In this document: one piece after another, positions 1-64,000 of the stretch | Numbering within the stretch: the stretch's first letter is position 1 | Layout: each line of letters begins with the position of its first letter | From: Phenylobacterium sp. | GTDB taxonomy: Bacteria; Pseudomonadota; Alphaproteobacteria; Caulobacterales; Caulobacteraceae | Reading direction: 5' to 3' | DNA: 64,000 nucleotides | NCBI GenBank assembly: GCA_018001015.1 | Contig: JAGNIV010000002.1 | Span: forward strand, 248,001 to 312,000 | The notes under the pieces: generated by a model | Told to the model about the DNA's origin: nothing | Database searches by the model: none | The model's input: only the letters and a program-made list of their open reading frames with translations | Made by a program: the position numbers and the translations under genes

Positions 1-2
1 AG

Positions 3-572
3 CAGGAGTTCCTGCAGGTGGACACCACCAACATCCTGTTCATCTGCGGCGGCGCCTTCGCCGGCCTGGAAAAGATCATCTCGGCCCGGGGCCAAGGCAC
101 CTCCATCGGCTTCGGCGCCAAGGTGTCCGACCCCGATGAACGCCGCACGGGCCAGATTTTCCGTCAGGTGGAGCCGGACGACCTGCTGCGTTTCGGCCTG
201 ATCCCGGAATTTGTCGGCCGCCTGCCGGTCATCGCGACCCTTGACGACCTGGACGAGCCGGCCCTGGTGAAGATCCTCACAGAGCCGAAGAACGCCTTCG
301 TGAAGCAGTACCAGCGTCTGTTCGACATGGAGAACGTCGGCCTGACCTTCACCGACGACGCCCTCAACGCGGTGGCCCGCAAGGCCATCATTCGCAAGAC
401 CGGCGCGCGGGGCCTGCGTTCCATTCTGGAAGGCATCCTGCTCGAGACCATGTACGAGCTGCCGACCTATGACGGCGTCGAGGAAGTGGTGGTCAACGCC
501 GAGGTCGTCGAAGGCCGGGCTCAGCCCCTGGTCATCTACGCCGAGCGCCGCGACAAGGGTGGCGCCGCCTAG
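3..572 (+). CDS. clpX: ATP-dependent Clp protease ATP-binding subunit ClpX (C-terminal part)
   Basis: Only the last 189 codons are present; the reading frame is already open at base 3, so the start lies before the window. ClpX is the AAA+ unfoldase that recognises tagged proteins and threads them into ClpP in the cytoplasm. Visible are the IGF loop (GTSIGFGA) that docks on ClpP, the segment [21 protein letters not shown] that is nearly invariant in the family, and the sensor-2 region [17 protein letters not shown]. The stop is TAG, and a perfect hairpin with a T-run follows at 600-634, so transcription probably ends here and lon is a separate unit. Identification is certain from conservation. 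Confidence 0.97.
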
Positions 573-599
573 GCGCCAAGCGTACGATACGAATATCAA

Positions 600-634
600 C
601 GACCGCGGCGTCCTCGCCGCGGTCGTTTTCGTTT
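600..634 (+). terminator. Rho-independent terminator after clpX
   Basis: An 11-bp perfect stem (CGACCGCGGCG paired with CGCCGCGGTCG) around a TCCT loop is followed by TTTTCGTTT. It lies 28 bases after the clpX stop. Confidence 0.88.
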
Positions 635-776
635 CAGATCTTCGCGCCCAAGCCTTTGAAGATCTTGGGCTAGGCGCTGTAGGCGAAGGCTCTTGCGCCT
701 GTTGTCGCGGCGCACCATTTCCTGTGTCTCGGGCGTCACCGGTTTTAGACGCATTGTCGCGGACGTTCTGGCTCAG

Positions 777-806
777 CTTGTAGAGGGGGCCAAAGCGTCC
801 ACATAA
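777..806 (+). promoter_or_regulatory. Candidate heat-shock (sigma-32-type) promoter of lon
   Basis: CTTGTAG at 777-783 and CCACATAA at 799-806, 15 bases apart, resemble the sigma-32 elements CTTGAAA and CCCCATNT. The 353-base gap 573-925 between clpX and lon otherwise holds the clpX terminator, a small dyad (CAGAC-N5-GTCTG, 851-865) and two GACTC sites (847-851 and 853-857). I see no gene in it. Heat-shock control of lon is expected from other bacteria, but the match is imperfect. Confidence 0.4.
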
Positions 807-925
807 ATGGCCGACAATTCGCCCACGCCGGGCGGACGGGCCGACCGACTCAGACTCATCGTCTGGGGGAACCCGGTCGGAATATGGGACGGGCCCTGCT
901 TTGGAAGGGGGTCCACCAGGAGTAG

Positions 926-3331
926 ATGCACATGTCTGAGATCAAGACTCTGCCCATTCTTCCGCTGCGGGACATCGTTGTCTTCCCGCACCAGCCGGTG
1001 CCGCTGTTCGTGGGCCGCGAAAAGTCTGTTCGGGCGCTCGAGGAGGCCATGAAGGCCCCGGGCAAACAGATCCTGCTCGCCACCCAAAAGGACAAGGACG
1101 ATGACGATCCGTCTCCGGACGCGATCTACGACGTCGGCGTGGTGGCGTCGGTCCTGCAGCTGCTGAAACTTCCCGACGGCACCGTGAAGGTGCTGGTGGA
1201 GGGCAAGGCCCGCGCGGGTGTGTCGAAGTTCACCGACCAGGCTGAGTTCTACGAAGCCGAGGTCGCTTTCATTACCGAGGACGGCGCGGCCTCGACCGAA
1301 GCCGAGGCGCTGTCGCGCGCCGTGGTCGAACAGTTCGAGAACTATGTGAAACTCAACAAGAAGGTGCCGCCGGAGGCGCTCGCCTCCATGCCGCAGGTCG
1401 ACTCGCCCGGCGAGCTGGCCGACCGCATCGCGTCGCACCTGTCTGTGAAGATCGCCGAGAAGCAGAACCTGCTGGAGATCTTCAATGTCGTGAAGCGCCT
1501 GGAGAAGGTCTACGCCCTTATGGAGGGCGAGATCAGCGTCATGCAGACGGAAAAGAAGATCCGGAATCGCGTGAAGCGCCAGATGGAGAAGACCCAGCGC
1601 GAGTACTACCTCAACGAACAGATGAAGGCGATCCAGCGCGAGTTGGGCGAGCAGGACGACAGCCGCGATGAGCTGATTGAACTCGAAAAGCGCATCAAGA
1701 AAACCAAGCTCTCCAAGGAGGCCCGCACCAAGGCCGACGCCGAGCTGAAGAAGCTGCGCAACATGAGTCCGATGTCGGCGGAATCCACCGTCGTGCGGAA
1801 CTATCTCGACTGGCTGCTGTCCATTCCGTGGGGCAAGGCCAAGACCAAGCCGATCGACCTGGTGAAGGCCGAGGCCGTCCTGGAGCACGACCACTACGGC
1901 CTCGAGAAGGTCAAGGAACGCATCCTCGAGTACCTGGCCGTCCAGGCCCGGACCGGTTCCCTGAAGGGGCCGATCCTCTGCCTCGTCGGTCCGCCCGGCG
2001 TGGGCAAGACCTCGCTGGGCAAGTCCATCGCCGAGGCGACGGGGCGCGAGTTCGTGCGTGTGTCCCTGGGTGGGGTGCGTGACGAGGCTGAGATCCGCGG
2101 TCACCGCCGCACCTACATCGGCTCGATGCCCGGCAAGGTCATCCAGTCGATGAAGAAGGCCAAGTCGATCAACGCCTTCTTCCTGTTGGACGAGATCGAC
2201 AAGATGGGGTCCGACTATCGCGGCGACCCGTCCTCGGCCCTGCTGGAAGTGCTGGACCCGGCTCAGAATTCGACCTTCGCCGACCACTATCTTGAGGTGG
2301 ACTACGACCTGTCGCCGGTGATGTTCGTCACCACGGCCAACAGCCTCAACATGCCCCAGCCGCTGCTGGACCGTATGGAGATCATTCGAATCCCCGGTTA
2401 CACCGAGGATGAGAAGCTGGAGATCGCCAAGCGGCACCTGCTGCCCAAGCTGACCAAGGACCATGGCTTGACGCAGGTGGAGTTCGTCGTCCCCGACGAC
2501 ACCATCCGCGACTTGATCCGCTACTACACCCGGGAGGCCGGCGTCCGGTCGCTGGAGCGGGAACTGGGCAACCTGGCGCGCAAGACCGTCCGGGACCTGG
2601 GCCGCGAGAAGCTGCTGGCCATCACCATCGATGACGAGCGGCTGGCCAAGTACGCCGGCGTCAAGAAGTACCGCTACGGCGAGACCGACGCGGAAGATCA
2701 GGTCGGGATCATCACCGGCCTGGCCTATACCGAGTTCGGCGGCGACATTCTGACCATCGAGGCGGTCAAGATGCCGGGCAAGGGCCGGATGTCGATTACG
2801 GGCAACCTGAAGGACGTGATGAAGGAGTCCATCTCGGCGGCGAACTCTTATGTCCGCAGCCGGGCGGTTCACTTCGGGATCGAGCCGCCGGTCTTCGAGA
2901 AGACCGACGTCCATATCCATGTGCCCGACGGCGCCACCCCCAAGGATGGTCCCTCCGCCGGCGCGGCCATGGCGACAGCCATTGTCTCGGTGCTGACGGG
3001 CGTCCCGATCCGCAAGGACATCGCCATGACCGGCGAGGTCACCCTACGGGGTCGGGTGACGGCCATCGGCGGCCTCAAGGAAAAGCTGCTCGCGGCCCTG
3101 CGTTCCGGGGTCAAGACCGTGCTGATCCCCGAGGAGAACATGAAGGACCTGGCCGATGTGCCCGACAGTGTGAAGCAAGGCCTGGAAATCATCCCGGTAT
3201 CCAACATCGATGAGGTCCTGGCCCTGGCCCTGACGCAGCCGCTGACGCCGATCGAATGGACCGAGCCTGTTGCGCCCGCGATCCCCGTCGCGGCCGACGA
3301 CAGCGATCCTGAGGCCATTTTGACGCACTGA
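926..3331 (+). CDS. lon: ATP-dependent protease Lon (La)
   Basis: 801 residues, normal for bacterial LonA. Lon degrades misfolded proteins and selected regulators in the cytoplasm; in Caulobacter its known targets include DnaA, CcrM and SciP. The order is an N-terminal substrate-binding domain (about 1-200), a coiled-coil region, an AAA+ domain with Walker [10 protein letters not shown] near 355-362, and a C-terminal protease domain with catalytic Ser677 ([10 protein letters not shown]) and Lys720 (GGLKEK). Two in-frame ATGs occur at 926 and 932. The AGGAG at 918-922 is only 3 bases from the first and 9 from the second, so translation may really begin at 932, giving the usual MSEIKTLP N-terminus. 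A strong terminator follows at 3357. Confidence 0.97.
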
Positions 3332-3356
3332 ATCTCGGATTAACCGCAAATAATCG

Positions 3357-3390
3357 GGCGGCGCGGGTATTCCCGCGCCGCCTTCGTTTG
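3357..3390 (+). terminator. Rho-independent terminator after lon
   Basis: An 11-bp perfect stem (GGCGGCGCGGG with CCCGCGCCGCC) around a TATT loop is followed by TTCGTTT. The same T-run begins the -35 box of the hup promoter. Confidence 0.85.
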
Positions 3391-3415
3391 ACGCCTGCCG
3401 CGAGACCGCCATAAT
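3388..3415 (+). promoter_or_regulatory. Housekeeping promoter of hup
   Basis: TTGACG at 3388-3393 and CATAAT at 3410-3415, separated by 16 bases, each match 5 of 6 consensus bases. Transcription would start near 3422, giving a leader of about 65 bases that contains a G+C-rich dyad (CCGCGG...CCGCGG). Confidence 0.6.
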
Positions 3416-3487
3416 CGCGTCACGCGAAGTAACCTCGCGAACACCGCGGGGGGTCCGCGGACGTATAACGGGCTGGGAGAACACCAT

Positions 3488-3760
3488 ATGACCAAGGCCG
3501 AACTCGTCACGGCGATCGCCGAGAAGGCGGGCCTCAATAAGGCGCAGGCGAAAGACGCGCTGGAAGCCTTCATCGACTCCGTCACCGCCTCCCTGAAGAG
3601 CGGGGAAGAAGTCCGGCTTGTCGGATTCGGCAGCTTCGTGCCGGTCAACCGCGCGGCGGGTACGGCGCGCAATCCGCGCACCGGCGAAACCGTGCAGCGC
3701 CCCGCGTCGAAGACCGCGCGCTTCCGGGTTGGCGAAGGTCTGAAGAGCTCGCTGAACTAA
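3488..3760 (+). CDS. hup: DNA-binding protein HU
   Basis: 90 residues, the exact size of HU. It is a small histone-like dimer that bends DNA without sequence preference and compacts the nucleoid. The N-terminal helical dimer region (MTKAELVTAIAEKAGL), the glycine hinge VRLVGFGSF near 43-51 and the DNA-binding arm with RNPRTGE near 61-67 are all present. IHF is excluded because the arm and ends fit HU-beta better. A GGGAGA motif precedes the ATG. The gene has its own promoter (3388) and terminator (3789), so it is a single-gene unit downstream of lon, an arrangement common in proteobacteria. Confidence 0.95.
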   Translation: MTKAELVTAIAEKAGLNKAQAKDALEAFIDSVTASLKSGEEVRLVGFGSFVPVNRAAGTARNPRTGETVQRPASKTARFRVGEGLKSSLN

Positions 3761-3788
3761 ACCTCTACGGAATTTAGAGTTTTTGTGA

Positions 3789-3820
3789 GGGGCGGTCGCC
3801 GGGGAGGTGGCCGCCCCTTT
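3789..3820 (+). terminator. Rho-independent terminator after hup
   Basis: GGGGCGG at 3789-3795 pairs with CCGCCCC at 3811-3817. The stem can be extended inward with two G-T pairs and is followed by TTTC. Confidence 0.7.
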
Positions 3821-3870
3821 CACATGGGGGTTTCTGCGCGCCGGGGAGGGCGCTAAGAACCTGCCCCCGA

Positions 3871-3947
3871 GGGCGGCTAGCTCAGTTGGTCAGAGCACCT
3901 GGTTTACACCCAGGGGGTCGGGGGTTCGAGCCCCTCGCCGCCCACCA
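3871..3947 (+). tRNA. tRNA-Val (anticodon UAC)
   Basis: A full cloverleaf is visible. The acceptor stem GGGCGGC (3871-3877) pairs with GCCGCCC (3937-3943). The D-loop contains AGCTCAGTTGGTCAGAGC, the anticodon stem CCTGG/CCAGG encloses loop TTTACAC with anticodon TAC at 3905-3907, and the T-loop is GGTTCGAGCCC. The CCA end is encoded (3945-3947). It reads GUA and, by wobble, other valine codons. Confidence 0.96.
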
Positions 3948-4033
3948 TCCTGCTTCGCGCTGCGCGCTTCGCAGGACAAGTCCTGGCCGTGCATTCGAAG
4001 TAGGATGCCCTGCGAAGCCTCGGCGAAGCAGGG
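3948..4033. repeat. Pair of palindromic repeats between tRNA-Val and the GIY-YIG gene
   Basis: Two hairpin-forming units share the ends CCTGC and GCAGG. Unit one spans 3948-3976 (TCCTGC...GCAGGA) and unit two spans 4008-4033 (CCCTGC...GCAGGG, with GAAG and CGAAG inside). They are separated by about 30 bases and directly precede a small GIY-YIG nuclease gene. They look like REP-type elements; whether other copies exist elsewhere in the genome cannot be seen here. Confidence 0.5.
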
Positions 4034-4089
4034 CTAAGCCAACACACAAACCTATGGTTATGTTGTTCGCGATCACAGCGAGCCGCCGG

Positions 4090-4332
4090 ATGCACTACGT
4101 CTACCTGCTGGAAAGCATCGACCACGCCGGACAGCGGTACGTCGGCATGACCACAGACCTCACTCGGCGCTTCAAGGAGCACAACGCTGGCAAGTCGCCT
4201 CACACTTCGAAGTTCAAACCCTGGCGGCTGACCACCTACCTCGCGTTCTCTGATGAGGCGAAAGCCCTCGCCTTCGAGCGCTACCTGAAACAGGGCTCCG
4301 GCCACGCCTTCGCCAACAAGCGGCTCTGGTAG
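4090..4332 (+). CDS. Small GIY-YIG nuclease-family protein
   Basis: 80 residues, a stand-alone GIY-YIG domain. The motif appears as YVYLLES (residues 3-9) followed by YVGMTTDLTRRFKEHN (about 18-33), with the conserved Arg and the downstream Glu (AFERYLKQGSG, about 62-72). Single-domain members of this family (the YhbQ/UvrC-like group) are presumed DNA endonucleases, but most have no known substrate. I chose the ATG at 4090 because it gives the usual MHYVYLLES start; an in-frame ATG further upstream (about 4054) would add residues with no family similarity. No good ribosome site is seen. It lies just after tRNA-Val and two palindromic repeats, which suggests a mobile or repeat-associated origin. 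Confidence 0.8.
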   Translation: MHYVYLLESIDHAGQRYVGMTTDLTRRFKEHNAGKSPHTSKFKPWRLTTYLAFSDEAKALAFERYLKQGSGHAFANKRLW

Positions 4333-4367
4333 GGACAAAGCCCGTTAGCGCAGGCTAGTAGTGCCCC

Positions 4368-5279
4368 ATGCTCTACCGACCCCTTGGCGCGACCGGCCTC
4401 ACCGTCTCGGAGATCGGGTTCGGTTGCGCGAGCTGGTGGGGGCAGGGCGCCTTCGACGAAGGGGCGGCCATCGCCCTGGTCCACGCGGCGCTCGACCGCG
4501 GCGTTACCTTCTTCGACACGGGTGCGAGTTACTCCAGCGGAAATGCCGAACCGCGCCTGGGACGGGCGCTGCGTGGCCGTGATCTCTCCGCGCTGGTGAT
4601 CGCCACCAAGGCCGGCACCGCCCACAACGGGCGCCGGATCGTCCGGGACATGTCCCCGGCCGCCATCGAGGCCAGCGTCCTGCGGAGTCTCGGCAACCTG
4701 GGGCTGGAGCGCTTGCCGCTGCTGCAACTTCACGGGCCGGCGATCATCGATCTGACCGACGAGTTGCTGGCCTCGCTCGAGAGCCTGAAGGTGCGGGGAC
4801 TGATCGACGCGCTTGGCGTCAACAGTTTCGATCCCGCCGTCATCGACCACGTGGCGGGTCTGCCACAGTTCGACGTCGTCATGGTGGACTACAATGTCCT
4901 GCGGCCGGAGCGTGGCCCGCTGATCGCCCGGGCGGCGGCGGTGGGGAAGGGGGTTCTGGCAGGTATGCCGTTGGCCATGGGCCATACGGGGGGCCAGGTC
5001 CTCAAGCTGCGGACGCCGCGCGACATCTGGTACGCCCTGCGCGCGCTGAAGAACCATCGCGCCGAGGTGTTGGCGGGGCGGCGATTCGGTTTTCTGCATC
5101 AGGAGCCGGGGATCACCGGGGCCCAGGCGGCCCTCGCCTACGTCCTGGCCAACCCCAATGTCGCCTGCGCGGTCACCGGCACGACGCGGATGGGCCACCT
5201 GCTGGAGAACCTCTCGGCCTCAGGCATGGCCTTGCCGCTCGCCCTGGCGGCGCGGATCTCCCAAGCCCAGGCCACCTGA
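4368..5279 (+). CDS. Aldo/keto reductase family oxidoreductase
   Basis: 303 residues forming one TIM-barrel aldo/keto reductase. The catalytic tetrad is visible as Asp50 and Tyr55 (FFDTGASYSSG), Lys81 (IATKAG) and His122 (LQLHGP). The opening MLYRPLGATGLTVSEIGFG is typical of the YghZ/Tas and L-fucose/galactose dehydrogenase-like branch. The usual NADPH-binding tail appears as AVTGTTRMGHLLENL near 268-283. It would reduce a carbonyl, or oxidise an alcohol, with a nicotinamide cofactor in the cytoplasm; the substrate cannot be told. It sits 77 bases before a Baeyer-Villiger monooxygenase on the same strand, so both may act in one catabolic route, but this is inference. A 12-base palindrome (5275-5286) covers its stop codon. 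Confidence 0.88.
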   Translation: MLYRPLGATGLTVSEIGFGCASWWGQGAFDEGAAIALVHAALDRGVTFFDTGASYSSGNAEPRLGRALRGRDLSALVIATKAGTAHNGRRIVRDMSPAAIEASVLRSLGNLGLERLPLLQLHGPAIIDLTDELLASLESLKVRGLIDALGVNSFDPAVIDHVAGLPQFDVVMVDYNVLRPERGPLIARAAAVGKGVLAGMPLAMGHTGGQVLKLRTPRDIWYALRALKNHRAEVLAGRRFGFLHQEPGITGAQAALAYVLANPNVACAVTGTTRMGHLLENLSASGMALPLALAARISQAQAT

Positions 5280-5356
5280 CGTCAGGGCGCCCTTTTCAGC
5301 GTCCACCGGAGGCGTATCGTGCCTGAAAGAACAACAGGATCTCAGGGCAGGAAACC

Positions 5357-7282
5357 ATGGCCAAGCTCGATCTGGGTGCGCTCGACCAGGCGCTGGAGGC
5401 GGCCCATCAACCGGCCTTGGCCGCGGCCCTGGTGCAGATGACCGGCGACGTCCACTGGCTGCGGCCGGAATGGACTCCCACCTACACGCCGCTGTCGCGT
5501 GGCGAGACCGGGGTGCCCGAGGCTGAGCAGGCGAATTTTCGCGCGCAGGCCAGGGCCGCGATCACCGACTGGGTCGACAGGGGGTCTCCCGCCCCCACGA
5601 CGCCCGACGCCGGGACCCTGCGCAGGATGATGAGCTTCGTCGCCGGCGCGGATATTCCTGAGAACTATGCTGACTTCCTGAACGACGAACTGGCGATCGG
5701 CGGCCAGTCGTCCAAAGACCCGCAGTGGACCACGCCGATCCTCAAAGACGCCGCGCGGCGCATGCACGTGCTGGTGATCGGCGCCGGCATGTCGGGCCTG
5801 CTGACAGGTATCCGCTTAAACCAGGCGGGCGTCGACTTCGAGATCGTCGAGAAGAACGCCGATGTGGGGGGGACCTGGCTGGAGAACACCTATCCCGGCT
5901 GCCGGGTCGACAGCTCCAACCACATCTATTCTTACTCCTTCGAGCCCAACCACAACTGGCCCCAGCACTTCTCTACCCAGCCCGTGCTGCTGGACTACTT
6001 CCGAGGCGTCGCCGACCGCTACGATCTGCGCAAGAAGATCCGCTTCGAGACCAGCGTCGAGGAGATGGTCTGGGACGAGACCCGCGCCGTCTGGAAGGTG
6101 AGCTTGAAGACCGCCAAGGGGACCGAGCAGGTCGAGGCCACCGCGGTCATCACCGCCGTGGGCCAGCTCAACCGCCCGCGCTTGCCCGATGTGAGGGGCC
6201 GCGAGCGCTTCAAGGGCCCGGCCTTCCACTCCGCCCAGTGGCGTCACGACATCGACCTGACCGGCAAACGGGTGGCGGTCATCGGCACCGGGGCCAGCGC
6301 CTTCCAGTTCGTGCCAGAGATCGTCGGGAAGGTCGCCAGCCTGACGGTTTTCCAACGCACCCCGCCCTGGGGGTTCCCGACCTCGCACTATCACGAGGAT
6401 GTGCCGGCCGGGATGAACTGGCTGCTGGAACACATCCCAAACTACGACAAATGGTACCGCTTCTTCCTGTTCTGGATGGTCACTGACGGCCTGCTGGCCG
6501 GGGTGCGGGCTGACCCGGACTGGAAGGGAGACGAGACAGCGGTCTCCGCACCCAACGCCATGTTCCGCGCCATGGTCGCCGAGGCCCTGCGCATGCAGGC
6601 CGCCGATCGTCCCGACCTGGCCGAGAAGGTGATCCCCACCTATCCGGTCGGCGGCAAGCGCGCCCTGCTGGACAACGGCGTCTGGATCGCCGCGCTCAAG
6701 CAGCCGAATGTCGAGCTGGTCACCGACCCCCTGACCGAGATCACCGAGACCGGCGCCGTCACCGCCGACGGGACGGCCCGCGAGTTCGACGTGATCATCT
6801 ACGGCACCGGCTTTCACGCCAGCCGCTTCCTCTATCCGATGAAGATCAAGGGCCGCGGCGGGGCCGACCTGCATGAGACCTGGAACGGCGACGCGCGCGC
6901 CTATCTGGGCATGACCACGCCCGGTTTCCCCAACCTTTTCATGATCTACGGCCCCAATACCAATATCGTCGTCAATGGCTCGATCATCTTCTTTTCCGAG
7001 TGCAGCGTCCGCTACATCCTAGGCTGCCTGAAGCTGCTGGCCGAGACCGGCGCCCAGGCGATGGAGCCCAAGCCAGAGGTGCACGACGCCTTCAACATCA
7101 AGGTGGACGAGGGCAACAGGCTGATGGCCTGGGGCGCGCCGCAGGTGACCAGCTGGTACAAGAATGAGAAGGGCCGGGTCAGCCAGAACTGGCCCTTCGC
7201 CCTGGTGGACTATTGGCGCGCCACCCTGGCGCCCGACCCGCAGGACTTTGTCCTGACCAAGGAACGCCAGATGGCGGGGTAG
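5357..7282 (+). CDS. Flavin-dependent Baeyer-Villiger monooxygenase, 4-hydroxyacetophenone monooxygenase type
   Basis: 641 residues. The FAD-binding GAGMSG motif is at 142-147, the Baeyer-Villiger fingerprint FKGPAFHSAQW at 285-295 (F, G, H and W in the required places), and the NADPH-binding GTGASA near 311-316 is followed by FQRTP with the conserved arginine. An unusual extra N-terminal domain of about 130 residues precedes the FAD domain. That domain and the total length match 4-hydroxyacetophenone monooxygenase (HapE, about 640 residues), whereas cyclohexanone-type enzymes are about 540. It would insert oxygen next to a ketone using NADPH and O2, producing an ester. The neighbours do not encode an esterase, so the pathway is unknown. 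Confidence 0.88.
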   Translation: MAKLDLGALDQALEAAHQPALAAALVQMTGDVHWLRPEWTPTYTPLSRGETGVPEAEQANFRAQARAAITDWVDRGSPAPTTPDAGTLRRMMSFVAGADIPENYADFLNDELAIGGQSSKDPQWTTPILKDAARRMHVLVIGAGMSGLLTGIRLNQAGVDFEIVEKNADVGGTWLENTYPGCRVDSSNHIYSYSFEPNHNWPQHFSTQPVLLDYFRGVADRYDLRKKIRFETSVEEMVWDETRAVWKVSLKTAKGTEQVEATAVITAVGQLNRPRLPDVRGRERFKGPAFHSAQWRHDIDLTGKRVAVIGTGASAFQFVPEIVGKVASLTVFQRTPPWGFPTSHYHEDVPAGMNWLLEHIPNYDKWYRFFLFWMVTDGLLAGVRADPDWKGDETAVSAPNAMFRAMVAEALRMQAADRPDLAEKVIPTYPVGGKRALLDNGVWIAALKQPNVELVTDPLTEITETGAVTADGTAREFDVIIYGTGFHASRFLYPMKIKGRGGADLHETWNGDARAYLGMTTPGFPNLFMIYGPNTNIVVNGSIIFFSECSVRYILGCLKLLAETGAQAMEPKPEVHDAFNIKVDEGNRLMAWGAPQVTSWYKNEKGRVSQNWPFALVDYWRATLAPDPQDFVLTKERQMAG

Positions 7283-7431
7283 GCGGGCGGGGCAGGACAA
7301 GGCCGCCGGTGTCATGCTGAACGAACGGGTCCGTTGGGCGTCGGCGCTCAAGACGCGACGCGCGCCAAGCTAGACCATTGCCAGGCGTCCGATCTCATTG
7401 TTCAACTATGTGTTGAGCAGGGAGAGGCGGC

Positions 7432-8538
7432 ATGACCCAGGGCGTGGTGACGGTGCAGGGCTTGCGCCTGCGGGATGGGCCGGGCGGGGCGGTCGTGGCC
7501 CCCAGCCTCGACAAGGGCGTCGGCGTCGAGATGTTTGAATCTACGGCAGGCTGGACGCGGATCACCACGCTGAGGGCCCCTATCCGCGCCGGTTGGGTCT
7601 CCAGCCAGTTCCTCGCCCAGACCGTGGCGGTCGTCCTGCCCTCCGCACCGCCTCCCGCGCCCCCGCCGATGCCCGACGATCCCGATCATCCGGTGACTGT
7701 CGTGGGCGGCAAGGCGATCGCGCCGGACGGACGGGCCTTCGCCTCCGTCCACAAGACCGGCTTCTACACCGTCGGCCGGACATCCTTGGTGGCTTGGCTG
7801 GCGGGCAACCCGCCGCCGGCTGATGTCAAACCTTCGGCGGTGCGGGTGGTGCGCGCGATTTCGGCCAATGAGGGGCTGCTGGAGGCGATCAACTCCTACG
7901 ACAACAGCTACATGTCCTTTGGTGTCTTCCAGTGGACCTGCGGCCCCGCCACCGATGCGGGCGAACTGCCGGCCCTGCTCGCGGCGCTGAAGCGGACATC
8001 GCCGGCCGCCTTCCAGGACTGCTTCGGCCGTTATGGCCTGGATGTGAAGACCTCGGGGCCGGCGGCCACGACGGGCTATTTGGTGCTGAACGGCGTGGTG
8101 CTCGACACCGCGGCGCGGAAGCTCCAGTTGCGCGGCGCGACCTGGGCCTACCGATTCTGGCGCGCGGGGCACCACCACGACATGCGGGCTTGCCAACTGA
8201 CCTTCGCCGCCGGCCGCATCAACCGGTTCCTCGACGCCAAGGCCGCAGGCGTCGCGGTGCGCCGCTGGTTCACTTCCGAGCAGGGCGTGGCCTTGGTCCT
8301 GGACGAGCACGTCAACCGGCCGGGCCACGTGCCCGGCACCCTGGCGACCGCCATCGCCAGGATCGGAGCCCAGGACCCCACGAACTGGAAGACCGCCGAC
8401 GAGGCTAGGTTGATCGCCGCCTACGTTCTGGCCCGCAAGGCGACCAACATGACCCACCCGATGCCGCGCGCCGAACGGATCGCTGACGCGGTGAATCAGA
8501 ACACGCTGTCGGATGATCGTGGCTCGTTCATGATCTGA
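7432..8538 (+). CDS. SH3-domain protein with a lysozyme-like catalytic region
   Basis: 368 residues without signal peptide or membrane helix. Residues 1-65 look like a bacterial SH3 domain (VTVQGLRLRDGPGG...GWVSSQFL). Residues 70-86 form a proline-rich linker. From about 135 onward comes a domain whose start (AVRVVRAISANEGLLEAIN, then YDN at 156-158 and SFGVFQW at 162-168) resembles the lysozyme/transglycosylase fold, with Glu147 as the likely catalytic acid and the SxGxxQ-type motif that follows it in such enzymes. SH3 plus muramidase suggests binding and cleavage of peptidoglycan. The start ATG has a good GGGAGAGG site. There are no phage or secretion genes nearby. Function is inferred; I do not recognise a named family. 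Confidence 0.65.
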   Translation: MTQGVVTVQGLRLRDGPGGAVVAPSLDKGVGVEMFESTAGWTRITTLRAPIRAGWVSSQFLAQTVAVVLPSAPPPAPPPMPDDPDHPVTVVGGKAIAPDGRAFASVHKTGFYTVGRTSLVAWLAGNPPPADVKPSAVRVVRAISANEGLLEAINSYDNSYMSFGVFQWTCGPATDAGELPALLAALKRTSPAAFQDCFGRYGLDVKTSGPAATTGYLVLNGVVLDTAARKLQLRGATWAYRFWRAGHHHDMRACQLTFAAGRINRFLDAKAAGVAVRRWFTSEQGVALVLDEHVNRPGHVPGTLATAIARIGAQDPTNWKTADEARLIAAYVLARKATNMTHPMPRAERIADAVNQNTLSDDRGSFMI

Positions 8539-8615
8539 GACCGGGTGGCGGCCGTCACGACTCAGGGCTAACCTCACGTGTCGGATGGCTGACTCAAGAG
8601 TGATGGAGTGACGAC

Positions 8616-8798
8616 ATGGCCTACAAGTTCGAGATCTCGAAGGACAAGGCGGGCGAGTTCCGCGTGAAGTTCAAGGCGCCCAACGGGGAGATCATGTTCT
8701 CCACCGAGGGCTATTCCGCCAAGGCCTCGGCGAAGAACGCCATCGAATCCATGAAGAAGAACGGCCCCGACGCGGAAATCGACGACACCACGGTCTGA
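8616..8798 (+). CDS. YegP/UPF0339-type small protein (DUF1508)
   Basis: 60 residues: a single DUF1508 repeat. Members carry one or two copies of a small beta-beta-beta-alpha unit; here KFEISKDKAGEFRVKFKAPNG and the following YSAKASAKNAIESMKKNG correspond to one copy. The molecular role of the family is not known. The ATG at 8616 is preceded by GGAGTG. Two GACTC (GANTC) sites lie in the short upstream region (8559-8563 and 8591-8595). A hairpin with a short T-rich tail follows. Confidence 0.85.
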   Translation: MAYKFEISKDKAGEFRVKFKAPNGEIMFSTEGYSAKASAKNAIESMKKNGPDAEIDDTTV

Positions 8799-8803
8799 GG
8801 TCG

Positions 8804-8835
8804 ATCCCCGTCCGGTGGCCGGGGAGGGGATTATT
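8804..8835 (+). terminator. Candidate terminator after the yegP-like gene
   Basis: ATCCCC at 8804-8809 pairs with GGGGAT at 8826-8831, with an inner CCGG-TGG-CCGG stem, followed by TATTC. Confidence 0.5.
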
Positions 8836-8928
8836 CACAGGGTGAAGTGCGGCTAATCGAACTCGCCCGTTGACACGATTCCGGTCGGGACCTATCAGAC
8901 GCCCCTCGCGGGCCAACACGGCCCACAT

Positions 8929-9005
<77 letters not shown>

Positions 9006-9156
9006 TTTCTCCCTGACATTGCTGGGCCTTCGAGTGGACGCCGCCTCGCGGCCGTCTGATCACAGCATTCGCGGGACTTTTCTGCGCTCCTGAGAGGCAT
9101 TCGCATCTCGAACAACGGTCTTTTTCGCGGGTGCGGCGCCAGCGTCATTGTGCGGT

Positions 9157-9185
9157 TTGAATCGGTTCCATTCGTGGTCTAGAAG
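9157..9185 (+). promoter_or_regulatory. Candidate promoter of the nuo operon
   Basis: TTGAAT at 9157-9162 and TAGAAG at 9180-9185, 17 bases apart, lie 24 bases before nuoA. TCTAGAAG also resembles the Caulobacter -10 form GCTANAWC. The rest of the 203-base gap after tRNA-Asp shows no gene. Confidence 0.4.
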
Positions 9186-9208
9186 GGCGCGACTCCTTCG
9201 AGGATTCC

Positions 9209-9586
9209 ATGACCGCGTTCCTTCTTCAGTACCTCCCCATCGTGATCTTCCTAGGGATCGCGGCGGTTCTGGGGGTCGTCTTCATCCTCGCCTCGGCGGT
9301 TCTCGCCCCCAAGGCGCCGGACCCCGAAAAGCTCTCGTCCTACGAGTGCGGCTTCAACGCCTTCGACGATGCGCGCATGAAGTTCGACGTCAGGTTCTAC
9401 CTGGTCTCGATCCTCTTCATCATCTTCGACCTTGAAGTGGCCTTCCTGTTCCCCTGGGCGGTCTCGCTCATGAACCTGCCGCAGGACGTGGCCCAGTTCT
9501 CCTTCTGGTCGATGATGTCCTTCCTGGGCGTGCTGACCGTCGGCTTCATCTACGAATGGAAGAAGGGCGCCCTGGAATGGGAGTAA
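9209..9586 (+). CDS. nuoA: NADH-quinone oxidoreductase subunit A
   Basis: 125 residues with three membrane helices (about 6-30, 65-85, 95-115). NuoA is one of the small membrane subunits of respiratory complex I at the junction with the peripheral arm. The family signature [22 protein letters not shown] (near 46-67) lies in the loop after the first helix, with the conserved cysteine close to the quinone site, followed by [16 protein letters not shown]. First gene of the nuo operon; its last 10 bases overlap nuoB, implying coupled translation. Confidence 0.96.
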
Positions 9587-10152
9587 TCATCCCCTCGGGC
9601 TCAGCGCCTGCGCTGTCGGCCGGTCGTTCGACCGTCGAGGGCTATAATCCGAAGCTGCACGACCCCTTCTTCGATGGGGTCTCCTCGGAGCTTGCCGACA
9701 AGGGTTTCATCACCGCCGCCGCCGACGACCTGATCACCTGGGCGCGTACCGGCTCGCTGATGTGGATGACCTTCGGCCTGGCCTGCTGCGCCGTCGAGAT
9801 GATGCACGCCTCGATGCCGCGCTACGACCTGGAGCGCTATGGCTTCGCGCCTCGGGCCAGCCCGCGCCAGTCCGACGTGATGATCGTCGCCGGAACGCTG
9901 TGCAACAAAATGGCGCCCGCCCTGCGCAAGGTCTACGACCAGATGCCGGAGCCGCGCTACGTCATCTCCATGGGCTCCTGCGCCAATGGCGGCGGCTACT
10001 ACTACTTCAGCTATTCCGTGGTGCGCGGCTGCGACCGGATCGTGCCCGTGGACATCTACGTCCCCGGCTGCCCGCCGACCGCCGAGGCCCTGGTCTACGG
10101 CGTGCTGCAACTGCAGAAGAAGATCCGCCGCACCGGGACCATCGAACGATGA
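9577..10152 (+). CDS. nuoB: NADH-quinone oxidoreductase subunit B
   Basis: 191 residues. NuoB carries the 4Fe-4S cluster N2, which passes electrons to quinone. The ligands are visible as the tandem Cys70-Cys71 ([11 protein letters not shown]), Cys135 (SMGSCANGG) and Cys165 (VPGCPPT). An in-frame ATG exists at 9556, but the start at 9577 gives the usual N-terminus and keeps the overlap with nuoA to 10 bases. It ends in an ATGA overlap with nuoC, as expected for the complex I operon. Confidence 0.96.
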
Positions 10153-10787
10153 CCTGGCCCGTCACGATCCAAACCCTCGAAGCGCTCGGCCAGCAGGCCG
10201 TGGCCGACAGCGCCGGCGCCCTGGCCGGGTTCTCCATCGCCTTTGACGAGCTGACCCTGACGGCTCCGGCCGGTCGCGTGGTCCAGGCCCTGACCCTGCT
10301 GCGCGACAAGTTTGGGTTCGCCCAGTTGATCGACCTATGCGGCGTCGACTACCCGGAGCGCCCGATGCGCTTCGACGTGGTCTATCACCTGCTGTCGCTG
10401 ACCAAGAACCAACGCTTGCGCCTGAAGGTGCAAACCGACGAGGACACCGCCGTCCCAACCGTGATCGGGGTCTATCCCTGCGCCGATTGGTACGAGCGCG
10501 AAGCCTTCGACATGTACGGGATCTTCTTCGAGGGCCATCCCGACCTGCGCCGCATCCTGACCGACTACGGGTTCCACGGGCATCCGTTGCGCAAGGACTT
10601 CCCGATGACCGGCTATGTCGAGCTGCGCTACGACGATGAACTCAAGCGGGTGGTCTACGAGCCGGTAAAGTCTGTGGAGTTCCGCAACTGGGACTTCCTG
10701 TCGCCCTGGGAAGGGGCTGACTACATCCTGCCCGGCGACGAGAAGTCGCCTGGGACCGGCGGTCCGCATCCGGGAGCTCCGAAGTAG
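10149..10787 (+). CDS. nuoC: NADH-quinone oxidoreductase subunit C
   Basis: 212 residues, the 30-kDa subunit that packs against NuoD in the peripheral arm of complex I. The signature [26 protein letters not shown] lies near 115-140, followed by [16 protein letters not shown]. The ATG overlaps the nuoB stop (ATGA), and the stop is immediately followed by the nuoD ATG. NuoC and NuoD are separate genes here, unlike the fused nuoCD of enterobacteria. The proline/glycine-rich tail after about 190 is not conserved. Confidence 0.95.
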
Positions 10788-12005
10788 ATGGCTGACGACG
10801 CCTCCATGACGCCGCTCTCGGAAGCCGAGATTCCGGTTCGCAAGTTCAACATCAACTTCGGCCCGCAGCACCCGGCGGCCCACGGCGTTCTGCGCCTGGT
10901 CCTGGAGCTGGACGGCGAGGTCGTGGAGCGGGTCGACCCGCACATCGGCCTGCTGCATCGCGGCACCGAAAAGCTGATGGAGTATCGGACCTACCTCCAG
11001 AATATCCCGTACTTCGACCGCCTCGACTACGTGGCGCCGATGAACCAGGAGCACGCGTTCTGCCTGGCGATCGAGAAGCTGCTGGGCCTGGAAGTCCCGA
11101 TCCGCGGCCAGCTGATCCGGGTGATGTACTCGGAAATCGGCCGGGTTCTTAACCACCTGCTCAACGTCACCACCCAGGCGATGGACGTCGGCGCGCTCAC
11201 CCCGCCTCTGTGGGGCTTCGAAGAGCGCGAAAAGCTGATGGTCTTCTATGAGCGGGCCTGCGGCGCCCGGCTGCACGCCAACTACTTCCGCCCCGGCGGC
11301 GTCCACCAGGATCTGCCCGAGGCCCTGATCAACGATATCGACGACTGGGCGGTGGCCTTCGACCGTCCGATCAACGACATCGACAAGCTGATCACCGGCA
11401 ACCGCATCTTCAAGCAGCGCAACGTCGACATCGGCAAGGTGACGCGCCAAGAGGCCATCGACTGGGGTTTCTCCGGCGTCATGGTGCGGGGCTCCGGCAT
11501 CGCCTGGGACCTGCGCCGCAGCCAGCCCTACGAGTGCTACGACGAGATGGACTTCGAGATCCCCCTGGGTCTCAACGGTGACTGCTACGACCGCTATCTC
11601 TGCCGCATGCAGGAGATGCGCGAGTCCACCAAGATCATCCGTCAGTGCGTTGAACGGCTTCGCAAAACGCCCGGCCCCGTAATGACCGAGGACAACAAGG
11701 TGGCGCCGCCGCGCCGGGGCGAGATGAAGCGCTCGATGGAAGCGCTGATCCACCACTTCAAGCTCTACACCGAAGGCTTCCGCACGCCGGAGGGCGAGGT
11801 CTACGCGGCCGTTGAGGCCCCCAAGGGCGAGTTCGGCGTCTTCCTGGTGAGCGACGGCGGCAACAAGCCCTATCGCTGCAAAATCCGCGCGCCGGGCTAT
11901 CCGCATCTGGCGGCTATGGACTGGATGGCCAAGGGCCACATGCTGGCCGACGTCTCGGCGATCATCGGGTCGCTGGACATCGTGTTCGGGGAGGTGGACC
12001 GGTGA
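10788..12005 (+). CDS. nuoD: NADH-quinone oxidoreductase subunit D
   Basis: 405 residues, the 49-kDa subunit related to the large subunit of NiFe hydrogenases, which forms the quinone cavity together with NuoB. Diagnostic stretches are [24 protein letters not shown] near 20-43 (the His that faces quinone lies in this segment), [18 protein letters not shown], and the C-terminal DPVFGEVDR-like end ([10 protein letters not shown]). The stop overlaps the GTG start of the next small gene (GTGA), so that insert is translated as part of the operon. Confidence 0.96.
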
Positions 12006-12352
12006 GCGCGCCTGCCTGCATCTCTCCCTTCGACGTCGTCGATGGCCAGTTCGAGGCTTACAATAGCCAGAACCTGTCGGCCTTCATGACCTTCTACGCC
12101 GACGACGCCGTGCTGGCCGACTTCAACGGCGCCATCACCGCCAATGGCGCCGAGGCCATCCGCGCCCGGCATGAGAAGCTGTTCGCCGACTTCCCGCAGA
12201 ACAAGGCTGAGCTGATGGCCCGCGTGATCATCGGCTCGCGCGTCATCGATCACGAACGGGTCGCCCGCATCCCTGGCGGCGACACCTTCGAGGTCGCGGC
12301 CATCTACACCATCTCGGACGCCAAGATCGTCCGGGTCGATTTCGTGAAGTGA
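12002..12352 (+). CDS. NTF2/SnoaL-like protein inside the nuo operon
   Basis: 116 residues with the cone-shaped NTF2-like fold expected from the pattern [35 protein letters not shown], then an alpha segment [17 protein letters not shown], ending in strands that include [13 protein letters not shown]. This fold is used by steroid isomerases, polyketide cyclases and many binding proteins; no specific catalytic set can be read. It begins with GTG overlapping the nuoD stop and ends 10 bases before nuoE, so it is co-transcribed with complex I. It is not a complex I subunit in model organisms; a role in assembly or stability is only a guess. Confidence 0.8.
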
Positions 12353-12362
12353 GGCTCTGACC

Positions 12363-13043
12363 GTGAGCGTTCGACGCCTTTCCCCCGATCAACCCGCCAG
12401 CTTCGCCTTCTCCAAGGAGACGATGAAGCAGGCCCAGTGGTGGATCTCGAAATATCCGGACGGCCGGCAGCAGTCGGCGGTGATCCCGATCCTGTGGTTG
12501 GTGCAGAAGCAGGAGGGCTGGGTTTCCGAACCTGCCATCCGCGCCGTCGCCGACCTGCTGAAGATGGCCACCATCCGGGTCTACGAGGTCGCCACCTTCT
12601 ATACGATGTTCATGCTGGAGCCGGTGGGCACGGTCGCCCTGGTCCAGGTCTGCGGCACGACAGCCTGTCAGTCGCGCGGTTCGGAAGCCCTGCTGGAGGT
12701 TTGCCGCAAGCGTTTTGGCCCCGACAGCCATCGCTCGGCCGACGGCAAGTTCTACTGGCAGGAGGTCGAGTGCCTGGGCGCCTGCTCCAACGCGCCGATG
12801 GCCGCCATCAATGACCGGTATTACGAAGACCTGACCGTCGCCGGGTTCGAAAAGCTGCTCGATGACTTCGCGGCTGGCAAGACCCCGCCTCCGGGTTCGG
12901 AGATCGGTCGCCAGGGCAGTTCGGCCCTGGGCGGCAACTCGACGCTGAACGACCCCAAGCTCTATGACGGCTCGGCCCCCAAGGGGATCAAGAAGCTGCC
13001 GAACGCCGCGCCCAAGGGCAAGGCCAAGGCGCCCGTTGCATGA
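12363..13043 (+). CDS. nuoE: NADH-quinone oxidoreductase subunit E
   Basis: 226 residues, the 24-kDa thioredoxin-fold subunit of the NADH-oxidising module with 2Fe-2S cluster N1a. Ligands are Cys97 and Cys102 (QVCGTTAC) and Cys137 and Cys141 (VECLGAC). The start is GTG. After about residue 165 there is a low-complexity Gly/Pro/Lys/Ala-rich extension of about 60 residues ending in KGKAKAPVA, longer than the E. coli protein and typical of alphaproteobacteria. The stop overlaps the ATG of the next small membrane gene. Confidence 0.95.
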   Translation: MSVRRLSPDQPASFAFSKETMKQAQWWISKYPDGRQQSAVIPILWLVQKQEGWVSEPAIRAVADLLKMATIRVYEVATFYTMFMLEPVGTVALVQVCGTTACQSRGSEALLEVCRKRFGPDSHRSADGKFYWQEVECLGACSNAPMAAINDRYYEDLTVAGFEKLLDDFAAGKTPPPGSEIGRQGSSALGGNSTLNDPKLYDGSAPKGIKKLPNAAPKGKAKAPVA

Positions 13044-13249
13044 CTGAGGCCGAGATCGCCAAACGCCGGTTCACGAGAATGGTCGCGGTTTCCGCGGCCA
13101 GTGTGTTCGTGGCCATCGCGGCGATCATCTGCGCCTTCCGGTTCAGCCAATCCTGGCTGCTGTTTGTCTTCGGCGTCGCCCTCCTGATCGGGTTCGGCGC
13201 GCAGATCTGGTTCATCACGGGCGTCCGGTCCGCGAAAAGGGGAGTGTAG
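13040..13249 (+). CDS. Small two-helix membrane protein inside the nuo operon
   Basis: 69 residues. A basic N-terminus (MTEAEIAKRRFTR) is followed by two hydrophobic segments at about 13-34 and 39-59, and a basic tail (RSAKRGV), so both ends probably face the cytoplasm. It overlaps nuoE by four bases and shares its reading frame with nuoF, separated only by its stop codon and two codons. I do not recognise a family. The tight packing suggests it is a real member of the operon, perhaps an assembly factor or an accessory complex I peptide; that is inference. Confidence 0.7.
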   Translation: MTEAEIAKRRFTRMVAVSAASVFVAIAAIICAFRFSQSWLLFVFGVALLIGFGAQIWFITGVRSAKRGV

Positions 13250-13255
13250 GGGGCC

Positions 13256-14572
13256 TTGGTCGGTATTCTGGAAGACAAGGACCGCATCTTCACCAACATC
13301 TACGGGCTCCAAGACTGGGGCCTGGAAGGTGCGAAGGCGCGCGGCTGCTGGAACTTGACCCGCGAGATGCTGGGTCAGACTCACGAGTGGGTCTGCGAGC
13401 AGATTCGTGAGAGCGGCCTGCGTGGCCGTGGGGGCGGTGGCTTCGTCACCGGCTTCAAGTGGACCTTGATGCCGCAGCAGTTCAGCGAGCGGCCGCACTA
13501 CCTGGTGGTCAACGCCGATGAGTCCGAGCCCGGCGCCTGCAAGGACCGCGAGATCATCCGCAATGATCCGCATCTGCTGATCGAAGGCTGCATGATCGCC
13601 AGCTACGCGATCCGCGCCCACACCGCCTACATCTACATCCGCGGCGAATACGTCGCCGAGCGCGAGCGCCTGGAAGCCGCCATCAAGCAGGCCTATGCCG
13701 CCAAGCTGATCGGCAAGGACAATGTCAACGGCTGGGACTTCGACCTCCACGTCACCCATGGCGGCGGGGCCTATATCTGCGGCGACGAGACCGCCCTGAT
13801 GGAGAGCCTGGAGGGCAAGAAGGGCCAACCGCGCCTGAAGCCGCCGTTCCCGGCCGGCGCGGGCATCTATGGCTGCCCGACCACCATCAACAACGTCGAG
13901 TCCATCGCCGTGGTCGGCACCGTCCTGCGTCGCGGCGCCGGCTGGTTCTCCAGTTTCGGCCGCCCGAAGAACGCCGGCACCAAGCTGATGGCGGCCTCGG
14001 GCCACGTGAACAAGCCGAGCGTGGTCGAAGAGGCCATGTCCATCCCCATGCGCCAGCTGATCGAGGATCACTTCGGCGGCGTGCGCGGCGGCTGGGGCAG
14101 GCTCAAGGCGGTGATCCCGGGCGGGGTCTCCATGCCGATGATCACCCGCGAACAGGCCGAGACCGTCCTGATGGACTTCGACGACCTGCCCCGCGTGCAG
14201 TCGCGCCTGGGCACCGCCACCATGATCCTATTCGACGAGGACACCGACCTGGTCCGCGTGATCGCCCGGGTGTCGCGCTTCTTCAAGCACGAGAGCTGTG
14301 GCCAGTGCACCCCGTGCCGCGAAGGCACCGGCTGGATGTGGCGGGTGATGGAACGCATGGTCACCGGCGAGGCCGAGATGCGCGAGATCGACATGCTGCT
14401 CGACGTCGCCTCCCAGGTCGAAGGCCACACCATCTGCGGCCTCGGCGACGCCGCGGCCTGGCCCATCCAGGGCCTGTTCCGCAACTTCCGCCACGAAGTG
14501 GAAGACCGGATCACCAGCTATCGCGCGGGCAAGCCGCATGTTCAGGGCGCCGCCCTGGTGGCGGCGGAGTAG
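13256..14572 (+). CDS. nuoF: NADH-quinone oxidoreductase subunit F
   Basis: 438 residues, the 51-kDa subunit that binds NADH, FMN and 4Fe-4S cluster N3 and takes the first electrons from NADH. Visible are the NADH/FMN-binding glycine loop [16 protein letters not shown], the FMN motif [15 protein letters not shown], and cluster ligands Cys348, Cys351, Cys354 (SCGQCTPC) and Cys394 (HTICGLGD). The start appears to be TTG: the in-frame stop at 13247-13249 leaves TTG at 13256 as the only plausible initiator before the conserved [13 protein letters not shown], and AAAAGGGGAG sits just upstream. Confidence 0.95.
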
Positions 14573-14576
14573 TCGT

Positions 14577-16619
14577 ATGCCTAAAGCCAAGGTCAACGGC
14601 GTCGAGGTCGAGTTCGAACCCGGCATGACGGTTCTGCAGGTGGCGGAACTGGCGGGGGAAGAGATTCCGCGCTTCTGCTATCACGAGCGCCTGAGCATCG
14701 CCGGCAACTGCCGCATGTGCCTGGTCGAGGTGAAGCCCGGCCCGCCCAAGCCGCAGGCCTCCTGCGCCCTGCCGGCCTCCGACGGCCAGGAGATCATCAC
14801 CAACTCTCCGATGGTCAAGAAGGCCCGCGAAGGGGTGATGGAGTTCCTGCTCATCAACCACCCGCTGGATTGCCCGATCTGCGACCAGGGCGGTGAGTGC
14901 GACCTGCAGGACCAGGCCATGGGCTATGGCCGCGACGACAGCCGCTATGGCGAGAACAAGCGCGCCGTCGAAGAGAAGTTCATGGGGCCGTTGATCAAGA
15001 CGGTCATGACCCGCTGCATCCAGTGCACCCGCTGCGTCCGCTTCATCACCGAAGTGGCGGGCGTGCCGGATATCGGTCTGATCTCCCGCGGTGAAGATGT
15101 TGAAATCACGACCTATCTCGACAAGGCCGTGGCCAGCGAACTGTCGGCCAACGTCATCGACCTATGCCCGGTCGGCGCCCTGACCTCCAAGCCCTACGCC
15201 TTCAACGCCCGGCCCTGGGAGCTGAAAAAGACCGAGAGCGTCGATGTCATGGACGCGCTGGGCTCCTCGATCCGCGTCGACAGCCGGGGCCCCGCGGTCC
15301 TGCGCGTGCTGCCGCGCCTGAACGAGGACATCAACGAGGAGTGGATCAGCGACAAGACCCGCTATGCCGTGGACGGTCTTTCCCGCCAGCGTCTCGACAA
15401 GCCCTATGTCCGTGAGGCCGGGAAGCTGCGCCCGGCCACGTGGGTCGAGGCCCTCAGCCTCGTCGCCGCCAAGCTGACGGCCGCCAGTCCCGACCGCATC
15501 GGCGTCATCGCCGGCGACCTGCAGGACGCGGAGTCCATGAAGGCCGCCAAGGACCTGTTCGGCTCGCTGGGCGTCACCAACCTGGACTGCCGTCAGGACG
15601 GCATGGCGCTCGGCGCCGGGGCTCGCGAGACCTGGCTGTTCAATTCCACCATCGCCGGCATTGAAGCCGCCGACATGATCCTCATGGTCGGAACCAATCC
15701 CCGCATCGAGGCTCCGGTCCTCAACGCCCGGTTCCGCAAGCGTTGGGTCGCCGGCGCTCTGGAAGTGGGCGTGATCGGAGAACAGGCCGACCTCACCTTC
15801 GGCTACGAATATCTCGGCGCGGGCGCCGCCAGCCTGTCGGGCCTGGCCAAGTCCAAGTCAGACTTCGTCAAGCGCCTGAAGGCCGCAAAGAACCCCGCCA
15901 TCATCATCGGCGCCGGAGCCCTGGGCCGCGCCGATGGCGGCGCCATCGTCAAGGCGGCGGCCGATCTGGCCAAGGCCTTCGGCATGACCTGGAACGTGCT
16001 GCACACCGCCGCTAGCCGGGTCGGCGGCCTGGACCTTGGCTTCATTCCGGGGGAGGGCGGCAAGACCGCCGTCCAGATGGCCGCCAAGGGCGCGCTGGAT
16101 GTGCTGTTCCTGATGGGCGCCGACGAGATCGACGTCACCGCCAGCGACGCCTTCACCGTCTATATGGGCACCCACGGGGACGCCGGGGCCCACAAGGCCG
16201 ACGTGATCCTGCCGGGCGCGGCCTATACCGAGAAGGACGGCCTCTATGTGAACACCGAGGGCCGGGTCCAGATGGGCCAGCGCGCGGTGTTCCCCAAGGG
16301 CGAGGGGCGCGAAGACTGGTCCATCCTGCGGGCCCTGTCCGACCGCCTCGGCGCGACGCTGCCCTATGACACCCTCGCGCAACTTCGGGCCAAGCTGTTC
16401 GCCGACCACCCGACCTTCGGGCGCATTGACTACGCGCCGGGCGCCGTGGCCTCGGCCATCGACCTTTCAGGGATCGCGGCGGCCGGCGCGGCCACCGATG
16501 CGCCGCTTCTCAGCGGCGTGCGGACCTTCCACCTGACCAACCCCATCGCCCGCGCCAGCGTGACGATGGCCGAGTGCGCGGCCGTGGCGGCCGACGCCTC
16601 CAAGATCGCGGCGGAGTAG
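14577..16619 (+). CDS. nuoG: NADH-quinone oxidoreductase subunit G
   Basis: 680 residues, the 75-kDa iron-sulfur subunit of complex I. It begins with a ferredoxin-like 2Fe-2S domain (Cys34, Cys45, Cys48, Cys63). Next comes the HPLDCPICDQGGECDLQD segment, then the 4Fe-4S motif CIQCTRCVRF, and a molybdopterin-oxidoreductase-like domain that is no longer catalytic. I start it at ATG 14577 (MPKAKVNGVEVEF), four bases after the nuoF stop; an upstream in-frame ATG inside nuoF at 14538 adds unconserved residues. The length matches alphaproteobacterial NuoG and is shorter than the E. coli form of about 900. Confidence 0.95.
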   Translation: MPKAKVNGVEVEFEPGMTVLQVAELAGEEIPRFCYHERLSIAGNCRMCLVEVKPGPPKPQASCALPASDGQEIITNSPMVKKAREGVMEFLLINHPLDCPICDQGGECDLQDQAMGYGRDDSRYGENKRAVEEKFMGPLIKTVMTRCIQCTRCVRFITEVAGVPDIGLISRGEDVEITTYLDKAVASELSANVIDLCPVGALTSKPYAFNARPWELKKTESVDVMDALGSSIRVDSRGPAVLRVLPRLNEDINEEWISDKTRYAVDGLSRQRLDKPYVREAGKLRPATWVEALSLVAAKLTAASPDRIGVIAGDLQDAESMKAAKDLFGSLGVTNLDCRQDGMALGAGARETWLFNSTIAGIEAADMILMVGTNPRIEAPVLNARFRKRWVAGALEVGVIGEQADLTFGYEYLGAGAASLSGLAKSKSDFVKRLKAAKNPAIIIGAGALGRADGGAIVKAAADLAKAFGMTWNVLHTAASRVGGLDLGFIPGEGGKTAVQMAAKGALDVLFLMGADEIDVTASDAFTVYMGTHGDAGAHKADVILPGAAYTEKDGLYVNTEGRVQMGQRAVFPKGEGREDWSILRALSDRLGATLPYDTLAQLRAKLFADHPTFGRIDYAPGAVASAIDLSGIAAAGAATDAPLLSGVRTFHLTNPIARASVTMAECAAVAADASKIAAE

Positions 16620-16622
16620 GGG

Positions 16623-17702
16623 ATGGATCCGACCATCAATTTCTGGGCCACTGAACTCGGCTGGACCCTGATCACGGTCGGCAAGATCATGCTTGTGATC
16701 CTGCCGTTGCTGGTTTGCCTGGCCTTCTTCATGCTCGCCGACCGCAAGATCTGGGCCGGCGTCCAGATGCGCAAGGGCCCCAATGTGGTGGGCCCCTTCG
16801 GCCTGCTGCAGTCCTTCGCCGACCTGATCAAGTTCGTCCTGAAAGAACTGGTCATACCGGACGGCGCCGACAAGGCGGTCTTCCTGCTGGCCCCGGTGCT
16901 GACCTTCCTGCTGTCCCTGGTGGGCTGGGCGGTGATCCCGTTCGCGCCGGGCTGGGTGATCTCCAACATCAATGTTGGCGTGCTCTACCTGTTCGCCATC
17001 AGCTCGCTGGGGGTCTACGGCATCATCATGGGGGGGTGGGCCTCCAACTCGAAGTATCCCTTCCTGGGCTCGCTTCGCTCCGCGGCCCAGATGGTCTCCT
17101 ATGAGGTCTCCATCGGCCTGGTGATCATCACCGTCATCCTGCTCAGCGGCAGCATGAACCTGACCACCATCGTCGAGAAGCAGGCCGGCGGCTTCTGGAA
17201 CTGGAACTTCCTCGGCGGTGGCCTGCACAACTGGCCCATCGCCATCGTCATGTTCGGCATGTCGGTGATCTTCTTCATCTCGGCCCTGGCCGAAACCAAC
17301 CGCCCCCCCTTCGACCTGCCCGAGGCCGAGTCCGAACTCGTGGCCGGCTATCAGGTGGAATATTCCTCCAGCCCGTTCCTGCTCTTCATGATCGGTGAGC
17401 TGGTGAACATCGTGCTGATGTGCTCGCTGATCACGGTGCTGTTCTTCGGCGGCTGGCAAGCGCCCATCGACTTCGCCTTCGTCCACCAGTGGGGGGACAT
17501 GGCGCAGGGCTTCTACGGCCTGATGTGGTTCTTCCTGAAGACCTGCTTCTTCTTCTTCCTGATCGCCATGGCCAAGGCCATCGTGCCCCGTTACCGCTAC
17601 GACCAGCTGATGCGCCTGGGGTGGAAGGTCTTCCTGCCCACCGCCGGCGTCGCCGTGGTGCTGGTGGCGGCCTGGCGCGTCTTCGGGCCGGCCGCGGCAT
17701 GA
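16623..17702 (+). CDS. nuoH: NADH-quinone oxidoreductase subunit H
   Basis: 359 residues with about eight membrane helices. NuoH (ND1) anchors the peripheral arm and forms the membrane side of the quinone channel. Family stretches include [23 protein letters not shown] (cytoplasmic loop 1) and [25 protein letters not shown] (cytoplasmic loop 3), rich in conserved charged residues. It begins three bases after nuoG, and its stop overlaps the ATG of a small exported protein. Confidence 0.96.
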
Positions 17703-17896
17703 AGACCCTGATCGCCCTCGCCAGCCTGATGCTCTGCGCCGCCTGCGCCAGCGGCGTCACGCCCGACGGCGGCGTGGCGAGCTATGACGCCCTCAAGACG
17801 GCGCGTGACGCGTGCCTGGCCAAGGGCGGCGACCTGCAGCTGGCGAAGGAAGGTGATCCCCAGTCCATCACCGCCTACGTCTGCAAACGAAAGTGA
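17699..17896 (+). CDS. Small exported protein, possible lipoprotein, inside the nuo operon
   Basis: 65 residues. The N-terminus [19 protein letters not shown] is a short signal sequence; Cys15 preceded by Cys-Ala-Ala gives an imperfect lipobox, so it is either a lipoprotein or simply secreted. The mature part is about 50 residues with two further cysteines (DACLAKGG and YVCKRK) that could form a disulfide in the periplasm. It overlaps nuoH by four bases (ATGA) and ends eight bases before nuoI. I do not recognise a family. The context makes it a co-expressed envelope peptide of unknown role. Confidence 0.65.
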
Positions 17897-17903
17897 CCGC
17901 GAT

Positions 17904-18395
17904 ATGATGCAGCGTATTACCCAGGCCGTGAAAGGCGCGGCGCTCTTGGACTTCGTCGGCGCCTTCGGGATGGCCATGAAGTACATGGTCCGCCCCAAGG
18001 CCACGGTGCTCTACCCGCATGAGCGCGGGCCGCAGTCGCCGCGTTTCCGGGGCGAGCATGCCCTGCGACGCTATCCGAGCGGTGAAGAGCGCTGCATCGC
18101 ATGCAAGTTGTGCGAGGCCATCTGCCCGGCCCAGGCGATCACGATCGAGGCTGAACCCCGCGAGGACGGCAGCCGCCGCACGACACGCTACGACATCGAC
18201 ATGGTGAAGTGCATCTATTGCGGCCTGTGCCAGGAGGCCTGCCCGGTGGACGCCATCGTCGAGGGCCCGAACATCGAGTTCGCCGTGGAGACCCGCGAAG
18301 AGCTCTATTACGACAAGGAACGCCTGCTCGATAACGGGGACCGTTGGGAGCGGCAGATCGCGAAGAATCTGGAACTGGACGCGCCCTACCGGTAA
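17904..18395 (+). CDS. nuoI: NADH-quinone oxidoreductase subunit I
   Basis: 163 residues, the ferredoxin-like subunit with 4Fe-4S clusters N6a and N6b linking NuoG to NuoB. The two Cys-x2-Cys-x2-Cys-x3-Cys-Pro motifs are intact: Cys64, 67, 70, 74 and Cys103, 106, 109, 113. Two ATGs are adjacent at 17904 and 17907 and either may be used. An 83-base gap with no clear terminator separates it from nuoJ. Confidence 0.96.
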
Positions 18396-18478
18396 GACCC
18401 GGGCGCGATTCCGAAAGCTAATCACCGCGTCGCCGTCAGGCGCCGGTCACTGAAATTGAGGGGCTGAGAAGAGCCGTC

Positions 18479-19096
18479 ATGGCCGTTCAGGCGATCGCAT
18501 TCTATTTGCTGGCGACGGTGACCCTGGTCGCCGGTGTCTGCGTGGTTTCGGCCCGCAGCCCGGTGCACTCAGTGCTGTTCCTGATCCTGGCCTTCTTCTC
18601 GGCCGCGGGGCTGTTCGTCATGCTCGGGGCCGAGTTCCTCGCCATGCTCCTGGTGGTCGTCTATGTCGGCGCCGTCGCGGTGCTGTTCCTGTTCGTCGTC
18701 ATGATGCTCGACGTCGATTTCGCCTCCCTGCGGCAGGGCTTCGCCCGCTACATGCCGCTGGGAGCGGGGGTCGCCGGCATCCTGGCCTTCGAGATGATCA
18801 TGGTCTCGACCGCCGTCGCGAACGGCGGGGCCGCCCGGCTCAACGACACGCCGCAGGCCTCGGGGGCGGACATCTCCAACGCCGAGACCATCGGGCGGGT
18901 GCTCTATACCGACTACATCTACTTCTTCCAGGCGGCGGGGCTGGTGCTGCTGGTGGCCATGATCGGCGCCATCGTGCTGACCCTGCGCCATAAGCCCGGC
19001 GTGCGCCGGCAGGTGATCGCCGACCAGGTGGCGCGCGGGCCGAAGACCGGCATGCGGGTCATTTCCATCAAACCCGGCGCGGGGATCGACGAATGA
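18479..19096 (+). CDS. nuoJ: NADH-quinone oxidoreductase subunit J
   Basis: 205 residues with about five membrane helices, equivalent to ND6. The conserved core [31 protein letters not shown] (near 50-80) contains the pi-bulge helix that couples quinone chemistry to proton movement. The basic C-terminal tail after about 165 is cytoplasmic. The stop overlaps the nuoK ATG by four bases. Confidence 0.95.
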
Positions 19097-19401
19097 CCAT
19101 CGGGCTCGCCCACTACCTGGCGGTCGCCGCGATCCTGTTCACCATCGGGGTGTTCGGGATCTTCGTGAACCGCAAGAACATCATCGTCATCCTGATGTCG
19201 ATCGAGCTGATCCTGCTCGCGGTGAACATCAACCTGGTGGCTTTCTCGGTCTATCTGCACAACGTGACGGGGCAGATCTTCGCCATGTTCGTGCTGACCG
19301 TCGCCGCCGCCGAGGCCGCGGTCGGCCTGGCCATCCTGGTCACCTTCTTCCGCAACCGCGGCGACATCGCCGTGGACGACGTCTCCGTGATGAAGGGCTG
19401 A
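19093..19401 (+). CDS. nuoK: NADH-quinone oxidoreductase subunit K
   Basis: 102 residues, three membrane helices, equivalent to ND4L. It contains the membrane-embedded glutamate in [15 protein letters not shown] and the second one in [14 protein letters not shown], both part of the proton path. ATGA overlap with nuoJ; ten bases to nuoL. Confidence 0.96.
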
Positions 19402-19411
19402 GGACCCGACC

Positions 19412-21490
19412 ATGACCCCTCAGCTTCTCGTCACCATCGCGGTCTTCGCGCCCCTGGTCGCCGCAATGATCGCCGGCCTATCGGGCCGCCGCATCGGCAA
19501 CGTCGCGTCGATGGCCTTGACCACCGGCGCCCTGTTCCTGTCCTGCGCCATCGCCTGGACCACCTTCCATGGGGTGATCTGGGGCGACTGGCCGGCCAAG
19601 TTCACCGTTCACCTGCTGCCCTTCATCAATATCGGCGACTTCCAGTCTAACTGGTCGATCCGCATCGACACCCTGTCGGCCGTCATGCTCGTGGTGGTGA
19701 CCAGCGTCTCCTCGCTCGTCCACCTCTACTCCTGGGGCTACATGGCCGAGGATCCGTCCAAGCCGCGGTTCTTCGCCTATCTGTCGCTGTTCACCTTCGC
19801 CATGCTGGCCCTGGTGACCGCCGCCGACTTCATGCAGCTGTTCTTCGGCTGGGAAGGGGTTGGCCTGGCCAGTTACCTGCTGATCGGCTTCTGGTTCCAC
19901 AAGCCCACGGCCAACGCCGCCTCCATCAAGGCCTTCGTGGTCAACCGGGTTGGCGACTTCGGTTTCGCCCTCGGCATCATGACCGTCTTCTGGATGTTCG
20001 GGACGATCCAGTTCGCCGAGATCTTCCCGCGGGTCACCGAGTTCGCCACCACTGGCTGGTTCTTCGCGGGCCACTGGTTCCATGCCGTTGATCTGGCCTG
20101 CGCCCTGCTGTTCGTCGGCGCCATGGGCAAGTCGGCCCAGTTCTTCCTGCACACCTGGCTGCCGGACGCCATGGAAGGCCCGACCCCGGTCTCGGCCCTG
20201 ATCCACGCCGCCACCATGGTGACGGCAGGGGTCTACATGGTCTGCCTGTTGTCGCCGATGTTCGAATACGCACCCGTCACCAAGCAGATCGTCACCCTGG
20301 TGGGCGCCATCACCGCCCTGTTCGCGGCGACCGTCGGCCTGGCCCAGAACGACATCAAGCGAGTCATCGCCTATTCGACCTGTTCGCAGCTCGGCTACAT
20401 GTTCTTCGCCGCCGGCGTGGGCGCCTATCAGGCGGCCATGTTCCACCTGTTCACCCACGCCTTCTTCAAGGCGCTGCTGTTCCTGGGCGCGGGCTCGGTC
20501 ATCCACGGCATGCACCACGAGCAGGACATGCGGAAGATGGGCGGTCTGTGGAAGTACCTGCCGGTGACCTACGCGATCATGACCATCGGGACGCTCGCCA
20601 TCACCGGCTTCGGCATCCCTGGCACCGACATCGGCCTGGCAGGCTTCTTCTCGAAAGACACCATCATCGAGGCGGCCTATGCCGCCGGCCAGCACAACCC
20701 GGTGGCCTTCTTCGCCTTCCTGGTCAGCCTCAGCGCCGCCGGCCTCACGGCCTTCTACTCCTGGCGCCTGGCCTTCATGACCTTCCATGGCAAGCCGAAG
20801 TGGGCTCACGACGACCATGCCCACGCCGACGCCCATGGCGCCGATGATCACGCGAGCCATGCGCAGATCGAGACCCACAGCGAGCCGCTGCCGGACGACC
20901 ATGCCCACGGCCATGGGGCCCATAAGCCGCACGAGAGCCCGCTGGTGATGCTGGCGCCGCTGGTGCTGCTGGCGGTTGGCGCCGTGTTCGCCGGCTACGC
21001 CTTCGTCGAGGCCTTCGTGGGTGAGGAGCGCAACGCCTTCTGGCGCGGCGCCATCTTCAACGCCCCCACCAACCAGGTGCTCGAGCACGCCCACCACTCG
21101 CCGACCTGGCTGCACTGGGCGCCGCTGGTGGTCTCGGCCATCGGCTTCGCGGCGGCCTGGTTCTACTACATCGCCAATGAGGGCATGGGGGCGCGGATCG
21201 CCGCCAAGAAGGGCCCGCTGTGGAGCTTCCTCTACAACAAGTGGTACTTCGACGAGATCTATGAGGCGACCTTCGTGCGCGCCACCCGGCTGTTGGGCGA
21301 CCTGTTCTGGAAGGTCGGCGACCAGAAGATCATCGACGGCCTTGGCCCCGATGGCGCCTCGGCGGTGTCCTACGACATCGGCCGCCGGGCGGGTCTGGCG
21401 CAGACCGGCTACGTCTATCACTACGCCTTCGTCATGCTGTTGGGCGTGCTGGGTCTGCTGACCTACGCCGTCTTCCAGTGGCAGGCCTGA
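19412..21490 (+). CDS. nuoL: NADH-quinone oxidoreductase subunit L
   Basis: 692 residues, the distal antiporter-like proton-pumping subunit (ND5) with about 16 membrane helices and the long lateral helix. Core motifs include [18 protein letters not shown] and [34 protein letters not shown] (conserved Lys and His). Between about 460 and 510 there is an inserted hydrophilic loop extremely rich in His and Asp ([18 protein letters not shown], then [14 protein letters not shown]), located before the lateral helix. Such His-rich loops occur in related bacteria, but their role is not established. Confidence 0.96.
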
Positions 21491-21504
21491 GGGGGAGTGA
21501 GATC

Positions 21505-22992
21505 ATGACTGGCCTGCTTTCCCTGACCACCTTCGCGCCCCTGTTGGGCGTGGCGGCGATCCTGGTCCTGCGTCTCTTCGCCAGGTCCGACGACGAAAAG
21601 ACCGTCAGCGCCGGCAAGTGGATCGCCCTCGTCACCACCCTGGCGACCTTGGCGCTCTCCATCCTGCTGGTGGCCGAGTTCGACCCCGCCAATCCGGGGT
21701 TCCAGTTCGCGGAGGACGCCAACTGGTTCGCGGGGCTCCACTACCGAATGGGCGTGGATGGGATTTCGATCCTGTTCGTCCTGCTCACAGCCTTCCTGAT
21801 GCCGATCTGTATCGCCGCGTCCTGGAAGTCGATCGAGACACGCGTGCTGGAATACATGATCGCCTTCCTGGTCCTGGAGACCCTGGTGATCGGCGTGTTC
21901 TGCGCCCTGGACCTGGTGCTGTTCTACGCCTTCTTCGAGTTCGGCCTGGTGCCGATGTTCCTGATCATCGGCATCTGGGGCGGCAAGCGTCGCGTCTACG
22001 CGGCCTACAAGTTCTTCCTCTACACCCTGCTGGGCTCGGTTTTGATGCTGGCGGCGATCCTGGGCATGATCGGCGTCGCCGGGACCTCCTCGATCCCCGA
22101 GCTGATGGTCTACAAGTTCGACCCCGCCCTGCAGACCTGGCTGTGGCTGGCCTTCTTCGCCTCCTTCGCGGTGAAGATGCCCATGTGGCCGGTCCACACC
22201 TGGCTTCCCGACGCCCACGTCGAGGCGCCCACGGCGGGCTCGGTGATCCTGGCCGGCATCCTGCTGAAGATGGGCGGCTACGGTCTCCTGCGCTTCAGCC
22301 TGCCGATGTTCCCCCAGGCCTCGGAGTTCTTCACCCCGCTGGTCTTCGCGATGAGCGTCATCGCAATCATCTACACCTCGCTGGTGGCCTTCCGTCAGAC
22401 CGACATCAAGAAGCTGATCGCCTATTCCTCAGTGGCCCACATGGGCTTCGTGACCATGGGCATTTTCTCCGGCAACGAGGCCGGCGTGCAGGGCGCGATC
22501 TTCCAGATGCTCAGCCACGGGGTGATCGCCAGCGCGCTCTTCCTCTGCGTCGGCGTGGTCTATGACCGCATGCACACCCGCGAGATCGCCTTCTATGGCG
22601 GACTGGTGAACCGGATGCCGTGGTACGCGGCGGTGTTCATGCTCTTCACCATGGGCAATGTCGGCCTGCCGGGCACCTCGGGCTTCGTCGGCGAGATCCT
22701 GACCATGACCGGGGCCTATGGCGTCTCCACCTGGACGGCCATCTTCGCCGCCACCGGCGTGATCCTGTCGGCGGTCTACGCGCTCAGCCTCTATCGCCGC
22801 GTGATCTTCGGGGAGCTGACCAATCCGGCCCTGGCCGAGATCGGCGACCTCGACTGGCGCGAGGTGGCGATCTTCGCGCCGCTGATCGCCTCGACCCTCT
22901 ATCTCGGTATCTATCCGGCCGCCATCTTCGATCTGACCCAGGCGTCGGTCGACAACCTCGTCGCGCTCTACAGCGCGGCCATCGGCGCCTAG
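21505..22992 (+). CDS. nuoM: NADH-quinone oxidoreductase subunit M
   Basis: 495 residues, the second antiporter-like proton-pumping subunit (ND4), with about 14 membrane helices. Conserved features are the Glu of the [19 protein letters not shown] segment, the Lys of [24 protein letters not shown], and [11 protein letters not shown] chose the ATG at 21505 ([15 protein letters not shown]), preceded by GGGGGAG; an in-frame ATG at 21478 lies inside nuoL and is less likely. Confidence 0.95.
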
Positions 22993-23002
22993 GGGCCTAT
23001 CC

Positions 23003-24433
23003 ATGACCTTCTCCGCCGATCTCGCCCTTGCCGGTCCCGAGCTGACCCTCGCCATCGCGGCCCTGGTGCTGCTGGTTTTCGGGGCCTTCGCGCCGCGGGC
23101 CACCACGATGATGACCTTGGGCTCGATCGCCGCCTTGGCGATCGCCGCCTATTACGCGGCCTTCGGGACCCAGGGGCGTGGCTTCGCGGGCGGCCTGGTG
23201 GCCGACGACGCGTCGGCCTTCAGTCAGGTGGCCATCTTCATCGCCAGCGCCATCGCCATCCCGCTTGGCCAGAAGTGGTTCGCCCAACGAGGCGTCCGCA
23301 ACTTCGAGTTCCCGGTCCTGATCCTGCTGGCGGCGCTGGGCATGGCCATGATGGTCTCGGCCGGCGACCTCATCTCGCTCTATATCGGGGTCGAGCTGCA
23401 GTCCCTGGCTCTCTACGTTCTGGCCGCCATGCACCGCGACGACGCCAAGGCGTCGGAGGCGGGCCTGAAGTACTTCGTGCTGGGGGCGCTCTCCTCGGGG
23501 ATGCTGCTCTACGGCGCCTCGCTGATCTACGGGTTCGCCGGCTCCACCAAGTTCGATGAGATCGCCGTGGCGGTGCAGTCCGGGGCGGGCACGGGCGTCC
23601 TCTTCGGTCTGGTCTTCCTGATTTGCGGCTTGGCTTTCAAGGTTTCGGCCGCCCCGTTCCACATGTGGACCCCTGACGTCTACGAAGGCGCGCCGACCCC
23701 TGTCGTGGCCTTCTTCGCCGGCGCGCCCAAGCTGGCCGCCATGGTGCTGTTCGCGCGCGCGCTCAGCGAAGGGTTTTCCGGCGCCTCGGCCCAGTGGGGC
23801 CAGGTGCTGGTGATCATCGCCCTGCTGTCCATCGGCGTCGGGGCCTTCGCGGGTCTCGCCCAGAGCAACCTCAAGCGCCTGTGGGCCTATTCCTCGATCG
23901 CCAATGTCGGCTACGCGGTCCTGGGTCTGGCCTCGGGCACCGCCGAGGGCGTGCAGGCCATGTTCGTCTTCATGGTCCTCTACATGGTCGACGTCACCGG
24001 CTTCTTCGCCTGCCTCTCGGCCCTGTCGCGCGCCGGCAAGCCGATGGAGACCATCGAGGACATGGCCGGTCTGATGAAGGAACGGCCCGGCATCGCCCTG
24101 GCCATGACCGCGTTCTCGCTGTCGGCCCTGGGTCTGCCGCCGTTCTCGGGCTTCTGGGCCAAGTTCTACGTTTTCAAGGCGGCCATCAATTCCGGCCTCG
24201 GCGTCGCCGCCGTGATCGGCCTGGTGGGCAGCGTGGTGGCGGCCTTCTATTACCTGCGCCTGATCAAGGTGATGTGGTTCGACGGCGGCGTCGGCGGCAC
24301 GGACAGGCCGCCCGTGGGCGCCAAGACCATCGCCATCGCCGCGGCCCTGTTCTCCTTCCCGTTGGTGCTCGGCGCCCTGGTCTTCATCGACCCGCTGGCC
24401 AAGGCCGCCGCGGCCGCCTTCGGCCTGGCCTAG
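23003..24433 (+). CDS. nuoN: NADH-quinone oxidoreductase subunit N
   Basis: 476 residues, the third antiporter-like subunit (ND2), with about 14 helices. It shows the core ELQSLALYVLAAMHRDDAKASEAGLKYFVLGALSSG and FKVSAAPFHMWTPDVYEGAPTPVVAFF with the functional lysine. It is the last complex I gene; its stop touches the GTG start of birA, so the operon continues. Confidence 0.95.
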   Translation: MTFSADLALAGPELTLAIAALVLLVFGAFAPRATTMMTLGSIAALAIAAYYAAFGTQGRGFAGGLVADDASAFSQVAIFIASAIAIPLGQKWFAQRGVRNFEFPVLILLAALGMAMMVSAGDLISLYIGVELQSLALYVLAAMHRDDAKASEAGLKYFVLGALSSGMLLYGASLIYGFAGSTKFDEIAVAVQSGAGTGVLFGLVFLICGLAFKVSAAPFHMWTPDVYEGAPTPVVAFFAGAPKLAAMVLFARALSEGFSGASAQWGQVLVIIALLSIGVGAFAGLAQSNLKRLWAYSSIANVGYAVLGLASGTAEGVQAMFVFMVLYMVDVTGFFACLSALSRAGKPMETIEDMAGLMKERPGIALAMTAFSLSALGLPPFSGFWAKFYVFKAAINSGLGVAAVIGLVGSVVAAFYYLRLIKVMWFDGGVGGTDRPPVGAKTIAIAAALFSFPLVLGALVFIDPLAKAAAAAFGLA

Positions 24434-25171
24434 GTGCCGGTCCCGCCGATCGAGTCCTACGACGAGATTGATTCCACCAACGCCGAGGCGCGTCGCCGCG
24501 CCGAGGCCGGGGAGATCGGGCCGGTCTGGATCACGGCGCTCACCCAGACCGCCGGGCGTGGCCGTCGGGGCCGCGACTGGCAGACCCAGACCGGCAACCT
24601 CGCCGCCACCCTGCTCTTGGCCACCGACAAGTCGGCGGGTGAGGCGGCGCAGATGTCCTTCGTGGCCGCGCTTGCCGCCGCCGACCTGGCCGAAACCTGC
24701 CTGGGCGCGGGCGTCGCGACGGTGAAATGGCCCAATGACCTGCTGATCCATGGCCGGAAGGCGGTTGGTATCCTGGTGGAGTCCGGTCCGTTGCCGGATG
24801 GGCGCCTGTGGCTGGCGGTCGGCATCGGGATCAACCTCGCCCACGCCCCGCAGGACGTGGAGCGCCCCGCCGTCGCCTTCGCTGAATATATGTCCGGCCC
24901 GCCGCCGTCACCGCGCGCGGCGCTTGAGGTTCTGGCCCAGGCCTTCGAACGGTGGCGCGGCGCCTGGGAGCGGGAGGGCTTCGCTCCCATCGCCAAGGGC
25001 TGGACCGCCCGGGCCCATGGCCTAGGACAGCCCTGCGAGGCCCGCCTCCCGAACCAGACCCACAGGGGGGTGGCCGAGGGCCTGGATCTGGACGGCGCGC
25101 TGCGCCTGCGGCTGGACGACGGCGTGGTTCTGCGCATAACCGCCGGCGACGTTTTCTTCGGAGAGACCTAA
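24434..25171 (+). CDS. birA: Biotin--[acetyl-CoA-carboxylase] ligase
   Basis: 245 residues. BirA makes biotinyl-AMP and attaches biotin to the carrier domain of acetyl-CoA carboxylase and similar enzymes. The adenylate-binding GRGRRG is at 41-46, and the KWPND motif at 98-102 is followed by [10 protein letters not shown] with the catalytic lysine. The N-terminal winged-helix domain of E. coli BirA is absent, so this enzyme is a ligase only and not a repressor. The GTG start directly follows the nuoN stop with no gap, so it is probably expressed from the nuo operon. It ends two bases before coaX. Confidence 0.95.
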
Positions 25172-25173
25172 AG

Positions 25174-25956
25174 ATGCTGCTCGCCATCGAACAGGGCAAC
25201 ACCAACACACTCTTCGCCGTGCACGACGGGACCAGCTGGATCGCCCAATGGCGGGCGGCCACCGACTCCAGCCGCACCGCCGACGAATACGCCGTCTGGC
25301 TGTCGCAGCTGCTGAACATGGCCGGTCTGCAGTTCGGGGTGTTGGACGCCTGCATCATTTCCAGCGTGGTGCCGCAGTCGATCTTCAACCTGCGCAACCT
25401 TTCGCGCCGCTATCTGCACGTGGAGCCGCTGGTGATTGGCGAGAACGCCGACCTCGGCATCGCCATCCGCATCGACAAGCCGTCCGAGGCCGGCGCCGAC
25501 CGCCTTGTGAACGCAATCGGGGCCCATATCGTCTATCCGGGGACGCTGATCGTCATCGACTCCGGCACCGCCACCACCTTCGATGTGATCGCCGGGGACG
25601 GCGGTTTCGAGGGCGGTGTGATCGCGCCAGGCATCAATCTTTCGATGGAAGCCTTGCACAGTGCGGCGGCGAAACTGCCCCGCGTCGCCATTCAGAAGCC
25701 CCAGCGAGTCCTGGGCAAGGATACAGTCGGAGCCATGCAGTCAGGTGTTTTCTGGGGCTATGTCGCCCTCATCGAGGGTCTCATCGCCCGCCTCAAGGCC
25801 GAGTGGGGTGAACCCATGACCGTTGTCGCCACCGGCGGCGTCGCCAGCCTGTTTCATGGGGCGACGGCTTCCATCGACCATTTCGATCCGGACCTGACCA
25901 TTCGCGGCATGCTGGAAATCTCACGGCGCAATCCGCGCCCCGCGGCGGTGACCTGA
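25174..25956 (+). CDS. coaX: Type III pantothenate kinase
   Basis: 260 residues, ASKHA-fold kinase that phosphorylates pantothenate in the first step of coenzyme A synthesis and resists feedback by CoA. The phosphate-binding start reads [19 protein letters not shown]; most family members have Asp where this one has Glu6. Further motifs are [11 protein letters not shown] and [11 protein letters not shown] (catalytic and potassium sites near 129-139). I start it at ATG 25174, two bases after the birA stop. Its TGA overlaps the rnj ATG by one base. Confidence 0.94.
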
Positions 25957-27644
25957 TGGCCATGATCAAGGCGAAAGCCGACGACGAACTCGTTTTCCTG
26001 CCGCTCGGCGGCTCGAACGAGATCGGGATGAACTTCAATCTCTACGGCTACGGTCCGCCGCATGCGCGCAAGTGGATCGTGGTGGACCTCGGCATCACCT
26101 TCGGCGACCAGACCACGCCGGGCGTCGAGATCATCCTGCCAGATCCGACCTTCCTGGAGGCGCGCAAGAAGGACATCCTCGGGATCGTCCTGACCCACGC
26201 CCACGAGGACCATATCGGCGCCGTGGCGCGCCTGTGGCCGCGGCTGGGCGGGCCGCTCTACGCCACCCCCTTCACGGCCTTCCTGCTGCGCGAGAAGCTG
26301 CGGGAGAACCAGGCCGCCGCCGACGCGGTGATCACCGAGGTGCCGCTGGGCGGCAAGGTGACGCTCGGTCCCTTCGAGATCGACCTGATCACGCTCACCC
26401 ACTCGATCCCCGAGCCCAACGGTTTGGCGATCCGCACCCCGCTGGGCACCATCCTGCACACCGGCGACTGGAAGATTGATCCTGATCCCGTCTTGGGGGG
26501 CGTCACCGATGACGCGGCCATCAAGAAGCTGGGGGACGAGGGCATCCTCGCCATGGTCTGCGACTCGACCAACGTCTTCGTGGACGGCACCGCCGGCTCC
26601 GAGGCCGACGTCCGCGACGCGCTCGGCGACCTGATCAAGGGCCTGCACCACAAGGTGGCGGTGGCCTGCTTCGCCTCCAACGTGGCGCGCATGGATTCCG
26701 TGATCCGCGCCGCCGAGGCCGCCGGTCGCCGCGTCTGTCTGGTGGGCCGCTCCATGCATCGCATGTCGGCGGCCGCGAAGTCGGTGGGCATGATGGCCGA
26801 CCTGAAGCCCTTCATCGCCGACAACGAGGCCCGCGACTTCGCCGAGGACCGCATCCTCTATCTCTGCACCGGCAGTCAGGGCGAGGCCCGCGCGGCCCTG
26901 TTCCGGATCGCCGACGGCTCCCATCCCTTCGTGAAGCTGGGGCAGGGGGACGCCTGCATCTTCTCCTCCCGGGTCATTCCGGGGAACGAGGTGCCGATCC
27001 GCGCCCTGCAGAACCGCCTCGCCGACCGCGGCGTGCGCCTCTACACCGAGCGCGACCATCCCGGCATCCACGTCTCCGGCCACCCGTGCCGCGACGAGCT
27101 GGCCCAGATGTACGCCTGGGCGCGGCCCGAGATCGCCGTCCCCACCCATGGCGAGCGCCGCCACCTGCTGGAACACGCCGCCTTCGCCAAGGATCTGCAG
27201 GTCCCGCAGACCGTCTCGCCGCGCAATGGCGACATGGTCCGTTTGGCCCCCGGCCGCGCCGAGATTATCGACGAGGTCCAGGCCGGCCGCATCTATGTGG
27301 ACGGCGGCATGCTGACCCCGGAGAACGGCGACGCCCTGCGCGAACGCCGCCACGCCGCCTTCAACGGCATGCTGGCGGTCTCCGTGGCGCTCGATCCGCG
27401 TGGCAAGATCGTCTCGGGCCCGCAGGTCCGGGCGCTGGGCCTGCCCGCCGAGGAAGACTATCCGATGGAAGACATGATGGACGACCTGGCCGACGAGGCC
27501 GAGCGCGCCCTGGACCGTCTGAAGGGCGCCGAGCGGGACGACGACGAGGCCATCGAGAAGGCCATCTCGCGAGCGGTGAAGAAGGCCAGCCAGCGAGTCT
27601 GGGGCCGTCGTCCGGTCGTCGAGACCACGGTGCTGCGGATCTAA
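25956..27644 (+). CDS. rnj: Ribonuclease J
   Basis: 562 residues, a metallo-beta-lactamase/beta-CASP RNase with endonuclease and 5'-exonuclease activity in rRNA maturation and mRNA decay. The zinc-binding HAHEDHIG motif lies near 79-86, followed by the later metallo-beta-lactamase metal sites (TLTHSIPEPNG and LHTGDWKID), the beta-CASP region, and HVSGHPCRDEL. The C-terminal domain of about 100 residues is acidic and variable. It overlaps coaX by one base and ends the nuo-birA-coaX-rnj run. Alphaproteobacteria usually have both RNase J and RNase E. Confidence 0.95.
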   Translation: MAMIKAKADDELVFLPLGGSNEIGMNFNLYGYGPPHARKWIVVDLGITFGDQTTPGVEIILPDPTFLEARKKDILGIVLTHAHEDHIGAVARLWPRLGGPLYATPFTAFLLREKLRENQAAADAVITEVPLGGKVTLGPFEIDLITLTHSIPEPNGLAIRTPLGTILHTGDWKIDPDPVLGGVTDDAAIKKLGDEGILAMVCDSTNVFVDGTAGSEADVRDALGDLIKGLHHKVAVACFASNVARMDSVIRAAEAAGRRVCLVGRSMHRMSAAAKSVGMMADLKPFIADNEARDFAEDRILYLCTGSQGEARAALFRIADGSHPFVKLGQGDACIFSSRVIPGNEVPIRALQNRLADRGVRLYTERDHPGIHVSGHPCRDELAQMYAWARPEIAVPTHGERRHLLEHAAFAKDLQVPQTVSPRNGDMVRLAPGRAEIIDEVQAGRIYVDGGMLTPENGDALRERRHAAFNGMLAVSVALDPRGKIVSGPQVRALGLPAEEDYPMEDMMDDLADEAERALDRLKGAERDDDEAIEKAISRAVKKASQRVWGRRPVVETTVLRI

Positions 27645-27649
27645 TCCCA

Positions 27650-27810
27650 AAGCCTTCCCCCTCGATGGGGGAAGGTTGGATGGGGGCGCACGCTCCGTGA
27701 TGGGGCGACTGGCGCCGGTGGCTCTGCGCCATCACCGTTCGCCTTTCACCGCCCTGCATTCACCCCCATCCCCGACCCTTCCCCCATCGAGGGGGAAGGG
27801 AGGATGGGCA
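27650..27810. repeat. Nested inverted repeats (REP/BIME-like) between rnj and the CoA-transferase gene
   Basis: CCTTCCCCCTCGATGGGGGAAGG begins near 27654, followed by TTGGATGGGGG. About 80 bases later come CCCCCATCC and CCTTCCCCCATCGAGGGGGAAGG (near 27777-27802), followed by AGGATGGG. Each unit is itself an almost perfect hairpin, and the second is the reverse complement of the first, so the whole 160 bases can also fold as one large inverted repeat. I see no gene in 27645-27928. Such units are typical of dispersed extragenic palindromes. Confidence 0.75.
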
Positions 27811-27928
27811 CTTACCGACCGATCAGACTTGTTTCGGCTCCCGGCTATGTTTTGATGCTTTCTGGTTCGCAGCCCAGCGAGCCCGCGAGAGGAACGCAAA
27901 GTTCCCCGCAGCAGGGAGGGCGTCTCAA

Positions 27929-30217
27929 ATGTCCGCATTCGCCGACGTGCGTATCGTCGACTTCACCCAAGGCTTGGCCGGACCCATGGCCGCCATGCTG
28001 CTCGGGGACTTCGAGGCCGACATCATCAAGGTCGAGCCACCGCAGGGCGACCGGATGAAGGACCATCCCGGCTACCTGACCTGGAACCGCAACAAGCGCC
28101 TGCTGACCCTGGATCTCACGACGCAGGCCGGAATCGCGGCGGCCCGCGACCTGATCGCGCGGGCGGACGTGGCGCTCTTCGATCACGCGCCGGGCAAGCT
28201 TGAAGCCCTGGGCCTGGACGCCCGGACGCTCACCGAGGCCCATCCGCACCTGATCCACGCCTGGATGCCGCCCTATGGGACCACGGGCTCCTGGAGCCAG
28301 CTTCCCTCGCACCACAGCCTGCTCACCGCGCTCAGCGGGGTGGCGTTCCGGCAGGGCGCCTATTCCGACCAGCCGATCCATCTGATCCTGCCGCTCTGTC
28401 ACTACGGCCAGGCGGTGATGGGAGCCGCGGCGATCAGCGCGGCCCTGCTGGAGCGCCACCGCAGCGGCAAGGGCCAGGCGGTGACCGTCAGCGGCCTGCA
28501 CGGCGTCTCCGAGGTCACCGGTCCCGTCCGGGTGCTGGCCGATCCGCCCCTGCCGCGCGGCGCGCCGCTGGGGGCCTCGCCCAGCTACCGGCTCTATGAG
28601 TGCGGCGACGGCCAGTGGTTCTTCCTGGCGACCCTGTTCGTGGCCTTCTACCACCGCGCCGTCCAGGCCCTGGGGCTCGGCGACCACTGGGAGACCTTCG
28701 CCGCGGACCCATTGCTGGCGCGCGAGGCGCTGAAGGCGGTTTTCAAGACAAGACCCCGCGCCGAGTGGCTGGAGCTGCTTCAGGCCAATGGCGTACCCTG
28801 CGCCCCGGTCGGCCTGCGAGAGCCCTGGTTCGCCGGTGACGCCGTGGCGGCCGGCGAGGCCCGTGTCACCCTGGACCATCCCGAGTTGGGACCCGTCCAC
28901 ATGCCCAATGTGCCCGCCCGCCTGTCGGTGACTCCGGGTTCGGTGCGCCACCTGGCCAAGCCGCTGAACGGTGATGCCTGGCCCGAGCGCGCGCCGCCGC
29001 AACCCACCGGGGCCAATGACGGACCCCAGCCCCTGTCGGGCATCAAGGTTCTGGACCTCGGCACCGTCATCGCCGGAGCGCATGCCGGCGGGGTGCTGGC
29101 CAATCTCGGCGCCGACGTCATCAAGATCGAACCCATCGAGGGCGACCCCTTCCGCAGCAACGGCGGCGGCTTCATGTCCTATAGCCGCGGCAAACGGGGC
29201 CTGGGCATCGACCTGAAGCAACCGGCGGCCCGCGAGATGTTCTTCGACCTGGTGCGCGGCGCCGACGTCATCCTCGACAATTACCGCTTCGGGGTGCGCG
29301 AGCGGCTGGGCATCCACTATGCGGCGCTCAAAGCCATCAACCCGCGCATCGTCTCCTGTTCCATCAACGCCTATGGCGACAAGGGCGCCCGCGCCGTCCT
29401 GCCGGGCTTCGATCCGCTGTTGCAGGCTGAGGGTGGGATGATGGCGGCCCAGGGCGGGGAGGACGAGCCGGTGCTCCATACGATTCCGGTCAACGACGTC
29501 GCCACCGCCGCCGTCGTCGCCTTCTCGATCATCGCCGCCCTCAACGCCCGCGAGAAGACCGGGGAGGGGCAGGAGATCTCCACCAGCCTGATGGCCCAGA
29601 GCCTGACCTTCCAGCAGGCCGAGGTCACCACCTATGAGGGCCGCCCGGCCAACGACGTCGGCGCCCAGGACTGCCTGGGGTTGCGCGCCCTGCACCGCTA
29701 CTACCAGTGCGCCGATGGCTGGATCGCCGTGGTCTGCGAGACCCGGGATGAGGCCGACGCTGTCTGCGGCGTCCTGCGTCTTCCTGTGCCGGAGAACGCG
29801 CTCACAGCATCCCGCGACGGCCACCTGGCGCGCGCCTTGGAACTGGCCTTCGCCACCCGCATGCGCGACGGAGTGCTGGAAGAGTTGCTGGCCCAGGGCG
29901 TGCCCTGCGCCCCGGTGCTGCGCGGCTACGAGGCCTTCGAGAGCGAGTGGCTGTGGGAGAACGACATGTTCGAGGTCTGGCGCCACCCGCGCCTGGGCGA
30001 CATGCTCAGCGTGCGGGCCTATGCCGACTTCGCCCGCGGCTCCAGCGGCTTCCAGCGCCCAACCCCCGACCTCGGCCAGCACAGCGGCGAACTGCTGGAG
30101 GAGATGGGCTACTCCCATGCCCGCATCGCCGAACTGCTGGCGGCCGGCGCCATCTTCGGCCCCGCCGCCAACCTGGCCCATCTGCGCGACGGCGGCACGG
30201 CGCTCTTCACCCAATAG
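27929..30217 (+). CDS. Double-length family III CoA-transferase (CaiB/BaiF), N-terminal half degenerate
   Basis: 762 residues consisting of two CaiB/BaiF CoA-transferase units in tandem (about 1-355 and 365-750), each starting with the same pattern (VRIVDFTQGLAGPMAAMLLGDFEADIIKVEPPQGD and IKVLDLGTVIAGAHAGGVLANLGADVIKIEPIEGD). The enzyme family moves CoA between carboxylic acids through an Asp-linked intermediate. The second unit has the catalytic aspartate (Asp495, in PGFDPLLQAEGG). The first unit has His129 at that place (PSHHSLLTALSG). So only one half is likely active, or the halves form an intramolecular dimer. The substrate is unknown; the next gene, methylmalonyl-CoA epimerase, hints at acyl-CoA metabolism. 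Confidence 0.85.
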   Translation: MSAFADVRIVDFTQGLAGPMAAMLLGDFEADIIKVEPPQGDRMKDHPGYLTWNRNKRLLTLDLTTQAGIAAARDLIARADVALFDHAPGKLEALGLDARTLTEAHPHLIHAWMPPYGTTGSWSQLPSHHSLLTALSGVAFRQGAYSDQPIHLILPLCHYGQAVMGAAAISAALLERHRSGKGQAVTVSGLHGVSEVTGPVRVLADPPLPRGAPLGASPSYRLYECGDGQWFFLATLFVAFYHRAVQALGLGDHWETFAADPLLAREALKAVFKTRPRAEWLELLQANGVPCAPVGLREPWFAGDAVAAGEARVTLDHPELGPVHMPNVPARLSVTPGSVRHLAKPLNGDAWPERAPPQPTGANDGPQPLSGIKVLDLGTVIAGAHAGGVLANLGADVIKIEPIEGDPFRSNGGGFMSYSRGKRGLGIDLKQPAAREMFFDLVRGADVILDNYRFGVRERLGIHYAALKAINPRIVSCSINAYGDKGARAVLPGFDPLLQAEGGMMAAQGGEDEPVLHTIPVNDVATAAVVAFSIIAALNAREKTGEGQEISTSLMAQSLTFQQAEVTTYEGRPANDVGAQDCLGLRALHRYYQCADGWIAVVCETRDEADAVCGVLRLPVPENALTASRDGHLARALELAFATRMRDGVLEELLAQGVPCAPVLRGYEAFESEWLWENDMFEVWRHPRLGDMLSVRAYADFARGSSGFQRPTPDLGQHSGELLEEMGYSHARIAELLAAGAIFGPAANLAHLRDGGTALFTQ

Positions 30218-30297
30218 CGGCGGCACATCGCACAGAGCGTTCCCCTAACCCGGCGGAAGTCGGCTATACCGCCGACGCAAATCGCGAGGCGGACGGC

Positions 30298-30720
30298 ATG
30301 ATCGGAAAACTGAACCATGTGGGGGTCGCCACCCCCTCCATCGACGAGGCCGTGAAGGTCTATCGCGACCTGCTGGGCGCGACCTCCATCGGCGAGAAGT
30401 TCGCCCTGCCCGAACAGGGCGTCTGGGTCTGTTTCGTTGACACCCCCAACAGCCAGATCGAACTGATCGAACCCTATGGCGAGGCCTCGCCGATCCACGG
30501 ATTCCTGGCCAAGAACCCCAATGGCGGCCAGCACCACATCTGTTTCGAAGTCCCCGACATTCTCGTGGCTCGCGACGACATGCGGGCCAAGGGCGCTACA
30601 GTCCTGGGCACGGGCGAGCCGCGCATCGGCGCCCACGGCGTGCCGGTGATCTTTATCCATCCCAAGAACATGGGCGGCGTCCTGGTCGAGCTCATGGAAA
30701 CCCCCAAGGGAGCCCACTGA
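30298..30720 (+). CDS. mce: Methylmalonyl-CoA/ethylmalonyl-CoA epimerase
   Basis: 140 residues, vicinal-oxygen-chelate (glyoxalase) fold. It interconverts the two epimers of methylmalonyl-CoA in propionate and odd-chain acid breakdown. Metal-site residues are in KLNHVGVATPSI (His7), the middle QHHICFEV segment, and the C-terminal LVELME. The length and the pattern NSQIELIEP...PIHGFLAKNPNGGQHHICFEV fit the epimerase and not a lactoylglutathione lyase. The start ATG 30298 is the only one giving the usual N-terminus. The stop overlaps the next ATG by one base. Confidence 0.93.
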   Translation: MIGKLNHVGVATPSIDEAVKVYRDLLGATSIGEKFALPEQGVWVCFVDTPNSQIELIEPYGEASPIHGFLAKNPNGGQHHICFEVPDILVARDDMRAKGATVLGTGEPRIGAHGVPVIFIHPKNMGGVLVELMETPKGAH

Positions 30721-30983
30721 TGACCTGGTTCACCGGCGTCGCCATCTATTTCACCATCTGGTGGACCGTGCTGTTCGCGGTCCTGCCCCTCGGCGTGGTC
30801 AGCCATGCCGAGGCCGGCATCGACAAAGGGGACGGCGGTGACCCGGGCGCGCCGGTCGATCCGAAGATCAAGCAGAAGTTCATCACCACCACCTGGGTCT
30901 CGGCCATCGTCTTCGCCGTCCTCTGGCTGCTGCTGCACTTCCGGGTGATTCCGCTGCCGAATCTGCCGTCCGGTCTTGGCTGA
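30720..30983 (+). CDS. DUF1467 family membrane protein
   Basis: 87 residues with two membrane helices (about 5-27 and 58-76), joined by a polar loop with KGDGGDPGAPVDPKIKQKF. It fits the DUF1467 family, a small group of alphaproteobacterial membrane proteins of unknown function that commonly sit between mce and proS, as here. The ATG overlaps the mce stop, so the two are one unit. Confidence 0.85.
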   Translation: MTWFTGVAIYFTIWWTVLFAVLPLGVVSHAEAGIDKGDGGDPGAPVDPKIKQKFITTTWVSAIVFAVLWLLLHFRVIPLPNLPSGLG

Positions 30984-31059
30984 TTGCTCAGCCCGCCAGC
31001 GTCGCTCGCCGTGCGCGCCTAAAGATTGGGCGAAACCCATGCCTCTGCCGGGGCCGCGC

Positions 31060-31184
31060 GTAACGCCTTCGCCGGGCGGCGTAACCCAGGTTACCAAGAG
31101 TCACATCGCAGGCAGCTCAACGCTGTTTGTGGCGTTTTCCCCGACGACGAGAAGGCCGCCCGCCTCTCTGGGCGGCCTTCTTTT
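31060..31184 (+). ncRNA. Candidate small RNA or untranslated transcript end before proS
   Basis: The gap 30984-31264 contains no coding frame of its own; the plus-strand frame that opens there runs out of frame deep into proS. It holds a 14-base dyad GTAACCCAGGTTAC (31081-31094), a small hairpin AACGC/GCGTT followed by TTTT (31119-31138), and a very strong terminator (31151-31184). The structure fits either a short independent transcript or the structured 3' end of the mce unit. No clear promoter was found, and the boundaries are guesses. Confidence 0.3.
31151..31184 (+). terminator. Rho-independent terminator upstream of proS
   Basis: An 11-bp perfect stem (GAAGGCCGCCC with GGGCGGCCTTC) around loop GCCTCTCT is followed by TTTT. 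It must separate proS from the mce/DUF1467 unit. Confidence 0.88.
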
Positions 31185-31264
31185 CATCCAGCTTCGTTGC
31201 CAAGGTCCGAGCGCAGCGGCTATCAGGGCCATTGATCTGAACCTCGTCCGGGAATCCTTAGCCG

Positions 31265-32578
31265 ATGCGCCTTTCGCGTTACTTCATGCCGACGCTTCGG
31301 GAAGCTCCCTCCGACGCCCAGGTGGTCAGCCACCAGCTCATGCTGCGCGCCGGCATGATCCGCCAGGAAGCCGCCGGCATCTATGCCTGGCTGCCGCTGG
31401 GCCTGCGGGTGCTGAAGAAGGTCGAGCAGATCGTCCGCGAGGAAATGGACCGGGCCGGCGCCATCGAGGTGCTGATGCCCACCCTGCAGCTGGCCGATCT
31501 GTGGCGCGAGAGCGGCCGCTATGAAGATTACGGCGACGAGATGCTGCGCATCACCGACCGCCACAAGCGCGACCTGCTCTACGGCCCCACGGCGGAGGAG
31601 GTGATCACCGAGATCTTCCGCGCCTATGTGAAGAGCTACAAGGACCTGCCCAAGAACCTCTACAACATCCAGTGGAAGTTCCGCGACGAGCGCCGCCCCC
31701 GGTTCGGCGTCATGCGCGGCCGAGAGTTCCTGATGAAGGACGCCTATTCCTTCGACGTGGACGAGGCCGCCGCCCGCAAGTCCTACAACCGAATGTTCAT
31801 CGCCTATCTGAACACCTATGCGCGGATGGGCCTGAACGTGGTGCCCATGAAGGCCGACCCCGGCCCCATCGGCGGCGACCTGTCCCACGAGTTCATCATC
31901 CTGGCCGACACCGGCGAGAGCCAGGTCTTCTGCCACAAGGACCTGGTGGAGATGGGCGCGCCCGGCGACGTCGACTGGGACGGCGATCTCCAGCCCCTGG
32001 TGGAGCAGCGCACCAATCTCTACGCCGCCACCGAGGAGATGCACGACGAGGCGGCCTTCGCCCTGGTGCCCGAGGACAAGCGCCTCTCGGCCCGCGGCAT
32101 CGAGGTCGGCCACATCTTCTATTTCGGCGAGAAGTACTCCAAGCCCATGAAGGCCGAGGTGGCCGGGCCCGATGGCCAGAACCACCCCATCCACGGCGGC
32201 TCCTACGGCGTCGGCGTCTCGCGCCTGACCGGGGCGATCATCGAGGCCAGCCACGACGAGGCCGGCATCATCTGGCCTGACGCGGTAGCGCCCTTCGGCG
32301 TCGCCGTGATCAACCTGCGGCCAGGCGACGCCGGGACCGACGCGGTGGCCGAGAGCGCCTACCAGGCCCTGATCGCGGCCGGCAAGGATCCGCTGCTGGA
32401 CGACTCAGACCAGCGCCCCGGCGCCAAGTTCGCCGCCATCGACCTGGTGGGCATTCCCTGGCAGCTGGTGGTCGGCCCCAAGGGCGTCGCCGACGGCACC
32501 GTCGAGATCAAGCGCCGCGCCACGGGCGAGAAGCAGACCCTGACCCTGGAAGACGCCCTGAAGGTGATCTCCGCGTGA
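31265..32578 (+). CDS. proS: Prolyl-tRNA synthetase, short form without editing insertion
   Basis: 437 residues, class II aminoacyl-tRNA synthetase that charges tRNA-Pro. It starts [34 protein letters not shown] and has class II motif 2 ([25 protein letters not shown]) and motif 3 ([14 protein letters not shown]), followed by the anticodon-binding domain (about 345-437). The editing (INS) domain of the 570-residue E. coli enzyme is missing, as is normal in Alphaproteobacteria; misacylated Ala-tRNA-Pro must then be cleared by a separate protein such as ProXp-ala/YbaK. The stop overlaps the lolC GTG. Confidence 0.96.
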
Positions 32579-33864
32579 GCAATCCGACCCTGGGAGGCCG
32601 CGGCCAGCCCTTCGGGGTATGGGAGCGCATGGTCGCCGGCCGCTACCTGCGCGCCAAGAAGAGCCAGGGCGGCGTGGCCCTGATCTCGATCATCTCCTTC
32701 ATCGGCATCACGCTCGCCGTCGCCGTGCTGATCATCGTGATGAGCGTGATGAACGGCTTCCGCTCCGAACTGCTCAACCGCATCCTGGGCTTCAACGGCC
32801 ACGTCTATGTGGCCGGCGGCGTGCTGCAGACTCCGGCCCGAGACCCGATGGTCCTGGCCCTGCGCAAGCTGCCCGGCGTGACCCAGGCCGCTCCGGTCAT
32901 CGAGGCCCAGGCCATGGCCCTGGGCATGGGCCAGATCAGCGGCGCCATCGTGCGCGGCCTGGCCCCCGCCGACCTCAGGGCCACCGAGATCATCGCGTCG
33001 AACATCGTCTCCGGCTCCCTGGAGGGCTTCGGCGAGGGTGAGTACGGCGGTGACCTGATCCTGGTGGGGGACGACCTGGCCCGCAATCTGGGCGTCCAAG
33101 CCGGCGACGCCCTGACCCTGATCTCCCCCACCGGCGGGGCCACGGCCTTTGGCGCGACGCCGCAGCGCAAGTCCTACACCGTGGCCGGCACCTTCAAGGT
33201 GGGGATGAGCCAGTATGACCAGGCCTTCATCTACATGCCGCTGGCCCAGGCGCAGCTGTTCTTCGGCCGCGACACCGGTGTCGACTTCGTGGAGATGAAG
33301 CTGGCGGACCCCGACCAGGCCGTGGAGATGAAGCCCGCCGTCGCCGCCGTCGCCGGCCCGGCCTCCATCGTCACCGACTGGACCCAGAAGAACGCCTCCT
33401 ACTGGGGCGCGCTGCAGGTCGAGCGCAACGTCATGTTCCTGATCCTCACCATGCTGCTGTTCATCGCGGCGATGAACATCATCTCCGGCCTGGTGATGCT
33501 GGTGAAGAACAAGAGCCGCGACATCGCCATCCTGCGCACCATGGGGGCGGGGCAGGGGAGCATCCTGCGCATCTTCTTCATGACCGGCGCCACCATCGGC
33601 CTGCTCGGCACACTCACCGGCCTCGGGATCGGGGTGCTGTTCTGCACCTTCATCGGCGAGATCCAGCAGTTCGTGGAGTGGGCCACCGGCGCCCAGGTGT
33701 TCAACTCCGACGTCTATTTCCTCACCCGCGTTCCGGCCAAGATCGACTGGATCGAGGTCGCGGGCATCACCGGCGGGGCGCTGGCCATGACCTTCGTGGC
33801 CAGCCTGCCCTCGGCCTGGCGCGCCTCGCGCCTCGATCCCGTGGAGGCGCTTCGCTATGAGTGA
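32575..33864 (+). CDS. lolC: Lipoprotein-releasing ABC transporter permease LolC/E
   Basis: 429 residues with four membrane helices: one near 38-60 and three after about 280. A large periplasmic MacB-like domain lies between them. This subunit extracts mature lipoproteins from the inner membrane and hands them to LolA. The N-terminal [41 protein letters not shown] and the C-terminal [20 protein letters not shown] are typical. Only one permease gene accompanies lolD, so the transporter is probably a LolF-type homodimer. GTG start overlapping proS by four bases; its end overlaps lolD by eight. Confidence 0.94.
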
Positions 33865-34555
33865 GCATGCGTCCCAGGTCCTGGCCATCCGTGGCCTGAC
33901 CCGCACCTACCAGACCGGCGACAAGACCCTGACGGTCCTCAACGAGGCCGACCTGGACATCATGCCGGGCGAGGTCGTGGGCCTGATCGGCCCCTCGGGC
34001 TCGGGCAAGTCGTCGTTGCTGCACGCCGCGGGTCTCTTGGAACGCCCAACGGCCGGCCAGATCTTCATCGAGGGCCGCGACTGCTCCAACCTCAGCGACC
34101 GGGTCCGCACGCGGGTTCGCCTGCACACCATCGGCTTCGTCTACCAGGCCCACCACCTGCTGCCGGAGTTCTCGGCGCTCGATAACGTGGTCCTGCCGCA
34201 GATGATCGCCGGGACCCCGCGCAAGGCCGCCCGCGAGCGCGCCTTCTTCCTGCTGGAACAGCTCGGCCTCGCCGAACGGGTCAAGCACCAGCCGGCCCAG
34301 CTCTCCGGCGGCGAGCAGCAGCGCGTCGCCATCGCCCGCGCCCTGGCCAATTCGCCCCGCCTGCTGCTGGCCGACGAACCCACAGGCAACCTCGACCCCA
34401 CCACCTCGGCGGCTGTGTTCGAAAACCTCTACGCTCTGGCCCGCGCCACCGGTGTCGCGGCGCTCGTGGCGACCCACAACCTGGAGCTCGCCCGGCACAT
34501 GGACCGGGTGCTGGGGTTGAAGGACGGGAAGCTGGAGACGCAGTCGGGGTTTTAG
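33857..34555 (+). CDS. lolD: Lipoprotein-releasing ABC transporter ATP-binding protein LolD
   Basis: 232 residues, the ATPase that drives LolC/E. Walker A GPSGSGKS is at 45-52, the signature [15 protein letters not shown] near 150-164 and Walker [14 protein letters not shown] near 171-183. The region [20 protein letters not shown] between Walker A and the signature fits the LolD/MacB subfamily. It follows lolC with an eight-base overlap and ends this operon. Confidence 0.95.
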
Positions 34556-34560
34556 GGAAA

Positions 34561-34591
34561 CCCACTCCGATGAGCTTCTAACGGAGTTGGG
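34561..34591 (-). terminator. Candidate terminator of the minus-strand module
   Basis: CCCACTCCG at 34561-34569 pairs with CGGAGTTGGG at 34582-34591, with one bulged base. It lies directly after the minus-strand stop at 34592. Read on the minus strand it is followed by TTTCCCT, a weak T-run. Confidence 0.4.
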
Positions 34592-35344
34592 CTAGTTGCT
34601 ATCTCGATTTGGCTGCTGAGGAAGTTGATCCAAGATTTCGTAAACCAGTCTTGCGTCTTCAATTGCCTGGACCGCATCTTCGTCAGAAATCTCTTCTCCG
34701 TGGATAGCCTGACTTGCTATCCTCCAGAATCTATAGAACGCAGGAGCCGCATCGGCCGGGACATCATACTTTAATGATAGGCGATTGCTCCTTGTAGATG
34801 AGCTTGCAATCGGGTTCCTCCTAGCGCGGAGCAATTTTTCCAGGTCCCGGCGTAGGCCGGCTAGTGCATTCCAAGCTTCTCCTGCTCTTAAGCTCTCAAG
34901 AGCCTTGGAAATTGCAGGAGGATCATTGCGCCGCGCTGACAATGGCAAAACATCGAAGTCGGCTTTGCCTCGAGCATCGACCTTCTTCGTAGTTGGAGTT
35001 GCGATTCCGCCCGCGGCTAATTCCACAAGTTGAGCTTCTTCGGTTGGAGGAGCTACGAATGCTCCCAATCGCGCGAGACAACGGTCCACCCGGTGCCTAA
35101 CTTTTGCATCTCGGAGATAAACGTCCGTCGTTACTTGTCCCAATTCGTCCCGCAGATAGCGCGAGATGGTGGCTAGGTCGTCACTCTCCAGCGCGGCATT
35201 GAATGAAGACTCGGTGGAAAGCCGCTGCGATTTCCAAGATTCGAGTAGCGACTTTGTGCCGCCCAAGACTACAGAACCGATGGCTCCCAATAACGCGGGA
35301 GCCACAATGTCCAAAATTCCGCCTATGGCAAAGATAACACTCAA
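34592..35344 (-). CDS. Unknown membrane-anchored protein with HEPN-like C-terminal region
   Basis: 250 residues. The N-terminus (IFAIGGILDIVAPALLGAIG and on, about 4-29) is a glycine-rich hydrophobic segment. Residues 30-140 are polar and unrecognised. Residues 145-240 look helical: ISKALESLRAGEAWNALAGL with RDLEKLLRA, then YRFWRIASQAIHG with Arg208 and His215 spaced R-x6-H. This resembles the pattern of HEPN-family RNases and DUF5677/DUF4145-type domains. The start appears to be TTG at 35344, with AAGGAG two bases before it and a TTGA overlap with its upstream partner. Base composition is clearly lower in G+C than the neighbours (31 of 60 at 34741-34800), which suggests horizontal transfer. 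Function unknown. Confidence 0.7.
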   Translation of the reverse strand: MSVIFAIGGILDIVAPALLGAIGSVVLGGTKSLLESWKSQRLSTESSFNAALESDDLATISRYLRDELGQVTTDVYLRDAKVRHRVDRCLARLGAFVAPPTEEAQLVELAAGGIATPTTKKVDARGKADFDVLPLSARRNDPPAISKALESLRAGEAWNALAGLRRDLEKLLRARRNPIASSSTRSNRLSLKYDVPADAAPAFYRFWRIASQAIHGEEISDEDAVQAIEDARLVYEILDQLPQQPNRDSN

Positions 35345-35817
35345 GGCTCCTTGTCCGCCTCTGACTCAGATTTCTTCAAGAAGGGCCGAAGTTCAATCAT
35401 CTTGGCAAGGAGAACTAATGTGAGTAGGTAATTTCTCTGGATGCGACCCGCAAACCAAAGCGACCCGGCTCCGTACGCGAGAAGAACTCCTGCGCCAACC
35501 AGCGCTATGACTATAAGTTGAGCCGTGCTCGCAGCGCTTGCCGCCTGTTTAGCGACCTCAGTGGTGGTCGCCGTCGTGTTGTCGGTGATTGGTTGACGTA
35601 GAATGCCAGTAGCTACGGCTGCCAGCAGTGCGGTTGCTCCTGCTAGTGACCATTTGCCGATCTCAAGCGCTCTCGCGTGTTCCCACTCGAAGCCCTTTTC
35701 CACTGCCTTGTGTGGATCGTCAGCGTCATTCGCCACAAGGCGGATCAGGTCGCGTATTCTGGTTTGTTGTCTTGAAGCAAAGGCGATCGGGGCTCTCAGG
35801 CGTGCCTCCCAATTCAA
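35341..35817 (-). CDS. Unknown two-helix membrane protein, partner of the HEPN-like protein
   Basis: 158 residues. Membrane segments lie at about 55-73 and 99-121, joined by a Thr/Ala-rich loop (DNTTATTTEVAKQAASAAS). The N-terminal 50 residues are amphipathic and the C-terminus is highly charged (KKSESEADKEP). It overlaps the next gene by four bases and shares its low G+C. An in-frame stop at 35839-35841 leaves TTG at 35817 as the first start, with no ribosome site. A GGGAGG lies six bases before an in-frame CTG a few codons later, so the true start is uncertain and 5' truncation is possible. No family recognised. Confidence 0.65.
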   Translation of the reverse strand: MNWEARLRAPIAFASRQQTRIRDLIRLVANDADDPHKAVEKGFEWEHARALEIGKWSLAGATALLAAVATGILRQPITDNTTATTTEVAKQAASAASTAQLIVIALVGAGVLLAYGAGSLWFAGRIQRNYLLTLVLLAKMIELRPFLKKSESEADKEP

Positions 35818-35832
35818 TTCAAGGCAGAGCTT

Positions 35833-35855
35833 GCAATCTCACATGCTCAGATTGC
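35833..35855. promoter_or_regulatory. Inverted repeat upstream of the minus-strand module
   Basis: GCAATCT at 35833-35839 and AGATTGC at 35849-35855 form a perfect 7-bp dyad with a 9-base centre, 16 bases upstream of the minus-strand start. It could be an operator or a hairpin. Confidence 0.35.
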
Positions 35856-35930
35856 GCGCGCAAGTCATGCTCGGGAGGCGCAAGTGCATGCGCTTGCAGG
35901 CCGCTGTGTGGGCCGGTCTCAACAAGGCCC

Positions 35931-35959
35931 TTGTCATGAGAACAAAACCAGAATAGGAA
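35931..35959 (+). promoter_or_regulatory. Candidate sidA promoter overlapped by the LexA box
   Basis: TTGTCA at 35931-35936 with TAGGAA at 35954-35959 and a 17-base spacer. The -10 region overlaps the LexA box, which fits repression. Confidence 0.4.
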
Positions 35960-35971
35960 CATACGCAGAAC
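35957..35971 (+). promoter_or_regulatory. LexA (SOS) box upstream of sidA
   Basis: GAAC-ATACGCA-GAAC is a perfect GAAC-N7-GAAC, the reverse complement of the alphaproteobacterial LexA operator GTTC-N7-GTTC. It ends 18 bases before the ATG of a 30-codon gene resembling the SOS peptide gene sidA. Confidence 0.85.
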
Positions 35972-35989
35972 ATTCACAAGGGTGACGTT

Positions 35990-36082
35990 ATGGTTGTTCG
36001 TTTGGCGCGGGAATCGCTGGCCTTTGTGGCGGTGTCGGGATTTGTCTGGATGATGTGTCAGGTCGCGCAACTGGCCGCTTGA
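35990..36082 (+). CDS. sidA: SidA-like SOS-induced cell division inhibitor peptide
   Basis: 30 codons: a short basic N-terminus (MVVRLARES), one hydrophobic helix (LAFVAVSGFVWMM) and a short tail ending QLAA. In Caulobacter crescentus SidA is a 29-residue inner-membrane peptide made under LexA control that stops division by acting on FtsW/FtsN. The size, single membrane helix, perfect LexA box at 35957-35971 and position just before dnaE all fit. The start ATG is preceded by AAGGGTGA. The gene is too short for usual gene calling. Assignment rests on these features and memory of the family, not on an alignment. Confidence 0.8.
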   Translation: MVVRLARESLAFVAVSGFVWMMCQVAQLAA

Positions 36083-36109
36083 GGCTGATCTTTTAGAGCG
36101 GAGGACGGT

Positions 36110-39547
<3,438 letters not shown>

Positions 39548-39728
39548 GGCCAGAGCGCGCCAACCGCCCGCGGCTATTGTATTTTCAGCCGCTTGGCCCT
39601 ATATCCGCGCGCATTCCACACGCAGGCGTTTGGCGGTTGGCGGGGAGACATCCCGTCGGTTTCCATTCCGGTCCTCCACCAGGAGGGTTTGTCTGCGGAG
39701 GCTAACCGGAAAAAGAGGACCATACGAC

Positions 39729-40592
39729 ATGGCGCTTCCCGACTTCTCTATGCGTCAGCTCCTGGAAGCTGGCGCTCACTTCGGCCACCAGACCCACCGC
39801 TGGAATCCGAAGATGGACCGCTACATCTTCGGTAGCCGTTCCAACATCCACATCATCGACCTCTCGCAGTCGATCCCGCTCCTGCACCAGGCCCTGGTGA
39901 AGGTGCGTGAGGTCGCCGCGTCGGGTGGCCGCGTGCTGTTCGTCGGCACCAAGCGTCAGGCCTCCGATCCGGTCGCCACCGCCGCCAAGCGCAGCGCCCA
40001 GTACTATGTGAACCACCGTTGGCTGGGCGGCACGCTCACCAACTGGCGCACCGTCTCGGGCTCGATCGCGCGTCTGCGCGAGCTGGAAGGCCTGCTGGAA
40101 GGCGGCTCGGAAGGCCGCGCCAAGAAGGAACTGCTGAAGCTGACGCGCGAGCGCGACAAGCTTGAACTGTCCCTGGGCGGCATCAAGGACATGGGCGGCA
40201 TCCCCGACATCATGTTCGTGATCGACACCAACAAGGAAGCGATCGCGATCCAGGAAGCCCGCAAGCTGAACATCCCGGTCATCGCCATCCTGGACACCAA
40301 CTGCAATCCGGACGGCATCACCTATCCTATCCCGGGCAATGATGACGCCGCGCGCGCCATCCAGCTGTATTGCGACCTGATGGCCGACTCGGTCCTCGAC
40401 GGTCTGGCCGCTGGCCAATCGGCCGCCGGCGTCGACCTGGGCGCCTCCGTGGCCCCCATCGAGCCGACCTTGGCCCGTGAGCTGACCCCGGAACCGGTCG
40501 TGACCGAGGCCGAGATGGCCCCGGCCGCTGCTGAACCCGAGACCACCGCGGCGGAAGCCCCGGCGGCTGAACCGACCGCGACCCAGGACTAA
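39729..40592 (+). CDS. rpsB: 30S ribosomal protein S2
   Basis: 287 residues. The S2 core ([29 protein letters not shown]...[16 protein letters not shown]...[20 protein letters not shown]) is complete by about 235. A tail of about 50 residues rich in Ala, Glu, Pro and Thr follows, a common alphaproteobacterial extension. The start ATG 39729 has AGAGGA upstream; an in-frame ATG at 39630 is not conserved. The 181-base leader contains a CCTCC/GGAGG hairpin near 39672-39686 and may serve in autogenous control by S2, but I cannot assign a known leader family. Confidence 0.96.
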
Positions 40593-40686
40593 GTCGGAGG
40601 CCCGCCTCCGGCGAGCCGACACGAAACACGACACGGCGGGGCTCTAGATGGGTCCCGCCAACCCATTTGATCTGAAGGAGCTCACC

Positions 40687-41625
40687 ATGGCGGAAATCAC
40701 CGCTGCGCTGGTCAAGGACCTGCGCGAGAAATCCGGCGCGGGCATGATGGACTGCAAGAAGGCCTTGCAGGAAAACGGCGGCGACGTCGAAGCCTCCATC
40801 GACTGGCTGCGCACCAAGGGCCTGTCCAAGGCCGCCAAGAAGTCCGACCGCGCTGCCGCTGAAGGCCTGGTGGCCGGCAAGCTGAGCGACGACGGCAAGA
40901 CCGGCGTGCTCATCGAGCTGAACGCCGAGACCGACTTCGTGTCCAAGAACGACAAGTTCCAGGACGCGGCCCGCGACTGCGCCCTCGTGGCCCTGGGCAT
41001 CGACGGCGACGTCGAGGCCATCGCCGCGGCCAAGACCCCCAAGGGCGAGGTCGTCAGCGACGTGATCACCAACCTGATCGCGACCATCGGCGAGAACATG
41101 CGCCTGCGCCGCTCGGCCCGCCTGAGCGTCGCCCAGGGCGCCGTGGCCCTCTACCTGCACAACGCGCAGGGCGATGGCGTCGGCCGTCTCGGCGTGCTCG
41201 TCGCGCTGGAAGGCGCTGGCGACCAGGCCGTGCTGAAGGACGTGGGCCGTAAGATCGCCCTGCACGTGGCCGGCACCCCGACCCCGCCGCTGGCGCTCAC
41301 CGAGGCCGACCTGGACCCCGCCGCCGTCGAGAAGGAAAAGAAGTTCCTCACCGACCAGGCGCTGGAATCGGGCAAGCCCATCGGCGTCGTCGAGAAGATG
41401 ATCGAAGGCCGCATCCGCAAGTGGCAGGAAGAAGTGGTGCTGCTGAAGCAACCCTTCGTCATGAACCCGGACCTGACCATCGAGCAGCTGATCGCCGACA
41501 CCGCCAAGGAAACTGGTTCGCCGGTGACCGTGAAGGGCTTCGTGCGCTTCGCCCTGGGTGAAGGCGTTGAGAAGAAGGTCGACGATTTCGCCGCCGAAGT
41601 GGCGTCGATGACCGGCCAAGGCTAA
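40687..41625 (+). CDS. tsf: Elongation factor Ts
   Basis: 312 residues, the nucleotide exchange factor of EF-Tu. Begins [27 protein letters not shown], the family hallmark, followed by the EF-Tu contact TDFVSKND near 80-87 and the [12 protein letters not shown] end. The ATG at 40687 has AAGGAG seven bases upstream; the in-frame ATG at 40648 is unlikely. It is 94 bases after rpsB, the usual pairing, and ends at a strong terminator. Confidence 0.96.
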
Positions 41626-41648
41626 CTCCAGGCACATAAAAAGACGGC

Positions 41649-41690
41649 CCAAGGGCGCCGTGCGTTCGACGCGCACGGCGCCCTTGGTTT
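41649..41690 (+). terminator. Rho-independent terminator after tsf
   Basis: A 16-bp perfect stem (CCAAGGGCGCCGTGCG with its complement at 41672-41687) around TTCGACG is followed by TTT. It separates rpsB-tsf from pyrH. Confidence 0.85.
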
Positions 41691-41724
41691 ATGTAGTACC
41701 GCCCAAGATTCTCGAGAGCGCCCC

Positions 41725-42444
41725 ATGTCCGACGCCAAGCCGCGCTACAAGAAGATCCTCTTGAAGATGTCGGGCGAGGTCCTGATGGGCGACGCCCTGT
41801 TCGGCATCGACACCGCGACCATCGATGCGGTGGCTCAGGACATCAAGGAAGTGGTGGACGCCGGGGTGGAGCTCTGCCTGGTGGTGGGCGGCGGCAACAT
41901 CTTCCGCGGCGTCTCGCTGGCCGGAAAGGGCATGGACCGGGCCAGCGCCGACTATATGGGCATGTTGGCCACGGTGATGAATGCGCTCGCCCTGCAGGGC
42001 GCCCTGGAAAAGGCCGGCGTGGATACGCGGGTCCAGTCCGCCATCCCGATGGACGCGGTCTGCGAGCCCTATATCCGCAGGCGGGCCCAGCGCCACATCG
42101 AGAAGGGCAGGGTGGTGATCTTCGCCGCCGGCCTCGGCGCACCCTTCTTCACGACCGACACGCCCGCGGCCCTGCGCACGGCCGAGATGGGCTGCGACGC
42201 CCTCTTCAAGGGCACCAGCGTGGACGGCGTCTATACCGCCGACCCCAAGAAGGATCCCAGCGCCCGGCGCTATGAGACCCTCAGCTACCAGGACGTGCTG
42301 GCCCAGGACCTGCGGGTCATGGACGCCTCGGCCATCGCCCTGATGCGCGACAACAACGTCCCCATCGTGGTGTTCTCGATCCGCGAGCGGGGCAACTTCA
42401 TGAAGGTGCTGCAGGGCGAAGGCGTCTTCACCACCATCGCCTGA
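41725..42444 (+). CDS. pyrH: UMP kinase
   Basis: 239 residues, hexameric amino-acid-kinase-fold enzyme that converts UMP to UDP. It shows [15 protein letters not shown] at the start, the glycine loop [10 protein letters not shown] near 53-62, and [35 protein letters not shown]. It begins 35 bases after the tsf terminator stem and starts the pyrH-frr-uppS-cdsA-dxr-rseP-bamA run. Confidence 0.96.
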
Positions 42445-42482
42445 CCACGCCGACAACCTTTTGACTTGAGGGAGACGCACCC

Positions 42483-43049
42483 ATGGCCGACGCAGAAAAG
42501 CCGGTGCTTTCGCACTACCGGGATCGCATGGACAAGGCGATCTCCGCCCTGAAGGACGAGTTCGCCAGCCTGCGCACGGGCCGCGCCTCGGCCGGCCTGC
42601 TCGATCAGGTGATGGTCGAGGCCTATGGCTCGACCGTGCCCTTGAATCAGGTGGCCGCCGTCAGCGTCCCCGAGCCCCGCTCCATCACCGTCAGCGTCTG
42701 GGACAAGGGCATGGTGGTGTCGGTGGAGAAGGCGATCCGCTCCTCGGGCCTCGGCTTCAATCCGGTCAACGAAGGCACGAACCTACGCATTCCGATCCCG
42801 CCGCTCACTGAGGAGCGCCGCAAGGAGCTGGCCAAGATCGCCGGCAAGTACGCCGAGCAGCAGAAGATCGCCGTCCGCAACGTCCGCCGCGACGCCAATG
42901 ACGACCTCAAGAAGGCCGAGAAGAACGGGGCCATCAACCAGGACGACCAGAAGCGCATGGAGACCGAGGTCCAGAAGATGACCGACGAGGCCATCAAGCG
43001 CGTGGACGAAGCCTTGAAAACCAAAGAGCAAGAGATCATGCAGGTTTAG
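42483..43049 (+). CDS. frr: Ribosome recycling factor
   Basis: 188 residues, a tRNA-shaped protein that, with EF-G, splits ribosomes after termination. The conserved regions [46 protein letters not shown]-like [28 protein letters not shown] and the long helix [19 protein letters not shown] are intact. GAGGGAG precedes the start. Confidence 0.96.
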
Positions 43050-43086
43050 TCGTCCACACTGCCCCGAAGGACGAAACGGAAAACGC

Positions 43087-43839
43087 ATGGCCTCCGCTCC
43101 CACAGAGCCGCCCGCCAAGGACGCGCCACTGCACGTGGCGATCGTCATGGATGGCAATGGCCGATGGGCCAAGCGCCGGGGGCTGCCGCGCAAACTGGGC
43201 CACCCCAAGGGCGTGGAGGCGATTCGCCGGGTTGTGGAGGCGGCCCCCGACCTGGGCGTCCGCTGGCTCACCCTCTATGCCTTCTCGACGGAGAATTGGG
43301 GCCGGCCGGCCGGCGAGGTCGCCGAGGTCATGCGGCTGCTGAAGCACTATGTGAACAGTGACCTCGACAAGCTGACCCGCGAGGGCGTCAAGGTCCGCAT
43401 CCTGGGCCGCCGCGAAGGCCTGCCGCCGGACGTCGCCGAGATCGTCGAGCGCGCCGAGGCCCGCACCGCCCACAACGACAAATTCTTCCTGCAGGTGGCC
43501 TTCAACTATGGCGGCCGCGCCGACATCGTCGACGCCGCCCGGGCCCTGGTGGCCGACGCCCTGGCCGGGAAGATCGATGCGGCCTCGATCACCGACGCGA
43601 CCTTCGAAGCCCGACTCTCCACCGGCGGCCTGCCGCCCCCCGATCTGGTGGTGCGCACCAGCGGCGAACAGAGGCTCTCCAACTTCCTGCTGTGGGAGTC
43701 GGCCTATTCGGAGTTCGTGTTCCCCGACGTGCTCTGGCCTGATTTCACCCCCGACCATCTGCAGTCGGCGATCGATGAGTTCCACCGGCGTGAGCGCAGG
43801 TATGGCGCCGTCGCGGACGATGTCCTTGCCGCCGGCTAA
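43087..43839 (+). CDS. uppS: Isoprenyl transferase (undecaprenyl diphosphate synthase)
   Basis: 250 residues, cis-prenyltransferase that makes the C55 lipid carrier for cell wall synthesis. HVAIVMDGNGRWAKRRGLPR carries the catalytic Asp22 and the diphosphate-binding loop; LTLYAFSTENWGRP and RTSGEQRLSNFLLWESAYSEFVFPDVLWPDF are the other signatures. Its last bases overlap cdsA by 20. Confidence 0.96.
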   Translation: MASAPTEPPAKDAPLHVAIVMDGNGRWAKRRGLPRKLGHPKGVEAIRRVVEAAPDLGVRWLTLYAFSTENWGRPAGEVAEVMRLLKHYVNSDLDKLTREGVKVRILGRREGLPPDVAEIVERAEARTAHNDKFFLQVAFNYGGRADIVDAARALVADALAGKIDAASITDATFEARLSTGGLPPPDLVVRTSGEQRLSNFLLWESAYSEFVFPDVLWPDFTPDHLQSAIDEFHRRERRYGAVADDVLAAG

Positions 43840-44662
43840 GCGTTTCAACTGGTCCAATCTGGGCGTGCGGGTGGCTTCGGCCACGGTTCTCGTGCCGACT
43901 GCGCTGGCCGCGGTGTGGTTCGACACGGGCCTGGCCGCGGGCGGCTGGCCCTTCCTGGTGATGATCGCCGTGGCCGTCGCGCTACTGTCCATCGAGTGGG
44001 GGGGGATGAGCGCGCCCTACGCGCCGGTCCGTGTCTCCACCGCCGTGACCGTCGCCATCCTGGCCGGGGTGTTCCTGGCGCATCGCGACCATATGTGGCT
44101 CGCTTGGAGCGGGCTGCTGCTGGGGGGCGTGGCCTCCGCCCTGGTGGCCCGCGGTGTGGCCGAACGGCCGGCGGACGCCGCCTTCGGGGTTTTCTACATC
44201 GGCATCGCCTGCATCTGCCTGGTCTGGCTGCGCGCCATGGATCAAGGCCACTGGTGGACCCTGATGCTGTTCGCCATCACCTGGACCGCCGATATCGCCG
44301 CCTTCGCGGTCGGCAGCGCCCTAAAGGGGCCTAAGCTCTGGCCGCGCTTCTCACCGAACAAGACCTGGTCGGGCTTCGTGGGCGGCCTGTTCTTCGCCAT
44401 GGCGGTGGGCGCCCTGATGACCATCATCCCGGCCTTTGAGCTCAACATGGCCGCCGGCGCCCTGGTGGGGTTGCTGGGCGGGCTGGCCACCATGGCCGGC
44501 GATCTCTGGGAATCGGCCTTGAAGCGCCGCTTCGGGGTGAAGGACTCGGGCAACCTCATCCCCGGCCATGGCGGCTTGCTGGACCGGGTCGATGGTCTGT
44601 TGTTCGCCGTGGTGATTATCGCCGCCGCCCGCCTGGTGAACCACCTGGGATGGGGCCATTGA
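43820..44662 (+). CDS. cdsA: Phosphatidate cytidylyltransferase
   Basis: 280 residues with about seven or eight membrane helices. It makes CDP-diacylglycerol, the precursor of all phospholipids. The signature is clear at the C-terminus ([29 protein letters not shown]). Two in-frame ATGs are possible, 43802 and 43820, both inside uppS; I chose the second as it gives a shorter overlap and begins right before the [21 protein letters not shown] helix. Its end overlaps dxr by up to 13 bases. Confidence 0.93.
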
Positions 44663-45849
44663 GCCTCCCGCGCCGCCTCAGCGTCCTGGGCTGCACCGGC
44701 TCGGTCGGCGTCTCCACCCTCGACCTCATCGAGAAATCAGGCGCCGAGGTCGAGATCATCGCGCTGACCGCCGGCCGCAATGTCGAACGCCTGGCTCAGC
44801 AGGCCCGCCAATGGCGGCCGAAGCTGGCGGTGATCGAGGACGAAACCAGACTTGCTGAGTTGCGCGACCGGCTCGCCGGGACCGGCATCGCCGCCGCCGC
44901 CGGAGCCAACGCCGTGGTCGAGGCCGCGGCCATGGACGCCCAGTGGGTGATGTCGGCCATCGTCGGATTCGCGGGGCTGGGGCCGACCCTGGCGGCCGCG
45001 CGAGCCGGGGCCATCGTCGCCCTGGCCAACAAGGAGAGCCTGGTCTGTTCCGGGCCGCAACTGCTGCGCATCGCCAAACTGGCGGGCGGGGTGGTGATTC
45101 CGGTCGATTCCGAGCATTCGGCGATCTTCCAGGTCTTCGACCCCATGGTCGCCCAGCACGTCTCACGCCTGGTGCTCACCGCCTCGGGTGGACCATTCCG
45201 GGGCTGGACGCGGGATCAGATGCGCCTGGCCAGCGTCGAGCAGGCCGTGGCCCATCCGATGTGGGACATGGGGGTCAAGATCTCCATCGACTCGGCGACC
45301 ATGATGAACAAGGGTCTGGAGATGGTGGAGGCGGCCTATCTGTTCGCCATGCCGCCCGAGCGGGTCGATGTGATCGTCCATCCGCAGTCGATCATCCATT
45401 CGATGGTGGAATATGTTGACGGCTCAACCCTGGCCCAGCTCGGCGCGCCGGATATGCGAACCCCGATCGCCTGCGCCCTGGCCTGGCCCGACCGTCTTCC
45501 CTGGCCTGCGCCCAAGCTGGACCTGGCTCAGGTCGGCCAACTCACCTTCGAGGCGCCCGACTACGAGCGATTCCCCGCGCTTCAGATCGCCAAGGACGCC
45601 CTGGCGGCCGGCGGCGCGGCCCCCGCGGTGATGAACGCCGCCAATGAGGTCGCGGTGGCCGCATTTCTTGACCGTCGCATAGGCTTTCTCGATATTGCCG
45701 CAATCGTAGCCGACACACTCGAACGTGTTGAGGCCAAGGGCCTCGCGGGGGAACCCAACAGCGATGTCCTCGAGGGTGCAAAGGCGACAGATGCAATGGC
45801 GCGTCGCGTTGCGTGCGATGTCGTCGCCGGCCTTTGTCCGGCGTCGTAA
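44650..45849 (+). CDS. dxr: 1-deoxy-D-xylulose 5-phosphate reductoisomerase
   Basis: 399 residues, NADPH-dependent second enzyme of the MEP isoprenoid pathway. NADPH loop GCTGSVG near 14-20 (Cys in place of the usual Ser/Ala), NKESLVCSG, metal and substrate residues in [11 protein letters not shown], the flexible loop [24 protein letters not shown]. The ATG at 44650 overlaps cdsA; a TTG at 44659 (giving [11 protein letters not shown]) would overlap only four bases and is a real alternative. It feeds uppS nearby in the cluster. Confidence 0.95.
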
Positions 45850-45863
45850 GGAGTAACCGCGCC

Positions 45864-47069
45864 ATGCTTTCATTGCTGCAAACCGCTGTCTCCTTCGTGC
45901 TGGTGCTGACCCTTGTGGTCACCGTCCATGAGCTGGGCCACTTCTGGGCCGCTAAGAGCTTCGGCGTCGCCATCGACCGGTTCTCGATCGGCTTCGGGAA
46001 GGCGATCGCCTCCTGGACCGACAAGTCCGGCGTGCAATGGCGGATCGGCTGGGCGCCGGTGGGCGGGTATGTGGCCTTCTCCGGCGATGACAACGCCGCC
46101 AGCGTCCCCGACCAGGACGACCTGGACACCATGCGCCAGGCCATCGTGGCTCGGGAGGGGCAGGGGGCGCTCTCCCGCTATTTCCACTTCAAGCCGATCT
46201 GGCAGCGCGCGGTGATCGCCGCGGCCGGCCCGATGGCGAATTTCGTCCTCGCCGTCGTTATTTTCGCCGTCCTGATCCTGGCGCTGGGGGAACATCTGCT
46301 GCCGGCCAAGGTGGCTTCCGTCACCCCTGGCAGTCCCGCGGCGGCGGCCGGCTTCCGGCCTGGCGACCTGATCGCGGAGGCCGATGGCCGGCCGGTCAAG
46401 AGCTTCATGGACCTCGGCGAGGTGGCGCAACTCCGAGTGAACCTGCCAACCGAGTTCGTCGTGCGACGCGGGGCGCAGGACGTCACACTGACTGCGACTT
46501 CCAAGCTGCAGATGCGCTCTGATGGGCTCGGCGGCGAGCGCATGCAGGGAACCTTGGGCATCATCCCCGCCCAAGCGCCCGAAGACTTTGTTCACGTCCG
46601 CTACAACCCCATCGAAGCGGTCGGCAAGGGCGTCGAACGCACCTGGCGCGTGCTCAGCACCACGGTCTACTACCTCGGCCGGATGGTGACGGGCCAGGTC
46701 TCGGCCGATCAGTTGAGCGGCCCACTAGGTATCGCCCGCGTTTCGGGCCAGGTGGCTCAGGCTGGAGCGGTCGGCGCGCCGGATCTCGGCTCACAGATTC
46801 TGGGCTCCGGCGTCGCCCTCCTGGGTCTGGCCGCCGTGCTTTCGGTGGGCATCGGGTTCATGAACCTGCTGCCGGTGCCCGTGCTGGACGGGGGCCACCT
46901 GCTGTTCTACGCCTACGAAGCTGTGGCCCGCAGGCCTCTCGCGGCCAAGGTTCAGGCCGCCGGCTATCGTGTGGGCCTTGCGCTGTTGCTGGGATTGATG
47001 TTGTTCGCGACCTGGAACGATCTGCAGCAACTGCGTGTGTTCAAAATCCTCGGCGGTCTGCTTTCCTGA
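45864..47069 (+). CDS. rseP: RIP metalloprotease RseP (site-2 protease; MmpA in Caulobacter)
   Basis: 401 residues. Zinc site His22-Glu23-x-x-His26 (VHELGH) lies in the first membrane helix, a PDZ domain lies near 150-240 (ASVTPGSPAAAAGFRPGDLI), and the LDGGH motif near 338-342 is in a later helix. The enzyme cuts regulatory membrane proteins inside the bilayer; the Caulobacter homologue MmpA cleaves PodJ. Strong AAGGAG site 10 bases before the ATG 45864, right after the dxr stop. It precedes bamA, the usual order. Confidence 0.95.
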   Translation: MLSLLQTAVSFVLVLTLVVTVHELGHFWAAKSFGVAIDRFSIGFGKAIASWTDKSGVQWRIGWAPVGGYVAFSGDDNAASVPDQDDLDTMRQAIVAREGQGALSRYFHFKPIWQRAVIAAAGPMANFVLAVVIFAVLILALGEHLLPAKVASVTPGSPAAAAGFRPGDLIAEADGRPVKSFMDLGEVAQLRVNLPTEFVVRRGAQDVTLTATSKLQMRSDGLGGERMQGTLGIIPAQAPEDFVHVRYNPIEAVGKGVERTWRVLSTTVYYLGRMVTGQVSADQLSGPLGIARVSGQVAQAGAVGAPDLGSQILGSGVALLGLAAVLSVGIGFMNLLPVPVLDGGHLLFYAYEAVARRPLAAKVQAAGYRVGLALLLGLMLFATWNDLQQLRVFKILGGLLS

Positions 47070-47099
47070 CCCCCCCCATTTCCGTTGACGGCAGAAACG

Positions 47100-49499
47100 A
47101 TGCAAAGAACCCGCGCCCACAGCGCCGCGCTCGCCTCCGGCCTCGCCCTGCTCCTGGGCTCGACCGCGCTTACCCTGCCGAGTCTCGCCTTCGCCCAGGC
47201 CGCTGAGCAATCTGGCGTCGTGCAGCGGATTATTGTCGAGGGCAATGAGCGGATCGAGCAGTCGACCGTGCTTTCCTACCTGCCGATTCAGCCCGGGGAG
47301 ACCGCCGATCCGGCCAAGCTCGACCTGGCGCTGAAGGCTCTATTCCGCACCGACCTGTTCTCGGACGTGAAGATCAACCTGCTGAACGGCGACCTGACCA
47401 TCACGGTCGTGGAGAACCCGATCGTCAACAAGGTGGTCTTCGAGGGCAATTCCGGCCTGAAGGAAGACAAGTTGCGCGATGAGGTCACGGTGCGCCCGCG
47501 CGGCATCTTCACCCGCGCCAAGGTGCAGGCCGACGTCCAACGCATCGTCGAACTCTATCGCCGGTCCGGCCGGATCTCCGCCACCGTGACGCCGAAGATC
47601 GTCGAACTGCCCCAAAAGCGCGTCGACCTGATCTTCGAGATCGACGAAGGCCCCAAGAGCGGCGTGCTGCGGGTCAACTTCCTGGGCAACGAGGAATTCT
47701 CCGACAACGATCTGCGCGATGTCGTCGTGACCGAGCAGACCAGCTGGTACAAGTTCTTCTCGTCCAACGCCAACTATGACCCCGACCGTCTCGAGTACGA
47801 CAAGGAGCAGCTGCGCAAGCACTACCGCAACCGCGGCTTCTACGACTTCCGAGTGATCTCGGCGGTGGCCGAGCTGTCCACCGACAAGAACGGCTTCGTG
47901 ATCACCTATACCCTGGATGAGGGCCCGGAATACAAGTTCGGCAAGATCTCCGTGGAGACCGAGCTGCAGAAGTTGGACAAGAACCTGCTGCTGCAACTGG
48001 TGCCGATCCGCTCGGGCGAGATCTACGAAGACGAAAAGATCGAGAGCGCCACAGACTCGCTGACCTTCGCCGCCGGCGCCGCGGGCTTCGCCTCGGTGGA
48101 CGTGCGTCCGCGCTATGTGGCCAACAAGGAAACCAAGACCGTCGATGTGGTCTTCCAGGTCCGGGAAGGTCCGCGCGTCTACGTAGAGCGCATTGATATC
48201 GTCGGCAACAGCCAGACCCTGGATTACGTCATCCGCCGGGAGCTGAACCTCGTGGAGGGCGACGCTTACAACCGCGCCCTGGTGGACCGTTCGAAGAACA
48301 ACATCCGCGCCCTTGGCTTCTTCAAGGACGTCAATATCGAGGAAATTCCGGGCTCCGCCCCCGACCGCACCACTCTGCAGGTCAAGGTCGAGGAGCAGCC
48401 GACCGGCGAGCTCTCCTTCAGCGCCGGTTATTCGTCCGTCGACCAGCTGGTGCTCGACCTCGGGATCACGCAGCGCAACTTCCGCGGCCGTGGCCAGGAC
48501 GTCCGCGCCCGGATCTCGGTGGGCTCCCTGCGCCAACAGGTGGACTTCTCCTTCACCGAGCCGCGCTTCCTGGGCCGCAATCTGCGGGCCGGGGTGGACA
48601 TCTATTCCTACCGCTACGACCTGACCGACTATTCGGCCTATCAGACCAGCACGCTGGGTATGAACCTGCGGGCCGGCTTCCCGCTGACGCTCAACTCGTC
48701 GATGAGCACCCGCTATGTGCTGCGGCAGGACGAGGTGGACATCGATGACAGCTACTGCGATCCGACCCTGCCGGTCGTGTCGCTGTCGCTCTGCGCCCAG
48801 CGCGGGGCGTTCCTGACCTCCCTCGTGGGCTACGGCCTGCGTCTGGATCGCCGGAACAACCCGATCAATCCGACCCGCGGCTTCTATGCTGATATCAGCC
48901 AGGATCTGGCGGGGGTCGGCGGCGACGTGAACTACATCAAGACCGACCTCGCCGGCGGCTGGTATCACGGCTTCAACAAGAATTTCATTCTCAGCGTCAC
49001 CGGCCAGGCGGGCTACATCGCCGGTTGGAGCGGGGACACGATCCGCATCAACGACCGCTCCTACAAGGGCGGCAACAGCTTCCGGGGCTTCGAGACCGCC
49101 GGCCTGGGTCCGCGCGACACCAACTTCGCCCGCAGCGACGCGCTCGGCGGCCGGGCCTACGCCATTGGTTCAGTCGAGATGACCATTCCGACCTTCGTGC
49201 CCGAGCAGTACGGCATCAAGGCCGCCGTGTTCACCGACTTCGGCACCGTTGGCCTGCTGGACGACATCGATAAGCAATATCAGCCCGGCTCTATCAATCC
49301 TGTCACGGGCCTGCCCTATCCTGCCGGGACGCGCGATCCGCTGATCTTCGACGATCTCTCGCTGCGCGCCACGGCCGGCCTGTCGGTGTTCTGGAAGTCG
49401 CCCATGGGTCCCATCCGTTTCGACTTCAGCCAAGTTTTGGCCAAAGAAGACTACGACAAGACCGAAACCTTCCGTTTCTCCACTTCAACGAAGTTCTGA
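47100..49499 (+). CDS. bamA: Outer membrane protein assembly factor BamA
   Basis: 799 residues. A signal peptide ends near residue 33 (PSLAFA then QAAEQ). Five POTRA domains follow to about 420 (VQRIIVEGNERIEQSTVLSYL is the first), and then a C-terminal 16-strand beta-barrel ending in Phe (FSTSTKF). It folds and inserts outer-membrane beta-barrel proteins. I start at ATG 47100; an in-frame TTG at 47085 is possible. It is followed by skp, which encodes its periplasmic chaperone partner, five bases after the stop. Confidence 0.96.
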   Translation: MQRTRAHSAALASGLALLLGSTALTLPSLAFAQAAEQSGVVQRIIVEGNERIEQSTVLSYLPIQPGETADPAKLDLALKALFRTDLFSDVKINLLNGDLTITVVENPIVNKVVFEGNSGLKEDKLRDEVTVRPRGIFTRAKVQADVQRIVELYRRSGRISATVTPKIVELPQKRVDLIFEIDEGPKSGVLRVNFLGNEEFSDNDLRDVVVTEQTSWYKFFSSNANYDPDRLEYDKEQLRKHYRNRGFYDFRVISAVAELSTDKNGFVITYTLDEGPEYKFGKISVETELQKLDKNLLLQLVPIRSGEIYEDEKIESATDSLTFAAGAAGFASVDVRPRYVANKETKTVDVVFQVREGPRVYVERIDIVGNSQTLDYVIRRELNLVEGDAYNRALVDRSKNNIRALGFFKDVNIEEIPGSAPDRTTLQVKVEEQPTGELSFSAGYSSVDQLVLDLGITQRNFRGRGQDVRARISVGSLRQQVDFSFTEPRFLGRNLRAGVDIYSYRYDLTDYSAYQTSTLGMNLRAGFPLTLNSSMSTRYVLRQDEVDIDDSYCDPTLPVVSLSLCAQRGAFLTSLVGYGLRLDRRNNPINPTRGFYADISQDLAGVGGDVNYIKTDLAGGWYHGFNKNFILSVTGQAGYIAGWSGDTIRINDRSYKGGNSFRGFETAGLGPRDTNFARSDALGGRAYAIGSVEMTIPTFVPEQYGIKAAVFTDFGTVGLLDDIDKQYQPGSINPVTGLPYPAGTRDPLIFDDLSLRATAGLSVFWKSPMGPIRFDFSQVLAKEDYDKTETFRFSTSTKF

Positions 49500-49504
49500 T
49501 CCTC

Positions 49505-50134
49505 ATGACGATTAAAAATCTTGTCGCGGCGACCTGTGTCGCCGCGCTGTCGCTCACCGCGAGTTCGCAGGCCTTCGCCCAGGCCGCGGCCGGACCGGCC
49601 ATCACTCACGGACCGGCGATCCCGGGCGTCTGCGTCATGTCGATCGAAGGCGTCATCAGCGGCTCGACCGTCGGCAAATACGTCCAGACCCGCCTGCAGC
49701 AGATCGCCACCCAGGTCGGCGCCGAACTGAAGGCCGAGGAAACAGCCATCCAGAATGACGCCAAGACCCTGGACGGCCAGAAGGCGACCCTTGATCAGGG
49801 GACCTTCGAGCAACGCGCCGCCGCCCTGCAGGTCCGCGCCAACGCCTATCAGCGCAAGTCTCAGCTCCGCGAACGCGAACTGCAGGCGACCCAGCAAAAG
49901 GCGCTTGGCCGCGTTGGCCAGGAACTGGACCCGATCATCCGTCAGGTCTACCAGCAGCGCCAGTGCAGCCTCCTGCTGCAACGCGACGCCCTGGTCATCG
50001 CCAATCCGGCGATGGATATCAGCCCGACCATGACCACGGCTCTGAACGCCAAGATCACCCAGTTCGCTTTCGACCGCGAACGCCTGGACCAACCGGCCGC
50101 AGCGCCGCAAGCTGGCGCCGCCGTCCGCAAGTAG
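49505..50134 (+). CDS. skp: OmpH/Skp family periplasmic chaperone
   Basis: 209 residues with a signal peptide (cleavage likely after SSQAFA, near residue 25). The mature protein starts with a short strand region (VCVMSIEGVISGSTVGKYVQTRLQQIATQVG) and continues as a long, charged, helical coiled coil (about 70-150), as in the tentacle-like Skp trimer that carries unfolded barrel proteins to BamA. The alphaproteobacterial copies are more diverged; here the C-terminal extension is Ala/Gln-rich. Confidence 0.88.
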   Translation: MTIKNLVAATCVAALSLTASSQAFAQAAAGPAITHGPAIPGVCVMSIEGVISGSTVGKYVQTRLQQIATQVGAELKAEETAIQNDAKTLDGQKATLDQGTFEQRAAALQVRANAYQRKSQLRERELQATQQKALGRVGQELDPIIRQVYQQRQCSLLLQRDALVIANPAMDISPTMTTALNAKITQFAFDRERLDQPAAAPQAGAAVRK

Positions 50135-50174
50135 AACGACTCGGCTTATGCGCGGGTCGAGCTGAGAGTGCTTG

Positions 50175-51197
50175 ATGCCTGACCCGCGCTTTTTCGAAGA
50201 TCTGGGGCCCGTCTCCCTGACGGAACTCGCCGTGCTGACCGGGGCCGAACTCTCGGCTCCCGGGGCCGGATCGGTTCAGGTCGCCCGCGTCGCCATCCTG
50301 GCGCGGGCCACCGCCGACAGCATCACCTATTTCTCTGATCGCAAGCTGGCCGCCGAGTTGGCCGACACCCGCGCGGCGGCCTGTTTCGTGACCGAGCGGG
50401 ACGCCGGCCTGGTCCCGCCCGGCTGCATCGCTCTGGTGACCCGCCAGCCGACGGCCGCCTACGCCATGTCCGGCCAGCGCCTGCACCGGCCGCGCCTGCA
50501 CTCCGGTCCGGCGGTGTCGCGCGACGCGGCGGTGGAAGAGGGCGCCGTCATCGGACCCGGCGCGGTCATCGGCCAGGGCGCCCAGATCGGCCGAGGAACG
50601 GTCATCGGCCCCAACACCGTCATCGGCCCTGGCGTCACCATCGGCCGCGACGGCTTTATCGGCCCCAATGTCAGCATTCATTGCGCCTTGCTGGGGGACC
50701 GGGTGAAGATCCTGGCCGGCGCCGTCATCGGCGAAGCCGGCTTCGGCGCGACCGCCGGCCCCAGGGGGGTCATCGATATCCCGCAACTGGGCCGCGTGAT
50801 CCTGCAGGATGGGGTCACGGTCGGAGCCAACAGTTGCATCGATCGCGGCGCCTATGAGGACACGGTTCTCGGGGAGAACACCAAGATCGACAATCTGGTG
50901 CAGATCGCCCACAACGTCCGCGTCGGTCGCAACTGCGTGATGGCCGCGCACACGGGCATTTCCGGCAGTGTCACCATCGGTGATGGATCGGCCTTTGGCG
51001 GCCGGGCCGGGGTCGCCGACCATATCATCATCGGCGAGGGCGCCCAGATCGGCGCCGGCGCCGGGGTTCTCCGGGACGTTCCGCCCAAGGCGGTCATGGG
51101 GGGCTTTCCGGCCATGCCGATGCGACAATGGCTGCGCGAAGTCGCCTGGCTCAGCAAATCGGCGGCCGTTCGCCGCCGGGAGGAACCTGATCAATGA
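50175..51197 (+). CDS. lpxD: UDP-3-O-(3-hydroxyacyl)glucosamine N-acyltransferase
   Basis: 340 residues. An N-terminal uridine-binding domain (1-about 100) is followed by a left-handed beta-helix of hexapeptide repeats ([20 protein letters not shown] and on), with the catalytic histidine in [11 protein letters not shown]. It carries out the third step of lipid A synthesis. I use ATG 50175 rather than the TTG just before it. ATGA overlap with fabZ. Confidence 0.95.
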
Positions 51198-51667
51198 GCC
51201 GCAAGGCCCCCGTCAACGAGTCTCCCACCGAGATCGACATCACCGAGATCGTGAAGCGGATACCGCACCGCTATCCCTTCCTGCTGGTCGATCGCTGCGA
51301 GGACTACAAACCCAGCGAATCCATCGTCGGCATCAAGTGCGTGACGATCAACGAGCCCTTCTTCCAGGGCCACTTCCCCGACTATCCGGTCATGCCCGGG
51401 GTGCTGATCATCGAGGCGCTGGCTCAGACCGGGGCGGTGCTGATGTCCAAGTCCCTGGAAGTGGACGTGGCCGGAAAGACCATCTTCTTCGTCTCGGTGG
51501 ACAATGGCCGCTTCCGCCAGCCCGTGCGGCCCGGCGACGTCTTGCGTCTCAACGTCAAGGTGATCCGCGCGCGCGGCGATCTCTTCAAGTTCCAGGGCCA
51601 GGCCATGGTTGGCGACAAGGTGGCGGCCGAATGCGAATTCGCCGCCATGGTGGTGGCCACCCAATGA
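51194..51667 (+). CDS. fabZ: 3-hydroxyacyl-ACP dehydratase FabZ
   Basis: 157 residues, hot-dog fold. The catalytic His is in [14 protein letters not shown] (near residue 60) and the Glu in [11 protein letters not shown] (near 74). It dehydrates hydroxyacyl-ACP in fatty acid elongation and competes with LpxA/LpxD for hydroxyacyl-ACP, which explains its place between them. Overlaps lpxD and lpxA by four bases each. Confidence 0.96.
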
Positions 51668-52461
51668 GTGTCCAGATTCATCCCAACTCCATCGTCGCCG
51701 ACGGCGCGGTGCTGGGTGACGGCGTGGTCATCGGCCCGTTCTGCACCGTCGGCCCCAATGTTCGACTGGGTGCGGGGACCCGGCTCGTCTCCCACATCGT
51801 CATCGATGGCCACACCGAAATGGGGGAGGAGAACCTCGTCTATCCCTTCGCCATGCTGGGTGGCCCGCCGCAGCACACCGCCTACAAGGGCGAACCCACC
51901 AAGCTGGTGATCGGCGACCGCAACACAATCCGCGAACACGCCACCATGAACATCGGCACCGTCAATGGCGGCGGCCTGACCAGCGTGGGCTCGGACGGCT
52001 TCTACATGATCGAGAGCCACGTGGGTCACGACTGCAGGGTCGGCGACCACGTCATCCTGACCAAGCAGGCGACACTGGGCGGCCACTGCCAGATCGGCGA
52101 CTTCGTCATCGTCGGCGGCCTGGCCGCTGTGCACCAATTCACACGGGTCGGGCGTCACGCGATGATCGGCGGCCTGGCGGCCGTGGTGAAGGACGTCATT
52201 CCCTATGGCTCGGTCTGGGGCAACCACGCTCACCTTGAGGGGCTGAATCTCGTTGGCCTGAAACGTCGGGGCTTCAGCCGCGAGACCATCAACACCATGC
52301 GCGCGGCCTACCGCATGTTGTTCGCCGACGAAGGCACCTTCCAGGAGCGCCTCGACGACACCATCGAGACCTATGCCGGGTCCGAGGAGGTCCGCGAGAT
52401 CATCGACTTCATCCGCGCCGATGGCAGCCGTCCGCTCTGTCTGCCCGAACGCGAGGTCTAG
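51664..52461 (+). CDS. lpxA: UDP-N-acetylglucosamine O-acyltransferase
   Basis: 265 residues, first enzyme of lipid A synthesis. It consists of a left-handed beta-helix of hexapeptide repeats ([20 protein letters not shown]) with the active-site His in [10 protein letters not shown] (near 118-127), and a C-terminal helical region for acyl-chain and trimer contacts. The ATG 51664 overlaps the fabZ stop. Confidence 0.95.
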
Positions 52462-52468
52462 TATTCTT

Positions 52469-53302
52469 ATGCGCAAGCTCGGCCTGATCGCCGGCGGCGG
52501 CACCTTGCCCTTGGAGATCGCCGAGCACTGCGAGCAGGCCGGCCGCCCGGTGTTCATCGCTCGGCTGAAGGGCTTCGCCGGCCCGGAGCTGGACAGGTTT
52601 CCCGGTGTCGAGGTCGGCCTGGCCGAGATCGGCAAGACCATAAAGGCGCTGAAGCGGGCCGGCTGTCAGGCCGTCTGCCTGGTGGGCAATGTGAGCCGGC
52701 CCGACTTCAAGACCTTGGCGCCCGACCTGCGTGGTCTCTCCATCCTGCCCTCCGTCATCGCGGCGGCGCGCAAGGGCGACGACGCCCTGCTGCGGGTGGT
52801 GCTGAACGAGTTCGCCAAGGAGGGCTTCGCGATCGAAGGCGCCCATGAGGCCAAGAGCGACCTCACCCTGGCCAAGGGCCCCCTGGGCGCCGTCACGCCC
52901 GGTCCGGAGCACCAAGGCGATATCGACCGCGCCCTGCTGGTGGCCCGCGAGATCGGCCGCCTGGACGTGGGGCAGGGGGCCGTGGTCTGCGACGGCCTGG
53001 TCCTGGCCGTGGAGGCTCAGGAGGGCACCGACGCCATGCTGCGCCGGGTCGCTCACGAAATTCCCACCGCCATCCGCGGAACCCCCGGCGCCTATCGCGG
53101 CGTCCTGGCCAAGGCGCCCAAGCCGATCCAGGAGACCCGGATCGACCTGCCCACCATCGGCCTGGCCACGGTCCAGCGGGCCGCCGCGGCCGGGTTGGCG
53201 GGCATCGTGGGGGAGGCGGGACGCCTTCTGGTGCTCGACCGCGAGGCGGTGATCGCGCTGGCTGACGAACTGGGGCTGTTCATCGTCGGGGTGGAGCCAT
53301 GA
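52469..53302 (+). CDS. lpxI: UDP-2,3-diacylglucosamine pyrophosphatase LpxI
   Basis: 277 residues. LpxI replaces LpxH in Alphaproteobacteria and cleaves UDP-2,3-diacylglucosamine to lipid X; the Caulobacter enzyme is the type member. The N-terminal LGLIAGGGTLPLEIAEHCE and the C-terminal domain with HQGDIDRALLVAREIGRLDVGQGAVV and LPTIGLATVQRAAAAGLAGI fit the family (formerly DUF1009). It starts eight bases after lpxA and its end overlaps lpxB by four bases, which supports the pathway role. Confidence 0.94.
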   Translation: MRKLGLIAGGGTLPLEIAEHCEQAGRPVFIARLKGFAGPELDRFPGVEVGLAEIGKTIKALKRAGCQAVCLVGNVSRPDFKTLAPDLRGLSILPSVIAAARKGDDALLRVVLNEFAKEGFAIEGAHEAKSDLTLAKGPLGAVTPGPEHQGDIDRALLVAREIGRLDVGQGAVVCDGLVLAVEAQEGTDAMLRRVAHEIPTAIRGTPGAYRGVLAKAPKPIQETRIDLPTIGLATVQRAAAAGLAGIVGEAGRLLVLDREAVIALADELGLFIVGVEP

Positions 53303-54453
53303 GCAAGCCGCTTTGCGTGATGCTGGTGGCCACCGAGGCCTCCGGCGACGACCGGGGCGCGGGCCTCGCCAAGGCCCTGCGGGCGCGCCTGGGGGACCAG
53401 GTGCGCTTCATCGGCGCCGGCGGAGCCCAGATGGCCGCCCAGGGGGTGGAGAGCCTGTTCGACATCGCCCAGCTCTCCATTCTCGGCGTGGTGGACGCCT
53501 TGGAGGTCTATCCGCGCGCCATGAAGCTGGTGAACGAGACGGTCGCCGCCGCCGCCCGTGAGAAGCCCGATGTGGTGGTGCTGATCGATTCATGGGCCTT
53601 CAGCCTGCGGGTCGCCCATCGCTTGCGGAAGATCGAGCCGTCCATTCCCCTGGTGAAGTACGTGGCGCCCCAGGTCTGGGCGTGGCGCAAGGGCCGCGCC
53701 AAGGTCCTGGCCGGCGCCGTGGACCACCTGCTGTCGATCCATGCCTTCGACGCGCCCTATTTCGAGGCCGAGGGCCTGCCCACCACCTTCGTCGGCAACG
53801 CCGCCTTGAAGGTGGATTTCTCCGAGGCCGACCCCGCCCGCCTGCGCAGTGGCCTCGGTATCTCGCCCCAGGCGCCGATCCTGCTGGTCCTGCCGGGCAG
53901 CCGGCCCAGCGAAATCGCTCGCGTCCTGCCCCCCTTCGGCGAAGCGGCCATGTTGCTGAAGGCCAGTCATCCGGACCTTGAAATCGTCATTCCAGCCGCG
54001 CCGACGGTGGCCGCGGCGGTCAAGGCCCAGGTCGCCGGTTGGCCCCGCCGCGCCCATGTCGTGGAGGGCGAGCAGGCCAAGCTCGACGCCATGAAGGCCG
54101 CCACCGCCGCGCTCGCCTGTTCCGGCACCGTCACCATCGAACTGGCCCTGGCCGGTTGCCCGATGGTGATCGGCTACCGGATCGACAAGCTGACCTATGC
54201 CCTGGTCAACCGGCTGGTGAAGCGGCCTATCACCCTGTTCAATATCGCCGCCGGGACTCTGGTCGCCCCGGAACTGATCCAGGACGACTGCACACCGGAG
54301 AACCTCGCCCGCGAGGCCGCCCTGCGCCTGGAGAACGCCGACATCGCCGGCCGCCAGGTCGCCGCCCAGTACGGGGCCCTGGAGAAGATGGGCCGTGGCG
54401 GACCTGATCCCTCCGACGCGGCCGCCGAGGCGATCCTCAAGATCATCGCCTGA
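53299..54453 (+). CDS. lpxB: Lipid-A-disaccharide synthase
   Basis: 384 residues, GT19 glycosyltransferase that joins lipid X and UDP-diacylglucosamine into the tetraacyl disaccharide. It begins with LVATEASGDDRGAGLAKAL, then RFIGAGGAQMAAQG, and has the C-terminal nucleotide-binding stretch CSGTVTIELALAGCPMVIGYR. It is the last gene of the bamA-lpx run and converges on gltA with a shared gap of 66 bases. Confidence 0.95.
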   Translation: MSKPLCVMLVATEASGDDRGAGLAKALRARLGDQVRFIGAGGAQMAAQGVESLFDIAQLSILGVVDALEVYPRAMKLVNETVAAAAREKPDVVVLIDSWAFSLRVAHRLRKIEPSIPLVKYVAPQVWAWRKGRAKVLAGAVDHLLSIHAFDAPYFEAEGLPTTFVGNAALKVDFSEADPARLRSGLGISPQAPILLVLPGSRPSEIARVLPPFGEAAMLLKASHPDLEIVIPAAPTVAAAVKAQVAGWPRRAHVVEGEQAKLDAMKAATAALACSGTVTIELALAGCPMVIGYRIDKLTYALVNRLVKRPITLFNIAAGTLVAPELIQDDCTPENLAREAALRLENADIAGRQVAAQYGALEKMGRGGPDPSDAAAEAILKIIA

Positions 54454-54461
54454 CGCGCAAA

Positions 54462-54493
54462 GAAAATCCGCCGGGCCCAAGGGCGCGGCGGAT
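54462..54493 (-). terminator. Terminator of gltA
   Basis: ATCCGCCG at 54466-54473 pairs with CGGCGGAT at 54486-54493, with a GGGC/GCCC-type inner stem. Read on the minus strand the stem is followed by TTTTCTT. It may also stop lpxB transcripts. Confidence 0.7.
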
Positions 54494-54519
54494 GATCTCA
54501 AACCCGGTTTTCAAAGCGA

Positions 54520-55800
54520 TTAGCGGGTGCTGATCGCCGTGTAATCCCGTTGCGGAGCGCCGGTGTAGATCTGGCGCGGACGGCCGATCTTCTGCAACGG
54601 ATCCTCGATCATTTCCTTCCACTGCGCGATCCAGCCCACGGTGCGGGCCACGGCGAACAGCACGGTGAACATCTCGGGCGGGAAGCCCAGGGCGCGCAGG
54701 GTGATGCCGGAATAGAAATCGACGTTCGGGTACAGCTTGCGCTCGATGAAGTAGGGGTCCGACAGCGCAATGCGCTCCAGCTCGATGGCCACCTTCAGCA
54801 GCGGGTCATCGGAGTTGCCGACCTCCGCGAGGACCTCATGGCAGGTCTTCTGCATCACCGTCGCACGGGGATCGTAGTTCTTGTAGACGCGGTGGCCGAA
54901 GCCCATCAGGCGGTAGCGGCGGTCCTTCACGCCCTGAACGTATTCAGGGATGCGATCGACGGTGCCGATCTCCTTGAGCATGTTCAGCGCCTCTTCGTTC
55001 GCGCCGCCGTGGCTCGGACCCCAGAGGCAGGCGATGCCGGCCGCGATGCAGGCGAAGGGGTTGGCGCCCGAAGAACCGGCGAGACGCACGGTCGAGGTGG
55101 ACGCATTCTGCTCGTGGTCGGCGTGCAGGATGAAGATGCGGTCCATGGCCCGCGTCAGGACAGGGTTCGGCACCCAGTCCTCGGCCGGCACCGAGAAGCA
55201 CATGCGCAGGAAGTTCTCGGCGTATGACAGGTCGTTGCGCGGATGCACGAAGGGCTGGCCGCGGAAGTACTTGAAGGCCCGCGCCGCGATGGTCGGCATC
55301 TTGGCGATCAGCCGGTGCGACGAGATCATCCGCTGCTGCGGATCCTCGACGTTGGTGCTGTCGTGATAGAAGGCCGAGAGCGCGCCCACGGCGCCGACCA
55401 TGATCGCCATCGGGTGAGCATCCCGACGGAAGCCCTGGAAGAAGCGATCAAACTGCTCGTGCAGCATCGTGTGATAGGTGATCGTCTTCTCGAACTCCTC
55501 GGCCTCGGCGGCGTTCGGCAGTTCGCCGTGCAGCAGCAGGTAGCAGACCTCGAGGAAGCTGGACTTCTCAGCCAGCTGATCGATCGGGTAGCCGCGGTGC
55601 AGCAAGATGCCCGCGTCGCCATCGATGAAGGTGATCTTGCTTTCGCAGGACGCCGTCGAGGTGAAGCCCGGGTCATAGGTGAAGACGTCGGCCTCGGCGT
55701 AGAGCTTGCGGATGTCGACGACATCGGGGCCGTCGACGCCCTTCAGAATCGGGAGTTCAACGGTCTTTTGACCGATGCTCATTTTCGCCGTGTCGGCCAT
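54520..55800 (-). CDS. gltA: Citrate synthase
   Basis: 426 residues, type II (hexameric) citrate synthase, which condenses oxaloacetate and acetyl-CoA. Catalytic motifs: [32 protein letters not shown] with the active His, [15 protein letters not shown], and the Asp in the NVDFYSGI segment. I use the ATG at 55800 ([11 protein letters not shown]) preceded by AAAGGGG; a start 27 bases further upstream is possible but unlike the family. Confidence 0.96.
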
Positions 55801-55845
55801 GCCATCCCCTTTGCATGTCTGGAACAAAACGTCTGTTTGGCGAGC

Positions 55846-55873
55846 CTTATACCGGCTTACGCAGCGGGTGAAA
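55846..55873 (-). promoter_or_regulatory. Candidate gltA promoter
   Basis: On the minus strand, TTTCAC (55873-55868) and TATAAG (55851-55846) are 16 bases apart and lie about 45 bases before the gltA start, overlapping the end of gltX. Confidence 0.4.
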
Positions 55874-57260
55874 GGGCGTCGTCAACCCTGCCGAGACTTT
55901 CCGCTTTTCCGAGGCTTACCAGGGCGCCGGCCAGGTCAGGCGCGGGCGCCCCGCCAGAAAGCACGCCACGTAAGGCAGGGCCGATCTTGCCAAGGCCCAC
56001 GCCCTCGCTTTCGGCAAAGCTGCGCAGGGCGGCTTCCAGGGTGGGCACGTCCCACGCGTCCTGATCCGCCAGGGTGTCGCGCAACCGGGTCAGCCGGCCA
56101 CGGTTCTCATCGTTCAGCATCCCGGCGACCTTTTCCGGCAATTCCAGGGGGCGCTGCTTCAGGGCGAACATCACGGCGTCGGCCAGTTCCAGCAGGGTCT
56201 TGGCGCCGTCGCGGACCAGCGGAATGGTGCGATGCAGGACCGCGGCGTCGGCGTCGCGCGCGGGCTCGCCCCGGCTCCTCAGCACCCGTTCCGTCAAGCT
56301 TACCAGCCGGTCAATGTCCGCCAGCCGCAGATAGTGATTGTTGATGTGGTTCAGCTTGGCCCAGTCCAGCCGGGCCGGGGCGCTGACCACGTCGGAGACG
56401 TCGAACCAGGACTGAGCCTGTTCGTCGCTGAAGATTTCGTCGTCGCCGTGGCCCCAACCGAGACGGGCCAGATAGTTGCGCATGGCCTCGGGCAGGTAGC
56501 CCATGTCATCGAACTCGCTGACCGCCTGGGCGCCGTGGCGCTTGGACAGCTTCGCGCCGTCCGGGCCATGGATCATCGGCAGGTGGGCCCAGATCGGAAC
56601 CTCCCAGCCAAGCGCCTCATAGATCAGGGTCTGGCGGGCGGCGTTGTTGAGGTGGTCGTCGCCGCGGATCACGTGGGTGACCCCCATCTCGTGGTCGTCG
56701 ACGATGACCGCGAGGTTGTAGGTCGGCGTGCCGTCGGTCCGCAGGATGATCAGGTCATCCAGGTCCTTGTTCTTGAAGGTGACATCGCCCTTCACCAGGT
56801 CGTGGATGACCGTCTCGCCGTCCCGCGGGCCCTTGAAGCGGACGACGAACGGGCGGTCGTTGAAGTTGGCGTCCTGGTCGCGCCAGGGCGAGCGCACAGC
56901 GCGGCCTTCGGCCCGGGCGATCTCGCGCTCCGCGGTCAATTCCTCAGGCGTCATGTAGTCGCGATAGGCGCGGCCGCTGGCGAGCAGCGCCTGGGCGGCC
57001 AGCACGTGGCGGTCGGCGCGGGCGGCCTGGAACACCGGCTCCTCGTCCGGCGTCATCCCCAGCCAGGCCATGCCGTCGAAAATCGCCTCGACGGCGGGCA
57101 GGGTGGAGCGTTCGCGATCGGTGTCCTCGATGCGCAGCAGGAACTTGCCGCCCATGCGTTTGGCGTAAAGCCAGTTGAACAAGGCCGTGCGGGCCGTGCC
57201 AATATGCATGTAGCCGGTGGGCGAGGGGGCGATACGGGTGACGACGGGGCGGTCGGACAT
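55857..57260 (-). CDS. gltX: Glutamyl-tRNA synthetase
   Basis: 467 residues, class I synthetase for Glu (and possibly tRNA-Gln mischarging in organisms using GatCAB). HIGH appears as [16 protein letters not shown] and KMSKS as KLSKRHG; the discriminating region [34 protein letters not shown] is complete. I start at 57260 ([16 protein letters not shown]); the longer open frame has no conserved residues. It is divergent from comEC with only a few bases between the likely starts. Confidence 0.95.
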
Positions 57261-57273
57261 CGAGCTCGGGACT

Positions 57274-59466
57274 GTGGGTGAGGCGGCGCCGGCGGAGGCC
57301 GACGCGATCGCGGCGCCTATTAACACGCCCGTCCGCAAGCTTCCTAGCGCCGCCGACGCGATGGCGTGGTTGCGCGCCCAGGCCGGGGCCCAGACCGACC
57401 GCCTCAGTCTGTGGACTCCGGTCGCCTTCGGCTGCGGCGCGGCGGTCTATTTCGCCTTGCCGCGGGAGCCGATCGCGGGGCTGGCCATCGCCATCCTGGG
57501 CCTGGCCGGGGCCTTGCTGCTGATCCGCGCCCGATGGGGCGGCGGGCGGGCGCTGGCCATCGTCCTGACGCTCGCCGCCTTCGCCCTGGCCGGGTTCGCG
57601 GCCGGCAAGTTACGCACCGAGCAGGTACGCGCACCGATCGCACCCGCCGGAGAGGGGATGCAGACGGTGGACGCCCTGGTGGTCGACGTCGCCAATCCGG
57701 GGCAGGGCGGACCGCGCCTGTTGCTGGCGCCTATCCGGGTGAGCGGCCTGACGCCCGAGGCCACGCCGATCCGCGCGCGCATGACCCTGCAGCCCGACAC
57801 GCCCCTGCCCGAGCCTGGAACCGCGATCCGCGTGCGTGGCATGCTCAACCCGCCACCGCCGCCCGCCAGCCCCGGCTCCTACGACTTCGCCCGCGACGCC
57901 TTCTTCGATGGCATCGGCGGTGTCGGTTTCACCCTGACCCAGCCCCGAGAGATCTTCGCGGACCAAGTCCCGTGGCGGCTGGCCGTGGTGATGCGGATCA
58001 ACGCCGCCCGCTGGAGCCTGGCCCGCAGGATCGTCGATGAGATGGGGGTCGAGAGCGGCGGCCTGGCGGCGGCCATGGTCACCGGCCATGAGGCCTTCGT
58101 GCCTCGCGAGCAGGTGGACGCCCTGCGGGCCTCGGGCCTGGCCCACATCATCTCCATTTCGGGGCTGCACATGGCCATCGTCGGCGGTTTCGCCTTCGCC
58201 GGGGTGCGCCTGCTGATCGCCGCCTGGCCATGGCTGGCCCTGCGGGTCTCCAGCAAGAAGATGGCCGCCGCGTTCGGCCTGGCCGCCGTGCTCGGCTACC
58301 TGGTGCTCTCGGGCGCCCCCGCGCCGGCCGAGCGCGCGGCGATCACCGCGGCGGCGGCCTTCGGGGCTATCCTGGTGGACCGCCGCGCCATCAGTCTGCA
58401 CACCCTGGCCATCGCCGCCCTGGTGATCCTGGCCCTCCAGCCCGAGGCGGTGACCGCGCCCGGCTTCCAGATGTCGTTCGCCGCGACGACAGCCCTGGTG
58501 GCGATGGCCGAACTTTGGCCGCGGCCGATCCGCGAGATCAAGGCGCCCTGGCCGATCCGCGCCGTCCAGGGCGCGGGAACCTGGCTCGGCGCCAGCCTGG
58601 CGGCCAGCTTCGTGGCGGGCATGGCCACGGGCCCCTTCGCCATGCAGCACTTCAACCGGGTCTCCACCTTCGGCCTGGTCGCAAACCTGCTGGTGGCGCC
58701 GATCTCGTCCTTCCTGATGATGCCGGCCCTGGCGCTCGGCGCGATCCTGGCGCCCTTCGGCCTGGGGGACTGGCCGCTGCGGGCGGCGGGGGTCGCCATC
58801 GACACCATGAACCTGATCGCCATCAAGGCCGCTGGCATGCCGGGCGCTCAGCTGATCATCGCCAGCGCGCCGGGCTGGACCCTGTCCGCCGCCTTCCTGG
58901 GCATCCTCTGGCTCTGCCTATGGAAGGGTCCGCTGCGCTGGCTGGGCCTGCCCTTCGCGCTGGCGGTCAGCCTGACCCCGCGCCCGCCGACCCCGGACCT
59001 CTGGATCGCCGCCGACGGCTCGACCCTGGCGGTGCGGCAGGGCAGGCAGGCGGTTCTCTTCCGGCCGGATGTAAAGCTGTTCGGCGCCGAGCTCTGGGCG
59101 CGCCGCCGGGGCCTGGAGCCTGCTCCCGACGGCCTTGCGGCCCGCGACGCCCTCTATGACTGCGACCGCTGGTCCTGCGCGCCGAGGCTTGGCTCATCGC
59201 CGCGCGTCGCCGCGGTCTTCACCCGCCGCGCCTCCACCATCGAGAACAAGCTGCCGCTATTCTGCCAGTGGGCCGAGGTGGTGGTGATCAGGGGTGCGGC
59301 CGAGGCCGCCGACTGTCCGAAAGCCCTGTTGCTCACCGAGGCGGATTTCATGCTGGGCGGCTCTGCTGAACTCTACAGGACGGGCTCCGGGTGGCGGATC
59401 GTCTGGGCCCAGACTCTGAGGGGCCAGCGGCCCTGGACCGGCGGCGTGGTCCTCGACGCCCCGTAA
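57274..59466 (+). CDS. ComEC/Rec2 family membrane protein
   Basis: About 730 residues. An N-terminal membrane part (three helices near 40-105) is followed by a DUF4131-like soluble region, the ComEC competence core (VTGHEAFVPREQVDALRASGLAHIISISGLHMAIVGG) with about eight further helices, and a C-terminal domain. ComEC forms the inner-membrane DNA uptake channel in transformation. The His-x-His-x-Asp-His metallo-beta-lactamase motif of longer ComEC proteins is not present; the C-terminal region is instead DUF4131/Rec2-like and unassigned. The start is uncertain: GTG 57274 (chosen, no overlap with gltX), GTG 57217 and ATG 57361 are in frame, none with a good ribosome site. Confidence 0.85.
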   Translation: MGEAAPAEADAIAAPINTPVRKLPSAADAMAWLRAQAGAQTDRLSLWTPVAFGCGAAVYFALPREPIAGLAIAILGLAGALLLIRARWGGGRALAIVLTLAAFALAGFAAGKLRTEQVRAPIAPAGEGMQTVDALVVDVANPGQGGPRLLLAPIRVSGLTPEATPIRARMTLQPDTPLPEPGTAIRVRGMLNPPPPPASPGSYDFARDAFFDGIGGVGFTLTQPREIFADQVPWRLAVVMRINAARWSLARRIVDEMGVESGGLAAAMVTGHEAFVPREQVDALRASGLAHIISISGLHMAIVGGFAFAGVRLLIAAWPWLALRVSSKKMAAAFGLAAVLGYLVLSGAPAPAERAAITAAAAFGAILVDRRAISLHTLAIAALVILALQPEAVTAPGFQMSFAATTALVAMAELWPRPIREIKAPWPIRAVQGAGTWLGASLAASFVAGMATGPFAMQHFNRVSTFGLVANLLVAPISSFLMMPALALGAILAPFGLGDWPLRAAGVAIDTMNLIAIKAAGMPGAQLIIASAPGWTLSAAFLGILWLCLWKGPLRWLGLPFALAVSLTPRPPTPDLWIAADGSTLAVRQGRQAVLFRPDVKLFGAELWARRRGLEPAPDGLAARDALYDCDRWSCAPRLGSSPRVAAVFTRRASTIENKLPLFCQWAEVVVIRGAAEAADCPKALLLTEADFMLGGSAELYRTGSGWRIVWAQTLRGQRPWTGGVVLDAP

Positions 59467-59483
59467 CGGCCGCCGCCGCGCCA

Positions 59484-59511
59484 GCGCGTCCCCCTTGTCG
59501 TGAGGACGCGC
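59484..59511. terminator. Weak hairpin between convergent comEC and lexA
   Basis: GCGCGTCC at 59484-59491 and GGACGCGC at 59504-59511 form a perfect 8-bp stem without a T-run. It may act in both directions. Confidence 0.35.
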
Positions 59512-59522
59512 CGTCGTGTTCG

Positions 59523-60218
59523 CTAGTGGTACTTGCGGATCAGGCCGACGAGGCGGCCCTGCACCTGGACCTGGTCGGGACCGAAGATGCGGGTCTCGTA
59601 GGCGGGGTTGGCGGCCTCCAGGGCGATGGAGGCCCCCTTCTTGCGCAGCCGCTTCAGCGTGGCTTCCTCGCCCATCACCAGGGCCACGACGATCTCGCCG
59701 GAGGTGGCGGTGTCGGTCTTGCGGATCACCACATAGTCGCCGTCCAGGATGCCGGCGTTGATCATCGAGTCGCCCTGGACCTCCAGCGCGTAGTGCTCGC
59801 CGGCGCCCAGCATGCTCTCGGGCACGTGCATGCGGTCCCGTTCCTGCTGGATCGCCTCGATGGGCGTGCCGGCGGCGATCTTGCCCAGGACGGAAATTTC
59901 GCGGGTGTCGTTGGCGGCGTTCATGGCCGGCTGGCCGGCCCCGGCCTCCACCAGCTGTGGCTTGAAGGGCGCGCGGCCCTTGGGGGGCGAGGAGGTGGTG
60001 GCCTGCTGCGGCAGCTTCACCACTTCCAGCGCGCGGGCCCGATGCGGCAGGCGACGCAGGAAGCCGCGTTCCTCCAACGCCGTGATCAGGCGGTGGATGC
60101 CGGACTTGGACGCCAGGTCCAGCGCCTCCTTCATCTCGTCGAAGGAGGGCGAGACGCCGCTCTCCTTGATCCGCTCATGGATGAACATGAGCAATTCGTG
60201 CTGTTTACGAGTGAGCAT
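59523..60218 (-). CDS. lexA: SOS response repressor LexA
   Basis: 231 residues. The N-terminal winged helix (1-about 65, [29 protein letters not shown]) is followed by a linker and a C-terminal S24 peptidase domain. The self-cleavage site Ala116-Gly117 (GKIAAGTPI), nucleophile Ser151 (QGDSMINAG) and base Lys189 (TLKRLRKKG) are all present, so it can be inactivated by RecA. Its own promoter has a LexA box, and another LexA box in the window lies before sidA. Confidence 0.97.
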
Positions 60219-60261
60219 TGGACGACGAGCCCTTGAAGAACAAAGCAGAAACCTTGCCGAT

Positions 60262-60276
60262 GTTCTCTAGGCGTTC
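60262..60276 (-). promoter_or_regulatory. LexA box of lexA (autoregulation)
   Basis: GTTC-TCTAGGC-GTTC (plus strand) matches the alphaproteobacterial LexA operator exactly. It lies 44 bases before the lexA start, between the -35 TTGACA (minus strand, 60290-60285) and a Caulobacter-like -10 CCTAGAGA (60272-60265). Confidence 0.88.
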
Positions 60277-60290
60277 TTCGTTAATGTCAA
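60265..60290 (-). promoter_or_regulatory. lexA promoter
   Basis: On the minus strand, TTGACA at 60290-60285 and CCTAGAGA at 60272-60265 are separated by 12 bases, which fits the Caulobacter housekeeping consensus TTGACGS-N10-14-GCTANAWC in spacing. The LexA box overlaps the -10 element. Confidence 0.55.
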
Positions 60291-60302
60291 GTTGACCGCG
60301 GG

Positions 60303-61091
60303 CTAGACCAGCAGGGCCCGCGCCGCGGCGGCCACATCGGCCTGCCGCATCAGGCTTTCGCCCACCAGCATCGCCGAGGCGCCGGACCGCTCCAGCCGCG
60401 CGGCGTCGGCGGCGGTGAAGATGCCGCTTTCCGTTACCAGCAAGGCGTTTGCGGGCGCCATGGCCGCCAGCCGCTCGGTGATGGCCAGGTCGATGCTGAA
60501 GCTGCGCAGGTCGCGGTTGTTCACCCCCACCAGGGTCGCGCCCAAGTCGCCGGCGCGGGCCATCTCGGCCTCGTCGTGGACCTCCACCAGGGCGTCCATG
60601 CCGAATCGGGCGGCCTGAGACATCAGTTCGCGGGCCACGGAATCGTCCACCATGGCCATGATCACCAGGATGGCGTCGGCCCCCAGGGCGCGCGATTCGG
60701 CCACCTGCCAGGGATCCACCAGGAACTCCTTGCGCAGGCAGGGCAGGGCGCAGGCCTCGCGGGCGGCGGTCAGGAAGCTGTCGGCGCCCTGGAAGCTCGG
60801 CGTGTCGGTGAGCACCGAGAGGCAGGCCGCGCCGCCCGCCTCGTAGGCCTTGGCCAGGGAGGGCGGATCGAAGTCCTCGCGGATCAGTCCCTTGGACGGC
60901 GAGGCCTTCTTGATCTCGGCGATCAGGGCCAGGCGCCCCGGCGCATGGGCCCGCTCCAGGGCGGCGCGGAATCCGCGCGGCGCCGAGGCCAGCGCGGCGG
61001 CGGCCTCGACCTGCGCCACGGTGCGCAGCGTCTTCCGCTCGGCCACTTCATCGCGCTTGTAGGCGGCGATCTTGTCGAGGATGTCGCTCAT
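60303..61091 (-). CDS. trpC: Indole-3-glycerol phosphate synthase
   Basis: 262 residues, TIM-barrel enzyme of tryptophan synthesis. Visible: [21 protein letters not shown] (catalytic Lys), [34 protein letters not shown] and LVTESGIFT. Start ATG at 61091 overlaps trpD by four bases. It is not fused to trpF, unlike E. coli. trpC ends about 27 bases before the lexA LexA box region, on the same strand. Confidence 0.95.
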
Positions 61092-62104
61092 GGGGCGCTG
61101 GTGATGGCGGCGAGCCGGGTCAGGGCGGTCTTGGCGCGGCCGTCGTCGATCACCGCGCGCGCCAGCTCGATGCCGTCGCGCAGGGTCTCCACCTTCTCGC
61201 CCACAAGGAAGGCGGCCGCGGCGTTCAGCAGCACGATGTCGCGATAGGCGCCGGGCTCGCCGTCCAGCAGGGCGCGCAGGGCCGCGGCGTTCTCGGCGGG
61301 CGCCCCGCCGGTGAGATCGGCCAGGGCCGCGCGCGGCAGGCCCACGGCCTCGGGCGTGATGGTGAACATCCGGGCCTGGCCGTCGCGCCATTCGGCCACG
61401 ACTGTCTCGCCGGTCGTGGTCATCTCGTCCATGCCGCCGCCGTGCACCACCCAGGCGCGTTCGGAGCCGAGCGCGCCGAGCACGCGGGCCAGCGGCTCGA
61501 CCCAGCGTTCCGCGAAGACCCCCATCACCTGGCGCTTGGCGTTGGCGGGATTGGTCAGCGGCCCCAGCAGGTTGAACACCGTGCGGAAGCCCAGCTCGGC
61601 CCGGATCGGCGAGACGTGGCGCATGGCCCCGTGGTGGGCCTGGGCGAACATGAAACAGATGCCGGCCTCATCCAGCGCCTTCATCTGGCGCTCGACGGGG
61701 GCGTTGATGTCGACGCCGAGCTCGGTCAGCACGTCGGCCGTGCCCGATCGCGACGACAGCGCCCGGTTGCCGTGCTTGGCGATCTTCAGCCCACCGCCGG
61801 CGGCCACGAAGCCCACGGCGGTGGAAATGTTCAGGGTGTGCAGCCCGTCGCCGCCGGTGCCGCAGACATCCATCACCTCATAGGGCGGATTGAGCGTGAC
61901 GGCGGCCCGGCGCATGGCCTTGGCGCAGGCGGTGATCTCACCGATGGTCTCGCCTCGCATGCGCATGGCGGTGATGGCGGCGGCCACCTGGGCCGGGGAG
62001 GGTTCCCCGCGCAGGCAGGCGGCGAAGAACTCGCCGGCGTCCTCGTCCGACAGGGTCTGGCCATCGGCCAGCCGGCCCAGCAGCGGCTTGAAAGCGTCCG
62101 ACAT
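61088..62104 (-). CDS. trpD: Anthranilate phosphoribosyltransferase
   Basis: 338 residues. It joins anthranilate to PRPP. The PRPP-binding [38 protein letters not shown] region near 80-120 and the [10 protein letters not shown] segment near 178 are diagnostic. Not fused to trpG. It overlaps trpG by one base and trpC by four, so trpGDC form one operon. Confidence 0.95.
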
Positions 62105-62694
62105 CAGGCCGGAACGTTTCGCGGCACGCCGGCCAGTTCCAGGAAATTGGCCAGCAGGTGATGGCCGCCCTCGGTGGCGATGGATTCCGGGTGGAACTGC
62201 ACGCCGTGGATCGGCCGGGTCTTGTGCTGGAAGCCCATGACCTCGCCGTCATCGGTCCAGGCGGTGATCTCCAGGACGTCCGGCATCGTCTCCCGGGCCA
62301 CCGACAGGCTGTGATAGCGGGTGGCGGTGAAGTCCTGCGGCATGCCGGCGAACACGCCCTTGCCGGTGTGATGCATCGGGCTGGTCTTGCCGTGCATGGT
62401 GGCCTTGGCGCGCACCACCTCGCCGCCGAACGCCTGGCCGATGGACTGATGGCCCAGGCAGACCCCCAGGATCGGCAGGTTCTCAGGGGCGCGGGCGATC
62501 AGCTCCAGGCAGATGCCCGCCTCGTTGGGGGTGCAGGGGCCGGGCGACAGCAGCACGCCGTCGGGCTTCAGGCCGAGCGCCTCGTCCACGGTGATGGCGT
62601 CGTTGCGATAGACGAGCGTCTCCGCCCCCAGCTCGTTCAGATAGTGAACGAGGTTGTAGGTGAAGCTGTCGTAGTTATCGATGACCAGGATCAT
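62104..62694 (-). CDS. trpG: Anthranilate synthase component II (glutamine amidotransferase)
   Basis: 196 residues, class I amidotransferase that supplies ammonia to TrpE. Nucleophile Cys79 ([11 protein letters not shown]), and His/Glu in [11 protein letters not shown] near 166-176. The start [19 protein letters not shown] at 62694 is the family norm; a longer frame upstream is not conserved. trpE lies upstream on the same strand, separated by about 300 bases that contain a small plus-strand ORF. Confidence 0.95.
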
Positions 62695-62774
62695 GGTGTT
62701 CCATCTAGGCTGGGACTGGCGCTGCGCCAAGTCCACGCATTGCATGTGGTGCAAGTTGGGCGGACCCTGTGGCC

Positions 62775-62975
62775 ATGACGACCGCTGATTCCGTCCTCGA
62801 CGCTGACCAGATCGCCCGCGCCCGGCTGCTGCTGGCGACCCCGGCGGTCAAGGAATCCATGTGGCCGGTGCTCTGCGCCGCGGCCTTCGCGGCCTCCACC
62901 GCGCTGATGCTGGCCACCGCGATGATCCTCGCCCCGCCGGTGATCACCCAGCACGTCGTGCAGGGCGAGCGGTAG
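62775..62975 (+). CDS. Small single-helix membrane ORF between trpG and trpE (opposite strand)
   Basis: 66 codons: a polar N-terminus ([28 protein letters not shown]), one hydrophobic segment near 30-56 ([25 protein letters not shown]) and a short tail. It fills most of the 297-base gap between the trpE stop and the trpG start. Codon third positions are G+C-rich, like the neighbours. No ribosome site is obvious; an in-frame GTG lies six bases upstream. I recognise no family, so it is a plausible but unproven gene. Confidence 0.5.
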
Positions 62976-62991
62976 GTCCTAGCCCTCAGGC

Positions 62992-64000
62992 TCAGACGAA
63001 GCGCCAGCTTTCCTCGGCCGCCCGGCGCACGGCGCGAGCCTTGTGGAGGGTCTCGTCGTATTCGGCGTCGGGATCGCTATCGACCACCACCCCGCCGCCG
63101 GCCTGGACATAGACTTGGCCGTCCTTGACGCAGGCGGTGCGCAGGACGATGCAGGTGTCGACGCTGCCGTCGGCGCCGAAATAGCCGACCGCGCCGGCAT
63201 AGGCGATGCCGCGCTTCTCGATCTCCAGCTCGTCGATGATCTGCATGGCCCGCACCTTGGGCGCGCCGGACAGGGTGCCGGCGGGCAGGGCGGCCATCAG
63301 CACGTCCACCGGATCCAGGCCCTCTGGCGCATCGCCCTCGACATTGGAGACCAGGTGCATGACCTGAGCGTAGCGTTCGATGAAGAAGCTGTCGGTCACA
63401 CGGACGCGCGGGGCGCGGCTGACCGGCTGGGCCTGGTTGGCGCCTTGGGCCTTCAGCATCGCCACCCGGCCGACATCGTTGCGGCCCAGGTCCAGAAGCA
63501 TCAGATGCTCGGCCCGTTCCTTAGGGTCGGCGCGCAGCTCGGCCTCCAGGCGCTGGTCCTCCTCCGGTGTCGCGCCGCGGGGCCGCGTGCCGGCGATGGG
63601 GCGGATGGTGATCTTGCCGTCGCGCAGGCGGACCAGGATTTCCGGTGACGAGCCCGCCAGCTGGAAGTCCCCGAAGTTCAGATAGAACAGGAACGGCGAG
63701 GGATTCATCCGCCGCAGCGATCGGTAGAGGGCGAAGGGGTCGCGGCTGAAGGGCGCGCGGAACCGGTGGCTGGGCACCACCTGGAAGATGTCGCCGGCGC
63801 GGATGTAGTCCTTCGCCTTGGCCACGATGGCGCGATAGTCCTCACGGCTCACCGGCGTGGTGAAAGCGTCGGGCTCGGCCACGCCGTCACCGGCCAGGGG
63901 CGGGGCAGGCTTGCGGAAATCGTCCATCACGCCGGCCAGCCGCGCCTGGGCGGCGTCGAAGGCGGCCTTGGCCGTCAGACCGTCTGGCCGCACGGTCGTC
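62992..64000 (-). CDS. trpE: Anthranilate synthase component I (C-terminal part)
   Basis: The frame stays open to the window end, so the 5' end and N-terminal domain are missing; at least 335 residues are seen. It makes anthranilate from chorismate with TrpG. The chorismate-binding domain is complete: REDYRAIVAKAKDYIRAGDIFQVVPS, FQLAGSSPEILVR, RPIAGTRPRGATPEED, LLDLGRNDVGRV, LPAGTLSGAPKVRAMQIIDELE and QAGGGVVVDSDPDAEYDET. The feedback-control region lies outside the window. Confidence 0.94.
   Translation of the reverse strand, partial: TTVRPDGLTAKAAFDAAQARLAGVMDDFRKPAPPLAGDGVAEPDAFTTPVSREDYRAIVAKAKDYIRAGDIFQVVPSHRFRAPFSRDPFALYRSLRRMNPSPFLFYLNFGDFQLAGSSPEILVRLRDGKITIRPIAGTRPRGATPEEDQRLEAELRADPKERAEHLMLLDLGRNDVGRVAMLKAQGANQAQPVSRAPRVRVTDSFFIERYAQVMHLVSNVEGDAPEGLDPVDVLMAALPAGTLSGAPKVRAMQIIDELEIEKRGIAYAGAVGYFGADGSVDTCIVLRTACVKDGQVYVQAGGGVVVDSDPDAEYDETLHKARAVRRAAEESWRFV

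Follow-up and report, generated by a model that had tools for sequence, protein, structure and literature searches.

The closest described counterpart of the locus analysed here is sidA of Caulobacter crescentus, which is CCNA_02004 (PMC11034885). According to the accessible part of PMC4211646, SidA interacts with FtsW and FtsN, is lethal when overproduced, and has its suppressors in ftsW and ftsI. In excerpts of a Caulobacter SOS study (PMC12700426), ~97% of SOS promoters carry a single box, and sidA is among the early candidates. In the literature searched, much of it accessible only in part, we found no report of tandem LexA boxes at sidA, of SidA-like peptides outside Caulobacter, of a named SOS division inhibitor in alphaproteobacteria beyond the Caulobacter group, or of damage induction of the replicative dnaE together with sidA. 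Nor are we aware of any alphaproteobacterial SOS division inhibitor that has been named from elsewhere than that group.

The DNA analysed is a stretch of 64,000 nt (the window), in which a 30-codon ORF lies between LexA boxes and dnaE. Its features, by window position and strand, are as follows.

35931..35936, +: TTGTCA, putative -35-like element read from the sequence, 9 nt ahead of the first LexA box
35940..35954, +: first LexA box, GAACAAAACCAGAAT, one mismatch; half of a tandem pair found in 117/123 distinct orthologues
35957..35971, +: second LexA box, GAACATACGCAGAAC, perfect; 80/123 orthologues have a perfect box in the 120 nt upstream
35972-35989, +: box-to-sidA spacer, 18 nt
35990..36082, +: sidA, 30 codons plus stop, ATG at 35990, MVVRLARESLAFVAVSGFVWMMCQVAQLAA; NF033228, 60.1 bits, cut-off 35
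36083..36109, +: sidA-dnaE gap, 27 nt
36110..39547, +: dnaE, replicative DNA polymerase III alpha subunit, GTG at 36110, 1145 aa; NF004226, 1440 bits
59523..60218, -: ORF of the lexA repressor gene; TIGR00498, 182.7 bits, cut-off 110.95
60262..60276, -: perfect LexA box upstream of lexA

Identity of the gene upstream of dnaE

A preliminary description of this DNA had proposed a Caulobacter-type sidA gene behind a perfect LexA box and just before dnaE. Its positions proved exact to the base for the box (35957-35971, 18 nt before the ORF) and correct for the ORF (30 codons, 35990-36082, 27 nt before dnaE). The peptide scores 60.1 bits against the NCBIfam equivalog model NF033228 ('cell division inhibitor SidA'; cut-off 35), which among 14 control genomes found matches in Caulobacter vibrioides only; no Pfam match was obtained. 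Charges among its 30 residues are confined to R4, R7 and E8, and everything from residue 9 onward is uncharged, giving one hydrophobic stretch behind a basic start. Alignment with Caulobacter SidA, which the preliminary description had suggested as a check, showed 66% identity between residues 2-30 and the 29-residue SidA of genome G077. This genome served as a stand-in for the studied C. crescentus protein, as its LpxI matches PDB chain 4ggm at 100% identity, which we take to be a C. crescentus protein; its sidA also adjoins dnaE on its upstream side (locus L156). These comparisons identify 35990-36082 as a sidA orthologue in a Phenylobacterium-like Caulobacteraceae genome. The gene is of an already known kind, SidA, and the tandem LexA operator there is an addition to the first reading. 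The expectation that gene finders would miss sidA is too strong as a general claim, because NCBI has a model for the 29-residue SidA.

Two overlapping minus-strand ORFs, at 34592-35344 and 35341-35817 (250 and 158 aa), lie between a lolD-like gene and sidA, and neither has a Pfam or NCBIfam match at E ≤ 1.

A conserved tandem LexA operator

A perfect LexA box alone is weak evidence, because perfect GAAC-N7-GAAC occurs 110 times on both strands of the window's genome, versus 45 for the backward word. Peptide identity together with the conserved box position ahead of orthologues is far beyond chance. The 120 nt upstream of 123 distinct orthologues hold a perfect box in 80 cases and a single-mismatch box in the other 43, as against 1 perfect and 7 one-mismatch boxes when the same regions are read in the opposite orientation. 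The single-box reading given earlier was right about the perfect box and overlooked a further, one-mismatch box at 35940-35954. Tandem boxes (each with at most one mismatch, 15-20 bp apart) are present in 117/123 orthologues, whereas 200 shuffles averaged 0.12 such cases and never gave more than 2. The spacing is 17 or 18 bp in 102 of these 117; four of the six orthologues outside this count have two boxes at 25 bp spacing. A genome-wide count of GAAC-N7-GAAY pairs 15-25 bp apart gave two instances in the window's genome, the one at sidA and another whose spacers are G+C-rich.

A TTG[ACT] motif stands at most 14 nt ahead of the first box in 109/117 orthologues; in 60 it is placed at -9, the position seen in the window. 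The final base of the first box is T instead of C in 78% of orthologues, which may be read as the price of overlapping a -10 element. This placement of -35 and -10 elements is drawn from conservation alone, because a sigma-70 consensus scan of 35820-36300 gave no promoter match. G077 has three box-like sites ahead of sidA. Six Caulobacter-genus loci (L153-L157 and L159) show three LexA-box-like sites in a row, the first of them perfect, with GAACATCTTGTGAAC in 6/6. The window's sidA offers a clean orthologue with a tandem operator, to be set against the ~97% of single-box Caulobacter SOS promoters in the excerpts of PMC12700426.

The window also contains lexA, with its own perfect upstream box, ~24 kb from sidA; the TIGR00498 match spans G000:C29:307529-308215, corresponding to 59529-60215 of the window.

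Conservation and selection within Caulobacteraceae

The window peptide matches 183/199 family genomes at E ≤ 1. A total of 133 loci were read, 43 of them reference loci picked by DnaE alone and 90 by a SidA match (30 + 60). The dnaE gene was present in 132/133 loci and a SidA-like ORF lay upstream in all 132; for the DnaE-picked loci the count was 43/43. Over 123 distinct loci, SidA scores were at least 48 versus at most 28 for reverse-strand ORFs, and the sidA stop codon and the aligned start of DnaE were at most 60 nt apart in 110/123 (median 30, range ~10 to 253 nt). The 16 family genomes without a peptide match include four in which no dnaE start was found and one in which it was cut by a contig end. 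Among the remaining 11, eight have a diverged SidA-like ORF before dnaE, one of which (L175) scores only 39 and has no box, and three with a readable dnaE start (G016, G017, G031) have no SidA-like ORF before dnaE. G022 contains a second, weaker SidA-like ORF away from dnaE, MTRLIRETLAFAAAATFVWAVCVGALVVGDLFRSLPA (L147, 962-1075, minus strand; 28.5 bits, below the cut-off).

The synonymous share of codon differences was 0.42 for the window's nearest 7 ORFs and 0.62 for 23 Phenylobacterium-type ORFs (expected from random point changes, 0.26-0.27), and the synonymous sites of sidA are mostly no more conserved than those of dnaE. Because of this synonymous excess, and because synonymous sites are free to drift, the alignments indicate that the sidA ORF is translated and that its amino acids are the conserved part.

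Linkage of sidA to dnaE

The earlier remark that no terminator precedes dnaE agrees with our scan, in which nothing convincing was seen; the one weak pattern match was a 5-pair stem at 36072-36087, where 0.4 would be expected in shuffles. A conserved dnaE promoter hidden within sidA was considered and rejected, because the identical-codon share per column is mostly no higher than in dnaE columns with the same residue and gives no hint of constraint on the DNA itself; alignment columns 12 and 29, with a high share, are exceptions to this general pattern. Damage-induced read-through from sidA into dnaE is plausible, because there is no convincing terminator, little promoter room in 27 nt, and no conserved promoter inside sidA. 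The linkage makes it directly testable whether replicative polymerase is supplied from the transcription unit that also encodes the division checkpoint.

SidA-like peptides upstream of dnaE outside Caulobacteraceae

Across the order, NF033228 matched 46/249 genomes at E ≤ 0.01 (29 above the cut-off). Because these matches stayed in its own family, except for a weak 8-residue match in G205, sidA seemed to be family-only until the region upstream of dnaE was surveyed. A perfect box precedes dnaE in 15 of 37 reference loci from beyond the Caulobacteraceae set, and in each of these a short ORF encoding a hydrophobic stretch follows the box; 13 of the 15 are Devosia-type (for example, MLTFIKDFAAFVTLGAFTIGSLTWMDVLTRLV). 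The survey covered 600 nt upstream of dnaE in 115 genomes, comprising 15 from the order's other families and 100 from the class. DnaE matches were obtained in 259/289 class genomes, and the 100 were hand-chosen among the matches listed in order of DnaE similarity, so that nearer relatives are over-represented. Perfect GAAC-N7-GAAC was found in 17/100 class genomes, spread over 10 families, and in 5/15 genomes of the order's other families (22/115 in all), compared with an average of 1.05 for the 22 other rearranged words; GTTC-N7-GTTC gives 7.

At 21 of the 22 box-bearing survey loci, a hydrophobic stretch is encoded by an ATG ORF of 24-50 codons that starts 25-65 nt past the box, compared with 1.4% at random positions in 93 box-less loci and 0.5% on the reverse strand, the ORF criteria having been fixed after a first look at the ORF listing. 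At the 22nd locus (L205), the start codon of the peptide is GTG or TTG. The gap to dnaE reaches about 300 nt in these genomes. Across 115 box-less loci (93 survey, 22 reference), a peptide above the control maximum was seen in five only (L080, L073, L297, L070 and L208), and 91/115 survey genomes have no SidA-like gene before dnaE. Many of the outside peptides, though not all, begin with a hydrophobic residue followed by [KR][DE]xx[AG][LFG], where SidA has R-E-S-L-A-F. The usual arrangement is a single box with a TTGACA-like element before it and the nearest AT-rich hexamer after it (TTGAC...GAACAAAACNNGAACAT), and paired boxes are also present in 4/5 box-bearing loci from the order's other families. 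These ORFs likewise show a synonymous excess (Devosia, 0.58 versus 0.26; f8, 0.66 versus 0.27; f14, 0.51 versus 0.23). The Devosia peptide had no match in a comparison with plasmids.

A separate observation is that GTTC-N7-GTTC lies 66-94 nt ahead of aligned DnaE residue 9 at L198, L240, L245, L247 and L266, loci that belong to G580, G434, G589, G458 and G539 and have no GAAC-type box; such sites perhaps put dnaE directly, or else a divergent gene, under SOS control.

Probable kinship of the outside peptides with SidA

Profile comparison of 13 SidA with 21 outside peptides gave 93.2% (E 2.9e-7) over 24 columns. With a model built from 32 outside peptides, 77/95 SidA peptides scored higher than any of 475 shuffles (best, 8.6 bits), and the best score among 364 unrelated hydrophobic small ORFs was 8.5 bits. 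The reverse test was weak: 21/32 outside peptides scored higher with the SidA model than 95% of the shuffles (threshold, 2.1 bits), a single one of the 640 shuffles, at 15.4 bits, exceeded every outside peptide, and an unrelated ORF reached 11.9. Pairwise identities of 13-37% to the first row show how strongly the outside peptides diverge. Since 0/21 had a match in NCBIfam (or in Pfam) at E ≤ 0.1, the SidA model included, they are not filed as SidA equivalogs.

A blind search was performed on 385 whole class genomes with a model of 25 rows (19 outside, 6 SidA), ignoring boxes and neighbours. It returned 46 genomes at E ≤ 0.1, with 30 places given with a locus, 19 in SidA's own family or in genomes already used and 11 new. 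At eight of the 11 new places the match immediately precedes dnaE in the same orientation, in each case with a perfect box 32-79 nt ahead of a start codon; five are in seed families and three (G790, G724, G620) in families absent from the model. At two of the other three new places, in G481 and G579, no fitting ORF was found. In G661, a SidA-like peptide, MQIWLKDTLALVSLFALTWMGMAWIAVLDLT, is encoded away from dnaE (L327, from base 1492, plus strand), 41 nt downstream of a one-mismatch LexA box, and is possibly a moved copy.

On these results, SidA appears to belong, as one of several branches, to a broader and uncatalogued family of alphaproteobacterial peptides. That family is probably older, with SidA as its Caulobacteraceae branch, because the unit of LexA box, one-helix peptide and dnaE recurs in a number of other alphaproteobacterial families. 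Since SidA is a division inhibitor, the outside peptides would by analogy act as division inhibitors too, and the peptides before dnaE provide a ready candidate list of alphaproteobacterial SOS division inhibitors.

Proposed mechanism and alternative explanations

In the mechanism that we propose, LexA would keep the sidA promoter shut from the two boxes seen in the operator, one apparently lying between the -35-like and -10 elements and the other just downstream. As in C. crescentus, DNA damage would lead to cleavage of LexA and production of the 30-residue one-helix membrane peptide, which would keep the FtsW/FtsI/FtsN complex inactive until repair is finished, as shown in that species. Transcription would probably continue into dnaE 27 nt later. 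The window's genome encodes lexA and two FtsW/RodA proteins. We are highly confident in this explanation as a whole, namely a sidA orthologue, two-box LexA repression and a damage-released division block, with probable run-on into dnaE and probable descent from an older family. A broader proposal, which we favour with some reserve, is that an old family of SOS-controlled one-helix division inhibitors sits upstream of dnaE in many alphaproteobacterial families, without a Pfam or NCBIfam entry outside Caulobacteraceae and with SidA as its best-known branch; that the linkage lets one LexA promoter raise both the division block and the replicative polymerase; and that Caulobacterales added the second box for tighter repression.

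Perfect boxes are fairly frequent genome-wide (110), and a chance ORF might have come to lie beside a chance box; the probability of this is negligible given the G077 identity, the SidA model score, the 132/133 loci, the conserved tandem boxes and the synonymous excess, which together rule it out. It is also conceivable that the ORF is mainly a cis leader, whose translation tunes dnaE expression and whose membrane peptide is incidental. In favour of this, its position just before dnaE persists inside and outside the family, but translational coupling is unlikely because the gap is too variable (~10-253 nt in the family, to about 300 nt outside). Moreover, conservation is seen at the amino acid level and drift at synonymous sites, SidA supplied in trans blocks C. 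crescentus division (accessible part of PMC4211646), and the G661 peptide sits away from dnaE with a one-mismatch box of its own, making a leader role very improbable.

A function like that of other known SOS peptides was also considered. According to the accessible part of PMC3567139, E. coli has small hydrophobic one-helix SOS peptides of the TisB/DinQ kind, and the window peptide, or at least its strongly divergent relatives outside Caulobacteraceae (13-37% identity to the first row), could be such a membrane-damaging peptide rather than a divisome inhibitor. We consider this improbable, as the window peptide falls in the SidA equivalog model and the outside peptides align to SidA at the profile level. 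That the outside peptides are unrelated to SidA, one-helix peptides having arisen independently behind an old SOS promoter at dnaE, is unlikely but deserves to be taken seriously: hydrophobic helices resemble one another, the SidA model lifts only 21/32 outside peptides over the 95th shuffle percentile, and one of the 640 shuffles outscored every real one. Common descent is favoured over such independent origins by the profile comparison (93%, E 2.9e-7), by the 77/95 SidA peptides that outscore all 475 shuffles with the outside model, and by the blind search, which reaches dnaE in 8/11 new places, three of them in families not in the model.

Comparison with known systems

The window gene resembles C. 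crescentus sidA (CCNA_02004; NF033228) in length, single helix, LexA box and equivalog score. Compared with the G077 SidA it has one extra N-terminal residue at 66% identity, and the box pattern differs in detail, G077 having three box-like sites. To our knowledge, no shared origin with SidA is known for YneA of Bacillus, SosA of Staphylococcus or ChiZ of Mycobacterium. Like SidA, these are small SOS- or damage-induced membrane proteins that target FtsW or its complex, as described in the accessible sections of PMC13396833, where low-confidence models predict SidA on the other side of FtsW TM7. DidA of C. crescentus is, like SidA, a small one-helix damage-induced division inhibitor; unlike SidA, it has 71 residues, is not LexA-controlled and binds FtsN (PMC4211646, in the part accessible). 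With regard to the linkage, the available parts of PMC1839093 and PMC6120978 describe SOS control of a DnaE-type polymerase in the imuA-imuB-dnaE2 operon, as proposed here for sidA-dnaE; dnaE2 is an error-prone second copy, whereas the neighbour of sidA is the replicative dnaE.
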